Source: an uncultured Alphaproteobacteria bacterium
Lineage (GTDB): Bacteria; Pseudomonadota; Alphaproteobacteria; RF32; CAG-239
Assembly: GCA_944391395.1 (NCBI GenBank)
Contig: CALXTI010000009.1
Location: 1-50,474, forward strand
Reading direction: 5' to 3'
Length of the DNA stretch: 50,474 nt
Both the position numbers and the translations under genes were made by a program. A model generated the notes under the pieces. The model searched no databases. It saw nothing but the letters and a program-made list of their open reading frames with translations, and was not told the origin of the DNA. This document shows, one piece after another, positions 1 to 50,474 of this stretch (positions within the stretch are counted from its first letter, which is position 1; the number at the start of each line of letters is the position of its first letter).

Positions 1-378
1 TAAATAATCCAGTCCACCACCGGTTAGCCCGTTTAAGGCGCGGCCGGCACCGTATAGCATATCCGCCGTATTTTGTGTCAGATAATCGGTATAAGTGTTT
101 GGGATTTCCGGTCTGATTTGAGATGCCAGAGTTTTAGCTTTTTGACGCTCTTGTTCCGTCATCGGTTGTATGGTTGAAGACGATGTGTTTTGTTTGTTGC
201 CGTATCCGCCCCAAAAATCATTGTTTTGCGTCGGCTGCCAAAAGGAATTCGCATCTTCTGTTTCTTCTTCATCCCCATAATCCAATCCGTATAATTGCTG
301 CCACTCCGGTTCTTTTTGGCTGATGTAGTCTTTTATCACTTGTTCTTCCTGTCCTTTGGGCAAGAGCTTCTCTAAAGA
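1..378 (-). pseudogene. Orphan 5'-truncated copy of the toxin N-terminal module, continues past left edge
   Basis: The minus strand is open from position 378 to the window edge and encodes the same module as residues 56-174 of the gene at 43484-44584, including the landmarks QEEQVIKDYISQKEPEW, NSFWQ, MTEQERQKAK, NTYTDYL and LNGLTGGGLDYL. Homology starts abruptly at about 360. An in-frame TAA at 379-381 lies just upstream and no start codon precedes the module, so it is probably not translated as such. It follows the small membrane-protein gene at 394-579 by only about 15 bases, the same toxin, small ORF, orphan-module order seen at 41848-43298. A variable C-terminal domain is expected to the left of the window, but that is inference. 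Confidence 0.75.
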
Positions 379-393
379 TTAACATATTTGATC

Positions 394-579
394 TTACCAA
401 ACAATGGCGCTTTCGCATTCAGCATACGTCCGTTCTGGGAAATTCTGCATGCACTGTTCAATATTTTCTTCATCACCCCATGATAGCATTATAGCCCCCG
501 GCAATCCGATAGCTATAAGGACGACAACACAGACAAATACTAATTTCATAAAAAACTTTACTATACGCAAATTATTCAT
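394..579 (-). CDS. Small membrane protein, candidate immunity protein of the toxin at 572-1441
   Basis: A 61-residue protein with a basic N-terminus, one hydrophobic segment at about residues 9-31, and a short tail with two cysteines and several acidic residues. Its start codon lies inside the last codons of the upstream toxin gene (8-base overlap), a coupling typical of toxin-immunity pairs. The layout matches the 48-residue membrane ORF that overlaps the related toxin domain at 40884-41429. No family is recognised. The immunity role is inferred only from position, size and predicted inner-membrane location. Confidence 0.55.
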   Translation of the reverse strand: MNNLRIVKFFMKLVFVCVVVLIAIGLPGAIMLSWGDEENIEQCMQNFPERTYAECESAIVW

Positions 580-1441
580 TTTGTTTTTTCCATGTATTTG
601 TGTTTATATCCAAATCTTTAAGCCACATTCTAACACTTGCGTTCGGATTGTTCAAGCCCCAATTTAAGGATTCATCATTGTTATGTAAGTCCTTTTGACT
701 ATCTTTCAAAATTTCTAAAAACGGCTGTCCTTCTAAAACCTTTTTAGTTATATCAAACCCTTCTTTTGCATAACCCCAAAATTTTCCGGCAGGATATAAA
801 CCCGGTATATTATTCGCCTGTTGTCCTATCTGAGCCATGCCTAAACGATGATAATAATTATCACCATTAATAAGGTTTGCTTTGTCCATGTCCTTTTTAG
901 CCTGCAACAACATTCCTAAAGAATATCCAAGCGGGTAAAGTGGCAAGTTTTCATACAATATTTTTCCCGTATTTTCAATTATCGGATAATATTGTGCCAG
1001 ATAATCGGTATAAGTGTTTGGAATTTCCAGTCTGATTTGAGATGCCAGTGTTTTAGCTTTTTGATGCTCTTGTTCCGTCATCGGTTGTATGGTTGAAGAC
1101 GATGTGTTTTGTTTGTTGCCGTATCCGCCCCAAAAATCATTGTTTTGCGTCGGCTGCCAAAAGGAATTTGCATCTTCTGTTTCTTCTTTATCCTCATAAT
1201 CCAATCCGTATAACTGTTGCCATTCGGGTTCTTTTTGGCTGATGTAATCTTTTATAACTTGTTCTTCCTGCCCTTTGGGTGCCTGATAATATTTTCGGAT
1301 GATTCCTCTGACTTCTTCTTCCGGCAATTCGCTTGCTTTCGGATACATCCTCTTTATTACCTGATAATTATAACTGAACTTTTTATCCAGTCTTTCATCA
1401 TTATCACTCTCGTATGTATCTCCTCCAAATAAACTTCTCAT
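572..1441 (-). CDS. Polymorphic toxin-like protein: conserved N-terminal module plus variable C-terminal domain
   Basis: 289 residues. Residues 1-150 are nearly identical to residues 1-149 of the gene at 43484-44584; identity stops right after NTYTDYLAQ. Residues 151-289 form a different domain that is also found in the orphan cassette at 40884-41429. Shared features are an N/D-rich turn followed by HRLGM and IGQ, then a KE..D pair, a D-S-x-K-D segment, LNWGLNNP and W-LKDLD. The shared N-terminus with swapped C-termini is the mark of polymorphic toxins. The C-terminal activity is unknown; conserved His, Asp, Lys and Glu are candidates for function. No signal peptide is seen. The start is supported by GGAAGG upstream. 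Two hairpin terminators precede the gene. Confidence 0.7.
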   Translation of the reverse strand: MRSLFGGDTYESDNDERLDKKFSYNYQVIKRMYPKASELPEEEVRGIIRKYYQAPKGQEEQVIKDYISQKEPEWQQLYGLDYEDKEETEDANSFWQPTQNNDFWGGYGNKQNTSSSTIQPMTEQEHQKAKTLASQIRLEIPNTYTDYLAQYYPIIENTGKILYENLPLYPLGYSLGMLLQAKKDMDKANLINGDNYYHRLGMAQIGQQANNIPGLYPAGKFWGYAKEGFDITKKVLEGQPFLEILKDSQKDLHNNDESLNWGLNNPNASVRMWLKDLDINTNTWKKQNE

Positions 1442-1458
1442 GTTCTTTTCCTTCCATT

Positions 1459-1488
1459 AAAAAAACGCCCCTGTTTAAACAGAGGCGG
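1459..1488 (-). terminator. Hairpin terminator or attenuator just upstream of the toxin start codon
   Basis: The stem CGCCTCTG / CAGGGGCG around a TTTAAA loop is followed on the minus strand by seven T residues, ending only 17 bases before the ATG at 1441. A near copy lies at 40679-40706. Position between any upstream promoter and the ribosome-binding site suggests attenuation of toxin expression. Confidence 0.65.
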
Positions 1489-1502
1489 CTGCTTGTTGTT
1501 AT

Positions 1503-1548
1503 TAAAAAAGTCGGGAACATAGGCTTTAAAACCCTCTATCTCCCGACT
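1503..1548 (-). terminator. Rho-independent terminator upstream of the toxin gene
   Basis: AGTCGGGA pairs with TCCCGACT across a loop of about 23 bases, followed on the minus strand by a run of T (plus-strand A residues at 1504-1509). It ends transcripts arriving from the region of the 1708-2652 gene and forms a tandem pair with the hairpin at 1459-1488. Confidence 0.7.
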
Positions 1549-1595
1549 ATACTTTTTTATTTATCATATTTCTTAAAAAATGTAATCCCCTTTTT

Positions 1596-1639
1596 TGTAT
1601 CTTTTTGCCAACCTTTGTAATCTTTTGTATCGCTTTGTA
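1596..1639 (-). repeat. Short dispersed cassette repeat, copy 2
   Basis: A 44-base copy of a repeat also present at 2823-2880, 40214-40246 and 44651-44708, all in the same orientation. The core on the plus strand is GCCAACCTTTGTAATC followed by TTTTGTATCGCTTTGTA. Read on the minus strand it can encode SDTKDYKGWQKDT, which is the actual C-terminus (to GW) of the protein at 40209-40619. Copies lie next to toxin-cassette units, so it may mark cassette boundaries. Confidence 0.75.
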
Positions 1640-1707
1640 TCAAAACGATTTAAGGTATAAGAGCCGTTATCAAATCAATCAGATTTTCCCATAAAGAAGG
1701 CGTATTT

Positions 1708-2652
1708 TTATTTTTTTTTCTTAGTCTTTTCTTCGTGATAAAATTTATATAAAAATGCTATGACGGCCAAAACATACAACATATATGTCAAAATTTGCAG
1801 AAACACTGCATAAATACTGACCCGGTCTACAATGCGGTTATCAGCGTTTTCATAAACAAGTGCGGCTTGTTCATAACCCATTTCAACAAACGACAGATAA
1901 AGCGGCAAACCCAAATACGGCAATATGCCTATCCACTTTAACCCGACGGAAATTTTCGGATACCGTTTATACAAATTATCAAAACAAACCATTTTTTTCA
2001 TAAACAAAATAATCAGAGCACCCCACAGCAGACAAGGATAAAACAAAGCGTATAATGTATCGGTTACAATATTTTCACCAAACCAAACATCGCCATAATA
2101 AACCGGCAGCGAAACAAGTTGCATGATACCACCGAAAAGCAATAAATTTTGGATTTTATTGGTAAATCGCTCTTTGTTAAAAATACCTTTGAAATCAATG
2201 TCGATTTTTTCTTTTTCAACAATCGCTTTTCGTGCAGCATGATATAAGAATTTTACGCCGATTAAAAGTGCAAACACATAAAGGGTATATTTCCACACGT
2301 CTGCCGTTAATTGGTAACCGTATATCAAAATTGTCCTGAAAGAATCTCCGGCGGCAACCACATTATCGCATTTTCCGGCAAAGATAATGTTAGGCAGCGT
2401 AAAACAAAATCTTGCCCCGGCCGCTTTAAGCCAAAGGCTGAAAGCCGGGAATGTTTTTGAAAAATTTTTTCCGAAGATAAACTGCTTTTTAAATAAAACA
2501 GTAAATCCTGCAAAGATCATAAAAATTTCTGCCGGCAGCATAAAAGCTGATAAAGTGTCATTTTGAACATAATTTCCGATTAAGGAAAAAATTTCCAAAA
2601 ATCCCAAAACCAACAAAAAATTACTGATTTTTATCAGGATTTGCTGTTTCAT
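1708..2652 (-). CDS. Multi-spanning membrane protein with an internal duplication
   Basis: About 314 residues from the ATG at 2652, which has GAGG upstream. A longer frame starting at 2733 would overlap the small ORF at 2660-2812. Around eight hydrophobic segments are visible. The two halves resemble each other: both begin KI-x-N-LL, continue with a DTL-A--P motif before the second helix and end with a short K/W-rich segment (SLWLKAAG in the first half, SVGLKWIG in the second). This indicates an ancient tandem duplication. No family is recognised. It follows the 50-codon ORF by 7 bases, so it could be the immunity or partner protein of that cassette, which is inference. Confidence 0.65.
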   Translation of the reverse strand: MKQQILIKISNFLLVLGFLEIFSLIGNYVQNDTLSAFMLPAEIFMIFAGFTVLFKKQFIFGKNFSKTFPAFSLWLKAAGARFCFTLPNIIFAGKCDNVVAAGDSFRTILIYGYQLTADVWKYTLYVFALLIGVKFLYHAARKAIVEKEKIDIDFKGIFNKERFTNKIQNLLLFGGIMQLVSLPVYYGDVWFGENIVTDTLYALFYPCLLWGALIILFMKKMVCFDNLYKRYPKISVGLKWIGILPYLGLPLYLSFVEMGYEQAALVYENADNRIVDRVSIYAVFLQILTYMLYVLAVIAFLYKFYHEEKTKKKK

Positions 2653-2659
2653 GTTAACC

Positions 2660-2812
2660 TCACTTCTTTTTTTTACAGTTTTTATCTTTTGCCGCTTTGG
2701 CTCTGGCTGCATAAGCCCCTGCTTTAGGTGCAAATTTTGCCGCTTTTAATCCATATTTGATTGCGACGTTGGGAACTCTGTCTATCACGGCATCAAGCCC
2801 TCTGTCTATCAT
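2660..2812 (-). CDS. Small basic ORF, possible remnant of a toxin C-terminal region
   Basis: 50 codons starting at ATG 2812, encoding an Ala/Lys-rich peptide (VPNVAIKYGLKAAKF followed by APKAGAYAARAKAAKD and a lysine tail). It ends 7 bases before the ATG of the membrane protein at 1708-2652, so the pair is probably co-transcribed. It lies immediately after the 2823-2880 repeat, in the place where the other units have a toxin gene. The compact lysine-rich sequence could be the tail of a larger, lost protein. No family is recognised. Confidence 0.4.
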   Translation of the reverse strand: MIDRGLDAVIDRVPNVAIKYGLKAAKFAPKAGAYAARAKAAKDKNCKKKK

Positions 2813-2822
2813 TTTATCTACT

Positions 2823-2880
2823 GTCTTGTATCATGATGTATCTTTTTGCCAACTTTTGTAATCTTTTGTATCACTTTATA
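2823..2880 (-). repeat. Short dispersed cassette repeat, copy 1 (58 bases)
   Basis: Matches the 58-base copy at 44651-44708 with only a few substitutions across its whole length. Minus-strand reading gives SDTKDYKSWQKDTS and a stop. It separates the housekeeping-side gene at 2898-3350 from the accessory region to its left, which fits a boundary element. Confidence 0.75.
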
Positions 2881-2897
2881 TCACAACAAGCATACAA

Positions 2898-3350
2898 TTA
2901 CATCGCCGGCATATCAATCGCCTTCATAATGGCGTCATAATTTTCCTGCAGTTCTTTTTGATGATTTTTAATATCCTGTTCAACTTCCGTAAAACCCGGC
3001 AATTCGTCATAATCGACTTCTTCTTCCGTACCGCCGAAAGAAATCGACATCACAAACAGCATGCTGAGCAAAAAGGAAACGACCAACATCAAAAAATGTC
3101 CGACCATTGTTTGGATGGTGGCTTTCCAATCGGTGTCATAACCGTTTTGCATAAAAGTCCGTCTGAAAAAATAAACATAAAGGCCGGCAATCAAGAGCAT
3201 CAAAAGATACAAATGATAATTGGTATAAAGCGCGTGCAGTTGTTCGCTTTCCAACGCGCCCATGGCAACAAAACCGGTGATGATGCCCAAAAGAACCATC
3301 GGGTTATAAATCAACCCCAAATTAAAGAGCGCCAAAATACCTTTTATCAT
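2898..3350 (-). CDS. Small inner-membrane protein of unknown function
   Basis: 150 residues with four hydrophobic segments (about residues 4-30, 43-62, 84-107) and an acidic, coiled C-terminal tail after residue 110 rich in Glu and Asp (GGTEEEVDYDELPGF). It follows glmM in the same direction with a gap of about 70 bases, so the two may be co-transcribed. No family is recognised and no catalytic motif is visible. Confidence 0.65.
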   Translation of the reverse strand: MIKGILALFNLGLIYNPMVLLGIITGFVAMGALESEQLHALYTNYHLYLLMLLIAGLYVYFFRRTFMQNGYDTDWKATIQTMVGHFLMLVVSFLLSMLFVMSISFGGTEEEVDYDELPGFTEVEQDIKNHQKELQENYDAIMKAIDMPAM

Positions 3351-3421
3351 TTTTTCAAATCCTTTAATGGAAAATTTAACAACAAAATAATAGGCGTTTT
3401 AAGTAAATAAAGGTTTAAGCT

Positions 3422-4768
3422 TTAGCTGTATTTTTCAATTTCCGTTACAATCACATTGCTTAAAATTTTAACCAATGCGGCGTCTTCGCCTTCAACCCGC
3501 ACTTTAATCACCGGTTCGGTGCCTGATTTGCGCACAATGACGGAGCCTTGCCCTTCGATTTTTTTCTGAGCGTCGGTGATGGTGTTTTGCACAATGGAGC
3601 TGTCCATGGCGATACCGACTTCTTCGGCTGATTTAAAGCGAACATTGGTGATTTCGCACGGGCAGTTTTCAAACAGCGGAAAAATCTCGCTCATTTTTTT
3701 GCCGCTCTTGACCAGTCCGCAACTGATGACAATGGCGGTAAGCAGAGCATCACCGGTCTTGGCGTAATCGGAAAGCACCATATGTCCGGATTCTTCACCA
3801 CCGACGTTGGCGCCGGTCTCGCGCATTTTTTCAATCACGTAACGTTCGCCGACCGCGCTGCGGAAATAACTGATGCCCAAAGAATGCAGATATTTTTCCA
3901 GCCCGAGATTTGACCACACGGTTGCCACCACGGCATTGCCTTTTAGCAAACATTCTTCTTTGAAATAAGTTGCGAGATAAGCGATGATTTGGTCGCCGTC
4001 GATTCGCTTTCCTTTTTCGTCGCAAATAATGATGCGATCGCCGTCGCCGTCAACCGCGATACCGATGTGCGCGTGGCTTTCCTTCACCACTTTTTGCAGA
4101 TTTTCCGTATGCTGCGAGCCGCAATCCATATTGATGTTGCGTCCGTCCGGAGATGCCGAAAGCGTAATGATGCCGGCGCCCAAATCCTTAAAAATCTGCG
4201 GCATGATTTTGGAAAATGCGCCGTTGGCGCAGTCCAAAACCGCGCGCAAACCTTTCAACGCATTGTAATTCGGCGCAACTTTGCGGGCGTTTTCCATATA
4301 TGCGGCAATGCATTTGTCATCTTCAAAAATCCGTCCGATATTGTTTTTATCATGTTCAAATACGGTTTCGGAAGTTAATAGCTCTTCAATTTTTGCGGTT
4401 TGTTCGTCAGAAAACTTATCACCTCTGGCATTAATCAATTTAATGCCGTTGTCATGATAAGGATTGTGTGAGGCGGTAATCATCACCGCCATGTCGACGT
4501 TTAAGTTTTCGGTCTGTGCCGTCAACAACGGCGTCGGTACCACGCCGAGTTTGATGACATCTACGCCCATGGAGGTAAACCCGGCAGCCATTGCTGCTTC
4601 CAGCATATCTCCCGAAAGCCGGGTGTCTTTAGCCAACGCAACGCGTTTTGTTTCAACACAAATCAGTTGGCTTAAAGTCTGTGCCAGCCGAAAAGCGAAT
4701 TCCGCCGTCATCGGAAATTCGTTGGCAATGCCCCGCACCCCGTCGGTGCCGAAAAGTTTGTTTCCCAT
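3422..4768 (-). CDS. glmM: Phosphoglucosamine mutase
   Basis: 448 residues, normal for GlmM. It converts glucosamine-6-phosphate to glucosamine-1-phosphate in the cytoplasm for UDP-GlcNAc, the precursor of peptidoglycan and lipid A. The start KLFGTDGVRG is typical. The phosphoserine loop TASHNPYHDNG has its catalytic Ser at residue 100, the metal loop DGDGDR is near residue 240, and the phosphate-binding RKSGTEP is near the C-terminus. CGGAGG lies ahead of the ATG. It fits with lpxC, lpxD and uppS elsewhere in the window. Confidence 0.97.
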   Translation of the reverse strand: MGNKLFGTDGVRGIANEFPMTAEFAFRLAQTLSQLICVETKRVALAKDTRLSGDMLEAAMAAGFTSMGVDVIKLGVVPTPLLTAQTENLNVDMAVMITASHNPYHDNGIKLINARGDKFSDEQTAKIEELLTSETVFEHDKNNIGRIFEDDKCIAAYMENARKVAPNYNALKGLRAVLDCANGAFSKIMPQIFKDLGAGIITLSASPDGRNINMDCGSQHTENLQKVVKESHAHIGIAVDGDGDRIIICDEKGKRIDGDQIIAYLATYFKEECLLKGNAVVATVWSNLGLEKYLHSLGISYFRSAVGERYVIEKMRETGANVGGEESGHMVLSDYAKTGDALLTAIVISCGLVKSGKKMSEIFPLFENCPCEITNVRFKSAEEVGIAMDSSIVQNTITDAQKKIEGQGSVIVRKSGTEPVIKVRVEGEDAALVKILSNVIVTEIEKYS

Positions 4769-4853
4769 AAAAAAAACCTCCGTTACAAAAAATCAATGCC
4801 TGAATTTTAACCTTTGTGAGGCAAAAAACAAGTACAAACCGGTGTTATCACAC

Positions 4854-4885
4854 AAAAAAAGAGAGCTTTTTTCAAAGCTCTCTTT
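4854..4885 (-). terminator. Rho-independent terminator of the outer-membrane barrel gene
   Basis: GAGAGCTTT pairs with AAAGCTCTC; on the minus strand the stem is followed by TTTTTTT. It sits just past the stop codon of the gene at 4905-5501. Confidence 0.8.
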
Positions 4886-4904
4886 ATCCGTAAATGTTTC
4901 ACGA

Positions 4905-5501
4905 TTAGAAAACGTAACGCACGCCGGCGTAAATTTCCTGTGCCGTAACGTCGCTGCTTTTGATGCGACCCATATCGTAATAACGGTAACCGGCATCAAC
5001 ATTGAAACGGTTGGTTACCTTTAACGATAAACCGGCGCCGACCGACCAGGTAAACATCATCGGATCATAATCAGCGTTGCTATAACCACCCATTTTATCA
5101 AAAGCGCGATATTTCAACTGTGTTAAACCGATGCCGGCGCCGACATACGGTGTCCACCAGTTGTACGGCAGAAAATCATAATAAGCGTTCAGCATGTAAG
5201 AATAGGTTTTGAATTTTTCTGTATAGTCCACATCGTCGCCTTCGACATAATCACGCCAGACATATTCAAACTCACCGCGCCAGTGCTGGTAGCGATAGCC
5301 GATGGCGCCGCTAATCATCAAAAGATCATCGTCAAAATCAATGGATTCGGCAAACATAGGGTTTCCCGGATCCCCGTCAACATCATGGGTAACCATACCG
5401 CCGCGCAGGGCGGCATACCAACCGTCGCATTCGGCGTGAGCCGGCATGGCAAAAGCGGCCAGAACGGCAATTGCTGAGGCTGTCGCTAAAAGTTTTTTCA
5501 T
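4905..5501 (-). CDS. Outer-membrane beta-barrel protein
   Basis: 198 residues. A signal peptide (MKKLLATASAIAVLAAFAMPAHA) is followed by mature ECDGWYAALRGG. Alternating hydrophobic strands, aromatic-rich turns (YRYQHWRGEFEY, GVGAGLSLKV-type strands) and a terminal phenylalanine (YAGVRYVF) are typical of an eight-stranded Omp25/OmpA-like barrel. The last residue Phe is the BAM recognition signal. It is divergent from rnpB and ends in its own terminator, so it is probably monocistronic. The substrate or role is unknown; a structural barrel is likely. Confidence 0.85.
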   Translation of the reverse strand: MKKLLATASAIAVLAAFAMPAHAECDGWYAALRGGMVTHDVDGDPGNPMFAESIDFDDDLLMISGAIGYRYQHWRGEFEYVWRDYVEGDDVDYTEKFKTYSYMLNAYYDFLPYNWWTPYVGAGIGLTQLKYRAFDKMGGYSNADYDPMMFTWSVGAGLSLKVTNRFNVDAGYRYYDMGRIKSSDVTAQEIYAGVRYVF

Positions 5502-5597
5502 GTATTATACTCCTTGAAATTTTAATCACTACTGCTTTCATCAAACCCAAAATAAATTAAAATATATTTAAGATTCTGCAAAAACTTTTAAAAACCG

Positions 5598-5624
5598 TTG
5601 CTTTTGAAAAGAATTGCGTATAGG
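5598..5624 (+). promoter_or_regulatory. Candidate rnpB promoter
   Basis: TTGCTT at 5598-5603 and TATAGG at 5619-5624 with a 15-base spacer, about 8 bases ahead of the expected RNA start. The spacer is short, so this is a weak call. Confidence 0.35.
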
Positions 5625-5632
5625 TTAACAAC

Positions 5633-6031
5633 AGGGTGGCCGGATAGCCGCGCTGCGGAAAGGAAAATCCGCGGGTGAGGAAAGTCCGGGCTTCATGGAA
5701 ACGGGATACCGGATAACGTCCGGCTGGAGAGATCCAAGGGAAAGCGCCGCAGAAAACTACCGCCGGACTATATGTCCGGTAAGGGTGAAAAGGTGAGGCA
5801 AGAGCTCACCGCTGGCATAGCAATATGACAGGCTTTAGGCAAGCCCTATCCGATGTAAGACCAAATTAGGATTTATCAGAAGCTTGCTTCTGACGAGGCG
5901 TTTCCACCTTGTCCAAGGGTAGGTCGCGAAAGCAAGCCGGCAACGGCTTGTTAAGATGAATGGCTATCGCTGCAATCTTTGCCTTGTCGCAAAGCAATGG
6001 CAGGCACAGAACCCGGCTTATAGGCCACCAA
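5633..6031 (+). ncRNA. rnpB: RNase P RNA, bacterial class A
   Basis: The catalytic RNA that matures tRNA 5' ends. The universal P4 strands are present: GAGGAAAGTCCGGGCT near 5677 and ACAGAACCCGGCTTATAGGCC near 6006. The ends pair (GGTGGCC at 5635 with GGCCACC at 6023), closing helix P1. Internal hairpins and the AGGGTGAAAAGGTG segment fit the class A fold. Length is close to 400 nt, as usual. It is transcribed towards lpxC with only about 28 bases between them, so read-through into lpxC is possible. Confidence 0.95.
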
Positions 6032-6058
6032 CTTTTTTAAACGGAAAGGTTAAATTTT

Positions 6059-6916
6059 ATGTGGCAGCAAACATTAAAACAACCAATCAAGATAGAAGGA
6101 ACCGGCCTGCATTCCGGTTGTCCGTCGGTACTGACCTTAAAGCCGGCGGCGGAAAATACCGGTATAGTTTTTAGCCGGACCGAAAATGGGAAAAACGTCA
6201 AAATCCCCGCACTTTACAATCAGGTTACCGATACCCGCAACTGTACCTGTCTGGGACAGGACGGCGTTTTGATAAGTACGATTGAACACTTAATGGCGGC
6301 GCTTTATGCGGCGGGTATAGACAATCTGGAAATTGAATGTTCCAATCGGGAATTGCCGATTATGGATGGCAGTGGCGCCGTGTTTTACAAGATTTTGCAA
6401 AATGCTGAAAAAACCGGACAGAACGCGCCGAGGAAATACTTAAAAGTTTTGCGTTCCGTTGAGTTTGCCGATGACAAGGGCAACAGCATTGAATTAAAGC
6501 CCAACAACGGCAAAGCCTTGCATATTCGTTTTGATATTGAATTTCCGTCAAAAATTGTCGGTCATCAGACTTTTGATGATGACATAACGGCCGATACTTT
6601 TGCCGCCGCCGTAGCGCCCAGCCGCACATTTTGTGAAAAATATCAGATTGATTATTTACGTTCAATCGGACTGATTAAAGGCGGCAGCTTGGATAACGCG
6701 GTTGTTTTGGACGGTGAAAATATTTTAAATCCCGGCGGTTTTCGGGTCAAAAACGAGTGCGTCAACCACAAGGTTTTGGATGCCGTGGGCGATTTGTACA
6801 CTTCCGGCTGCTTTGTTTTGGCCGATGTCAAGGCATATCGTACCGGACATTTTCATAATAATGAAGTTTTGAAAAAACTTTTTGCGGATAAAGAAAATTA
6901 CGAGATTGTTGAATAA
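6059..6916 (+). CDS. lpxC: UDP-3-O-acyl-N-acetylglucosamine deacetylase
   Basis: 285 residues, somewhat shorter than the usual 300 or so at the C-terminus. This zinc enzyme does the committed step of lipid A synthesis. Zinc ligands are His78 (STIEHLMAAL), His237 and Asp241 (HKVLDAVGDL); the general acid/base His264 lies in RTGHFHNN. The start TLKQPIKIEGTGLHSG is diagnostic. GGAAAGG precedes the ATG. It heads lpxC-bamD-recN, an order known from alphaproteobacteria. Confidence 0.97.
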   Translation: MWQQTLKQPIKIEGTGLHSGCPSVLTLKPAAENTGIVFSRTENGKNVKIPALYNQVTDTRNCTCLGQDGVLISTIEHLMAALYAAGIDNLEIECSNRELPIMDGSGAVFYKILQNAEKTGQNAPRKYLKVLRSVEFADDKGNSIELKPNNGKALHIRFDIEFPSKIVGHQTFDDDITADTFAAAVAPSRTFCEKYQIDYLRSIGLIKGGSLDNAVVLDGENILNPGGFRVKNECVNHKVLDAVGDLYTSGCFVLADVKAYRTGHFHNNEVLKKLFADKENYEIVE

Positions 6917-6927
6917 AAGGATAAAAC

Positions 6928-7677
6928 ATGAAAAAAATTTTTGCATTGTTTTGCGGACTTTTGTTTTTAAACGCCTGCGCTTCCGGCGATGATTCGGAAC
7001 AGGTGCAAAATTTCACCGCCGAAGAACTTTACCGCCAAGGGTATAATTATTTGCAAGACACATCATATGCGCAAGCGGCTGAAAGTTTCGAAAAAGTTGA
7101 GCTGGAACACCCTTATTCGCGTTGGGCGGTCAAGGCCAAGCTGATGGGGGCATATGCTTATTACCGCGATGAAAAATATGATGATGCGATTATGAGCCTT
7201 GACCGATTCATTAAATTTCACCCCGGTAACAAAGACATTGCCTATGCTTATTATCTGAAGGCTTTGTGCTATTATGACCAAATCAATCCGGCCGATAAAG
7301 ACCAGTCCGTAACCGAAAACGCTTATCAGGCGCTGCGTCAGGTGGTCATAATGTTTCCGCAAACCGAATACGCCGAAGATGCCGCCGGCAAATTAAATTT
7401 GACTTTAGACCATAAAGCCGGACAGGAAATGGCTGTCGGACGTTATTATCTCAAAAACAAAAATTATCTTTCCGCGCTCAATCGTTTCAACACGGTTGTT
7501 AATCAATACCAAACCACGCCGCAAATTGAGGAAGCGTTGTATCGCCAAGCGGAAATTTACACAATTCTGGGCATGAAAAATCAGGCAACAAAATCCACCC
7601 GCGTTTTGGAACACAATTATCCGAAAAGCAGTTGGACGGCTAAGGCGCAAAAACTGATTTCACTTGAAGGAAAATAA
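6928..7677 (+). CDS. bamD: Outer-membrane assembly lipoprotein BamD
   Basis: 249 residues. The signal peptide ends in a lipobox (LFLNAC), so the protein is lipid-anchored to the outer membrane. Tetratricopeptide-like helices follow: AEELYRQGYNYLQ, YAQAAESFEKVELEHPYS and later repeats to the C-terminus. BamD recruits substrate barrels to BamA, which is encoded at 22175-24436. The start has AAAGGA upstream and lies 11 bases after lpxC. Confidence 0.95.
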   Translation: MKKIFALFCGLLFLNACASGDDSEQVQNFTAEELYRQGYNYLQDTSYAQAAESFEKVELEHPYSRWAVKAKLMGAYAYYRDEKYDDAIMSLDRFIKFHPGNKDIAYAYYLKALCYYDQINPADKDQSVTENAYQALRQVVIMFPQTEYAEDAAGKLNLTLDHKAGQEMAVGRYYLKNKNYLSALNRFNTVVNQYQTTPQIEEALYRQAEIYTILGMKNQATKSTRVLEHNYPKSSWTAKAQKLISLEGK

Positions 7678-7686
7678 GGCAAAAAA

Positions 7687-9402
7687 ATGCTTAAGACACT
7701 TTCCGTTCGCGATGTCGTTTTGATTGATAAGCTGAATTTGGATTTTTCCGACGGGTTGAGCGTGTTCAGCGGTGAAACCGGCGCCGGCAAATCCATTTTA
7801 TTGGATTCGCTCGGGCTATTATTAGGCAACCGGGCGGAAACCGGTTTAATCCGAACCGGTGCGGAAAAACTCTCGGTCAGCGGTGTGTTTGAGATTAAGG
7901 ATAAAAACAATCCGTTTTTTGCGCTATGCAAAGAAAATGAACTGGATGTCGACGATGAAATCATCATCAAACGCACTTTAAGCCGTGACGGTAAAGGGAA
8001 AATCTTTCTAAACGACCAGCCGATAACGGCAAGGCTGCTAAAAGAACTCGGTGCCTGTCTTGTGGAAATCCACGGTCAATTTGATAATCAGGGATTGTTA
8101 AATCCGGCGACACATTTGACGGTTTTGGATTTGTATGGCGGCTATGTTAAAAATCTGGAACAAACAGCAGCGACATATCAAAAATATAAAACGCTGCAAA
8201 AACAACTGATGGCCGCCGAACAGGCTTATGCCGATGCTGCCAAAGAAGAAGACAATCTCAGACATTGGGCGGATGAGCTGGAAAAAGCCAAGATAAAACC
8301 CGGCGAAGAAGATGAACTCAATCGCAAGCGTACGGAATTAATGCATGCCGAAAAGCTGATTGAAAACTTGAATTTGGCATATAATTCCTTGCAGGGAAGG
8401 GACATTTCAAACCTAATCCGCAAAGCGCAGAGCGCATTGGAAAAAGTCAATCATTTGACCGAAAATCGCTTTGCCGACATCGGCGAGGCGTTGGACACGG
8501 CGCTTATTCAATTAGATGAAGCCGTCAGCCGGATTGAAGAAGCAAGCAGCGAAATTAACCTGAATGCAAATGAGGCCGATGCGGTGGAGGAACGTTTGTT
8601 CGCCTTAAAAGCATTGGCGCGCAAACATGCCTGTACGATAGATTCGCTGCCGGAAGTGCTTAAAGATTTTAAAAATCGTTTGACGGCGCTTGACAAAGGT
8701 GGAGAAAATATTGCCGATTTGCGCCGTGCTGTTGCTGCCGCCCGCCGTGAGTATATGACGCAAGCCGAGGAGCTAAGCAAATTAAGAACCCGAACGGCGG
8801 CAACGCTTGATAAAGCCGTAATGAAAGAACTTCCGCCGCTTAAAATGGAACGCGCCGTATTTGCAACCGAAATCACACAGCTGCCGGAAAACGAATGGAG
8901 TGGAAAGGGCTTTGATAAAGTTAATTTTACGGTTTCCACCAACCCGAATTCGCCGCGCGGCGCCTTAAATAAGATTGCCTCAGGCGGCGAGCTTTCGCGT
9001 TTTATGCTGGCTTTGAAAGTCAATTTATCGCAAAAGAGCAGCGTGGAAACACTGATTTTTGATGAAGTCGACGCGGGCATCGGCGGCGCCACGGCACAAG
9101 CTGTCGGCGAACGTTTGGCGCGCTTGGCCGGGAAAGTTCAGGTTTTGGTCGTAACGCACTCGCCGCAGGTGGCCTCATTCAGCCGTCGGCATTTCATGGT
9201 CAGCAAAACCACGGTGGACAATGTTACCACCACCAAAGTTCATCAACTGTCGGCTGCGGAAAAGAAAGAAGAAATCGCCCGTATGCTGTCGGGTGAAAAC
9301 ATTACCGACGAGGCGCGCGCCGCCGCCGATGTTTTAATCAATGGCAAAAAAACACAAAAAAATAAAGCAAACCCGTCTGAAGAAACAGGTCTGCTTTTTT
9401 GA
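7687..9402 (+). CDS. recN: DNA repair protein RecN
   Basis: 571 residues. An SMC-like ATPase that acts in double-strand-break repair. Walker A is SGETGAGKS at about residues 31-39, the Q-loop region is IHGQFDNQG, a long central coiled coil spans about residues 150-380, the ABC signature is ASGGELSRFMLALK and Walker B is LIFDEVDAGIGG. It is downstream of bamD by 9 bases. The gene's last codons overlap a terminator hairpin. Confidence 0.96.
   Translation: MLKTLSVRDVVLIDKLNLDFSDGLSVFSGETGAGKSILLDSLGLLLGNRAETGLIRTGAEKLSVSGVFEIKDKNNPFFALCKENELDVDDEIIIKRTLSRDGKGKIFLNDQPITARLLKELGACLVEIHGQFDNQGLLNPATHLTVLDLYGGYVKNLEQTAATYQKYKTLQKQLMAAEQAYADAAKEEDNLRHWADELEKAKIKPGEEDELNRKRTELMHAEKLIENLNLAYNSLQGRDISNLIRKAQSALEKVNHLTENRFADIGEALDTALIQLDEAVSRIEEASSEINLNANEADAVEERLFALKALARKHACTIDSLPEVLKDFKNRLTALDKGGENIADLRRAVAAARREYMTQAEELSKLRTRTAATLDKAVMKELPPLKMERAVFATEITQLPENEWSGKGFDKVNFTVSTNPNSPRGALNKIASGGELSRFMLALKVNLSQKSSVETLIFDEVDAGIGGATAQAVGERLARLAGKVQVLVVTHSPQVASFSRRHFMVSKTTVDNVTTTKVHQLSAAEKKEEIARMLSGENITDEARAAADVLINGKKTQKNKANPSEETGLLF
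9367..9400 (+). terminator. Terminator overlapping the recN 3' end
   Basis: GCAAACCCGT pairs imperfectly (two mismatches) with ACAGGTCTGC, followed by TTTTTT. The hairpin lies inside the final recN codons and ends the lpxC-bamD-recN transcript, compactly facing the convergent cyclophilin gene. Confidence 0.6.
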
Positions 9403-9414
9403 TTTTACCGCCAT

Positions 9415-10020
9415 TTATAAATCGGCGACCACTGTCATGCTGATAATTTCATCAGGGTTTACCACAGTGCCGTTGTCGCCGCTGCCTTTTTTGATGGCGT
9501 CAACATATTCCATACCGGAAGTAACCTCGCCCCACACTGTGTATTGCCCGTTGAGCCACGGACAATCGGCATAACAGATAAAAAACTGGCTGTCGGCGGA
9601 ATCCACATCCCAGGCTCTGGCCATGGAAACGGTGCCGCGTTTGTGCGGAAGACGGTTAAACTCAGCTTTGAGCTTTTGGCCGCTGCCGCCGGTGCCGGTT
9701 CCGAGCGGACAGCCGGTTTGCGCCATAAATCCGTCAATAACGCGATGAAATTTCAAACCGTTGTAAAAACCGCTGCGCACCAGTTCTTTTATTCTTTTGA
9801 CATGATTCGGTGCTGCGTCCGGATACATTTCAATCACGACATCGCCGTCTTTAAGTTTCAAAACCAAAGCGTTTTCGGGGTCTTTAACCTGATAAGAATG
9901 TTTGATTTTTTTAGCTCTTGTTTCGCTGATGCCGATTTTCTTTTTCTCTTCGGCGGCAATATGTTTTGTTTGTGCTTTTTCCAGATTTTTTGTTTCCGTT
10001 TTTTCTAAAAGTTCTGACAT
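9415..10020 (-). CDS. Cyclophilin-type peptidyl-prolyl cis-trans isomerase
   Basis: 201 residues. The cyclophilin core (from about residue 50) catalyses proline isomerisation. Motifs are FHRVIDGFMAQTGCPLG, the Q-F-F-I segment and NGQYTVWGEV. A charged, lysine- and glutamate-rich extension of about 48 residues lacks a signal peptide, so the protein is probably cytoplasmic, unlike PpiA. It is convergent with recN with a 12-base gap. Confidence 0.92.
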   Translation of the reverse strand: MSELLEKTETKNLEKAQTKHIAAEEKKKIGISETRAKKIKHSYQVKDPENALVLKLKDGDVVIEMYPDAAPNHVKRIKELVRSGFYNGLKFHRVIDGFMAQTGCPLGTGTGGSGQKLKAEFNRLPHKRGTVSMARAWDVDSADSQFFICYADCPWLNGQYTVWGEVTSGMEYVDAIKKGSGDNGTVVNPDEIISMTVVADL

Positions 10021-10061
10021 GATGTTATCCTTAATTTTAAGTGATAAAAAATTTCTATATG

Positions 10062-11030
10062 TTATTTAGGATTTGCTTGCGTCTGATTCAAGAGAAAATC
10101 AACTCTTTCTTCCGGCGTCAGACCTTTGGGATAAGTTTTATCAATTTTTTTAATAACGTCCATCAGACCGCGACCGTTGGCGATTTGAATGGCGAGCCCA
10201 GGTCTGGCATTAAGCTCCAGCATCATCGGCCCTTTGTTTTTATCCAAAACAATATCGGCGCCTAAGTAGCCCAGTTTTGTCATCTCGTAAGATTTCGCTC
10301 CGATAATCAGATGTTCCCGCCATAACGGTACTTCAAGCTTTTTTAACTCTGCTTTTGTATCGGGATGAACCAAAATCGGTTTATTGTGCATCACGGCGTT
10401 TAAGGTTTTGCCGGTAAATATATCCAATCCGACGCCTACCGCGCCCTGGTGCAGGTTGGCTCTGCCGCCGGATTCGGCGGTTGCCAGCCGCATCATGGCC
10501 ATGGCCGGATACCCTTTATAGACAATCACCCGCACATCAGGGACGCCTTGATAGCTGAAATCTTTGAAGATGTCGCTGAAATCGACCATTTCTTCAATCA
10601 CGGCCACGTCGTATTGTCCGCCCAAACTGAACAAACCGCTTAACGTATTGGAAACATGTTGATAAACATCTTGAAACGTCAAAACTTTTTCGGAGGCGGT
10701 AACAAAACAATCATCGTCCCAATGTTTGATGACCAAAACGCCCTTGCCGCCGCTGCCGTGTGCCGGTTTAATCACAAACTGCGGCCAGTCTTTAACGATG
10801 TGGGTAAGATCTTTAACCTGATGTTGATATTCAATCACGCCTATAAGGTGCGGCGTGTTGATGCCGGCTTTTGCCGCCAGTGTTTTGGTCTGGACTTTAT
10901 CATCCACCAGAGGATACTGCCGCCGGTTATTGTTTTTTGCAATAATCTTATAGTTACGGGCATTCATACCCAAAACGCCTTGCGCTTTAAGCTCTCGGGG
11001 AGAACAGAATTTTTCAAACCAGTGCCACAT
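10062..11030 (-). CDS. Alpha-L-glutamate ligase-like ATP-grasp protein (RimK-related)
   Basis: 322 residues. ATP-grasp features include FVIKPAHGSGGKGVLVI (ATP-binding lysine and glycine loop), GRANLHQGAVGVGLDI and the metal site MLELNARPGLAIQIANGRG. RimK relatives add glutamate to peptides or proteins; the substrate of this subgroup is unclear to me. It forms a minus-strand set with the 7TM/transglutaminase-like gene and the retropepsin-like gene immediately upstream (18- and 30-base gaps). This trio recurs in Proteobacteria. Confidence 0.85.
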   Translation of the reverse strand: MWHWFEKFCSPRELKAQGVLGMNARNYKIIAKNNNRRQYPLVDDKVQTKTLAAKAGINTPHLIGVIEYQHQVKDLTHIVKDWPQFVIKPAHGSGGKGVLVIKHWDDDCFVTASEKVLTFQDVYQHVSNTLSGLFSLGGQYDVAVIEEMVDFSDIFKDFSYQGVPDVRVIVYKGYPAMAMMRLATAESGGRANLHQGAVGVGLDIFTGKTLNAVMHNKPILVHPDTKAELKKLEVPLWREHLIIGAKSYEMTKLGYLGADIVLDKNKGPMMLELNARPGLAIQIANGRGLMDVIKKIDKTYPKGLTPEERVDFLLNQTQANPK

Positions 11031-11048
11031 CGGTTCAGCCTCTTTGTT

Positions 11049-12578
11049 TTAAGATTTTTTTGCCAACGGCGTAAAACGTTTGAGTTCAGTCAAACGATAT
11101 CCGGTATAAGTGCCCAAGAGCATAACGACAAACAAAATCACCAAATTGATTTCATCAAAAGCAAAAGTAATGTGGCGGATATATTCGTTACTGATGACAA
11201 AATAAGTCGCAATGGCGGTTATCATGCTGTAAACAATTTCCGAAGTTGCGTTGGCTGCGCCGTCTTCCTCCCAGGTGATAGAGGCGCGTTCAATAATCCA
11301 GGCCGTGATAATAATCGGAAAAAACACCGCAGATGAGGCAATATCCCAATTCATACGGTAACCGGTGATGGTCATAAACTGCATGATAAGAATAACGAAA
11401 ATAACCACGGATGAAATTCGGGGTACCAGCAAAAGATTAAGTTTTGAAAGAATGGCGCGTAGCAATAACCCGATGGCAATAATTGCGGAAAAACAAATAA
11501 ATCCGGACCAAAAACCGGTTTTAACCAAAGACATGGCAATCAGCATCGGCGTAAATGTACCCATAGTGGGAATCCCGACGACATTGCGCATCAACACCAC
11601 AACCAAAATGCCGAGCGGAAAAACCATCAGCCACTTAAGAGTGTTTTGTTCCAACAACGGCAGACTGTAAATGGAATAATCAAACATTTTGTTATAATTG
11701 TTCAAAGCCCGATGACTTGCCAATTTAAAAGAGGAAGTAACAGATTTCAAAACCGAGAAACGAATTTTTGAATCAACCCCGCCTTGAACGTCCAAAAGCG
11801 ATTTTCCGCCCCTTTGAAAAATAATAAAATTTTTCGGCAAACCGGCTCTTGCGGTATAAATATCATACAAGCGCCACTTATAACCGTCATAAGCCTCCAA
11901 CATCAAATCGGCTTCGGCGGCCTGTTTTCCTTCTTCCAAACGAACGCCGCGCGCCATTCGCGCCGGGATTCCCTTGACGGCGAGCAAATCAATCATAAAC
12001 TGAACACGTTGTCTTTCGGAAATTTTAACCGGCAAAAAAGCGGATAAAGTCGGATTAAGGGGTTCTTGATTAAAGATGGTAATGATTTTTTGCGGCCAAT
12101 TCCCGTCCAAAGTTTCGGCTGCCGCTAAAATATCTTCAACCATTTTTGTTTGTTGTTCGTTATACACGGGTTTGTGCGGCGATTTAACTTTTTTTTCGAT
12201 AAGTTTGCCCCGGCTGCCCTCGTTGTCATACACGGTCAGACGATAATAAATGTCTTGATTTTGGCTTTGTGGCTCTGCGGTCATTATAAGCCGCTGTTGA
12301 TTTGTGTCTTTTTCTATTTTATAGCCTTTGGCGACAACATCTTCGTTAAGAATCTTAAATTCGGTCGGTGCGGCCGGTATGCCCAAAGACACTTTGATGT
12401 CTTCGCCGGTTGGTTTAAACGAGATATGCGCGTCAATGCTCCAGACGCTTGCCGTTTGATTCGGACGAAAATCAAAGCCCCAGTACGTGATTTTATAATA
12501 AATACTGAAAGCGGTAAATATGGCTGATAAAATCAGGCATAAGGTTAAGATTTTGCGGACTGTGAACAAATTTTTCAT
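11049..12578 (-). CDS. Inactive transglutaminase-like protein with 7TM C-terminal domain
   Basis: 509 residues. An N-terminal helix anchors a periplasmic region of about 260 residues with a transglutaminase-like segment (RVQFMIDLLAVKGIPARMARGVRL). This is the region where the catalytic Cys would be expected, and none is seen, so it is probably inactive. Seven or so hydrophobic segments follow from about residue 305 to the end, with GTFTPMLIAMSLVKTG and GTYTGYRLTEL. It is in the inner membrane. It lies between the ATP-grasp ligase-like gene and the retropepsin-like gene, so these three probably work together on an envelope peptide or protein. Confidence 0.85.
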   Translation of the reverse strand: MKNLFTVRKILTLCLILSAIFTAFSIYYKITYWGFDFRPNQTASVWSIDAHISFKPTGEDIKVSLGIPAAPTEFKILNEDVVAKGYKIEKDTNQQRLIMTAEPQSQNQDIYYRLTVYDNEGSRGKLIEKKVKSPHKPVYNEQQTKMVEDILAAAETLDGNWPQKIITIFNQEPLNPTLSAFLPVKISERQRVQFMIDLLAVKGIPARMARGVRLEEGKQAAEADLMLEAYDGYKWRLYDIYTARAGLPKNFIIFQRGGKSLLDVQGGVDSKIRFSVLKSVTSSFKLASHRALNNYNKMFDYSIYSLPLLEQNTLKWLMVFPLGILVVVLMRNVVGIPTMGTFTPMLIAMSLVKTGFWSGFICFSAIIAIGLLLRAILSKLNLLLVPRISSVVIFVILIMQFMTITGYRMNWDIASSAVFFPIIITAWIIERASITWEEDGAANATSEIVYSMITAIATYFVISNEYIRHITFAFDEINLVILFVVMLLGTYTGYRLTELKRFTPLAKKS

Positions 12579-12608
12579 GATTAAGTCAATCCTTTGGAAT
12601 TTGTCTTT

Positions 12609-13151
12609 TTATTTTAATGTATGAGAAAGAGAAGTATCGACAATGGCGCGCCCTGTCAAAAGATTGCGGCCGATTAAAGCCTGATATTCAAAATTGTCGC
12701 GTTTGGCGAGTGTGAATTCGGAAGAAAATTTTTTGCCGCCGAAACGAACGTTTAAGGAAACTTTTATTCGGTGTTCTTTATGGTCAATGCGTTTAATAAT
12801 CAGATTTTCTATAATCGGTCGTTCAAAGGTGTGCGTTTCGCCGCTGCGCCGGTTGGTAACTTTGAAAGAAACCCATTTTTCGCCGTCGCGTTCAAATTCA
12901 ACGATTTCGTCGGCATCAATGGAAGACGTTGTCGCGCCGGTATCAATCCGAGCCTCAAAAGCTGACTTCATTGGCAGAAAATAAATAGGTTCCACGGCGC
13001 CGATAATGTCAAGGTCCGTCGTTTTAACAATAGTGGCTTTCTGGTCATTCGGAACAATTGCCGGAACGATGGATGTTTTTCCGGAACTTTGGCAGCCGTT
13101 TAAGAATAAAGTCAAACTAAAAATACCCAACATTTTTGCTATATTTCTCAT
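12609..13151 (-). CDS. Retropepsin-like aspartic protease family lipoprotein
   Basis: 180 residues. The signal ends with LFLNGC, a lipobox, so it is probably a periplasm-facing lipoprotein. The core carries ARIDTGATTSSIDA, the D-T-G-A catalytic motif of retropepsin-like proteases (family long annotated as 'ATP-dependent zinc protease', PF05618 type), and ends with ALIGRNLLTGRAIVDTS. It is the first gene of the trio. The known family role is in proteolysis linked to the ligase partner; the substrate here is unknown. Confidence 0.85.
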   Translation of the reverse strand: MRNIAKMLGIFSLTLFLNGCQSSGKTSIVPAIVPNDQKATIVKTTDLDIIGAVEPIYFLPMKSAFEARIDTGATTSSIDADEIVEFERDGEKWVSFKVTNRRSGETHTFERPIIENLIIKRIDHKEHRIKVSLNVRFGGKKFSSEFTLAKRDNFEYQALIGRNLLTGRAIVDTSLSHTLK

Positions 13152-13243
13152 ACATATTTTCCCAATAAAATATAATTTACTATTTTTAAGCTTATTTCTG
13201 TTTGAATGTAAAGCAAAATTATCAAGTTAGACATAAAAAAATG

Positions 13244-13273
13244 TTGTATTTTTTAGAGAAAATATGTTATATT
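13244..13273 (+). promoter_or_regulatory. Candidate promoter of the 13297-14346 gene
   Basis: TTGTAT at 13244-13249 and TATATT at 13268-13273, 18-base spacer. A GGAAGG ribosome-binding site follows before the ATG at 13297. Confidence 0.5.
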
Positions 13274-13296
13274 ATGTCTAAAGACGGAAGGTTGTC

Positions 13297-14346
13297 ATGA
13301 CCAAAGAAAAGTTGTTGGAACGTATCAGAAAAATGAAAAACGGGCAGTCAAAAACAAAACCCGTAAAAAAAGTGCGTCATTTGTCCCGCCAGGCATTTCC
13401 GGAAACAACCCGCCAAAAATGTATCAAATTCGGCCGTCAGGCAAAAAAGATTTTGATGTTGTCGACGATATCGCTACTGACCCTTGTTCCGGGAGGTAAA
13501 GATGCAATACCGGCAACGTTGGAAAATCTCAGAGAGGCGCAGAATCATCTTGAGGTTATGGAAAACAAGCGCCAACAGACGATTGATGAAATTGTCGCCC
13601 GTCAGACGGCGAATTTGCAAAAAGAAATCTTATCAAACGTCAGCACGCTGCAACAAGATATTACGATTGCCAAAAGGCAGGGAAAGCGCAACGCCGTCGT
13701 TAAAAAAATTTTTGACAACGTTTACGAAAGAGGCGGACTGCTCGGCAGCATGAATTATTGTGTCGCCGGCGCCATGTATGCCCAACGAATGTGTCAAGAC
13801 AGCGTTTTGTCTGCGATATTGCCCGACCCGGCAAAAACGGCACGGGATTACGATTTTAGCGGTCATCCAAATGTTTCCTGCCCTTACATGCGGCAATTTT
13901 TTGAGCAAAACTTGGGCGACAATTACGCCGAACGCAATGATAAAAATTTTAAAGAATTTGTCAAAACTTTGGAAGCCGGAGACATCATAACGATTTCTTC
14001 ATCTCAAAACACTTCTACCGGCGAGCATTGTGTAACTTGTGCCGGTCCGGTCGTCGATGGCCAAATTCCGGTTAAAAGCTTAAACGGCGAACGTGATTAT
14101 GAAGTTCCCGTCAACCGCATCGTCGGTGCGGCCAAAGTGATGGCGCAATATCGGGAAAATCTGGGAAAAGAGCTAAACAACGAGCTTGATATACAAAGTT
14201 ATATGGCGCTTGCGGCTGAAGGTTCTATTGTCTTTACAAGTCAAACCCAGGATTTTTCAAGGTTTGCCGATGAAAATTCCGCGAACGGACAACATTCTCC
14301 GTCTAAATTAAAATTTGAAAAAGACAACGCTCGCGACATGAGCTGA
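13297..14346 (+). CDS. Putative membrane-anchored or exported cysteine-peptidase-like protein
   Basis: 349 residues, no family recognised with certainty. A basic N-terminal part (residues 1-50) precedes a single hydrophobic segment (about 52-67), then a coiled-coil (75-130) and a globular domain. That domain has Cys155 in MNYCVAGAMYAQ, a GDIITISSS strand, His244 in TGEHCVTCAGP and Asn263 in SLNGER. The order Cys, His, Asn with GD before the His strand resembles papain/CHAP/NlpC-type cysteine peptidases, so peptidoglycan or peptide cleavage is possible. The gene stands alone between divergent and convergent neighbours and has a clear promoter. Confidence 0.6.
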   Translation: MTKEKLLERIRKMKNGQSKTKPVKKVRHLSRQAFPETTRQKCIKFGRQAKKILMLSTISLLTLVPGGKDAIPATLENLREAQNHLEVMENKRQQTIDEIVARQTANLQKEILSNVSTLQQDITIAKRQGKRNAVVKKIFDNVYERGGLLGSMNYCVAGAMYAQRMCQDSVLSAILPDPAKTARDYDFSGHPNVSCPYMRQFFEQNLGDNYAERNDKNFKEFVKTLEAGDIITISSSQNTSTGEHCVTCAGPVVDGQIPVKSLNGERDYEVPVNRIVGAAKVMAQYRENLGKELNNELDIQSYMALAAEGSIVFTSQTQDFSRFADENSANGQHSPSKLKFEKDNARDMS

Positions 14347-14395
14347 TATTATAATCTCATTTTTCGGAGGTTTCTTTTTCCGGAAATGCGGCGTA

Positions 14396-15535
14396 TCACA
14401 AGAATAATGTCAGACGCAGCGAAACAACCGTACCGAAGTCTGATTTTGTTTCAAGCGCCGGATTGATGTAAAATTGCACGTCCGGCGTGATGGTTGCCCA
14501 TTTGGAAATGCCCCACGCCCAATAAGCTTCCACCACCTGTTCGGCATCGTGTTCCAACCTTTCGCCGACCGCATCTTCGTTGATTTTATTGTAGGCATAA
14601 GCCAAGCCGATTTGGTCTAAATCGTTGCGTTCAAGCGGATTAAGCCATACCACGCCCGCCGCCCACGATTGTTCAATCGTGTCCATATGTCCCGACACGC
14701 CGTTGATGCGTCCGAAAACATTCCATTTTTCACCAATATTTTGTGATAAATTGATTGACCATCCGTTGGTTGTCTGCGGTTGAAGTTTAACACCCGGCTG
14801 GTTATAAATAAGGACTGAAAATTCGGCACTGCCGAGCTTGTTAGTCGGCGCGTATTGGACTTGGGCAAAAGTCGTGAAATGTTTGTCGTGCAAACGGTTG
14901 AGACGAATGCTCGTTGCGTCGATGTTTGAGGCGTCCTGCGCACCGATTGCAAAACTCCAGTCGCTTTTTTCCGGCGCAATTTCGATGAATGCGCCAACAC
15001 CGGCGGTGGCATAAGTTGACGAGGCGTTCTGCGACAAGGCATAGTTGATAAAATTAACCTGTTGATTGGAGTCATAAGCCGAACCGTCGAAATTGTAAAT
15101 CGGAAATTGTCCGGCGTTTAAGGCAAGCCAATTCCATTTTCCGCCAAGTTGCCAGGAATAGTAAAATTCCGTAAATTCATTGGCGTTGTCGTCGGCGTCG
15201 TTGATTTCCGTTACCACGCCCATGCGGTTGCCGACATCAGAGGCATCGTGGTTGCCGTAGCGAACAATATTGTATGATGCGTTCAAAACGCCGACGCCGT
15301 ATTCATTTTTGAAGTTTGTCCATGTAAAATATGGCGAAATATATGTTTGCACGGCGTTGTATTTGCCGCTTGGCGCGCCGCGCTGGGGCATTACGCTGAC
15401 ATCAATGCCGTAATCAAAGCGGTAATTTTTGTTAAGCCAATATTTAAACATATCGTAATTTGTACCGAGGCTTTTGGCGTCGACGGAAGTTGCGGCTAAA
15501 ACCGTTGCCAGACAAAGGGGAATAATTTTTTTCAT
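14396..15535 (-). CDS. OprB-family carbohydrate-selective porin
   Basis: 379 residues from the ATG at 15535, chosen because AAGGAG precedes it and a signal peptide follows (MKKIIPLCLATVLAATSVDAKS). The upstream-extended frame adds 34 residues that are not signal-like. The mature sequence has many amphipathic aromatic strands, GQFPIYNFDGSAYDSNQQ, an OprB-like region QVVEAYWAWGISKWATITPDVQFYINP and a terminal leucine-phenylalanine-leucine strand. It forms an outer-membrane channel, probably for sugars; the specificity cannot be read. Confidence 0.85.
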   Translation of the reverse strand: MKKIIPLCLATVLAATSVDAKSLGTNYDMFKYWLNKNYRFDYGIDVSVMPQRGAPSGKYNAVQTYISPYFTWTNFKNEYGVGVLNASYNIVRYGNHDASDVGNRMGVVTEINDADDNANEFTEFYYSWQLGGKWNWLALNAGQFPIYNFDGSAYDSNQQVNFINYALSQNASSTYATAGVGAFIEIAPEKSDWSFAIGAQDASNIDATSIRLNRLHDKHFTTFAQVQYAPTNKLGSAEFSVLIYNQPGVKLQPQTTNGWSINLSQNIGEKWNVFGRINGVSGHMDTIEQSWAAGVVWLNPLERNDLDQIGLAYAYNKINEDAVGERLEHDAEQVVEAYWAWGISKWATITPDVQFYINPALETKSDFGTVVSLRLTLFL

Positions 15536-15713
15536 GCGTTGCTCCTTAAGTGAAAACCTAAACAAGATTTTCAAAATATAATCCGCAAAACACTTAAAAA
15601 AAGAGGGGCGGCTGATTTTTGGCTGCAAACCTTGCAAAGGTTAATAAAAAATCTTGATAGAATAATGATAATCGTATATCGTCAAATAAGAAAATTTAAC
15701 AAGAGGGTGAAAA

Positions 15714-16352
15714 ATGATTGCAAAACTGCGGGGTTTTGTTGACAGCGTTTATGAAGACGGTTGCATTGTTGATGTCGGCGGCGTCGGCTACCTGGTGTCG
15801 GCTTCGTCACGGACTTTGGGAAAATTGGCCAAAGGCGCGGAAGTTTCGCTTTTGATTGAAACGGTCGTGCGTGAAGACAGTATTTCTTTGTACGGCTTTT
15901 ATGACGCTTGGGAAAAAGAATGGTTCAACACTTTAACTAAAGTGCAGGGCGTCGGCGCCAAGGTTTGTCTAAGTATTTTATCGGCGCTTTCGCCGGCGCA
16001 GTTGGCGCAGGCCGTGTCCGCGCAAGACAAAAATTCTTTCCTGCGTGCGTCCGGCGTCGGACCGAAACTTGCGGCGCGCTTGGTAACTGAGTTGAAAGAT
16101 AAAATAGTGCTTATCCCCGGCGCCGATGTGTCATTGGCAGATGTTTCCGGCAGTGTGGCGGCAGTTCCTCAAGCGGCAATGCCTGCCGAAGACAATACAG
16201 CGGAAGATGTGATTTCGGCATTGGTCAATTTGGGTTATCAACGGCTTGAGGCATACCACATTGTATCTAAAGTTTATGCCGAAAACGCCGATAAATCCGT
16301 TTCCGAGCTCATCAGGCTGTCGTTAAAAGAATTTGCCCGAAAGGATTTTTAA
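15714..16352 (+). CDS. ruvA: Holliday junction branch-migration protein RuvA
   Basis: 212 residues. It binds four-way junctions and loads RuvB. Visible features are the OB-fold N-terminus (MIAKLRGFVDSVYEDG), helix-hairpin-helix segments (VQGVGAKVCLSILSAL and ASGVGPKLAARLVTELKDK) and a C-terminal domain III contacting RuvB (AEDVISALVNLGYQ). RBS AGAGGG. ruvC is not upstream, unlike in many genomes. Confidence 0.97.
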   Translation: MIAKLRGFVDSVYEDGCIVDVGGVGYLVSASSRTLGKLAKGAEVSLLIETVVREDSISLYGFYDAWEKEWFNTLTKVQGVGAKVCLSILSALSPAQLAQAVSAQDKNSFLRASGVGPKLAARLVTELKDKIVLIPGADVSLADVSGSVAAVPQAAMPAEDNTAEDVISALVNLGYQRLEAYHIVSKVYAENADKSVSELIRLSLKEFARKDF

Positions 16353-16355
16353 GCC

Positions 16356-17441
16356 ATGGAAAAAGAAAGAATAGTCAGCCCGCATCGTCAGCCCGAAGAC
16401 GAGCAGCTCGCCAATATCAATGCGCCGGTTAACACCCGTCCGGAATCTTTGGCGGATTTTGTCGGGCAAACGGCGGTCTGCCAAAACTTGAAAGTTTTTA
16501 TTGAGGCGGCCAAACAACGCCACGAGGCGTTGGATCATGTTTTGCTTTTCGGCCCTCCGGGATTGGGTAAAACGACGCTGGCTTCCATTATTGCCAAAGA
16601 GTTGGGCGTCGGTTTTCGCGCCACTTCGGCGCCGATGATTACCAAATCAGGCGATTTGGCGGCGATTTTGACCAATCTTGAGCCGAACGACGTGTTGTTT
16701 ATTGATGAAATCCACCGCCTTAACCCGGCCATTGAAGAAGTGCTATATTCGGCGATGGAAGATTTCCAGCTTGATTTGATTATCGGTGAAGGTCCTTCCG
16801 CCCGTTCGGTGCGCATAGACTTGCAGCCTTTCACGCTGGTGGGTGCGACCACTCGTTCCGGCTTGCTGTCCACGCCTTTGCGCGAACGTTTCGGCATTCC
16901 GCTGCGTCTGGATTTTTACAACCATGACGAGTTAAAGCAAATCGTGCTGCGCGGCGCGCGCTTGCTTGATATGCCGATATCCGAAAACGGTGCGTTGGAA
17001 ATCGCCAAACGTTCTCGCGGCACACCGCGCGTTGCCGGTCGTTTGTTGCGCCGCGTGCGTGATTTTGGAGCGGTCGCCGGCGGCCACGAGATTGACAATA
17101 AAATCGCAGATACGGCTTTGCGCCGTTTGGATGTTGATGATTACGGACTGGATGCTTTTGACCGGCGTTATTTAAAATGCATTGCTGTCAATTACGGCGG
17201 CGGACCGGTCGGCGCCGACACTTTGGCGGCGGCTTTGTCGGAAGAACGCGACACCATTGAAGAAGTCATTGAGCCGTTTTTGTTAAAACTGGGTTTTATT
17301 CAGCGTACCCCGCGCGGCCGTGTGATTTCGGATTTGGGTTGCAAATATATGGGGATTTCGCGTTCCAAAATCAAACACGATGACCAACAGTTTGATTTGT
17401 TGGCAAACATAGAAAATGAAAGTAACGAAAATGACTTATGA
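16356..17441 (+). CDS. ruvB: Holliday junction helicase RuvB
   Basis: 361 residues. AAA+ motor that drives branch migration. Walker [10 protein letters not shown] at residues 66-74, Walker B FIDEIH at about 114-119, sensor [18 protein letters not shown] and the winged-helix C-terminus with [15 protein letters not shown]. It follows ruvA after 3 bases. Confidence 0.98.
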
Positions 17442-17874
17442 TATTACCCCGCCGCAAGGCAAAATGTATGGCGCAACCTTTGTTTTTCCGGTGCGGATTT
17501 ATTATGAAGACACCGACGCCGGCGGCATTGTGTATTACGCCAATTATTTAAAATTTGCCGAGCGGGCGCGTACCGAATTTTTGCGCCATATCGGCGCCGC
17601 GCCGCAAAACAATGCGCTTGAAGGCGATATGTGCGGCTTTGTCGTCCGCCATTTGGAAATTGATTATCGCGCGTCAGCCAAGTTGGATGACTTTTTAACC
17701 ATCAGTTGTGCTTTAACCGAAGACAAAGGTGCCTCGGCGGTTATGCATCAGGAAATCTGCCGCGGTGATGAAATTTTGGCAACGCTTGACGTGCAAGTTG
17801 TTTATGTCAGTTTGGCAAAAAAACGCCCGGTACGCATTCCCGAAGACATTCGCGAAAGATTAAAAGGCTTGTGA
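17431..17874 (+). CDS. ybgC: YbgC-type acyl-CoA thioesterase
   Basis: About 147 residues. Hot-dog-fold thioesterase; the motif [27 protein letters not shown] carries the catalytic Asp. The ATG at 17431 overlaps the end of ruvB by 11 bases; 17416 and 17464 are alternatives, the last with AAGG upstream. YbgC normally precedes tolQ in Tol-Pal operons, but here pyrH follows after about 180 bases, so the Tol genes must lie elsewhere. Confidence 0.88.
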
Positions 17875-17996
17875 TTGAGCGGACATAAAAGCGTGCGTTT
17901 CCAAAATGGGGATGAATGAAATCAAAACTAAAAGAGCGGTGGCAGGGTGTGTTTTTTTATTTTTTTTATAAATTGTTAACCTCTTGCAAAAAGATA

Positions 17997-18026
17997 ATGA
18001 CAAACGGCTTAAAGTCGTTAATATAA
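17997..18026 (+). promoter_or_regulatory. Candidate pyrH promoter
   Basis: ATGACA (one base from TTGACA) is separated by about 17 bases from AATATA, roughly 30 bases before the pyrH ATG. Weak call; it would start the pyrH-frr-uppS operon. Confidence 0.4.
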
Positions 18027-18055
18027 AATCATCATTTACAACAAAAGGGGAAACA

Positions 18056-18766
18056 ATGCAGCCCGTATATAAACGAATATTGCTGAAAATTTCCGGCGAA
18101 GGCCTGATGGGCGAACGCGAGTTCGGTATGTCGGCGGAAGTGATTGCCTCTTTGGCGGCACAAATCAAACAAGTCCGCGAGTCCGGAGTTGAAATATGTA
18201 TTGTTGTCGGCGGCGGCAATATATTCCGTGGTGCCAAAGAAGCTTCTAAAGGCATGAACCGCAGCGTGGCAGATCAGGTCGGCATGTTGGCAACCATCAT
18301 GAACGCGCTGTATTTGCAAAACGCGCTGGAAAAAATAGGTGTTGAGGTTCGGGTGATGTCCGGGTTGAACGTACCGCAGGTGTGCGAGCCGTACATGTAT
18401 CGAAAAGCCTTAAATCATCTGGAAAAGGGGCGGGTAATCATCTTTGCCGCCGGTACCGGAAATCCGTATTTTACGACGGACACGGGCGCTGCGTTGCGTG
18501 CTTCAGAAATGCAGTGTGATGCTTTGTTCAAATCGACTCAGGTCGATGGTGTTTATGATAAAGATCCGCGTCAAAATCCGGATGCCAGACGTTTTGACGT
18601 TGTCAGCTATAATGAAGTTATAGAAAAACGTTTGGGAATTATGGATATCGCGGCAGTGGTTCTTGCCAAAGAAAGCAAAGTGCCGATAATCGTGTTTAGT
18701 CAAAAAGAAAAAGATTCTTTGCTGGATGCGGTGTGCGGCAAGGGAAGATATACAATAATCAAATAA
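18056..18766 (+). CDS. pyrH: Uridylate kinase
   Basis: 236 residues from ATG 18056, which has AAGGGG upstream; the longer frame from 17984 is not typical. It phosphorylates UMP to UDP. Motifs: YKRILLKISGEGLMG, VVGGGNIFRG, ATIMNALYLQNAL, GTGNPYFTTDTGAALRA and VDGVYDKDPR. It opens the pyrH-frr-uppS-cdsA order known in many bacteria. Confidence 0.97.
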   Translation: MQPVYKRILLKISGEGLMGEREFGMSAEVIASLAAQIKQVRESGVEICIVVGGGNIFRGAKEASKGMNRSVADQVGMLATIMNALYLQNALEKIGVEVRVMSGLNVPQVCEPYMYRKALNHLEKGRVIIFAAGTGNPYFTTDTGAALRASEMQCDALFKSTQVDGVYDKDPRQNPDARRFDVVSYNEVIEKRLGIMDIAAVVLAKESKVPIIVFSQKEKDSLLDAVCGKGRYTIIK

Positions 18767-18776
18767 AGAGGTGTTT

Positions 18777-19340
18777 ATGTCAGATTTTAATGAAATTAAG
18801 AATAATGCCAAGACGAGAATGGATAAAACTTTGGAATCGCTGCGGTCGGACTTCGGCGGTTTGCGCGCCGGTCGCGCGCATGCCAGCCTGCTGGACGGCA
18901 TTATGGTGGAAGCATACGGGAGTTTGACGCCGATTTCGCAAGTCGGGACGGTCAATGTTCCTGACCCGCGCACGTTGTCCGTCAGCGTATGGGATAAAAG
19001 CTTGGCAAAAAGTGTGGAAAAAGCATTGCGTGAAAGCGATTTGGGTTTGAATCCGGTTTCCGACGGTGCGCTTATACGTATTCCTATTCCGCCGCTGAGT
19101 GAAGAGCGCCGCAAAGAATTGGTCAAAGTTGCCGGAAAATATGCCGAACAAAACAAGGTGGCGATTCGCAATATCCGCCGCGATGCGTTGGATGAAATCA
19201 AGAAGCTCAAAAAAGACAGTCAGATTTCCGAAGACGACGAAAAACGTTTTGAAAACGAAATTCAAAAATTAACCGACGATTCTATTAAAAAAATAGATGA
19301 AATGTTGGAAACTAAAGAAAAAGACATTATGCAGGTATAG
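18777..19340 (+). CDS. frr: Ribosome recycling factor
   Basis: 187 residues. RRF releases ribosomes after termination. The three-helix domain has RAGRAHASLLDGI and the diagnostic IPIPPLSEERRKELVKVAGKYAEQNKVAIRN. Start at ATG 18777 with AAGAGG upstream; the GTG at 18771 would add two residues. Confidence 0.97.
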   Translation: MSDFNEIKNNAKTRMDKTLESLRSDFGGLRAGRAHASLLDGIMVEAYGSLTPISQVGTVNVPDPRTLSVSVWDKSLAKSVEKALRESDLGLNPVSDGALIRIPIPPLSEERRKELVKVAGKYAEQNKVAIRNIRRDALDEIKKLKKDSQISEDDEKRFENEIQKLTDDSIKKIDEMLETKEKDIMQV

Positions 19341-19349
19341 GACGTTAAA

Positions 19350-20051
19350 GTGATAAACAAACTGGAACACGTCGCCGTTATTATGGATGGCAACGGTCGT
19401 TGGGCGGCCAAGCGCGGCTTGCCGCGCAATGTCGGGCATAAAAAAGGTGCCGAAGTCGTAATAGAAGTTGCCAAAGCGGCTAAGGAATTGGGCGTAAAAT
19501 TTTTGACATTGTATGCTTTTTCAACCGAAAATTGGAAACGTAGTCGTGAAGAGGTTGACGGTCTGATGAATCTGCTGCGTGAATATCTGACCAAAGATTT
19601 CCAAGAGTTGAAAGAAAACGACGTTCGGATTCGTTTTATCGGCGAGCGCCGGATGTTGGCAGCCGATATTGTGGAAAAGATAGAAGAATTGGAGCGCTCG
19701 ACCGCAAACAATAAAAGTCTTGGGCTGCAGGTGGCGTTGAGTTATGGCTCCCGGCAGGAAATCATACACGCGGTCAAAGAAATTGCCGCCAAGGTAAAAT
19801 CTGGCGATATGTCGTTAAAAGATATTGATGAACAAAGTTTTTCTGCTAATCTTTATACCGCAGGCGTTCCTGATCCGGACTTGGTCATACGCACCAGCGG
19901 TGAACAACGGATTAGCAATTATCTGTTATGGCAGATAGCCTATGCCGAGTTTTTCTTTACAAAAACTTTATGGCCGGACTTTACGAAAACCGAACTGCAG
20001 GAAATAATCGAAAGTTATCAGACAAGGGAGAGAAGATATGGCAAAGCCTGA
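19350..20051 (+). CDS. uppS: Undecaprenyl diphosphate synthase (isoprenyl transferase)
   Basis: 233 residues from a GTG start. It makes the C55 lipid carrier for peptidoglycan and LPS. The signature VAVIMDGNGRWAAKRGLPR contains the catalytic Asp and diphosphate-binding residues; LYAFSTENWKRS and DLVIRTSGEQRISNYLLWQIAYAE follow. The last codons overlap the start of cdsA by 14 bases, so translation is probably coupled. Confidence 0.97.
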   Translation: MINKLEHVAVIMDGNGRWAAKRGLPRNVGHKKGAEVVIEVAKAAKELGVKFLTLYAFSTENWKRSREEVDGLMNLLREYLTKDFQELKENDVRIRFIGERRMLAADIVEKIEELERSTANNKSLGLQVALSYGSRQEIIHAVKEIAAKVKSGDMSLKDIDEQSFSANLYTAGVPDPDLVIRTSGEQRISNYLLWQIAYAEFFFTKTLWPDFTKTELQEIIESYQTRERRYGKA

Positions 20052-21006
20052 AACAAAAGCAGAAACAAACACCGGATTTAAGACTAAGGCAAAAAGCAAA
20101 CCTCAAATCCGCCGGCGGCAAAAAATGCCGCAGCAAACACGGCAACAGATTCGTTCTGAAATGCCCGTCAAACAATCTGCGCCGACCCCGAAAATGGGTT
20201 CGCTTGCCAAGCGCACTTTGGCGGCTTTGGTCATGTTGCCGGTTGTTATCGGTGCTTTGTGGGCAGGGTATCCTTTTGTAGATGTTTTGACATTGCTTGT
20301 CGGCGCTTTGTTGGCGTGGGAATGGGGAAACATGGTTCCCAATCGCAGTCCTTCCGCTTATACGACATCGTATATTATATCGCTTGCCGTTTCGTTACTG
20401 GTTTATGACATGATGATGGTGATTTCGGCCATTCTTTTGGTCAGTCTTTATGTCTGGCTTAAAGCCGGAAAAGAACGGCACCGCTTTTTGCTGACGCTTG
20501 GTGTGCCGTATATTTCAATCGGTATCGGCGCGTTGTTGTGGTTATATCGCGATGTCTTCATTTACCATCCGTATAATTTTTATATGACACTGTGGTTTTT
20601 TGTTATGGTTTGGGCAATGGATATCGGCGGTTATGTCGTCGGCAGCACGCTCAAAGGGCCGAAACTGGCTCCCCGGGTTAGCCCCAACAAAACATGGGCC
20701 GGTTTGTTCGGCGGTGTGATGTTTGCGGTTTTAGCCAGCCTTCTGTACTTTTATGTACTGTCATTTCCGGGTATCATGAAGGTAAATACCGATGCGCAGG
20801 CTTTCTTTGCTGTTTTGGGAGGTATAATTGCGGCGGTTTCGCAAATCGGGGATTTGATAGAATCTGCCATCAAACGCAAGCTCGGGTTGAAAGATTCCAG
20901 CAATTTGATACCTGGCCACGGCGGCGTTTTTGACCGCATTGACGGGTTGATTTTCGCCGCGCCTTTTGTTTGCTGGCTGTTTGCCTATGGCTTGTGGCTT
21001 TTTTAA
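20038..21006 (+). CDS. cdsA: Phosphatidate cytidylyltransferase
   Basis: 322 residues, longer than most CdsA because of a basic N-terminal tail of about 55 residues before the first transmembrane helix. It makes CDP-diacylglycerol in the inner membrane. The C-terminal family signature SAIKRKLGLKDSSNLIPGHG and DRIDG are both intact. Around eight hydrophobic segments. Confidence 0.95.
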   Translation: MAKPETKAETNTGFKTKAKSKPQIRRRQKMPQQTRQQIRSEMPVKQSAPTPKMGSLAKRTLAALVMLPVVIGALWAGYPFVDVLTLLVGALLAWEWGNMVPNRSPSAYTTSYIISLAVSLLVYDMMMVISAILLVSLYVWLKAGKERHRFLLTLGVPYISIGIGALLWLYRDVFIYHPYNFYMTLWFFVMVWAMDIGGYVVGSTLKGPKLAPRVSPNKTWAGLFGGVMFAVLASLLYFYVLSFPGIMKVNTDAQAFFAVLGGIIAAVSQIGDLIESAIKRKLGLKDSSNLIPGHGGVFDRIDGLIFAAPFVCWLFAYGLWLF

Positions 21007-21018
21007 GGTATAACGCAA

Positions 21019-22155
21019 ATGGAATGGTTGCTTAATATAATTTATTACGTTGTCCCTTTTCTCTTTTTACTCGGCGTATTGGTCTTTGTGCACGAGTTCG
21101 GTCATTTTATCGTGGCGCGTTTGACCGGTGTGCAAGTCAGTGCTTTTTCCATAGGCTTTGGCAAAGAATTGTGGGGAAGGGTGGATAAAAAAGGCACGCG
21201 CTGGAAAATTTCAGCTATTCCCTTGGGTGGTTATTGCCAATTTTTGGGAGATGCCGATGCGTCTTCTTCAACAACGGACGAACAAACGGCATCATTGTCG
21301 GAGGAAGAGAAAAAGCGTGCGTTTCCTTATCAAAATCCGTTTAAAAAACTGGCAATCGTCTTGGCCGGTCCGGGTTTTAATTATCTTTTTGCAATCTTGA
21401 TATATACCGCCTTGTTTGCCACGCTCGGGACGTTTACTTTTCCGCCGATAGTCGGCGAAGCAATACCTGAAGGCGCAGCGGCTCAAGCCGGGATCATGAA
21501 AGGCGACCGCATCTTGACGATTAACGGGCAGGAGATTGCCGATTTTTCGGAAATCTCCAGAGAAGTTGCAATGGCGGCCGATCATCAGGTGGATATTGAT
21601 GTCCGCCGCGGCGACGAAGTGCTGAATTTCAAGTTTCCGTTGACGGAGATTTCGATGGAACAAAGCGATGGCACAAGCGTCAAACAATATATGTTAGGCA
21701 TCAAATCCGTTACGACGATAGAAAGCGGATATGAGCGTGTTTCATTGACAAGGGCTTTTGTTTTAGCGGTTAATGAAACCTGGGATGTAACGGTAACAAC
21801 CTTACGAGGTGTCGGCCAGATGCTGACCGGCAAACGTGGCGGCGAAGATGTCGGCGGCGTTATTCGTATTGCGGAAATGACCGGCGATATCAGTAAAAGC
21901 CAGGGGTGGCTTGATTTTATCGTGTTTATGGCGCTGCTCTCGATAAATTTGGGGTTGATAAACCTGTTTCCGATACCGGTTTTGGATGGCGGAAATGTGG
22001 TGATTTATCTTTTGGAGATTATCAGCGGTCGGGAGATGAACGAACGCGCCAAAGAATATTTGTTCCGTTTCGGCTTATCGTTGTTGGTGGCGTTAATGAT
22101 ATTTGCCACATGGAATGATGTGGTGCATTTGTTTGATCGTTGGTTTAACACTTAA
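21019..22155 (+). CDS. rseP: Site-2 protease RseP, intramembrane zinc metalloprotease
   Basis: 378 residues. Cuts regulated membrane proteins such as anti-sigma factors. HEFGHF (zinc-binding His and Glu) lies in the first helix, a PDZ domain spans about residues 130-210 (IVGEAIPEGAAAQAGIMKGDRI), and NLFPIPVLDGG gives the third zinc ligand near the C-terminus. dxr, which commonly sits between cdsA and rseP, is absent here. Confidence 0.96.
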   Translation: MEWLLNIIYYVVPFLFLLGVLVFVHEFGHFIVARLTGVQVSAFSIGFGKELWGRVDKKGTRWKISAIPLGGYCQFLGDADASSSTTDEQTASLSEEEKKRAFPYQNPFKKLAIVLAGPGFNYLFAILIYTALFATLGTFTFPPIVGEAIPEGAAAQAGIMKGDRILTINGQEIADFSEISREVAMAADHQVDIDVRRGDEVLNFKFPLTEISMEQSDGTSVKQYMLGIKSVTTIESGYERVSLTRAFVLAVNETWDVTVTTLRGVGQMLTGKRGGEDVGGVIRIAEMTGDISKSQGWLDFIVFMALLSINLGLINLFPIPVLDGGNVVIYLLEIISGREMNERAKEYLFRFGLSLLVALMIFATWNDVVHLFDRWFNT

Positions 22156-22174
22156 AAAAAACAAGGAAAATGTC

Positions 22175-24436
22175 ATGAGAAAAATATTTTTCGGGACGTT
22201 AATTACTTTATGTTTCTTTTGCTTTCGGAGCGAAGCCGCGGATTTTTATGTGCAAACAATCAGCGTAGACGGTTTGCAAAGAGTGGAAAAAGAAACCGTG
22301 CTTGCTTATTTGGGGGTTAAACCGGCCGAAACAATTTCTCAGGAACAAATGGATTCGGCGTTTAAAAATCTTTATGCCACGGGCTTGTTTGCCGATATTA
22401 AAATGAATGCCGAAAAAAATGGTGTTCTGAAAATAACCGTGGAAGAAAATCCGTTAATCGGCGCCCGCGCGTTTGACGGCAACAAAAAACTTGACGACAA
22501 AGTTCTTGAAACCGAAGTGCAAAGTGCGCCCAACAGCATATACAACCGTGCCAAGGTTCAGCAAGATGTCAGACGGATTTTGGAAGTGTATAAACGCGCC
22601 GGCCGTTATGCCGTTGAAGTCGAGCCAAAAATTATTGAACGCGCCGAAAACCGGGTGGATTTGATTTTTGAAATTGACGAAGGGCCTGAGGCAAAGATTG
22701 ATAAAATCAATTTTTTCGGCAACAAACATTATTCCGCGCCTGATTTGCAAGAAATCTTGATGAGCAAGGAAAGCCGCTGGTATCGGATTTTTTCCAGCGC
22801 CGAAACTTATGATGCCGAAAAAATGAATTATGACAAAGAACTGCTGCGCCGTTTTTATAATCAACGCGGCTATGCGGATTTTCGAGTTGTTTCGGCGGTG
22901 GCGGAGTTGGCGCCGAACAAAAAATCGTTTATTTTGAATTTCACTTTGGAGGAAGGTCCGCGTTACCGGATTGGCGAAGTCAAAATCGATTCGGCGATTA
23001 GCGAAGTTCCGGTGGAAAAACTTTTGCGGGAAGTTACGTTTGATTCGGGCGCGTGGTACAACGCCGATGCGGTTGAAAAATCCGTTACCGGCATTACCGA
23101 AGAACTGGGCAAAAAAGGTTTTGTTTTTGTTGACATTACTCCGGTTTTAAATAGAAACGCCGAAAGCGATACCATGGACATAACGTTCAAGATTGAAGAA
23201 GGCGAACGGATTTTTATCAACCGGATTAATATTTCCGGCAACACCAACACCTTAGACGAAGTTATCCGCCGCGAATTTCGTTTGGATGAAGGCGATGCGT
23301 TCAATGTTTCAAAAATTCAGGATTCACGCCGCAATATTGAAAATCTGAATTATTTCAGCAAGGTGGATATTCAATCCGTTCCGATAGATTCGAGCAAAGC
23401 CGACATCAATGTCGATGTCGAAGAAAAATCGACGGGATATTTTAACATCGGCATCGGTTATTCAACCGTCAACGGAGCGTTAATTCAAGGCGGCATCACC
23501 GAGAACAATTTTCAGGGCAAAGGTCAGCAACTAAGCGTTGACGGTAGTGTTTCCGAGCGTTCGAAGGATTATTCAATGAGCTTTACCGAGCCTTATTTCT
23601 TAGGTCGTCGTTTAAGCGCCGGAGCGGATATTTTTTACAGCGATGAAGATTACCAAGACGAAAGCTCTTATGACAGCGCCAGCGTTGGCGGCCGGATTCG
23701 TTTGGGCTGGAATTATACGGATGATTTGTATCAAGTTGTCCGCTACACATTAAGACAAGATGAAATTAAAGACGTCAAAGACTATGCCTCCGTTTACATT
23801 CGGGACGAAGAAGGCAAAAGCACCGCGTCGGTTATCGGCCAAACCTTGATTTACGATAAACGCGACAGTGCGATTCGCACAAAAGACGGTTATTATTTAT
23901 CTTTTGGCAACGACATTGCCGGTGTCGGCGCTGATGAAAAATACTTTAAGTTTGATGTCAAGGCATATAAGTTTTTTACCTTGTCTGATTACTGGACGTT
24001 TAAGTTTTATGCCAACGGCGGATACATTGTCGGTTATGGCGGGGAGGATGTTCGCCTGTCGCAGCGCTATTATTTGGGCGGCAACACGTTGCGCGGTTTT
24101 GCCTTTGGCGGCGTGGGCGCACGCGACAAAGCGACTGACGATGCCCTGGGCGGCAACTGGGTGGCATACGGCGGCGCCGAAATGTCGTTCCCGATTGGTT
24201 TAGACGAGGTTGGTATTCGCGGCCGCACGTTCTTTGATATCGGTATGATTGGCAAGCCCGACAACATTGACACGGCTTTGGTCGATTATTCTTCCAAGCC
24301 GCGTGCCTCAATCGGCTTTGGCTTTGAGTGGTTTTCGCCGATGGGTAAAATCGACATAGACTTTGGTTTCCCGGTCATGAAAGAAGATTATGATGAAACC
24401 GAAGTTTTCCGTTTGAATTTTGGTACCAGTTTGTAA
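22175..24436 (+). CDS. bamA: Outer-membrane protein assembly factor BamA
   Basis: 753 residues from ATG 22175 (GGAAAA upstream; signal peptide MRKIFFGTLITLCFFCFRSEA). Inserts barrels into the outer membrane. Five POTRA domains cover about residues 20-410; the first begins VQTISVDGLQRVEKE. The C-terminal barrel contains the conserved YYLGGNTLRGFAFGG segment (lid loop VRGF-like RGF) and ends EVFRLNFGTSL, the last strand. It partners with BamD at 6928. Confidence 0.97.
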   Translation: MRKIFFGTLITLCFFCFRSEAADFYVQTISVDGLQRVEKETVLAYLGVKPAETISQEQMDSAFKNLYATGLFADIKMNAEKNGVLKITVEENPLIGARAFDGNKKLDDKVLETEVQSAPNSIYNRAKVQQDVRRILEVYKRAGRYAVEVEPKIIERAENRVDLIFEIDEGPEAKIDKINFFGNKHYSAPDLQEILMSKESRWYRIFSSAETYDAEKMNYDKELLRRFYNQRGYADFRVVSAVAELAPNKKSFILNFTLEEGPRYRIGEVKIDSAISEVPVEKLLREVTFDSGAWYNADAVEKSVTGITEELGKKGFVFVDITPVLNRNAESDTMDITFKIEEGERIFINRINISGNTNTLDEVIRREFRLDEGDAFNVSKIQDSRRNIENLNYFSKVDIQSVPIDSSKADINVDVEEKSTGYFNIGIGYSTVNGALIQGGITENNFQGKGQQLSVDGSVSERSKDYSMSFTEPYFLGRRLSAGADIFYSDEDYQDESSYDSASVGGRIRLGWNYTDDLYQVVRYTLRQDEIKDVKDYASVYIRDEEGKSTASVIGQTLIYDKRDSAIRTKDGYYLSFGNDIAGVGADEKYFKFDVKAYKFFTLSDYWTFKFYANGGYIVGYGGEDVRLSQRYYLGGNTLRGFAFGGVGARDKATDDALGGNWVAYGGAEMSFPIGLDEVGIRGRTFFDIGMIGKPDNIDTALVDYSSKPRASIGFGFEWFSPMGKIDIDFGFPVMKEDYDETEVFRLNFGTSL

Positions 24437-24446
24437 CAAATTAAAA

Positions 24447-24474
24447 GGATGCCGCTGTTGCGGCTCCTTCTTTT
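24447..24474 (+). terminator. Hairpin between bamA and lpxD
   Basis: GGA(T)GCCGC pairs with GCGGCTCC around TGTT, followed by TTCTTTT. A weak terminator or attenuator in an otherwise continuous operon. Confidence 0.5.
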
Positions 24475-24486
24475 GGGAGTAAAAGC

Positions 24487-25500
24487 ATGATTGATAAAAC
24501 TTTTTATAAAAACAACGGCCCGTTTACTTTGGCGCAAGTGGCGGAAATCACCGGTTCGGTTTTAACGGACGCCGGCGCCGGCAATGTAAAAGTAAAAGAA
24601 ATTGCTTCCATGGAAAAAGCCGGTGCGGATGATATTTGCTTTTTTTACGACCGTAAAGCCAAGGAAAAAGCGGCAAACATCAAAGCTCGGGCGTGTATTA
24701 CCAATGATGATTTAAAGACCTGGATTCCTTCCGGCGTCATTGTTTTGGTATGTCCCGATCCGAAATTTGCTTTTTTGAAGTTAAACAAAGCTTTTTATGA
24801 AGAATACGCGCCGACAGCAAAAATTGATGCTACGGCGGTGATAGATAAAAGCGCCAAAATCGGCAAAGACTGCTTTATCGGGGCGCATGTCGTGATTGAG
24901 GAAAACGTTGTTATCGGTGACGGCTGCCGTTTGGAGGCGGGTTGCGTGATAGCGCGCGGCTGCAAAATCGGCGATAATTGCCGGATAGGGGTCAACGCCT
25001 ATGTTTCATACTGCCTTATGGGCAACGGCTGCTACGTATACAGCGGCGCGCGGATAGGCTGCGACGGATTCGGATTTAACTTTAAGGACGGGGCGCATGT
25101 TCGCATACCGCAAGTCGGCAGGGTCATTATCGGCAATGATGTCGAAGTCGGCGCCAACACCTGCATTGACCGCGGTGCTTTGGACGATACCGTCATTGGT
25201 GATGGCTGCCGCATAGACAATCTGGTGCAAATCGCCCATAATGACAAACTTGGCAGAGGATGTGTGATTGTTGCGCAAACCGGCATCGCCGGAAGCTGCA
25301 CTTTTGGCGATTATGTTGTCTGCGGCGGTCAAAGCGGGTTTGCCGATCATTTGATGGTTGGCAGCGGCGCCCAAATTGCGGCGCAGTCCGGCGTCATGCG
25401 CGATATTGAGCCCGGAGCGGTGGTCATGGGTTCGCCGACCGTTCCGTTTAAGGATTTTATGCGCCAGGTGGCTTTTTTACAGCGCAACAGCAAAAAATAG
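24487..25500 (+). CDS. lpxD: UDP-3-O-acylglucosamine N-acyltransferase
   Basis: 337 residues. Adds the second acyl chain in lipid A synthesis. An N-terminal uridine-binding domain (about 1-100) precedes a left-handed beta-helix of hexapeptide repeats ([20 protein letters not shown]), the catalytic His region [20 protein letters not shown] and a C-terminal helix. RBS GGGAG. Co-transcribed with fabZ. Confidence 0.97.
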
Positions 25501-25565
25501 CTTGCTAATATCTTGAAAATGTGTTTTTTACTATTGAGTTAAAAAATAAAAAGAGGATTGATAAA

Positions 25566-26015
25566 ATGTCTGAAGTGAAGATTTATCGTATTGAAGATAT
25601 CATGAAAATGTTGCCGCACCGCTATCCGTTTTTGTTGGTGGATCGTCTTGAGGTTGAAGTCCCTGGCGAAAAAGGCGTCGGCATCAAAAATGTTACCATG
25701 AATGAAGAGTTTTTTCAAGGGCATTTTCCCGGCAATCCGGTAATGCCCGGTGTATTGCAGATTGAGGCGATGGCGCAAACGGCCGGTGCCGTGGTCATCT
25801 CGGCGCATGATGATTTTACCGACCAAAAACGCAGCGTTTTGTTTATGTCCATAGACGGTGTTAAGTTCCGCAAACCGGTCAAACCGGGTGATCAGCTCCG
25901 CATGCATGTTGAAAAAATCCGCGAGCGCCGCAATGTTTTTGTCTTCAAAGGCCAGAGCATGGTGGACGGCCAAGTGGTTTCCGAGGCTGAATTTACCGCG
26001 ATGATTGTTGAATAA
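25566..26015 (+). CDS. fabZ: 3-hydroxyacyl-ACP dehydratase FabZ
   Basis: 149 residues from ATG 25566. Hot-dog-fold enzyme of fatty-acid synthesis that supplies lipid A acyl chains. IMKMLPHRYPFLLVDR holds the catalytic His, and GHFPGNPVMPGVLQIEAMAQ the Glu helix. lpxA, the usual next gene, is missing; a terminator follows the stop. Confidence 0.97.
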   Translation: MSEVKIYRIEDIMKMLPHRYPFLLVDRLEVEVPGEKGVGIKNVTMNEEFFQGHFPGNPVMPGVLQIEAMAQTAGAVVISAHDDFTDQKRSVLFMSIDGVKFRKPVKPGDQLRMHVEKIRERRNVFVFKGQSMVDGQVVSEAEFTAMIVE

Positions 26016-26035
26016 AAACTGCTTTGTCGTTAAAA

Positions 26036-26068
26036 AACCTGTTTTCTGTACGAAAGCAGGTTTTTTTT
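26036..26068 (+). terminator. Rho-independent terminator after fabZ
   Basis: AACCTGTTTTC pairs with GAAAGCAGGTT around TGTAC, followed by TTTTTT. It ends the long envelope operon starting near pyrH. Confidence 0.85.
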
Positions 26069-26216
26069 ATTGTTTTTTTACAGAAATTCACGTATAATTT
26101 ACATAAGGTGTTGCTCCGGCAATGCTTAAGGATAAGATAAAAGGGTGTTGAGTTTATGTTATCCGCCCGAAACATGTTTCGGGATTGGTTATAAATTATT
26201 TCTTAAGGGTGTTGAA

Positions 26217-27209
26217 ATGAGCAAATTTTTTAATTTTAAAATTGCTCTGCCGGTTGCAATATCAGTTATAGGCAGCGGCAGTGCTTTAGCTGCGTTGAAC
26301 TGTACAACGCAGCCGACCTGCGAACAACTCGGTTATTCCAAAACAGTTGATTCGAATTGTGAAGATTATATTCTTTGCCCGTTTGATACAAGCTATAAAA
26401 AGTGTATAACGGGGAAAGTTGACTGTACTGGATTAGGCTTTACCCAAGAAGATAAATCCGGTTGGTGCGGCAATGTTATCACATGTCCGACGGATGCTTC
26501 ATATACACTTTGTGCCGAAGCCTTTGAAAATCCGTGTCCAAACGGATACGATTCCCGTTTGACCAGCGTTGCTGACTGCGGAGAACAGGGTTCCAAGGGT
26601 TGGACGTTTTCAACTCAGATCATTACCGGAAACAGCGGTGAAAATATTACCTGTGGTAAATGTACGCCGAAAACCTGCTCCGGTTATTACGAACAATATC
26701 AATCTGTTTCGGATTGCGGCAGCGGCGGTTCGCGAGGTTGGCAGTTTGCAACATGTTATTCCGGGGATACTTTGATGGGCAAATGTACGGAAAAGACCTG
26801 TGCTTCTCACGGGTATAAAACATCAAGCAGTGTTGAAACTGGACAATATATCTGTAAAAAAGCCACCGCCTGGCTTGGTAACAGACAGGATACCTCCAGC
26901 TGTTATGATTGCGCACCCTGTAATACTGCTACAACGTATGCGGGCGTTACGGATAGACGGTACATCGGAGACCAATCTTCTATTAATATTTGCGGTTACG
27001 ATAAAGTTTCATATGCAAAGCTTTATGGTCTTTATAAAAATTATGTAGGTATTTCTGACGGCAGAGTTAAATTTTCCGATAATCAAGGGCGTACTGCCAA
27101 AGGGTGCGATGTCTGGATAAATATCGGCGCTTCCGTTGCAAACGGTGCAGACAGATTATATTGCTGTAAAAACGGAAGTCAGGTTGATAACCGGCAATGC
27201 GGTTTATAA
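26217..27209 (+). CDS. Cysteine-rich exported protein
   Basis: 330 residues with a signal peptide (KIALPVAISVIGSGSALA) cleaving at ALA-ALNC. The mature part has more than 30 cysteines in loosely repeated units such as C-x5-C-x2-LGY, C-x4-ILCPFDTSYKKC, C-x4-GYYEQYQSVSDCG and CAPC, which should form disulphides in the periplasm or outside. No enzymatic motif is seen. It stands alone, with a terminator in front and one behind, so it is monocistronic. The function is unknown; a surface or adhesin-like role is possible. Confidence 0.75.
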   Translation: MSKFFNFKIALPVAISVIGSGSALAALNCTTQPTCEQLGYSKTVDSNCEDYILCPFDTSYKKCITGKVDCTGLGFTQEDKSGWCGNVITCPTDASYTLCAEAFENPCPNGYDSRLTSVADCGEQGSKGWTFSTQIITGNSGENITCGKCTPKTCSGYYEQYQSVSDCGSGGSRGWQFATCYSGDTLMGKCTEKTCASHGYKTSSSVETGQYICKKATAWLGNRQDTSSCYDCAPCNTATTYAGVTDRRYIGDQSSINICGYDKVSYAKLYGLYKNYVGISDGRVKFSDNQGRTAKGCDVWINIGASVANGADRLYCCKNGSQVDNRQCGL

Positions 27210-27230
27210 ACCTTTATTAATAAACTTCCC

Positions 27231-27354
27231 TTAGCTTACGCGAATGGGATTAACCGTTCCGAACATCGTTCACTCAGCCTAAGGCCTGCAAAGCCTTAGG
27301 CTGAGTTTTTACGTTTACATACTGCTTACGGGCAGGTAGTGTTTCGTTCGAATC
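27231..27354 (+). repeat. Dispersed 3'-end element with hairpin, copy A
   Basis: About 124 bases. Similar in reverse orientation to 41623-41759: GTTCGGAACGGTTAAT, GATTCGAACG and the central hairpin are shared, while the hairpin sequence differs in the two copies. It starts about 20 bases after the stop of 26217-27209. Both copies sit right behind a gene, in the same orientation relative to it. Confidence 0.65.
27272..27310 (+). terminator. Strong terminator hairpin within repeat A
   Basis: ACTCAGCCTAAGGC pairs with GCCTTAGGCTGAGT across a short loop and is followed by TTTT. It ends transcription of the cysteine-rich protein gene. Confidence 0.85.
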
Positions 27355-27403
27355 AAAAATAAACCGTGCTGAAAAGCAAGAGCTTTTTGTTAGAAAGGCT
27401 TGT

Positions 27404-28618
27404 TTAATATACCATATTGTTTTTGACGCTCAAAAACAAAGCGTCGTTTTTTAAGACGTTAAAAATTTGTTGTTCGGTTGATGTAATCCATGCTTGTAAT
27501 TGTAAATCGCGGATTTTGCAAAGCAAGGCATCGCGTTTGGCATCGTCCAGGTGGGTGGTAACCTCGTCTAACAACAACACCGGTGCGAAACCCTTGTCCA
27601 GCATCTGGCATTTGGTTTGTGCCAAAATGATACTCACCAAAAGCGATTTTTGCTCGCCGGTGGAACAAAGCTCGGCGGGCATATGCTTTTTCTTGTAATA
27701 AACCTTAAAATCCGTGCGGTTGACGCCATCGACATAATCGTTGGCAAGCACGCTGTGCCGCTGCTTGAACAAGCTGCCGCGATAGTAGTCTTCCACATCT
27801 ACCGCCGCCATCTTATCAAGCAATTTTTCAATCGTGCCGTCAAGCTCTAATGAGATATCCGGAAACACATCGTCCGGCTCTTGTTCAATAAAAGTGTTCA
27901 GCCGCGCAATCAACTCGCGCCGTGCCGCGGCAATCGCCACGCCCAAAGCCGCCATTTCTTCTTCCAGAGAGCCAAGCCAGGCGTTATCGCGGCAGCCGGC
28001 TTTCAAAAGTTGGTACCATTGTTTGTAAAGATGCTCAAAATTGGCGGTGCGCTTGGCGTGTTCCAAATCAAAAGCATACACGATTCTATCCAAAAAACTG
28101 CGCCTGGGTTGCGTGCCGCCCAAAAACAACCTGTCCATTTGCGGTGTGACCCAAATAGCTGAAAAATATTTGCCGAGTTCGCTTTGCGAAGAAACTTTTT
28201 GCCCGTCGATTTGTACGATTCGCCGTTCAAAAGTCTTGGCCGATTCGTCTTCTTCCCGCAGTGCTTTTTGCACCATGGTGCCCAGGTTGAACTCTTCGCC
28301 GTTTTTTTGGATGGCTGCCGAAACCGCCCAGCCGTTTCCGGCATTGAGCGCCGGTTCGAAATCCGGCGTAACTAAGGTCGGTGTTAAACGCTTGATGTCG
28401 GCAAGTCGTGCGCCGCGCAAACCCCGTCCCGGCGTTAAAAAGGAAACAGCCTCTAAGATGTTGGTTTTGCCGCTGCCGTTTTCGCCGGTCAACACAATCG
28501 GACATAACCCGACATTGAGCCGCAGTTGGGCATAATTTCTAAAATCGGTTAAAGTCAGGCGCGTAACACCTGACTTTTCCTTCAAGACTTCTGAAAATCT
28601 GACAGCTGAATTTTCCAC
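27404..28618 (-). CDS. recF: DNA replication and repair protein RecF
   Basis: 404 residues. An SMC-like ATPase that promotes RecA loading at gaps. N-terminal LTDFRNYAQL, Walker A LTGENGSGKTNILEAV, and C-terminal signature and Walker B region STGEQKSLLVSIILAQ / PVLLLDEVTTHLDD are intact. Downstream of dnaN in the classic dnaA-dnaN-recF order. Confidence 0.96.
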   Translation of the reverse strand: MENSAVRFSEVLKEKSGVTRLTLTDFRNYAQLRLNVGLCPIVLTGENGSGKTNILEAVSFLTPGRGLRGARLADIKRLTPTLVTPDFEPALNAGNGWAVSAAIQKNGEEFNLGTMVQKALREEDESAKTFERRIVQIDGQKVSSQSELGKYFSAIWVTPQMDRLFLGGTQPRRSFLDRIVYAFDLEHAKRTANFEHLYKQWYQLLKAGCRDNAWLGSLEEEMAALGVAIAAARRELIARLNTFIEQEPDDVFPDISLELDGTIEKLLDKMAAVDVEDYYRGSLFKQRHSVLANDYVDGVNRTDFKVYYKKKHMPAELCSTGEQKSLLVSIILAQTKCQMLDKGFAPVLLLDEVTTHLDDAKRDALLCKIRDLQLQAWITSTEQQIFNVLKNDALFLSVKNNMVY

Positions 28619-28691
28619 CGTAACCTCGCTTAAACCCGATTATAAAACACTTCTCTTAACAGAGGGTAAAACAATCGGATTTTTTATGTTC

Positions 28692-29810
28692 CTAAACCCG
28701 CATCGGCATCAGAACATAAATTGCGCTGGCATCCGAGGTGTCGTGAATAACCGATGGCGACGCGCCGTCTGAGAACGTAATCTGGACATTTTCGCCTCTG
28801 ATTTCGCTCAGGATATCCAACAGATAACGGAAGTTGTAACCAACCTCCAAAGGTTCGCTTTCATATTTGGCTTCCAACTCTTCCAGAGCGCTGCCCAAAT
28901 CAGGGCTTGACGTGGTCAAAACCACGTGGTTTTTGTTGGTAATCAGCTTAATGGCGCGGGTGCGTTCGGCCACCACCGAAACACGATCCACCGCGGAAGA
29001 AAGTTCTTTGACGCCGATTTCCAAAACTTTATCGTTATCGGTCGGAATAACTCGTTCATAGTCCGGATAAGTTCCGTCAATCAACTTAGAGGTTAGTGTA
29101 ATGTCTTCAAGCGCAAAACGGATTTTGTTTTCGGACAAAGCAATCGCCACGGTTTCGGAACCGGTATCATCCAAAAGTTTGCGGATTTCCGCTACGGTTT
29201 TGCGCGGCACGATAACACCGGTCATTTTTTCGGCGCCGTTCGGCAAAGGCGATTCGACGCATGCCAAACGATGACCGTCGGTGGCGACGATTCTTAAAAC
29301 CTTGGTCTCGCCTTCGGTTTTGGCGTGAATGTACAAACCGTTCAGGTAATAACGCGTTTCTTCGGTAGAAACGGCAAACTGCGTGCGGTCGATAACGTCT
29401 TTCAGTTCTTCTTTGCCCATAGCAAAATTAATCGGCAGACTGTCGCCGGAAATCACCGGAAAGTCTTCCACCGCGATTGTGGAAAGCGAAAATTTCGAAC
29501 GCCCGGAGGCAATGCTGAGTTGTCCTTTTTCATCCGGAAAAACGATTTCGACTTCCGAACCGTCGTTTAATTTGCGTACAATGTCATAAAGCATGTGCGC
29601 CGGAGCGGTTGTCGCGCCTTTTTCGGCAATTTTGGCGTCGGTGATTTCGGTGATTTCGGTATCCATGTCGGTGGCCTTAAAGCTGATGCCGTCGCCCAAG
29701 GCTTCAATACGCACATTGGATAAAACCGGAATGGTGTTGCGTTTCTCAACAATGCTCTGTACATGGCTGAGAGTTTTTAACAAAGTAGCTCTTTCAATCG
29801 TAAATTTCAT
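28692..29810 (-). CDS. dnaN: DNA polymerase III sliding clamp beta
   Basis: 372 residues from ATG 29810 (MKFTIERATLLKTLSHVQ). Forms the replication clamp. Three clamp folds are visible in order, with conserved TRYYLNGLYIH and the C-terminal YVLMPMRV. A 17-residue longer frame lacks support. A 219-base gap separates it from dnaA. Confidence 0.97.
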   Translation of the reverse strand: MKFTIERATLLKTLSHVQSIVEKRNTIPVLSNVRIEALGDGISFKATDMDTEITEITDAKIAEKGATTAPAHMLYDIVRKLNDGSEVEIVFPDEKGQLSIASGRSKFSLSTIAVEDFPVISGDSLPINFAMGKEELKDVIDRTQFAVSTEETRYYLNGLYIHAKTEGETKVLRIVATDGHRLACVESPLPNGAEKMTGVIVPRKTVAEIRKLLDDTGSETVAIALSENKIRFALEDITLTSKLIDGTYPDYERVIPTDNDKVLEIGVKELSSAVDRVSVVAERTRAIKLITNKNHVVLTTSSPDLGSALEELEAKYESEPLEVGYNFRYLLDILSEIRGENVQITFSDGASPSVIHDTSDASAIYVLMPMRV

Positions 29811-29861
29811 TTCTTTTGACCATAAAAAACAGTTATTTTTCACTACCGAAAAGCATAGCAT

Positions 29862-30080
29862 AATCCACCGAAAGCAAAAGATAAAAAGCTGAATCGTTCA
29901 CAGCTTTTTTATCAAAATACTCAAGGCGATTGTTGCGGTATAATCCGCTCGATTTGCGCATAAGATACAATTTCCGTTTTTTTCTTAAGCGTTTTTTAAT
30001 GGGCTTAAAACATGCTTGAAAAATCCTAAAACAAACCCCGCATTGTTTGCGGGGTTGTCAATTTTAGGGAAAATACTCAA
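29862..30080. other. dnaA-dnaN intergenic region with two hairpins
   Basis: Two inverted repeats lie here: AACCCCGC/GCGGGGTT at 30034-30056, just after the dnaA stop, and AAAGCTG/CAGCTTT at about 29887-29909. The first looks like the dnaA terminator, which leaves dnaN to have its own promoter. Confidence 0.55.
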
Positions 30081-31505
30081 TTAGTTTTCCAACATCCGGC
30101 GTAAGGTATCAACGTTTTCGGCCAAAGAGGAATCTTCCACAACCAACTCCTCCACCTTACGCACCGCGTGCATCACCGTGGTGTGGTCGCGGTCAAACTT
30201 GCGACCGATTTCCGGCAGGCTGCGCGATGTCAGCTGTTTGGCCAGATACATGGCGATTTGCCGCGGCCGGGCGACCGTGCGGGCGCGCCGTGAAGATTGT
30301 AGTTCTTTTACCGAAATATTGAAATATTCCGCCACTTTTTTCTGAATTTCATCAATCGTAGTCTTGCGGTCGATGGAACGCAGCATGTCTTTTAAGACGT
30401 CTTGTGTCATGTCCAAAGTAATTTCCCGATCCGACAACAACTGTGAATGAGCGACGATTCGCCGTAAAGAACCTTCCAACTCGCGAATGTTGGTGGTGAT
30501 TTTCTGCGCTAAAAATTCCGCCACTTTTTCCGGCAACTCAATACCCATTTGCCGGGCTTTGTTTTTAAGAATTCCCATTCTCAAATCAAAATCGGTCGGG
30601 TGGATATCGGCGACCAGTCCGCTGTTTAAGCGCGATTTTAAGCGGGCTTCGATTCCTTCCAAATCAGACGGAGATTTGTCTGCCGAAATAATAATCTGCC
30701 GGCCTTCTTCAATCAACGAATTGAATGTATAGAAAAATTCTTCCTGAGTGGATTCTTTGTTGCTCATAAACTGAACGTCATCGACCATTAAAACATCTAC
30801 CGAACGAAATTGCTCCTTGAAAGCCGTCGTGTCTTTATAACGCAGAGCTTTAACGAATTTATATAAAAACTGTTCGGCGGAAAGATAAATAACGTTTCGA
30901 CTCGGATCCTGCCGGCGAATATGCCAGGCGATGGCGTGCATCAGGTGTGTTTTGCCTAAGCCCACGCCGGAATACAAAAACAGCGGATTAAATGAAACGC
31001 TTTTGGATTCGGCCACTTTGCGCGCAGCCGCATAAGCAAACTCGTTGGTTTTTCCGACCACAAATGTGTCAAAGGTATAAGCCGGATTCAAAGGTGCCGA
31101 AAGCTGCATATTGCCATTGTTTTCAGGGATAATATAATCATTAACGGCTGTTTCGTAGTTAGAGGCGTACAAATTTTGCGGAGTCGGTGTTGAAACAATT
31201 TTTTTCAACAGCGACGTGTCGCCCGAATTCATTGTTTGCACGACAAAATTAACTTGCTTGATTTCAGGGTTTTTATGTTCCCATATTTTGTGGATTCGTT
31301 CCGAATAATGCGTGATGACCCAATTTTTCATAAAAGTCGTCGGGACGCAGATGTTCATCACACCATTGTTAAAAGAACCGATACTCAAAGGTTTAAGCCA
31401 GCTGTCAAAAGCCGTCTCGCCGAATTCCAATTTTAATTGGCTGCAAATCTGTCCCCATTCTTCTTGAACAGAACTATCTTTGTTGTTTATTGCTTGTTCA
31501 GCCAT
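30081..31505 (-). CDS. dnaA: Chromosomal replication initiator DnaA
   Basis: 474 residues. Binds DnaA boxes and melts the origin. Domain I is residues 1-90, Walker A YSGVGLGKTHL near residue 180, Walker B VLMVDDVQF, sensor GLVADIHPTDFDLRMGIL, and DNA-binding domain IV with FDRDHTTVMHAVRK near residue 450. Its 5' side faces the candidate origin and rpsT, an order seen in alphaproteobacteria. Confidence 0.98.
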   Translation of the reverse strand: MAEQAINNKDSSVQEEWGQICSQLKLEFGETAFDSWLKPLSIGSFNNGVMNICVPTTFMKNWVITHYSERIHKIWEHKNPEIKQVNFVVQTMNSGDTSLLKKIVSTPTPQNLYASNYETAVNDYIIPENNGNMQLSAPLNPAYTFDTFVVGKTNEFAYAAARKVAESKSVSFNPLFLYSGVGLGKTHLMHAIAWHIRRQDPSRNVIYLSAEQFLYKFVKALRYKDTTAFKEQFRSVDVLMVDDVQFMSNKESTQEEFFYTFNSLIEEGRQIIISADKSPSDLEGIEARLKSRLNSGLVADIHPTDFDLRMGILKNKARQMGIELPEKVAEFLAQKITTNIRELEGSLRRIVAHSQLLSDREITLDMTQDVLKDMLRSIDRKTTIDEIQKKVAEYFNISVKELQSSRRARTVARPRQIAMYLAKQLTSRSLPEIGRKFDRDHTTVMHAVRKVEELVVEDSSLAENVDTLRRMLEN

Positions 31506-31833
31506 TTTCGTTTCCCAATCTAAAAAAGTTAATCCAGTTTATTGTTTTCATAAAAGCATTGCTGCCAATACCTTTTTGTTTTTTAGCCGTCCGGCCGCTT
31601 TATTTACAAAGCTTTAAAACCGCTGGATTGAAGTTGCCGCCACGCGAGCCGAAATCAGCCAAATGACTTATTATCGCGCCAACCGCGTTGTGCAAATTTC
31701 AATCAAATATGAAACCATCAGACATAAATCCAACAATTCCAACCTCCGTATCTCATTTGTAAATTTCGTTTTTTTTATTTTTTCTAAAAACAAAACTCAC
31801 AAAGCTTTTATTAAAGCTCCGGACTTTGACTTA

Positions 31834-31876
31834 ATAATTCCACTCTGTATAACTTCGCTTGCAAATTCCGCTTTGT
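31834..31876 (+). repeat. 43-base direct repeat, first copy
   Basis: Identical to 31932-31974 with a 98-base period. The start is ATAATTCCACTCTGTATAAC and it ends ATTCCGCTTTGT. Possible iteron-like protein-binding array in the origin region. Confidence 0.85.
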
Positions 31877-31931
31877 TTTTCTTTAAAACCAAATTTACCA
31901 AGCTTTCGTGAAACTTTCAGACATAAACCCG

Positions 31932-31974
31932 ATAATTCCACTCTGTATAACTTCGCTTGCAAATTCCGCTTTGT
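31932..31974 (+). repeat. 43-base direct repeat, second copy
   Basis: Exact copy of 31834-31876. The sequence CAGACATAAA stands just before it and also before the degenerate copy at 31719, so the ancestral unit was longer. Confidence 0.85.
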
Positions 31975-32198
31975 GTTTTTTAAAACAAAATTTACAAACC
32001 CGTTAATAAAAATCCCCTCACAATAATAAAAATATTTTTTACAAACCTCATAATAAAAATTTCACAAACCTCATCAAATTACAAAAACACCTAAGCACGA
32101 AAAAAACATAAAAACAATAGAACATTTATAGAACATTTAAATTAATTTTCTTGACATAGGGATTCTGCAGAGTCGGGCGCAAACGCTGGCTTTCGGAC

Positions 32199-32246
32199 AA
32201 AAAAAGACACCAAAACAATACCTTGCCGGCAAGGTTTTGGTGTCTT
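32199..32246 (-). terminator. rpsT terminator
   Basis: AGACACCAAAAC pairs with GTTTTGGTGTCT, with a second small stem CCTTGCCGGCAAGG inside; on the minus strand it ends in TTTTTTT. Confidence 0.8.
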
Positions 32247-32267
32247 GAAATATCAAAATGAAAAAGC

Positions 32268-32528
32268 TTACAAAGCTTTGATTTTTTGTGCTAAACGAGA
32301 AATCGTCCGTGACGCCATGTTTTTATGAAACACGCCTTTCTGGGCGGCGCGCATCATTTCGCTTTCCGCGGTTCTTAAAGCGGTCATTGCTTCTTCTTTA
32401 TTGCCGGCGGCAATCAAAGCGTCAACTTTTTTAACGAAAGTTCTGACACGGCTTCTTCTCATGCCGTTAATCATGCTGCGTTTGGCGTTTCTTCTAATTC
32501 TCGTTTTTGCCGATTTATGATTGGCCAT
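32268..32528 (-). CDS. rpsT: 30S ribosomal protein S20
   Basis: 86 residues, typical length. MANHKSAKTRIRRNAKRS and the K/R-rich helices identify S20, which binds 16S rRNA. Its own promoter and terminator make it monocistronic. It borders the candidate origin. Confidence 0.97.
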   Translation of the reverse strand: MANHKSAKTRIRRNAKRSMINGMRRSRVRTFVKKVDALIAAGNKEEAMTALRTAESEMMRAAQKGVFHKNMASRTISRLAQKIKAL

Positions 32529-32572
32529 ATTTTTATTCCTTAAATTAAATTACAAAATTTATACTGGTATGC

Positions 32573-32602
32573 TTTATAGCCGTTCCTTTAAGCGAAAGTC
32601 AA
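32573..32602 (-). promoter_or_regulatory. Strong rpsT promoter
   Basis: On the minus strand, TTGACT (32602-32597) and TATAAA (32578-32573) are spaced by 18 bases, about 45 bases upstream of the ATG. Confidence 0.7.
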
Positions 32603-32630
32603 CAACAATTTTAAAAAAAAGTAAAAATTT

Positions 32631-32999
32631 TTAGTGCTGTCCGGTCAAGGTAACGCGTACAATCAGCGGCAGTTGTGAAACCTGCGAGATTTCAAGTTCT
32701 TCCGATTCACGGACAAAGCTTATGTAATTGCCCTCTTCTTTTTGTAATTTCCAGCCCAGTTGCGGCAGGGTTTTTTGATAAAAACCGGCAACGACGTGGA
32801 ATTTTCCGAAATTTGATTGCAGATAAGCTTCAACAAAGCGTGTTTCTTCATTACCAAAAGATATATTATCAGATTGTATTTGCATCATTTTATCTGGGAT
32901 AGGCACGTCTTCCATGCCTTCAATGAAAGCGCCTGCTGCCCGGGCGTCGGCTCCGGCAATAAGCCCCAGAGCAAAAATCAAAGCAAAAAGTTTTTTCAT
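32631..32999 (-). CDS. Small exported protein of unknown function
   Basis: 122 residues from ATG 32999, chosen because AGGAGG precedes it and a signal peptide follows (MKKLFALIFALGLIAGADARA). The mature part has an FYQKTLPQLGW segment and a strand ending RVTLTG, a small alpha/beta fold found in envelope proteins. It lies 11 bases after mutM, so it is co-transcribed with it. Confidence 0.7.
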   Translation of the reverse strand: MKKLFALIFALGLIAGADARAAGAFIEGMEDVPIPDKMMQIQSDNISFGNEETRFVEAYLQSNFGKFHVVAGFYQKTLPQLGWKLQKEEGNYISFVRESEELEISQVSQLPLIVRVTLTGQH

Positions 33000-33010
33000 G
33001 TTTCCTCCTT

Positions 33011-33850
33011 TTATTTTTGTAAAGTTGCGCAATAAAAAGTCGAACGACCGCCTAAAACGGTTTTTTGCACGCCGCCGGTTTTTTTGATGTCGCAAACACA
33101 ATTCGGGCAGCGTTGGCCGGTTTTGTTATAAACACAATGCTCGTTTTGAAAATATCCCATGCTGCCGTCGGGGCGTCGATAATCTTTTAAGGTTGAACCG
33201 CCGGCTTTAATGGCTTTGCGCAAAACCGCTTTAACGGATTCGGCTAATTGCGCGCATTCTTTTTTACTTAAATTGGTTGCCGGACGCTGCGGCAAGATTC
33301 GCGCGTCAAACAAAGCTTCTGAGGCGTAAATGTTGCCGATTCCGCACACAATCTGCTGGTCAAGCAAGGCCATTTTAACCGCAGTGCTTTTATTATGAAA
33401 TTTCTGATAAAGATAATTGCCGTCAAAGTCTTTATCCATGGCATCAATGCCCAACTTTTGCAAAAGCGGATTTTGAGCGAGTTCTTCCGTCGGACAGCAG
33501 GTCAGCAGGCCAAAACGCCGGGCGTCGTTAAAAATAATGCAGCCTTTGTCGGTCGAGAAGATGATATGATCGTGTTTTTCCGGTGTGTTCGGACGTCTGT
33601 CGCAAATTTTAACTCTGCCGCTCATGCCCAAATGCCAGATAAGGCTCAGACTATTGTCAAGCCGCACGATAATATATTTGGCGATTCGGTTGAAAGAAAC
33701 AATCCGCGCGCCGTCGATTCTTTTGGCCAAATCGTTTGGCACCGGCACCCTGAAACGTCGGCAAAAAATTTCCGTTTTTTGAATACAAGCGCCGCCGACG
33801 GCTTTTTCCAGGGCGTTTTTAATTGTTTCGACTTCCGGTAGTTCCGGCAT
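33011..33850 (-). CDS. mutM: Formamidopyrimidine-DNA glycosylase
   Basis: 279 residues from ATG 33850, giving the mature N-terminus PELPEVET with the catalytic Pro2 and Glu3. Removes oxidised purines (8-oxoG). The lysine in the middle region and the helix-two-turn-helix [16 protein letters not shown] are present. The C-terminal zinc finger is atypical: CPNC at one end, but the other end reads YCATLQK where CxxC is expected, so the fourth cysteine is missing. Confidence 0.95.
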
Positions 33851-33963
33851 CAGGTCTCTCCGATTGTGCAATATTATTTTTTTATATCATACTGGCAGAA
33901 AAATATTACGCAATATTTAATTATTGTTGCCAATCCCGACAATCGGGGGTACAAAGAACGGTT

Positions 33964-34515
33964 ATGAGAGAAAAAAAGATACGCACCAAAAAATATTTTG
34001 CACCGCAGAATGAGGGAAAAGAACACCGCTGCGATCATCCGGGCTGTACCGAAAAAGGGGAGTACCGCGCGCCCAAGGATCGCAGTTTGAAAGAATATTA
34101 CTGGTTTTGCCTAAAGCACGTGCAAGAATATAACGCTCGCTGGAATTATTATGCCGGCATAGACGATGAGGAAGATGAAAAACTTAAATTTCGCCGGCAT
34201 TTTGGCGGTTTTCGCTCCAAAATCAAATATCAGTTCGGATATGATTTTATTGATGAGCTGGGGATAGAAGGAAGTTTTGCCGATTCGTCTTGGAAAAACA
34301 ACGTTTATTTTAACGCGCGCGACCGCGAGCATGCCGCTGTCATGGAAATGGATTTAGATGAAATCACTGCCGATTCGCTAAAAAAGCAATATAAAAAGCT
34401 GGTCAAAAAATATCATCCAGATGTTAATGCCGGTGATAAAGATTGTGAAGAAAAATTCAAAAAAATAGCGATTGCCTACCGGGAGCTTACCGCCAAATTG
34501 GCTGATAACAATTGA
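33964..34515 (+). CDS. J-domain protein with an N-terminal metal-binding motif
   Basis: 183 residues from ATG 33964. Cys23, Cys28, Cys49 and His52 (CDHPGC and FCLKH) suggest a zinc site in the N-terminal region. The C-terminal J domain has [12 protein letters not shown], with HPD at 151-153, so it should stimulate a DnaK partner. It is similar to short DjlA-type or CbpA-type co-chaperones. The gene is divergent from mutM. Confidence 0.85.
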
Positions 34516-34571
34516 TTTGTTAACCATTTTCTGCTATACTGAATTAAATATGGCAGTTTTACGAGGACAAA

Positions 34572-36260
34572 ATGGCAGATATTGATGATTTACGCGGCAC
34601 TCCTTCCGGACATACGGCGAAAAAGAGTTCGGAAACTTTAAAAAAAGCAGCGCTTGTAGCTGCGATCGGAATAAACGCAGCCACAATTGTGGCCATGCCT
34701 AAACAAGAAAGCAAATTGGCCGATACAGACAAAACACCTGATAAAGACAAAATCGCTGCAGTAGATGCGTTAAGACATGTATCTGCTACTGCTAAGGTAG
34801 CTACGGCGGATTTCATGGCTGAAGCGGCAAGGCTTGAAGCAGAAAAGTCCGATAAAATTAAAGAACAAGCCGAGCAAAGGGTAGAAAGTAATAAGAGTTC
34901 CGAAGGAACGGAAGCCGTGGCGGCGGTTGTAAATAAAATCAACGCTATGCCGGGAAGAGGCAAAATTCTGGAAGATTTGGGAATCGAAATCAGTTATAAT
35001 AAAGATGATAAAGCTTACATAATTGAAAATGAAGAAAATATCATCAAAGTAACGGAAGGTGAACTCAATCATAATAAATTAAAAAGAGATTATGAAAAAG
35101 CACAAGATGAAAAATTTTCCCGCCCGACGGAATTTAAAGAAGAAACGGTGGATCTGGCTCAAATCATACAGGAGGAAAAAGAAATGGGGATGGCGCCGGT
35201 AGCGTCCTATTCTCCCGAAGACAACAGCATTACCAAACGTAAGATTGTCATTGAAGATAAACAGGTTTGGGAGGATGCTTTTGCTCGACAATATGATCAA
35301 CAAGAAACAGAAGTCAAAGAGGTAAGCGAAAACAAAGAAACATACATTGCTGCCCAAATGGAGGCTATTGAAAGATTGGCAGAGAATGTTTCCGAACAAT
35401 TAAATTCGCCGACAATCATTGAACATGAAAAAAATCATCGGGACGACGATAAAATCGGTGTTTTTAAAACATATGATATAACGCCGCAAATGTCCGCCAA
35501 GTTGAATATGTTGACCGAAATCAAATCAAACATGGTTGAAGCTGGTTTGGCGCTGAAGGAATTTAGAGAAACCGGAAGTCTGGAAGGTTTTGATAAAATT
35601 TCGAATGCCAAGATAGAAGAGATTAAAGAAGAATTGTCACAAAATCCAAATGCCGAAAACATTGAGCAAAAAATAGCCGCAGCCGTACAAAAATCTTGGT
35701 TGGAGAAAAATAATGTGGAAAATTCAGCATACAGCGAACAAGCGTATGTTTATGCTGCTGGTGAAAAAGTTGCTTCCTTTGATTCTTCTCAAAAAATACA
35801 AGATTCTTATTCAGCTGCCGCCAAACTTACCGATTCTCAGGCCTTAAATGATGAATATTTAAGAATTGTTGATGAAATGTTTAAAGACGTCCCCGGTCTT
35901 GGCGACGTTCGGTCGGCGGTTAATCCTCATTTCGAGCTTAATTCTGCTTTGTCGCAAAACATTAAAGAAGATGTCGGCTTAGACCAAAAATCCGAAGGTC
36001 TTTTTAATATGATTGCAGATGGTTGCCGAAATGTCAAACAAGCAACCAGAAAAATAGGACAATTTTTAAAAATATTTAAACAAGCCGATAAAGATGGTGA
36101 AAGAACCGAAACCGAACAAAAGAAAATTGATAAAAAAATATCAAGAAAAATGGCGCGTCTGTCCGGACGGATAGTAAATAAGACAATAAAAGAAGTTTCT
36201 GGCGGCAACCAACAGGTTAAACAGTCTGTTGCTCAAACATCTCAAGATATATCCAGATAA
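34572..36260 (+). CDS. Long coiled-coil protein with an N-terminal hydrophobic segment
   Basis: 562 residues, no family recognised. Residues 1-23 are hydrophilic, 25-43 are hydrophobic (anchor or signal), and the rest is charged and helical with Lys/Glu-rich repeats, ending in a basic tail (KKISRKMARLSGRIVNKT). The charge pattern fits extended coiled coils. Codon use is AT-richer than the neighbours. It may be a secreted or membrane-tethered scaffold or effector. It converges with mfd with a 5-base gap and no clear terminator. Confidence 0.7.
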   Translation: MADIDDLRGTPSGHTAKKSSETLKKAALVAAIGINAATIVAMPKQESKLADTDKTPDKDKIAAVDALRHVSATAKVATADFMAEAARLEAEKSDKIKEQAEQRVESNKSSEGTEAVAAVVNKINAMPGRGKILEDLGIEISYNKDDKAYIIENEENIIKVTEGELNHNKLKRDYEKAQDEKFSRPTEFKEETVDLAQIIQEEKEMGMAPVASYSPEDNSITKRKIVIEDKQVWEDAFARQYDQQETEVKEVSENKETYIAAQMEAIERLAENVSEQLNSPTIIEHEKNHRDDDKIGVFKTYDITPQMSAKLNMLTEIKSNMVEAGLALKEFRETGSLEGFDKISNAKIEEIKEELSQNPNAENIEQKIAAAVQKSWLEKNNVENSAYSEQAYVYAAGEKVASFDSSQKIQDSYSAAAKLTDSQALNDEYLRIVDEMFKDVPGLGDVRSAVNPHFELNSALSQNIKEDVGLDQKSEGLFNMIADGCRNVKQATRKIGQFLKIFKQADKDGERTETEQKKIDKKISRKMARLSGRIVNKTIKEVSGGNQQVKQSVAQTSQDISR

Positions 36261-36265
36261 AAGCT

Positions 36266-39200
36266 TTACATTTCACTTAGCAGTTTGACATATTTTTTGA
36301 TAATTTCGATTCGTTTTTTATAATCGCTTAAATTGCCTTCAATAAAAAGCTTCTGGTCGGGGCGGATTTTCACAACGCCGAACGAACGATTCATCAAATC
36401 AATCAGCTTGTCTACGGCTTTAAACGTATCGTTATGAAACGCAATCAGGATTCCTTTGGCACCGGCGTCAATTTTTGCGATGTTTGCGGCATAGCATATT
36501 TGTTTGATTTCAATGGTGGTGAGCAAATTTTCCACTTCCGGCGGTATCGGCCCGAAACGGTCAATCAATTCTTCGCGCATATCCAAAATTTCTTCATTGT
36601 TTTTCAGCGCGCCGATTCGTTTGTACAACCCAAGCCGCACGCCCAAATCTTTAACATAGTTTTCCGGAATCATAATCGGGATTCCGGTGGTGATTTGCGG
36701 CGCCCAGTCATCGGCGGCAAACACCATAGCCGATTCGTTTGCTTCCCGGTGCTGCATGGCGGCTTTTTGGCGGACGATTTCTTCTTCCAACATATGGTGG
36801 TAAAGCGCAATGCCGACATCTTTAATATGGCCGGATTGCTCGGTGCCCAACACATTGCCCGAACCGCGAATGTCCATGTCGTGGCTGGCAAGCGAAAATC
36901 CCGCGCCCAAAGTATCCAGCGCCGACAAAATCATCAGCCGTTTTTCCGCCACCGGTTTGAGTTTCTTTTTGGCCGGAATGGTAAAATAGCAATAGCCGCG
37001 CACTTTGGAACGGCCGATTCTACCGCGCAGTTGATAAAGCTGCGCCAAACCGAACATATCGGCACGATGGATAATCATGGTGTTGACGCTGGGCATATCA
37101 ATGCCGGATTCTATAATGGTGGTGGACAACAGCAAATCGTATTTTCCGGCGGCAAAATCGTTCATCACATCCTCAAGTTCCTTAACCGGCATTTGCCCGT
37201 GTGCGATTGCCATTTTAATGTCCGGTGCCAGAGCTTTTAACTCCTGTTCCATGCCGGCGATATCCGAAACGCGCGGACAGACAAAGAAAATTTGCCCGCC
37301 GCGGAATTTTTCGCGGTAAATGGCTTCTTTAATCATCACCGAATCAAACGGCATGACAAACGTGCGAGCCGCCAACCGGTCAATCGGCGGCGTGGCGATA
37401 ATGCTTAATTGTTTAACGCCGGTCAACGAAAGCTGCAAAGTCCGCGGTATCGGCGTGGCGCTTAAAGTTAAGACATGCACGTCGGCTTTCAGCGCCTTAA
37501 GCTTTTCCTTATGGGCGACGCCGAAATGTTGCTCCTCATCCACAATCAATAACCCAAGATTACAGAACTTAACGTTTTGCGATAACAACGCGTGGGTGCC
37601 GATAACGATTTCTATGGCGCCGTTTTTGAGTCCTTCCTGAGTTTCGCGTATTTCTTTGGCCGAAACCAAACGGGAGAGCATCCGCACCTTAACCGGAAAA
37701 CCTTCCAACCGTTGTTTAAAGTTAAGATAATGCTGTCGCGCCAAAAGCGTTGTCGGCACGATAAGCGCCACCTGCGCCCCGTTCATGGCCACCGTAAATG
37801 CCGCCCGCAGCGCCACTTCGGTTTTGCCGAAGCCGACATCGCCGCAAACCAGTCTGTCCATCGGCATGCCGGCGTTTAAGTCTTTTAACACGTCGGCGAT
37901 GGCGCGGCGCTGGTCGTCGGTTTCATTATACGGAAAACGGGCGCAAAAATCATCATAAACGCCGGCCGGCGGCACAAAGGCATCAGCGGTTTTAAGCTCG
38001 CGTTCGGCCGCGACTTTAATCAATTTTTCCGCAATGTCTTTGATTTTTTCTTTAACCTTGGCTTTTTTGGCTTGCCATGCCAGACCGCCCAAAGTGTCAA
38101 GTGTTACGTTTTCATCATCGGAACCGTAACGGGAAATCACGTCAATATTTTCCACCGGCACAAACAATTTGTCATCATGGGCGTAAATAATCTTAAGACA
38201 ATCATGCGGCGCCCCGCCGGCGGTGATGTTCTCCAACCCCATAAACCGGCCGATGCCGTGTTCAATATGCACCACCAATTCACCGACCGCCAATGATGAA
38301 ACATCGGCAATGAAATCTTCGGCGCTGACTTTTTTGCGCGCCTTGCGATTTTGCCGCTCACCCAAAATATCGGTTTCCGAAACAAGGCAAAATTCGTTGT
38401 TCTTAAAACCGTGCGGCAACCCCAAAATAACAAGTGCGACTTTTTTATGCGCGGTTTTGCTCAAAGCATCCGTGAAAGTGTCGGCAAAGGTCAGATCTTT
38501 AATGCCATATTCGTTCATCAGGGTATAAAGCCGTTCGCGCGAACCTTCGGAATAACAACAGACGATTCTTCTCAAGCGGCCGTTTTCAATCAGATAATCT
38601 TTAACATCTTGGTAAACGGCGGCGCTGTTGATGTTTTTGGCATGGGCAAAATCACGCGCCGGAATAACTTTTTGATTAAGAACCGATTCGCTGTCCGGCA
38701 GGCTCAAAGCGGTCAGTTTAACAGCTTGTTTTTTCTCGGCGATAGCGCTAAATTCTGCCGCCTTTAAATATAAAAGTTCCGGCTTTATGGGACGATAAAC
38801 GGTTTCTTCGGCGGTGTTTTTAATTTTCAAAGCTTCCAACCGTGCCGTGTAATAATCAATAATACTGTCTTCTTTTGCTTGCAGGGCGCCATCGTAATCA
38901 TGACCCAAAACCACATAAGCGCTCGGCAGATAATCAAACAACGTCGGCAAGGCGTCTTCATAAAAAAACGGCAGCCAGTTTTCCATGCCCAAATATTTCC
39001 GTCCGTTGGAAACGGATTCATAAATCTCGTCTTTTAAGCCCTCGGTGCCGAAAGCTTCGCGGTAAGCGGAACGGAAGTTTTTAATGGTGTTGGCGTCCAA
39101 CACCACCTCATTGGCAACCCCGAAAACATATTGATCAATCACGCCGACGGTGCGTTGCGTCAGCGGGTCAAAAGTGCGGATTTTTTCAATGTCTTCGTCA

Positions 39201-39751
39201 AAAAGGTCAAGCCGTACCGGCATTAAAGCGCCGGTCGGAAAAATATCAATAATATCGCCGCGGACGGCGTATTCGCCCGGCTCCATCACTTGTTCGACTT
39301 TGGTGTAGCCGTTGACGGCGGCATAATGCATAAAATCATTAAAATTAAGTTTGCCACCGGTTTTAAAAACACGCTGTGCGTTCAAAAAAATCTTTTTCGG
39401 CGGCAGCTTTTGGATGACGGCGCCAATGCTGGCGATAATCAGCCGCGATTTTTTGGCGTTGGGCTCGTGCGCAAGTTCCGCCAAGGTTTCCAGACGTGCG
39501 GAAACAATATTAACATTCGGCGAAACCCGATCATAAGGCACGGTATCCCACGCCGGAAAAGTCAACACTTGTAAATCGGGATTAAGATAACGCACGGTGT
39601 CAGCCGTTTGTTCCAGCTCCACCCCGTTGCTGACGATGTATAAAACATCGTGTTTTGCGTTTTTCAGGGCTTCCGTCAATAAAAAAGCGTCATAACCGCC
39701 AACCACTGACGAAAGCGTCTTACCGCGCCAAATGTCAAACAAGTCTTCCAT
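36266..39751 (-). CDS. mfd: Transcription-repair coupling factor Mfd
   Basis: 1161 residues from ATG 39751 (a TTG at 39787 is less likely). Removes RNA polymerase stalled at lesions and recruits UvrA. N-terminal UvrB-like domain, RNA-polymerase-interacting domain (LAVGELVVHIEHGIGRF), helicase Walker A CGDVGFGKTEVALRAAF, DEEQHFG box, motif VI YQLRGRIGRSKVRGY and the C-terminal TRCF domain are all in order. Normal length. Confidence 0.97.
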   Translation of the reverse strand: MEDLFDIWRGKTLSSVVGGYDAFLLTEALKNAKHDVLYIVSNGVELEQTADTVRYLNPDLQVLTFPAWDTVPYDRVSPNVNIVSARLETLAELAHEPNAKKSRLIIASIGAVIQKLPPKKIFLNAQRVFKTGGKLNFNDFMHYAAVNGYTKVEQVMEPGEYAVRGDIIDIFPTGALMPVRLDLFDEDIEKIRTFDPLTQRTVGVIDQYVFGVANEVVLDANTIKNFRSAYREAFGTEGLKDEIYESVSNGRKYLGMENWLPFFYEDALPTLFDYLPSAYVVLGHDYDGALQAKEDSIIDYYTARLEALKIKNTAEETVYRPIKPELLYLKAAEFSAIAEKKQAVKLTALSLPDSESVLNQKVIPARDFAHAKNINSAAVYQDVKDYLIENGRLRRIVCCYSEGSRERLYTLMNEYGIKDLTFADTFTDALSKTAHKKVALVILGLPHGFKNNEFCLVSETDILGERQNRKARKKVSAEDFIADVSSLAVGELVVHIEHGIGRFMGLENITAGGAPHDCLKIIYAHDDKLFVPVENIDVISRYGSDDENVTLDTLGGLAWQAKKAKVKEKIKDIAEKLIKVAAERELKTADAFVPPAGVYDDFCARFPYNETDDQRRAIADVLKDLNAGMPMDRLVCGDVGFGKTEVALRAAFTVAMNGAQVALIVPTTLLARQHYLNFKQRLEGFPVKVRMLSRLVSAKEIRETQEGLKNGAIEIVIGTHALLSQNVKFCNLGLLIVDEEQHFGVAHKEKLKALKADVHVLTLSATPIPRTLQLSLTGVKQLSIIATPPIDRLAARTFVMPFDSVMIKEAIYREKFRGGQIFFVCPRVSDIAGMEQELKALAPDIKMAIAHGQMPVKELEDVMNDFAAGKYDLLLSTTIIESGIDMPSVNTMIIHRADMFGLAQLYQLRGRIGRSKVRGYCYFTIPAKKKLKPVAEKRLMILSALDTLGAGFSLASHDMDIRGSGNVLGTEQSGHIKDVGIALYHHMLEEEIVRQKAAMQHREANESAMVFAADDWAPQITTGIPIMIPENYVKDLGVRLGLYKRIGALKNNEEILDMREELIDRFGPIPPEVENLLTTIEIKQICYAANIAKIDAGAKGILIAFHNDTFKAVDKLIDLMNRSFGVVKIRPDQKLFIEGNLSDYKKRIEIIKKYVKLLSEM

Positions 39752-39870
39752 AACCCGATTTATAAACGCCTGCAAAAAATAAGGCAACAGAAAAGTTTAA
39801 GCCATGCAGTCTTTGAACTTGACAAACAAGATAAAATTTTCAAAATAAAAACACTTAAAATTATATCATT

Positions 39871-40164
39871 ATGAAAAGTTTTTTAGAATTATTGGGTGTG
39901 ATTATCGCTTTTTTATTAAAAAGTCTGATAGGCATTGTTGCTATGGCTGCATTGTTGGTTGTCAACATGGTGTTTTCCGGTTTGGTCGGCGCGTTTGCCG
40001 GTTGGCTGCTGGATTTGATTTTTTCTCATCCGCTGGCGGGTTTGTTTGCCGGTTTGGGCTGCTCGTCCGGCGGCATCTGGCTTTTCGGTGCTTTGGTCGG
40101 CTTGGTTTGCGGATTGTTTAAATTTCACATTCGTTTCAACCATGTTCACAAAAAACAGGCATAA
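39871..40164 (+). CDS. Small glycine-rich membrane protein
   Basis: 97 residues with three hydrophobic segments and a basic end (HVHKKQA). The glycines in segments 2 and 3 suggest helix packing. No family recognised. It ends before a strong terminator. Confidence 0.55.
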   Translation: MKSFLELLGVIIAFLLKSLIGIVAMAALLVVNMVFSGLVGAFAGWLLDLIFSHPLAGLFAGLGCSSGGIWLFGALVGLVCGLFKFHIRFNHVHKKQA

Positions 40165-40168
40165 ACTT

Positions 40169-40204
40169 AACCCCCGCTTTTTTAACAAGAGCGGGGGGTT
40201 GCTT
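40169..40204 (+). terminator. Terminator after the small membrane protein
   Basis: CCCCCGCT pairs with AGCGGGGGG across a T-rich loop, then a TT-rich tail. It may also act for the minus-strand cassette ORFs. Confidence 0.75.
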
Positions 40205-40208
40205 TAAA

Positions 40209-40619
40209 TCATAGCCAACCTTTGTAATCTTTTGCATCGCTTTGTATCAAACAAGCATCAGGGTATATCCAGTCCCCAACAAGTTTATGACATTCGTTTT
40301 CGATAAAATCAAACTTACAAACATGTGTGGCAAGATTATATGCCTTTTGATTACGCAAACATATTTGCCGATACATTTCGTCAGTTATACAATTCCCAGA
40401 GGTTAAACAATTCTGTATAGTTTGAGTTTCTTCTTCCGTTAATTTAATACAACCAAAATCTTTATGCCATTTCAAGCAATCATGGCGGCACTTTTGAGAA
40501 TCATAATCCCATACACCGCGATTATCCAAGCAGGTATCAATCCTTAAAAAAACAAATATTTTCCACAAAACGGGAAACATCAGAATGCATAAAATCATAA
40601 AAAATATTTTTTTCTTCAC
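40209..40619 (-). CDS. Cysteine-rich membrane-anchored protein, candidate immunity or partner protein
   Basis: 136 residues with a hydrophobic anchor (residues 5-25) and about ten cysteines in an outer domain, including CLDNRGVWDYDSQKC and CLKWHKDFGC. The C-terminus is IQSDAKDYKGWL, encoded by the dispersed cassette repeat. It lies behind the toxin cassette at 40884-41429. A 9-codon ghost of the toxin start (ATG at about 40658 with a matching leader) precedes it, so it once followed a complete toxin gene. The role is inferred. Confidence 0.6.
   Translation of the reverse strand: MKKKIFFMILCILMFPVLWKIFVFLRIDTCLDNRGVWDYDSQKCRHDCLKWHKDFGCIKLTEEETQTIQNCLTSGNCITDEMYRQICLRNQKAYNLATHVCKFDFIENECHKLVGDWIYPDACLIQSDAKDYKGWL
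40214..40246 (-). repeat. Short dispersed cassette repeat, copy 3, within the 3' end of the 40209-40619 gene
   Basis: 33-base copy of the repeat at 1596, 2823 and 44651. Here it codes for the last residues of a protein. It bounds the left side of the toxin array. Confidence 0.75.
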
Positions 40620-40678
40620 TTTTTTACTCTATTCAATATTTCTCATTTATACCACGCATTTGATTTTTTCCTTTCATT

Positions 40679-40706
40679 AAAAAAACGTCCCTGTTTAAAC
40701 AAAGAC
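40679..40706 (-). terminator. Leader hairpin, copy of the one at 1459-1488
   Basis: CGTCTTTG / CAGGGACG around TTTAAA, followed on the minus strand by TTTTTTT and AATGAAAGGAAAAAATC. This is the toxin-gene leader, now followed by only a few toxin codons. Confidence 0.65.
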
Positions 40707-40740
40707 GGTTGTTATTTCTTTAATACCGATATTGCCACTA

Positions 40741-40887
40741 TTATAATTTATAAGTTGAATAAATGATGGCAGTTATAAATAAAAAAACAAGAAAAGCAAA
40801 CAAAATACGAGCTATAAAGGTTACTTTCTCCAACATGTTCAGAATGTTTTTATTGTTTTTGCAGCGATTCCAGAAATCAAGTATCAT
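40741..40887 (-). CDS. Small membrane protein overlapping the toxin stop codon, candidate immunity protein
   Basis: 48 residues (not visible as a long ORF): an N-terminal part rich in Lys and Asn, then a hydrophobic helix (residues 25-43, IARILFAFLVFLFITAII). Its ATG overlaps the toxin TGA in an ATGA junction, a sign of coupling. Compare the 8-base overlap at 572-579. Confidence 0.55.
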   Translation of the reverse strand: MILDFWNRCKNNKNILNMLEKVTFIARILFAFLVFLFITAIIYSTYKL

Positions 40888-41429
40888 TTTTTCCATTCAT
40901 TTTCCCTAAAATCCAAATCTTTTAACCATATTCTACAATCCTTATCGGGATTGTTCAAGCCCCAATTTAAGCCCTTCCAATTGTTTTTCATATCTTTATA
41001 GGAATCATTTAAAGTATTTTTCCAAGGTTTGTTGTTTTTAATTGATTTATCATAAATGTCTTTAACCTCTTTTAAAGCTCCTAAAGTTACCCCCACAGTA
41101 GGACTTAAAAAATTCACATTGCCCATTTGTCCTATGCGGCACATGCCAAGTCTATGCGCGTAGTTATCATATCCTACCATATTCATTCTATCCATTTCGT
41201 TTTTAGCATCTTTTAATGTCTTATATTCCGGGAGATAACTAAAAGCTTTATCTATTATTTTCATACTGTCGAAATTATGTGAATGTTTACTTAAATCATT
41301 ATCTTCATCAAAATACTGTGCTTGCCACTCCGGTTCTTTTTGGCTGATGTAATCTTTTATGGCTTGCTCTTCCTGCCCTTTGGGCGCCTGATAATATTTT
41401 CGGATAATTCCTCTGACTTCTTCTTCCGG
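40884..41429 (-). pseudogene. Orphan toxin cassette: truncated module plus HRLGM-type domain
   Basis: The frame is open for 181 codons from just after an in-frame TAG at 41430-41432, with no upstream start. The first part is module residues 39-73 (EEEVRGIIRKYYQAPKG to EPEW), the rest a domain homologous to the C-terminus of 572-1441: DNYAHRLGM, IGQMGN, KEVKDIYD, DSYKDMKNN, LNWGLNNPD, WLKDLDF. It could be expressed only after recombination or from the internal ATG at 41264 (126 codons). Confidence 0.7.
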
Positions 41430-41512
41430 CTATTGGTGTTGTTACAACGCGCATTTTCCATCTGGCAGCATCTTTTCTTGACTTTTTATTTGTTTTATGG
41501 TATATGGATGAT
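41430..41512 (-). repeat. 83-base junction repeat, copy 1
   Basis: 81 of 83 bases match 43299-43381. On the minus strand it carries KMRVVTTPI followed by G-R-R, resembling KMQTVTTPINGQRT in the intact toxin; it therefore looks like a decayed 3' end of a nuclease-type domain fused to the truncated module. Confidence 0.75.
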
Positions 41513-41756
41513 ATCCACTAATGAGATAGGAAAGTGGTGACCGCTCATTTAGTATCCTTATTATTCGCCGGAAAAGAAGATAAGAGAATGGATAAAGGCT
41601 CGCTTAAGCGAGCCTTTTTTATGATTCGAACGTAACACTGCCTGCGTAAACAGGTAGATATAGAAATACCAGCCCAGCCGTAAGGCTTGCGTAGCTTAGG
41701 GCTGGGTGAACGTGGTTCGGAACGGTTAATAACCACTTGCGTCAGCTAGTGGAAGT
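41433..41756. other. Non-coding stretch between orphan cassettes
   Basis: Contains the rest of the 83-base junction repeat, a terminator at 41595-41620 and the hairpin element at 41623-41759. No ORF with features of a gene is seen. Confidence 0.7.
41595..41620 (+). terminator. Strong hairpin terminator
   Basis: AAGGCTCGCTTAAGCGAGCC followed by TTTTTT. Works best on the plus strand and isolates the cassette at 41848-42180 from the one at 40884. Confidence 0.8.
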
Positions 41757-41759
41757 TTA
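41623..41759 (-). repeat. Dispersed 3'-end element with hairpin, copy B
   Basis: 137 bases related to 27231-27354 in opposite orientation: GATTCGAACG, CAGCCC-hairpin-GGGCTG and GTTCGGAACGGTTAAT are shared. One end coincides with the stop codon of the nuclease-like tail at 41757. Confidence 0.65.
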
Positions 41760-41860
41760 TCTATCAATCTTGTACATTGAAGATATTGTCTTACCATTTG
41801 GGGTGGTTGAAGTTATAACTCTATACTTCCCATCCGGTCTTGATATTTCATATATATTTT
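41757..41860 (-). pseudogene. Out-of-frame tail of a nuclease-like toxin domain
   Basis: In a frame shifted from the module, the sequence encodes GQNIYEISRPDGKYRVITST and TTPNGKTISSMYKIDR then a stop. It aligns to GQDIYVTMTPEGKMQTVTTP and INGQRTISSFYKFDK of the intact gene. The module in its own frame instead ends DYLAQNWAKYI. CAAAAT occurs in both joined pieces, suggesting a microhomology fusion. Confidence 0.75.
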
Positions 41861-42180
41861 GCCCAATTTTGTGCCAGATAATCGGTATAAGTGTTTGGGA
41901 TTTCCGGTCTGATTTGAGATGCCAGAGTTTTAGCTTTTTGACGCTCTTGTTCCGTCATCGGTTGTACGGCTGAAGACGATGTGTTTTGTCTGTTGCCATA
42001 GCCACCCCAAAAATCATTGTTTTGCGTCGACTGCCAAAAGGAATTCGCATCTTTCACCTCTTCTTTATCCTCATAATCCAATCCGTATAACTGGTGCCAC
42101 TTCGGTTCTTTTTGCCGGATGTAATCTTTTATGGCTTGCTCTTCCTGACCTTGAGGCGCTTGATAATATTTTCGGATGAT
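41848..42180 (-). pseudogene. Orphan truncated module, fused to a nuclease-like tail out of frame
   Basis: Module residues about 46-150 (IIRKYYQAPQGQEEQ to NTYTDYLAQ), starting directly after the stop of the small membrane ORF at 42188-42463. No start codon upstream in frame, apart from the internal ATG at 42081. The frame stops at 41848, after which the shifted nuclease tail follows. Confidence 0.7.
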
Positions 42181-42187
42181 AAAAAAA

Positions 42188-42463
42188 TCATGGATAAAAA
42201 TATAACCAATGCAGTGTCTTTTGTATTACCCAAGGTGAATACAATATTTGCATAATTAAATATGAAAATAAAAAGCCAACACAAATATATGTTATGTTTT
42301 TATCTTTATATAAAAGCCAAATTCCCAGCAACGGCACAGCCAAGACAAAATACAAATGACATAAAACATATGTGTTAAACCCTTGGCTTAATATAAAAAG
42401 CACTGATACAATCAGCCAAAATTCATAAAATCCCAACAGTATTTTCTTTTCTAACAAGGCCAT
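42188..42463 (-). CDS. Membrane protein, candidate immunity protein of the Tlde1-like toxin
   Basis: 91 residues with three hydrophobic segments and few charges (LLGFYEFWLIVSVLFILSQG onward). Downstream of the L,D-transpeptidase-like domain. Immunity proteins of Tlde1 effectors are known to act at the periplasmic side of the membrane, so the location would fit; the family match itself is not established. Confidence 0.5.
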   Translation of the reverse strand: MALLEKKILLGFYEFWLIVSVLFILSQGFNTYVLCHLYFVLAVPLLGIWLLYKDKNITYICVGFLFSYLIMQILYSPWVIQKTLHWLYFYP

Positions 42464-42591
42464 ATGTATACCTCGTCAAATAAAGATTGCCCGACATTAT
42501 ACGCCTGAAATATATCTAATTTTAACCACCAGCAACCTATAAGAACGCCCAAAATGAAAAATATAAATTTTAACATGATATGTTTTTTCAT
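42451..42591 (-). CDS. Small anchored peptide between toxin and 91-residue membrane protein
   Basis: 46 codons from ATG 42591: basic start (MKKHIMLK), hydrophobic helix to about residue 20, then LDIFQAYNVGQSLFDE facing the periplasm. It starts 35 bases after the toxin stop and overlaps the 91-residue ORF by 13 bases. A possible immunity gene; it was too short for usual gene calling. Confidence 0.45.
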   Translation of the reverse strand: MKKHIMLKFIFFILGVLIGCWWLKLDIFQAYNVGQSLFDEVYIWPC

Positions 42592-42626
42592 ATCAAATAT
42601 GATACATTTTAATCATTAAAAACATA

Positions 42627-43298
42627 TTACCAAGAATCAGATTTATATTTGACCGTTACCGGAATATCATCGCCATAAACATCAATTATTCTGCTAAATC
42701 CGGGCATCTCAAGTCCTAAATCTATACATCCTGCAGATCCTAAGCCATTATAACTGCCGTGTAGATAAAATCCATCACGACCAAACCTTTTCTCCGGCGA
42801 TAGCAATGGTGTCAATTTAATTCTTCTTCGCCCCCAAGAGTTTAAAAAGCTGGGATTTTCATCATACGGCATTTTAAAATCCTCAATATCGGAATACTTT
42901 AACAGCCACTTTCCTTCAGGGATTGGTCCTTTATCCGCAACGTTTGTTGCACCTTTATACTGAAACTGAGGAAAACCTGATTGAGCCCTAAAACTTCCAT
43001 ATACATTATTATCTTCATCAACAACCGTGAATTTTTCTCCATTAAATTCAGCTCTTAGTACAGGTTTAATTTTTCTTTTTGACAGATTATCAATTTTATT
43101 AAAATGTTTATTCATTTTATCACTGCTTGACCAAAAGGAATTTGCATCTTCAACCTCTTCTTTATCCTCATAATCCAATCCGTATAATTGCTGCCACTCC
43201 GGTTCTTTTTGCCGGATGTAATCTTTTATAACTTGTTCTTCCTGCCCTTTGGGTGCCTGATAATATTTTCGGATGATTCCTCTGACTTCTTCTTCCGT
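42627..43298 (-). pseudogene. Orphan toxin cassette: truncated module plus Tlde1/DUF2778-like L,D-transpeptidase domain
   Basis: The frame is open from just after a TAG at 43299-43301 and has no normal start; an internal ATG at 43178 would give 183 residues. Module part: EEEVRGII to DANSFW. C-terminal domain: VYGSFRAQSGFPQF, KGPIPEGKW, RRRIKLTP, then HGSYNGLGSAGCIDL (His140 and Cys151 in the 183-residue numbering). This His, Ser-x-Gly-Cys pattern is that of L,D-transpeptidases of the Tlde1 type, which act on peptidoglycan in the periplasm as type VI secretion toxins. Followed by small membrane ORFs that may be immunity genes. Confidence 0.8.
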
Positions 43299-43381
43299 CT
43301 ATCGGTGTTGTTACAACGCGCATTTTCCATCTGGCAGCATCTTTTCTTGACTTTTTATTTGTTTTATGGTATATAGATGAT
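43299..43381 (-). repeat. 83-base junction repeat, copy 2
   Basis: Nearly identical to 41430-41512 and also ends in the in-frame TAG just before a truncated module. Encodes WKMRVVTTPIDGRR-like sequence in one frame, similar to the nuclease tail of the intact gene. Confidence 0.75.
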
Positions 43382-43457
43382 GTCTTCCGGCGGTAACAAG
43401 ATTGAAATTGCCCGCTGTCGTATCTCTGTCCCGCGAACAGGCGATCAGAGGAGTAGA

Positions 43458-43484
43458 CCGGCTCCGTTTTTTAGCGGAGCCCTT
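43458..43484. terminator. Hairpin behind the intact toxin gene
   Basis: GGCTCCG pairs with CGGAGCC directly after the stop codon of the gene at 43484-44584. T tracts are weak on both strands. Confidence 0.6.
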
Positions 43485-44584
43485 TATTTATCAAACTTAT
43501 AAAAAGATGATATGGTCCTCTGCCCGTTTATCGGAGTTGTTACTGTTTGCATTTTTCCTTCCGGTGTCATTGTTACATAAATATCCTGCCCACGTGGCGA
43601 AATATCAACCGGCGTCTGGCGGATATATTTTGGCAAACTTTGCGCTTCCGGTTTGCTGACATTATGCTTATAAATCGCTTTATTCAAGCCATAGTTGCGA
43701 GCTGTGCCGTATTCGTGTTGTAAAGGGCGCCCCGATGTAATAACCTCGCCATTCTGTCCTGGGATGGCTTCTCCTCTTTGCAACAGAACGGTTTCGCCGT
43801 TATGGTTTTTCATACGGGCAATTACATCCTGTCCCGAGCCCTGATAGGGGTTTTTGCTGAGCCGGTCGTAGGCTCTGCCGATTTGCCAACTGTTATAATG
43901 CGGCCGTATAACATTTGTTCCTGTTCTGCCCAAGCTATATGCGCTCATTCCCAAGCCGCCGAGTTGTGCCATATTTCCTAATTGACGGGTAAGATTGCCC
44001 GTGCCTTCTTCATCTTTGAAATCTAAATAATCTTCCATACGCGTATCAATTCCGTATCTGTCTCCTAAATAATCCAGTCCACCACCGGTTAGCCCGTTTA
44101 AGGCGCGGCCGGCACCGTATACCATATCCGCTGTATTTTGTGCCAGATAATCGGTATAAGTGTTTGGGATTTCCGATCTGATTTGAGATGCCAATGTTTT
44201 AGCTCTCTGACGCTCTTGTTCCGTCATTGGTTGTATGGTTGAAGACGATGTGTTTTGTTTGTTGTCGTATCCGCCCCCAAAGTCATTGTTTTGTGGCGAC
44301 TGCCAAAAGGAATTTGAATCTTCCACCTCTTCTTTACCCTCATCATCCAATCCGTATAATTGCTGCCACTCCGGTTCTTTTTGGCTGATGTAATCTTTTA
44401 TAACTTGCTCTTCCTGCCCTTTAGGCGCCTGATAATATTTTTGAATGATTCCCCTGACTTCTTCTTCCGGCAATTCGCTTGCTTTCGGATACATCCTCTT
44501 TATCACCTGATAATTATAACTGAACTTCCTATCCAGTCTTTCATCGTTATCACTCTCGTAATTATTTTGAAAAATGCTGTTCAT
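43484..44584 (-). CDS. Full-length polymorphic toxin-like protein with nuclease-like C-terminal domain
   Basis: 366 residues. Residues 1-149 are the repeated module. Residues 150-225 (ALNGLTGGGLDYLGDRYGID, QLGNMAQLGGLGMSAYSLG) are glycine-rich and helical, possibly membrane-crossing. Residues 255-366 form a compact domain with GETVLLQRGEAIPGQNGEVI, NYGLNKAIYKH, LPKYIRQTPVDI and GKMQTVTTPINGQRTISSFYK. This pattern looks like phage barnase/EndoU/ColicinE5/D/RelE-like (PBECR-type) nucleases, in memory; not verified. No obvious immunity ORF follows. GAAAGGAAAAAATCAAATG supplies the start. Confidence 0.7.
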   Translation of the reverse strand: MNSIFQNNYESDNDERLDRKFSYNYQVIKRMYPKASELPEEEVRGIIQKYYQAPKGQEEQVIKDYISQKEPEWQQLYGLDDEGKEEVEDSNSFWQSPQNNDFGGGYDNKQNTSSSTIQPMTEQERQRAKTLASQIRSEIPNTYTDYLAQNTADMVYGAGRALNGLTGGGLDYLGDRYGIDTRMEDYLDFKDEEGTGNLTRQLGNMAQLGGLGMSAYSLGRTGTNVIRPHYNSWQIGRAYDRLSKNPYQGSGQDVIARMKNHNGETVLLQRGEAIPGQNGEVITSGRPLQHEYGTARNYGLNKAIYKHNVSKPEAQSLPKYIRQTPVDISPRGQDIYVTMTPEGKMQTVTTPINGQRTISSFYKFDK

Positions 44585-44650
44585 TTGATTTTTTCCTTTC
44601 CTGAATTATGGTTAAAATCAAAGAAAGGTTAACACGTTTTATATGTGGTT

Positions 44651-44708
44651 GTCTTGTATCGTGATGTATCTTTTTGCCAACCTTTGTAATCTTTTGTATC
44701 GCTTTGTA
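44651..44708 (-). repeat. Short dispersed cassette repeat, copy 4 (58 bases)
   Basis: Same direction as the copies at 2823-2880, 1596-1639 and 40214-40246; upstream of the toxin at 44584. Together with the copy at 40214 it brackets the whole toxin array. Confidence 0.75.
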
Positions 44709-44790
44709 ACCTGTGTTGATTGAAAAAATAATTGCCAAACAACTTTGTTGATGCTAATTTAGCAGCATAAAAAACGTGGAGTTTGATTTT

Positions 44791-45531
44791 ATGAACCGGC
44801 GGCAATTTTTGCTTAATACACTTCTTGCCATAGGCGGAACAAGTTTGTTATCCGCCTGTGAAGAGCAAAGCAAAAATCATCTGCCGGCACGGAAAGGAGC
44901 GAACATGAAAGTATTGATGATAAACGGCAGCGGACACGAAAAAGGCTGCACCTACACGGCGTTAAGCGAAGTTGCCAAAGTCTTAAATCAAGAAGGGATT
45001 GAAACTGAAATTATCCAACTCGGGACGGGCGCTTACCGTGATTGCATCGGTTGTCAGGCCTGCCGCAAGTTGAATGGTCGCTGTGTGTTTAATGATGACA
45101 TTGTCAACCGCATTATTGAAAAAGCGGAACAAGCCGACGGTTTTGTTTTTGGTTCACCGGTTTATTACGCGCATCCGTCGGGGCGCCTGCTCTCGGTTTT
45201 AGACCGGGCCTTTTATGCCGGCAGCGCAGCATTTGCTTTTAAACCCGGCGCCGCGGTTGTCTCGGCGCGGCGGGCAGGGACGACCGCCGCCATTGATGTC
45301 ATCAACAAATATTTTACCATCAACAGAATGCCAGTTGTTTCTTCTTCATACTGGAATGAAGTTCATGGCAACACGCCCGAAGAAGTTATGCAGGATAAAG
45401 AAGGTTTACAAACCATGCGCAATTTAGGCAAAAATATGGCATGGGCGTTAAAAACGATTGACGAGGCCAAAAATGGCGGCTTGAACCCGCCCGAACAGGA
45501 AAGCGGCAGCCGCACCAATTTTATCCGTTAA
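44791..45531 (+). CDS. Flavodoxin-fold NAD(P)H-dependent FMN reductase with twin-arginine signal
   Basis: 246 residues from ATG 44791 (GGAG upstream). MNRRQFLLN is a Tat-type signal; LLSAC (Cys23) is a possible lipobox, so the enzyme may be a Tat-exported lipoprotein. The flavodoxin-like part has NGSGHEKGCT (FMN phosphate loop), CIGCQACRK with Cys85, Cys88, Cys91 and GRCVFNDD, and FGSPVYYAHPSGRLLSVLDR. The cysteines resemble iron-sulphur flavoprotein motifs. Physiological electron acceptor unknown. Next come HlyD-ABC genes. Confidence 0.8.
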   Translation: MNRRQFLLNTLLAIGGTSLLSACEEQSKNHLPARKGANMKVLMINGSGHEKGCTYTALSEVAKVLNQEGIETEIIQLGTGAYRDCIGCQACRKLNGRCVFNDDIVNRIIEKAEQADGFVFGSPVYYAHPSGRLLSVLDRAFYAGSAAFAFKPGAAVVSARRAGTTAAIDVINKYFTINRMPVVSSSYWNEVHGNTPEEVMQDKEGLQTMRNLGKNMAWALKTIDEAKNGGLNPPEQESGSRTNFIR

Positions 45532-45641
45532 AAAAATCATAAAAAAACCGGATTTCAGCATTTTTATTTAAACCGCCTGCGCTGAAAATTTTTATGATAA
45601 ATATATCAAAGAACTGTTCAAACTGGTGGAGAAAAAAGAAA

Positions 45642-46376
45642 ATGAACAAGAAGACGATAATTGTTTTGTGTGTTGTTCTGGCTGTGTTTGCTGCCGTCGG
45701 AATACGCAAGCTGATACTTAAAAAGCCTTTTTTGTACGCCGGAACGTTGGAAACGACAAAAGTAATTGTGTCTTCAAAAATATCTTCCGATATTGTTTCT
45801 TTTCCGGTAGAAGAAGGAGATTCTATAAAAAAAGGGCAGGAAATTCTGGAATTAAGCTGTGATGAATATAAGGTTTTGGCTCGCCAGATTGACAATGATT
45901 TTGAACGGGCTTCCGCTCTTGTCAAAACCGGGCATATGTCGCACTCGGCTTATGATATTGCAGAAAAGAACAAACGCGACAATGATTTAAGGCTTGAGTG
46001 GTGTCATGTCAAAGCGCCTTTGGATGGTGTCATCATAACCAAATTCCGGGAAAACGGGGAGGTCGTTTCGGTTGGGGAAAATCTGGTTTCCATGGCCGAT
46101 CCGTATGACATCTGGGCTTATTTTTATGTGCCGCATGATGAGGTTTATAAACTCAAAATCGGACAGGAAATCATCGGCATTCTGCCTGAGGCTGGCGGCA
46201 GGAAATTTAAAGGGCGGATTATTAAGATTTCCGAAGAGGCTGAATTTACGCCTAAAAATGTCCAGACCCGCGAAGAGAGAACCAGGCTGGTATATGGCAT
46301 AAAAGTCCGATTTGACAATCCGGATTTAATCTTAAAGGCAGGTATGACGATTGAAAGTACGCTAAATAATGAATAA
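45642..46376 (+). CDS. HlyD-family membrane fusion protein (YbhG type)
   Basis: 244 residues from ATG 45642 (GGTGGAG upstream). One N-terminal helix, then a lipoyl-like half (VSSKISSDIVSFPVEEGDSI), a short coiled hairpin, ELSCDEYKVLARQ, and a second half CHVKAPLDGVIITKFRENGE with beta-barrel. Links the ABC pump to the outer membrane. The hairpin is short compared with most HlyD proteins. The next gene overlaps by 8 bases. Confidence 0.85.
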   Translation: MNKKTIIVLCVVLAVFAAVGIRKLILKKPFLYAGTLETTKVIVSSKISSDIVSFPVEEGDSIKKGQEILELSCDEYKVLARQIDNDFERASALVKTGHMSHSAYDIAEKNKRDNDLRLEWCHVKAPLDGVIITKFRENGEVVSVGENLVSMADPYDIWAYFYVPHDEVYKLKIGQEIIGILPEAGGRKFKGRIIKISEEAEFTPKNVQTREERTRLVYGIKVRFDNPDLILKAGMTIESTLNNE

Positions 46377-47097
46377 TGTCGTTATAGACATAGAAAATAT
46401 TTCAAAAAATTTTGGCCGGACCAAAGCGCTTAAAAATGTATCAATGCGTTTTTGTACCGGAAAATTGTATGGCATTATCGGTCCGGCCGGTGCCGGAAAA
46501 ACGACGTTGTTTAGGATAATCTTGGGCTTGATGGCAGCCGATTCCGGCAAAATTTCATTTTCATTTGAAAACAAAAATCTGTCGGCATCTTCTTTCCGGG
46601 AAATCACCGCTTATATGCCGCAAACACAAAGTCTGTATGCCGATTTATCGGTAGAAGAACACTTGGAATTTTTTAAAGATTTGTATGGAATTTCGCCGCA
46701 AACTTACCGCCGCAAAAAAGATGAGCTTTTGCAAATCACGCATCTTGATAAATTTTTGGATCGGCCGGCCGGAAAACTTTCCGGCGGCATGTATAAAAAA
46801 CTGGGTCTGATGTGTGCGCTGCTGCGTTCGCCGAAAGTGATGCTTTTGGATGAACCGACCAACGGGGTTGACCCCATCAGCCGTCGTGAGTTTTGGGACA
46901 TGCTTCACGCTTCCGTTGCCGAAGGAATTTTGGTCTTAATGACCACGGCTTATATGGATGAAGCCGAACGCTGCGGCGAAGTCGTTTTAATGGAAGAAGG
47001 CGGCGTGCTTGGAACAGGTGAACCGCGAGTTTTGCTGGAACGGGAAAAAGTTTCTAGCTTTGATGAATTTTTCTTAAGGCGCGGAGGTTTAAGATGA
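46369..47097 (+). CDS. ABC transporter ATP-binding protein (first half of YbhF type)
   Basis: 242 residues. Walker A GPAGAGKTT, signature LSGGMYKKLG, Walker B VMLLDEPTNGVDP. One of two nucleotide-binding subunits; in E. coli YbhF both are fused in one protein, here they are split, and the next gene starts within the last codons of this one. Confidence 0.9.
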   Translation: MNNVVIDIENISKNFGRTKALKNVSMRFCTGKLYGIIGPAGAGKTTLFRIILGLMAADSGKISFSFENKNLSASSFREITAYMPQTQSLYADLSVEEHLEFFKDLYGISPQTYRRKKDELLQITHLDKFLDRPAGKLSGGMYKKLGLMCALLRSPKVMLLDEPTNGVDPISRREFWDMLHASVAEGILVLMTTAYMDEAERCGEVVLMEEGGVLGTGEPRVLLEREKVSSFDEFFLRRGGLR

Positions 47098-48005
47098 GTG
47101 CGCCGGTTGTCGAAGTTAAAAATCTTTCCGTTTGCTTCGGCCGTTTTTATGCCGTTAAAAATATTTCTTTTTCGGTGGCAAAGGGGGAAATTTTCGGTTT
47201 TTTGGGCGCCAATGGCGCCGGCAAAACCACAACCATCCGTGTTTTATGCGGATTGCTGCCGGCAAGCGAAGGATATGTTTCTGTTGGCGGAATTGAATTT
47301 TTGCCCGGCCGGGAAAATCTGATAAAGCAAAAAGTCGGTTATATGTCGCAACGCTTTACTCTTTATGATGAGCTTTCCGTTAAAGAAAATATGGATTTTG
47401 CTGCCGGCATCCGTCGTTTAAAAAAAGCCGACTATGAAAAACACCGGCAGGAATTGCTTGATTTTATAGGTTTTAAACAAAAACTATCGACGGTTGTACG
47501 CGATTTGCCGGGCGGCATCAAACAGGAAGTGGCATTGTGTCAGTCGTTATTGCATGATCCGGAAATTATATTTTTGGATGAACCGACGGCCGGGGTGGCC
47601 CCCGCGGCGCGGTTTCGTTTTTGGCAGCTGATTGGAAAATTGGCGGCTGCCGGAAAAACGATTTTTGTAACCACCCATTATATGGATGAAGCCGAAAATT
47701 GCGGACGGATTGCCCTGATGCGCTCGGGTGAACTGATAGAGCTTGATTCGCCACAAAACCTGAAAGCCAAAACTTTTTCCCGCCGGATGTATAGTTTGAC
47801 CCCGAAAGGTCGGGACGAAATACTGCCGGATTTACGGGCATTTACCGTATGGGAACCGTACGGACAACACTATCATGCCGTATTTAAAGATGATGCCGCC
47901 GAAAAAGAGGTGTTGCCGCGGTTGAAAAAAATTTTTCATATTGAAGAGATTAATCCTTCACTGGAAGATGTCTTTATTCGCATTGTGGAAGGAGACGGCA
48001 GATGA
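47094..48005 (+). CDS. ABC transporter ATP-binding protein (second half of YbhF type)
   Basis: 303 residues. Walker A GANGAGKTT, Walker B IIFLDEPTAGVAP. The signature motif is DLPGGIKQEVALC, with P replacing S of LSGG, and no usual H-loop change is evident (TTHYMDEAE). An extension of about 70 residues at the C-terminus matches the second half of YbhF-type proteins. Overlaps upstream and downstream genes by 4 bases. Confidence 0.9.
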   Translation: MSAPVVEVKNLSVCFGRFYAVKNISFSVAKGEIFGFLGANGAGKTTTIRVLCGLLPASEGYVSVGGIEFLPGRENLIKQKVGYMSQRFTLYDELSVKENMDFAAGIRRLKKADYEKHRQELLDFIGFKQKLSTVVRDLPGGIKQEVALCQSLLHDPEIIFLDEPTAGVAPAARFRFWQLIGKLAAAGKTIFVTTHYMDEAENCGRIALMRSGELIELDSPQNLKAKTFSRRMYSLTPKGRDEILPDLRAFTVWEPYGQHYHAVFKDDAAEKEVLPRLKKIFHIEEINPSLEDVFIRIVEGDGR

Positions 48006-49123
48006 CAATATTTTCCCGTCGCCGCGCCCGTGCTGTCTTTTTAAAAGAATTCAAACATGTCTTCCGCGATCCTTTTACGCTGATTATGGCTCTGCTCCTG
48101 CCTTTTCTGATTGTTTTAATACTGGGAAACTGTATAGAGTTTAATGTTCAGTCAATAGATTTGGCTTATACGGATCATGACAGAAGCGAAAGCTCGCGCA
48201 AATTGGTTGAAACTTTCGGCAGTTCGGATTATTTCCGTCCCTATATGGTAGAAACGCCGGAGCAGGGGTTTGCCGATGTAGTTTCTGAACATGCCAAGGC
48301 TATGCTGATTATACCGCCGGATTTTGAAAAAGAATTCATGACCAACCGCAACCCTGATGTGCAGATATTGCTTGATGGTGCGGATAATTCCTCCATCTCG
48401 GCCATCAGTAATTATTTAAACACGATTAATACGACGGCTGTTAACAAAATCAGGGATATGCCGCCGGAAGACAGCAATCTGTTTGCTTTTAAGACCCGCT
48501 ATATGTTTAATCCCGAACTCAATTCGCGCTGGTTTTCCATTCCGGGAATAGCGGCAGTAATTATTGCGCTGGTCGCCATTATGCTGACTGCTCTGACAAT
48601 TTGCAAAGAATGGGAACAAGGATCAATGGAAATGTTGCTGTCCACGCCGGTAACTTCACTTGAAATTATGGTTGGCAAGTTGTTTCCTTATGCCGTTTTA
48701 AGTTTTTGCGGATTTATCATTGTTTATTTAGCCGCCCGCCTGATTTTCAACCTGCCTTTTGCCGGTAGTTATACTATTTTGCTGTCGGCAACGTTGTTGT
48801 TTATTTTTGATTATCTGGCGCTTGGCTTATACATTTCGATTATCAGCCATGAACAACAGGTTGCCGTGCAATATGCAGCTGCAATCGGCCTGTTGCCGAC
48901 GGCAATGTTATCCGGATTTATCTTTCCGATTCAGTATATGCCGGAGATTTTTCAGTGGATTTCGGCGTTGTTTCCGGCACGATTTTATATTGAAATTTCC
49001 CGTGATCAGTTTTTAAAAGCCAGTTCCTGGGGTGATTTGTGGATACCGTTTACGGCAATGTTTGTTCAGGCAATTATTCTGATGAGTGCTTGTTTATGGC
49101 GTTTCCGGAGGACATTGGAATGA
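48002..49123 (+). CDS. ABC transporter permease (YbhS type)
   Basis: 373 residues. ABC-2 permease with an N-terminal helix, a large periplasmic loop (SSDYFRPYMVETPEQGF) and five C-terminal helices, including the region CKEWEQGSMEMLLSTPV. Pairs with the next permease. ATGA overlap between the two genes. Confidence 0.9.
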   Translation: MTIFSRRRARAVFLKEFKHVFRDPFTLIMALLLPFLIVLILGNCIEFNVQSIDLAYTDHDRSESSRKLVETFGSSDYFRPYMVETPEQGFADVVSEHAKAMLIIPPDFEKEFMTNRNPDVQILLDGADNSSISAISNYLNTINTTAVNKIRDMPPEDSNLFAFKTRYMFNPELNSRWFSIPGIAAVIIALVAIMLTALTICKEWEQGSMEMLLSTPVTSLEIMVGKLFPYAVLSFCGFIIVYLAARLIFNLPFAGSYTILLSATLLFIFDYLALGLYISIISHEQQVAVQYAAAIGLLPTAMLSGFIFPIQYMPEIFQWISALFPARFYIEISRDQFLKASSWGDLWIPFTAMFVQAIILMSACLWRFRRTLE

Positions 49124-50208
49124 TTTTGTGGAGTTTTTTTAAAAAAGAAATTATCACCCTGCTGCGTGACCCGGTTATGCTGGCCGCTGTCATGATTGTG
49201 CCGATGGTTCAGGTCGTGGTTTTAAGTCAGGCAATTACCATGGAAGCGCGCAATCTGCGTCTGGCAGTTGACACCAAAGCCGGCGATGATATTTTAAACC
49301 GGATTTATGATCACGCTTTGGGTTCCGGATGGTTCATTAAAGTTCCGCCGTTGCAGGAAGATGCCGCATCGGCCGTCCGGTCCGGCAAAGCCGATGTCGC
49401 AATCGCGACGCCGTCCGGCGGTCTGACAAAATCAATAGCGCGCGGAGAGGGGAAAATTCAGGTTTTAATTGATGCGACCAATGTTTTGAAAGCCCAAAGC
49501 ATAGAAGCTTATCTGCGAGGTGTCGTCAGTCATGTCCTGCAAGAAGAACGGCATATCAAGCCGGTTCAGCCGATTGTATTTCAGACACGGATATTATTTA
49601 ATCCGCAGTTAGATACCCAGTTGTTTATCATTCCGGCCATTTTGGCGATTCTGGTGTTGATGTCGCTGTTGACGTTAACTTGTGTCTCCATTACCCGTGA
49701 AAAAGAAAACGGCACCATTGAAACCCTGATTTCGGCACCGATATCCAAGTATGACATTATCTTAGGCAAAACAATTCCGTATATTCTGGTAGCGCTGATA
49801 AATATGTTTTTAATTCAGAGCATTGGTATTTTACTGTTTGATTTACCGTTTCAGGGCTCGTTTTTAATGTTTGTAGCGGCGTTTGCCGTATTTTGTATTC
49901 CGTCATCGGCAGCGGCCGTCTTGCTTTCAACGTATACGAAAACTCAGCAACAGGCCATGCTTGGCATGATTATCGTGTTGTTTTTGTCCCTGATGCTTTC
50001 CGGAGCCTTGTTTCCGGTAGAAAATATGCCGATGCTTTTACAATACATTGCAGAAATTAATCCGCTGATGCATTTTACTTATCTGGTACGCAACATTATC
50101 TTAAAAGGTGCCGGCTGGGCTTATTTCTGGGAACATGCCGCGGTTATACTTGGCGTTGGAATGGTGATTTCATTTTTTGCCGTCCGCCGCTTTAGGACAA
50201 CACTGTAG
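49120..50208 (+). CDS. ABC transporter permease (YbhR type)
   Basis: 362 residues from ATG 49120 in an ATGA overlap. Same topology as the previous gene: N-terminal helix, periplasmic loop, REKENGTIETLISAP and four or five more helices. Together the five genes (HlyD, two ATPases, two permeases) would form an efflux pump for lipophilic or cationic compounds, as for YbhFSR. Note that the outer-membrane TolC partner is not encoded here. Confidence 0.9.
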   Translation: MILWSFFKKEIITLLRDPVMLAAVMIVPMVQVVVLSQAITMEARNLRLAVDTKAGDDILNRIYDHALGSGWFIKVPPLQEDAASAVRSGKADVAIATPSGGLTKSIARGEGKIQVLIDATNVLKAQSIEAYLRGVVSHVLQEERHIKPVQPIVFQTRILFNPQLDTQLFIIPAILAILVLMSLLTLTCVSITREKENGTIETLISAPISKYDIILGKTIPYILVALINMFLIQSIGILLFDLPFQGSFLMFVAAFAVFCIPSSAAAVLLSTYTKTQQQAMLGMIIVLFLSLMLSGALFPVENMPMLLQYIAEINPLMHFTYLVRNIILKGAGWAYFWEHAAVILGVGMVISFFAVRRFRTTL

Positions 50209-50474
50209 AAATTTAACCATAATCTTGAAAAAATCCGGATTACTCTGCAAAGTAAGACCGAAGCGTAGTTGGCTTTGCTCTTTAATAAAGAGCAAGCCTT
50301 ACGGAGCAAGACCGAACCCCGTAGGGGTGAGATTCCCCTCTTTTAAAGACAGAACAACAAAAAAGCACTGAACTTATTAAAAAGTACAGTGCCTGTTAAA
50401 TTGGTGGAGCTGAGGGGTCATTCCGAGTCAAAAAATCTCCGGTGGAGATTTTTTGCCGGAAGGTATCAGATAGC
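50209..50474. other. Hairpin-rich non-coding region at the right edge
   Basis: Four inverted repeats: TTGCTCTTT/AAAGAGCAA at 50276-50296, AGGGG/CCCCT at 50323-50339 followed by CTTTT (probable terminator for the ABC operon), GCACTG/CAGTGC at 50365-50392, and AAAAAATCTCC/GGAGATTTTTT at 50430-50454. No gene is seen. Confidence 0.65.
50402..50417 (-). other. Possible 3' end of a tRNA gene
   Basis: On the minus strand the sequence CCCCTCAGCTCCACCA has the form of a T-stem strand, acceptor strand and CCA end, as in alanine tRNAs. The rest of the tRNA is not present here, so it may be an attachment-site remnant or coincidence. Confidence 0.35.

What the first reader, a model, noticed from the sequence alone, without database searches (positions are those of the whole stretch)
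43299..43381. 83-base junction repeat hides decayed 3' ends of nuclease-like genes
Both copies (41430-41512 and 43299-43381, 81/83 identical) end with TAG followed directly by the truncated module at the same residue. One frame reads KMRVVTTPI-G-R-R, resembling KMQTVTTPINGQR in the intact gene. Cassette breakpoints therefore fall inside an older toxin gene.
Basis: partly seen in the sequence, partly recalled or inferred. Interest (0 to 1): 0.65.

Follow-up and report, generated by a model that had tools for sequence, protein, structure and literature searches.

The report
Silent toxin cassettes beside phage genes
The 83-base repeat is a scar: a conserved stretch that follows one kind of toxin gene, plus a broken piece of a second copy of that gene, fused to the middle of another toxin gene and then copied, leaving switched-off spare toxins in a gut bacterium whose toxins appear to be built on a phage delivery protein.

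Summary
The repeat is real: 81/83 identical, minus strand. It occurs a third time in this genome (C28) and once in a second species (G002). It is composite. The first ~48 nt are a conserved spacer found 6/6 times 100-250 bp behind one toxin-gene family, without similarity to that gene. The last ~35 nt are that toxin's 3' tail: in C28 they run on to the natural stop (KMRVVTTPIDERRMISSMHKIDR*; score 67, shuffles at most 36). The tail is joined at an 8-11-nt microhomology to codon ~39 of a shared N-terminal module, two codons after a TAG, removing start codon and ribosome-binding site. The same joint in two species with different toxin ends behind it means one old event, then copying by recombination in the module. 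Beyond that, these are silent orphan cassettes of a polymorphic-toxin system whose N-module also begins two large ejection-like proteins of a podovirus-like locus under strong purifying selection (capsid dN/dS 0.02). Several toxin ends are 95-99% identical between species while their modules are not, showing exchange. Virion delivery is inferred; 'nuclease' is unconfirmed. It resembles CdiA orphan arrays and MuF phage toxins but belongs to neither.

The parts
43334..43381 (-). Repeat copy 2, nt 1-48: conserved spacer behind this toxin type
43299..43333 (-). Repeat copy 2, nt 49-83: 3' tail of a decayed toxin gene; begins in shared CAGATGGAAAA
43287..43297 (-). Joint to N-module at CGGAAGAAGAA (module codon ~39)
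41465..41512 (-). Repeat copy 1, spacer part
41430..41464 (-). Repeat copy 1, toxin-tail part
41418..41428 (-). Joint to N-module, copy 1
43484..44584 (-). Full-length toxin gene, 366 aa: N-module 44135-44584, middle 43925-44134, toxin end 43484-43894 (class unconfirmed)
42627..43298 (-). Orphan cassette: truncated N-module plus Tlde1-like end (42627-43118), no usable start found
42188..42463 (-). Candidate membrane immunity gene of the Tlde1-like cassette, 91 aa
41757..42180 (-). Collapsed cassette: truncated N-module (41866-42180) joined out of frame to a toxin tail; intact homolog at G002 C14 11633-12607
40884..41429 (-). Orphan cassette: truncated N-module (41313-41429) plus CTx end (40884-41264)
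40741..40887 (-). Candidate membrane immunity gene of the CTx cassette, 48 aa
40209..40619 (-). Immunity-like ORF, 136 aa; homolog at G002 C14 6724
1..1441 (-). Second array at the left end: full-length cassette 584-1441, immunity candidate 394-579, truncated cassette 1-363
40214..40246 (-). Iteron-like direct repeat at one end of the array
44640..44710 (-). Iteron-like element upstream of the full-length cassette

Best explanation
The window holds a chromosomal array of polymorphic-toxin cassettes. Each functional gene is a shared N-module (about 80-150 aa) plus an exchangeable toxin end, followed by a small immunity gene. The 83-bp repeat is a deletion scar in this array: the spacer that follows one toxin type became joined to the 3' tail of a decayed copy of that toxin, and this tail became joined at a short microhomology to codon ~39 of an N-module. 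That removed the upstream region, ribosome-binding site and start codon, so the toxin ends behind it should be silent while their immunity genes stay intact. The scar was then copied: homologous recombination inside the remaining module placed different toxin ends (Tlde1-like, CTx) behind it. Such orphans most likely serve as an immunity bank and as donors that re-arm the system when the module recombines with a full-length gene. The N-module also begins two large ejection-like proteins of a podovirus-like locus, so it most likely targets the toxins into a phage or phage-derived particle that injects them into competitors. Shown: anatomy, joints, loss of start signals, closer module similarity within genomes, exchange of toxin ends, purifying selection on particle genes. 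Inferred: order of events, silence, donor role, delivery by the particle, toxicity and immunity.
For: Composite repeat. Same joint in G002 with a different toxin end. Microhomology: of all possible joins of the toxin end with the module, 0.04-0.07% share 8 nt or more. Start loss: the 12 full-length copies checked have a purine-rich RBS and ATG, the truncated ones do not. Exchange: toxin ends 95-99.5% identical in DNA between G000 and G002 (Tlde1, lys, yyp), while the upstream module halves of testable ortholog pairs are 74-87% identical and have closer paralogs in their own genome; Tlde1 dS 0.04 versus mfd dS 0.10. Immunity kept where the toxin is lost: G2C14 6279-6500. Phage context; dN/dS 0.02-0.19. 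No T6SS sheath gene. Precedent: orphan cdiA-CT fragments lack initiation signals and immunity is made (PMC3150448).
Against: Only two genomes carry the strong N-module family, and the assemblies are fragmented (G002 is a MAG), so array order rests on few contigs. The window array is not next to phage structural genes. No family or fold search names this toxin end or the N-module. No expression, toxicity or particle data. One shared toxin type (361) is not unusually similar between species (77.8%). The microhomology to the C28-type tail is 8 nt, not 11.
Confidence: 0.72

Rival explanations
1. The 83-bp repeat is an active recombination site: a recombinase or repeat-borne system uses it to move toxin cassettes, and the resemblance to a toxin tail is incidental.
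For: It sits at cassette borders, is 96-99% conserved in two species, and is preceded by a hairpin with a covarying stem.
Against: Found only behind one toxin type, not at the borders of the other cassettes; C28 shows the tail running on to a natural toxin end; joints lie at microhomologies and differ between copies (spacer joined to tail, to CTx, or to a small ORF).
Confidence: 0.07
2. Plain decay: the array is a graveyard of toxin genes, deletions join whatever short repeats allow, and the truncated cassettes have no function as donors or immunity bank.
For: Frameshifts and internal deletions in several copies; truncated cassettes lack start signals.
Against: Tlde1 end and its immunity differ mostly at synonymous sites (dN/dS 0.13 and 0.10; few changes); immunity ORFs intact where toxins are lost; toxin ends exchanged between species.
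Confidence: 0.2
3. The N-module proteins are phage cell-wall or host-takeover proteins ejected with DNA for the phage's own infection, not weapons against competitors; the small ORFs are not immunity proteins.
For: Peptidoglycan-type ends (Tlde1, GH108) and ejection-like position of the large proteins; PMC5512222 describes such injected phage proteins.
Against: Many different ends per genome, each followed by a specific small secreted or membrane ORF kept together in both species; arrays away from the phage genes; orphan cassettes.
Confidence: 0.2
4. Assembly artefact: repeats in fragmented assemblies were joined wrongly.
For: 39 contigs, several ending in the N-module.
Against: The same joint occurs in an independently assembled second species with lineage-specific differences.
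Confidence: 0.04

Closest known systems
Orphan cdiA-CT/cdiI and rhs-CT modules (Poole et al. 2011, PMC3150448)
   Same: Arrays of toxin-end fragments without initiation signals, each with an immunity ORF and a stretch of homology to the full-length gene that allows exchange.
   Different: The shared part is not CdiA or Rhs; here it is the start of podovirus ejection-like proteins, and the 5' cap is a fused toxin tail plus spacer.
MuF polymorphic toxins of temperate phages (Jamet et al. 2017, PMC5576092)
   Same: Toxin ends on a phage-type protein near portal and terminase genes, small ORFs behind; predicted virion loading and injection.
   Different: No MuF domain found; podovirus-like locus of gut Alphaproteobacteria; many cassettes per genome plus orphan arrays, whereas phages nearly always had one muf gene.
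Polyvalent proteins with PBECR ribonuclease domains (Iyer et al. 2017, PMC5512222)
   Same: Predicted virion-injected proteins; the toxin end here has a helix region followed by His and a late Ser/Thr strand resembling the PBECR layout (by eye).
   Different: No PBECR profile match and no confirmed fold; short modular toxins with immunity genes.
Polymorphic toxin cassettes in general (Zhang et al. 2012, PMC3482391)
   Same: Constant 5' part and exchangeable 3' toxin cassettes that move with immunity genes.
   Different: N-module matches no described trafficking domain; the delivery route differs from those listed.

Membership tests
Polymorphic toxin system with orphan cassettes | Conserved N-terminal part joined to many unrelated C-terminal ends within a genome | tested here: met
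   16 N-module hits in G000 and 13 in G002 with at least six kinds of ends
Polymorphic toxin system with orphan cassettes | At least some ends are known toxin domains | tested here: met
   Tlde1 domain (E 8e-6 but 3.5 bits below Pfam's cutoff; Tlde1a structure E 0.0012); GH108 and peptidoglycan-binding above cutoff
Polymorphic toxin system with orphan cassettes | Cognate immunity gene behind each end | tested here: inconclusive
   Small secreted or membrane ORFs behind the same ends in both genomes; neutralisation cannot be tested here
Polymorphic toxin system with orphan cassettes | Orphan modules lacking initiation signals | tested here: met
Polymorphic toxin system with orphan cassettes | Exchange of ends by recombination in the shared part | tested here: met
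   two genomes only
MuF polymorphic toxins | MuF domain (PF04233/PF06152) | tested here: not met
   no such Pfam hit in N-module proteins or the two ejection-like proteins
MuF polymorphic toxins | Encoded next to phage portal/terminase genes | tested here: met
   G002 C14 and G000 C25 cassettes; the window array itself is not
CDI (CdiA) or T6SS effectors | FHA/two-partner or VgrG/PAAR/Rhs N-terminus, or T6SS genes in the genome | tested here: not met
   no such Pfam domain; VipB absent from the genome
PBECR / BECR nuclease (toxin end 43484-43894) | Profile match, or BECR fold with His in helix 1 and Ser/Thr in a late strand | tested here: inconclusive
   no profile match; low-confidence models; no significant fold match
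Podovirus ejection protein | Position after the tail genes and virion location | tested here: inconclusive
   N-module begins two large proteins between p221 and fibre, where an IMG/VR relative has long proteins; virion location not testable
Gene transfer agent / domesticated particle | Structural cluster without integrase or replication genes, kept by selection | tested here: inconclusive
   ~13 kb core in G006 between host genes, no integrase seen; low dN/dS; patchy, 9 of 153 genomes

The most novel reading that the evidence does not exclude
A podovirus-like particle in uncultured gut Alphaproteobacteria uses the N-terminus of its ejection proteins as a loading tag for a large exchangeable arsenal of antibacterial toxins; silent cassettes and immunity genes are stored in chromosomal arrays away from the phage genes and are re-armed by recombination in the tag.
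Probability: 0.4. Interest if true: 0.85.

Novelty: new variant of a known kind. Interest (0 to 1): 0.55.

Why it matters
If right, an ejection-protein N-terminus joins MuF as a phage-based delivery tag for polymorphic toxins. It also gives a natural case in which toxin shuffling can be read base by base: a scar shared by two species, toxin ends exchanged behind it, immunity genes kept. It would suggest that phage-like particles carry weapons in a little-studied group of gut bacteria, which can be tested with particle proteomics.

Tried and rejected
Recombinase-site reading: the repeat or its spacer was found only behind one toxin type. Rfam: nothing for hairpin or spacer; a strict pattern search in the own genome found only one window copy, so the spread of the hairpin is unknown. 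INPHARED phages: no match to N-module, toxin gene or portal. IMG/VR: no match to N-module or toxin end; portal relatives found. A search with alignment A4 failed for lack of conserved stretches. Toxin end outside the genus: none in 289 genomes of the class. Toxin-end structure: models too weak (mean pLDDT 43.5 and 53.9); the best Foldseek hit, a CDI complex at E 0.14, is not significant; no known nuclease stands out in the VIA list. A first pattern scan was uninformative. Alignments sent for folding (A6, A7) held only window proteins and proteins from related-loci loci.

Full report
What was claimed and what is there. The two copies (41430-41512, 43299-43381) are 81/83 identical within a 193-nt repeat. 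All relevant genes lie on the minus strand. The genome (G000, 1.48 Mb, 39 contigs) holds a third copy at C28:311-386. A second species of the genus (G002, an uncultured Alphaproteobacteria MAG, CALXZJ01) holds a fourth at C14:12851-12933 and two partial copies. Of 126 genomes of the family, the others show at most short AT-rich matches.

Anatomy of the repeat. Nt 1-48 (ATCATCTATATACCATAAAACAAATAAAAAGTCAAGAAAAGATGCTGC) are a spacer. All six occurrences lie 100-250 bp behind the stop of a member of the toxin family encoded at 43484-44584. They show no similarity to the toxin gene's end (1609 of 2000 shuffles as good). Nt 49-83 are the toxin's 3' tail with a one-base deletion. In C28 this tail continues to the natural end, KMRVVTTPIDERRMISSMHKIDR*, and aligns to the intact toxin with score 67 against a shuffle maximum of 36. 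The 38-nt tail part of the window copy also matches the toxin's last 117 nt better than all 5000 shuffles. Spacer and tail meet inside CAGATGGAAAA, present in both sources; tail and module meet at CGGAAGAAGAA. At other copies the spacer is joined to the middle of another toxin (G2C14 6279) or leads to a 39-aa membrane ORF (G2C14 31513).

Consequence. In the module frame a TAG lies two codons before the first kept codons, and no start with an RBS follows, while the 12 full-length copies checked have a purine-rich RBS and ATG. The toxin ends behind the joint should be silent. Their immunity candidates (40741-40887, 42188-42463) are intact. Two further truncation joints exist, at residue ~46 behind the Tlde1 immunity and at ~54 behind another immunity gene. 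The residue-54 joint is the same base for base in both species; the residue-46 joint is at nearly the same place with a different short filler. So truncated cassettes start at residues 39-54, but only the 83-bp type carries a toxin tail.

One event, then copying. G002 has the same joint with a different, decayed toxin end. Its module part is closest to a G002 paralog (95.5%), and that of window copy 2 to a G000 paralog (97.3%); window copy 1 shows no such preference. The Tlde1 cassette of G002 has an intact N-module. From the module onward the window cassette matches it at 94% over 1,447 nt; upstream it matches the G002 joint instead. The switch lies in the module, as expected of homologous recombination there.

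Exchange of toxin ends. For cassettes shared by the two species, toxin-end DNA identity is 98.8% (Tlde1), 95.4% (lysozyme-like) and 99.5% (YYP type), but 77.8% for the 361 type. The upstream module halves of the testable ortholog pairs are 74-87% identical, and each has a closer paralog in its own genome (90-100%). Averaged over all pairs the within-genome excess is modest (83.9 against 78.5%). Tlde1 dS is 0.04 against 0.10 for the chromosomal gene mfd. The sample is two genomes.

The wider system. The N-module (150 aa) gives 16 hits in G000 and 13 in G002. In G002 one contig carries repressor, terminase, cassettes, portal, scaffold, capsid, two tail proteins, p221, two large N-module proteins, fibre, more cassettes and endolysin. 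The large proteins lie between p221 and fibre, where a related viral contig has long proteins. The core without such cassettes recurs in G001, G006 and G020 and partly in others, 9 of 153 genomes of the order by portal. G001 has toxin/immunity-like genes in the terminase-portal interval on a different shared N-module. Core genes have dN/dS 0.02-0.19, so the particle is probably functional. No integrase was seen near it, and no T6SS sheath gene in the genome.

What is not shown. Delivery by the particle, toxicity, immunity and silence are inferences. Neither the toxin end 43484-43894 nor the N-module matches any family, and structure models are weak. 'Nuclease' rests on a resemblance by eye to PBECR domains (PMC5512222). 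N-module residues 21-77 are predicted helical with moderate confidence.

Verdict. It needs three corrections: the repeat is composite, the joints are one event that was copied, and the enzyme class is unproven. As a system it works like orphan cdiA-CT arrays (PMC3150448) in organisation and like MuF toxins (PMC5576092) in phage context, without being a member of either.

Noticed in passing
window 44640-44710 (-), 40214-40246 (-), 1596-1641 (-), 2822-2880 (-); G000 C25:346; G002 C14:3560 and 7105; G002 C31:2719: Iteron-like element of phased GATACA/GATTACA repeats ahead of cassette arrays; direct copies bound the window array. Also upstream of a weak N-module-like gene at G000:C1 ~53.0 kb. Regulator site or promoter?
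   Followed up: partly
window 43388-43424 (-), 41522-41560 (-); L022:263-302 and 505-544; L031:6184-6223: GATAC followed by a hairpin with covarying stem and a GCGATT..ATCTT-type loop behind this toxin type; no Rfam family.
   Followed up: partly
L061:9080-9667 and 13040-14323 (G001): Same genus, same phage locus, but toxin-like genes on an unrelated shared N-module (MTNKKYNPFADMYNF...), with ends related to those of G000: phage-specific loading modules with shared toxin ends?
   Followed up: partly
window 40174-44723 versus G002 C31 and C33: In G002 mfd neighbours the membrane-protein gene (window 1622-2827) with one N-module remnant; in G000 the two are far apart, each next to an array: rearrangement or insertion at the arrays (assembly error not excluded).
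   Followed up: partly
window 40686-40707 (-); similar upstream of cassettes at 1460-1490 (-) and L022:690-715: Terminator-like hairpin with T-run directly before the RBS of cassette genes; possible attenuation.
   Followed up: no
window 40630-40665 (-): A cassette start (RBS and ATG) survives with only eight codons before a stop, followed by immunity-like gene 40209-40619: another toxin deletion with immunity kept.
   Followed up: no
L070:7796-9928 (G006 C16), L020:4737-6036: Tandem arrays of 3-4 homologous immunity-like genes behind one toxin gene.
   Followed up: no
window 5634-6036 (+): Bacterial RNase P RNA class A (Rfam RF00010), ordinary.
   Followed up: no
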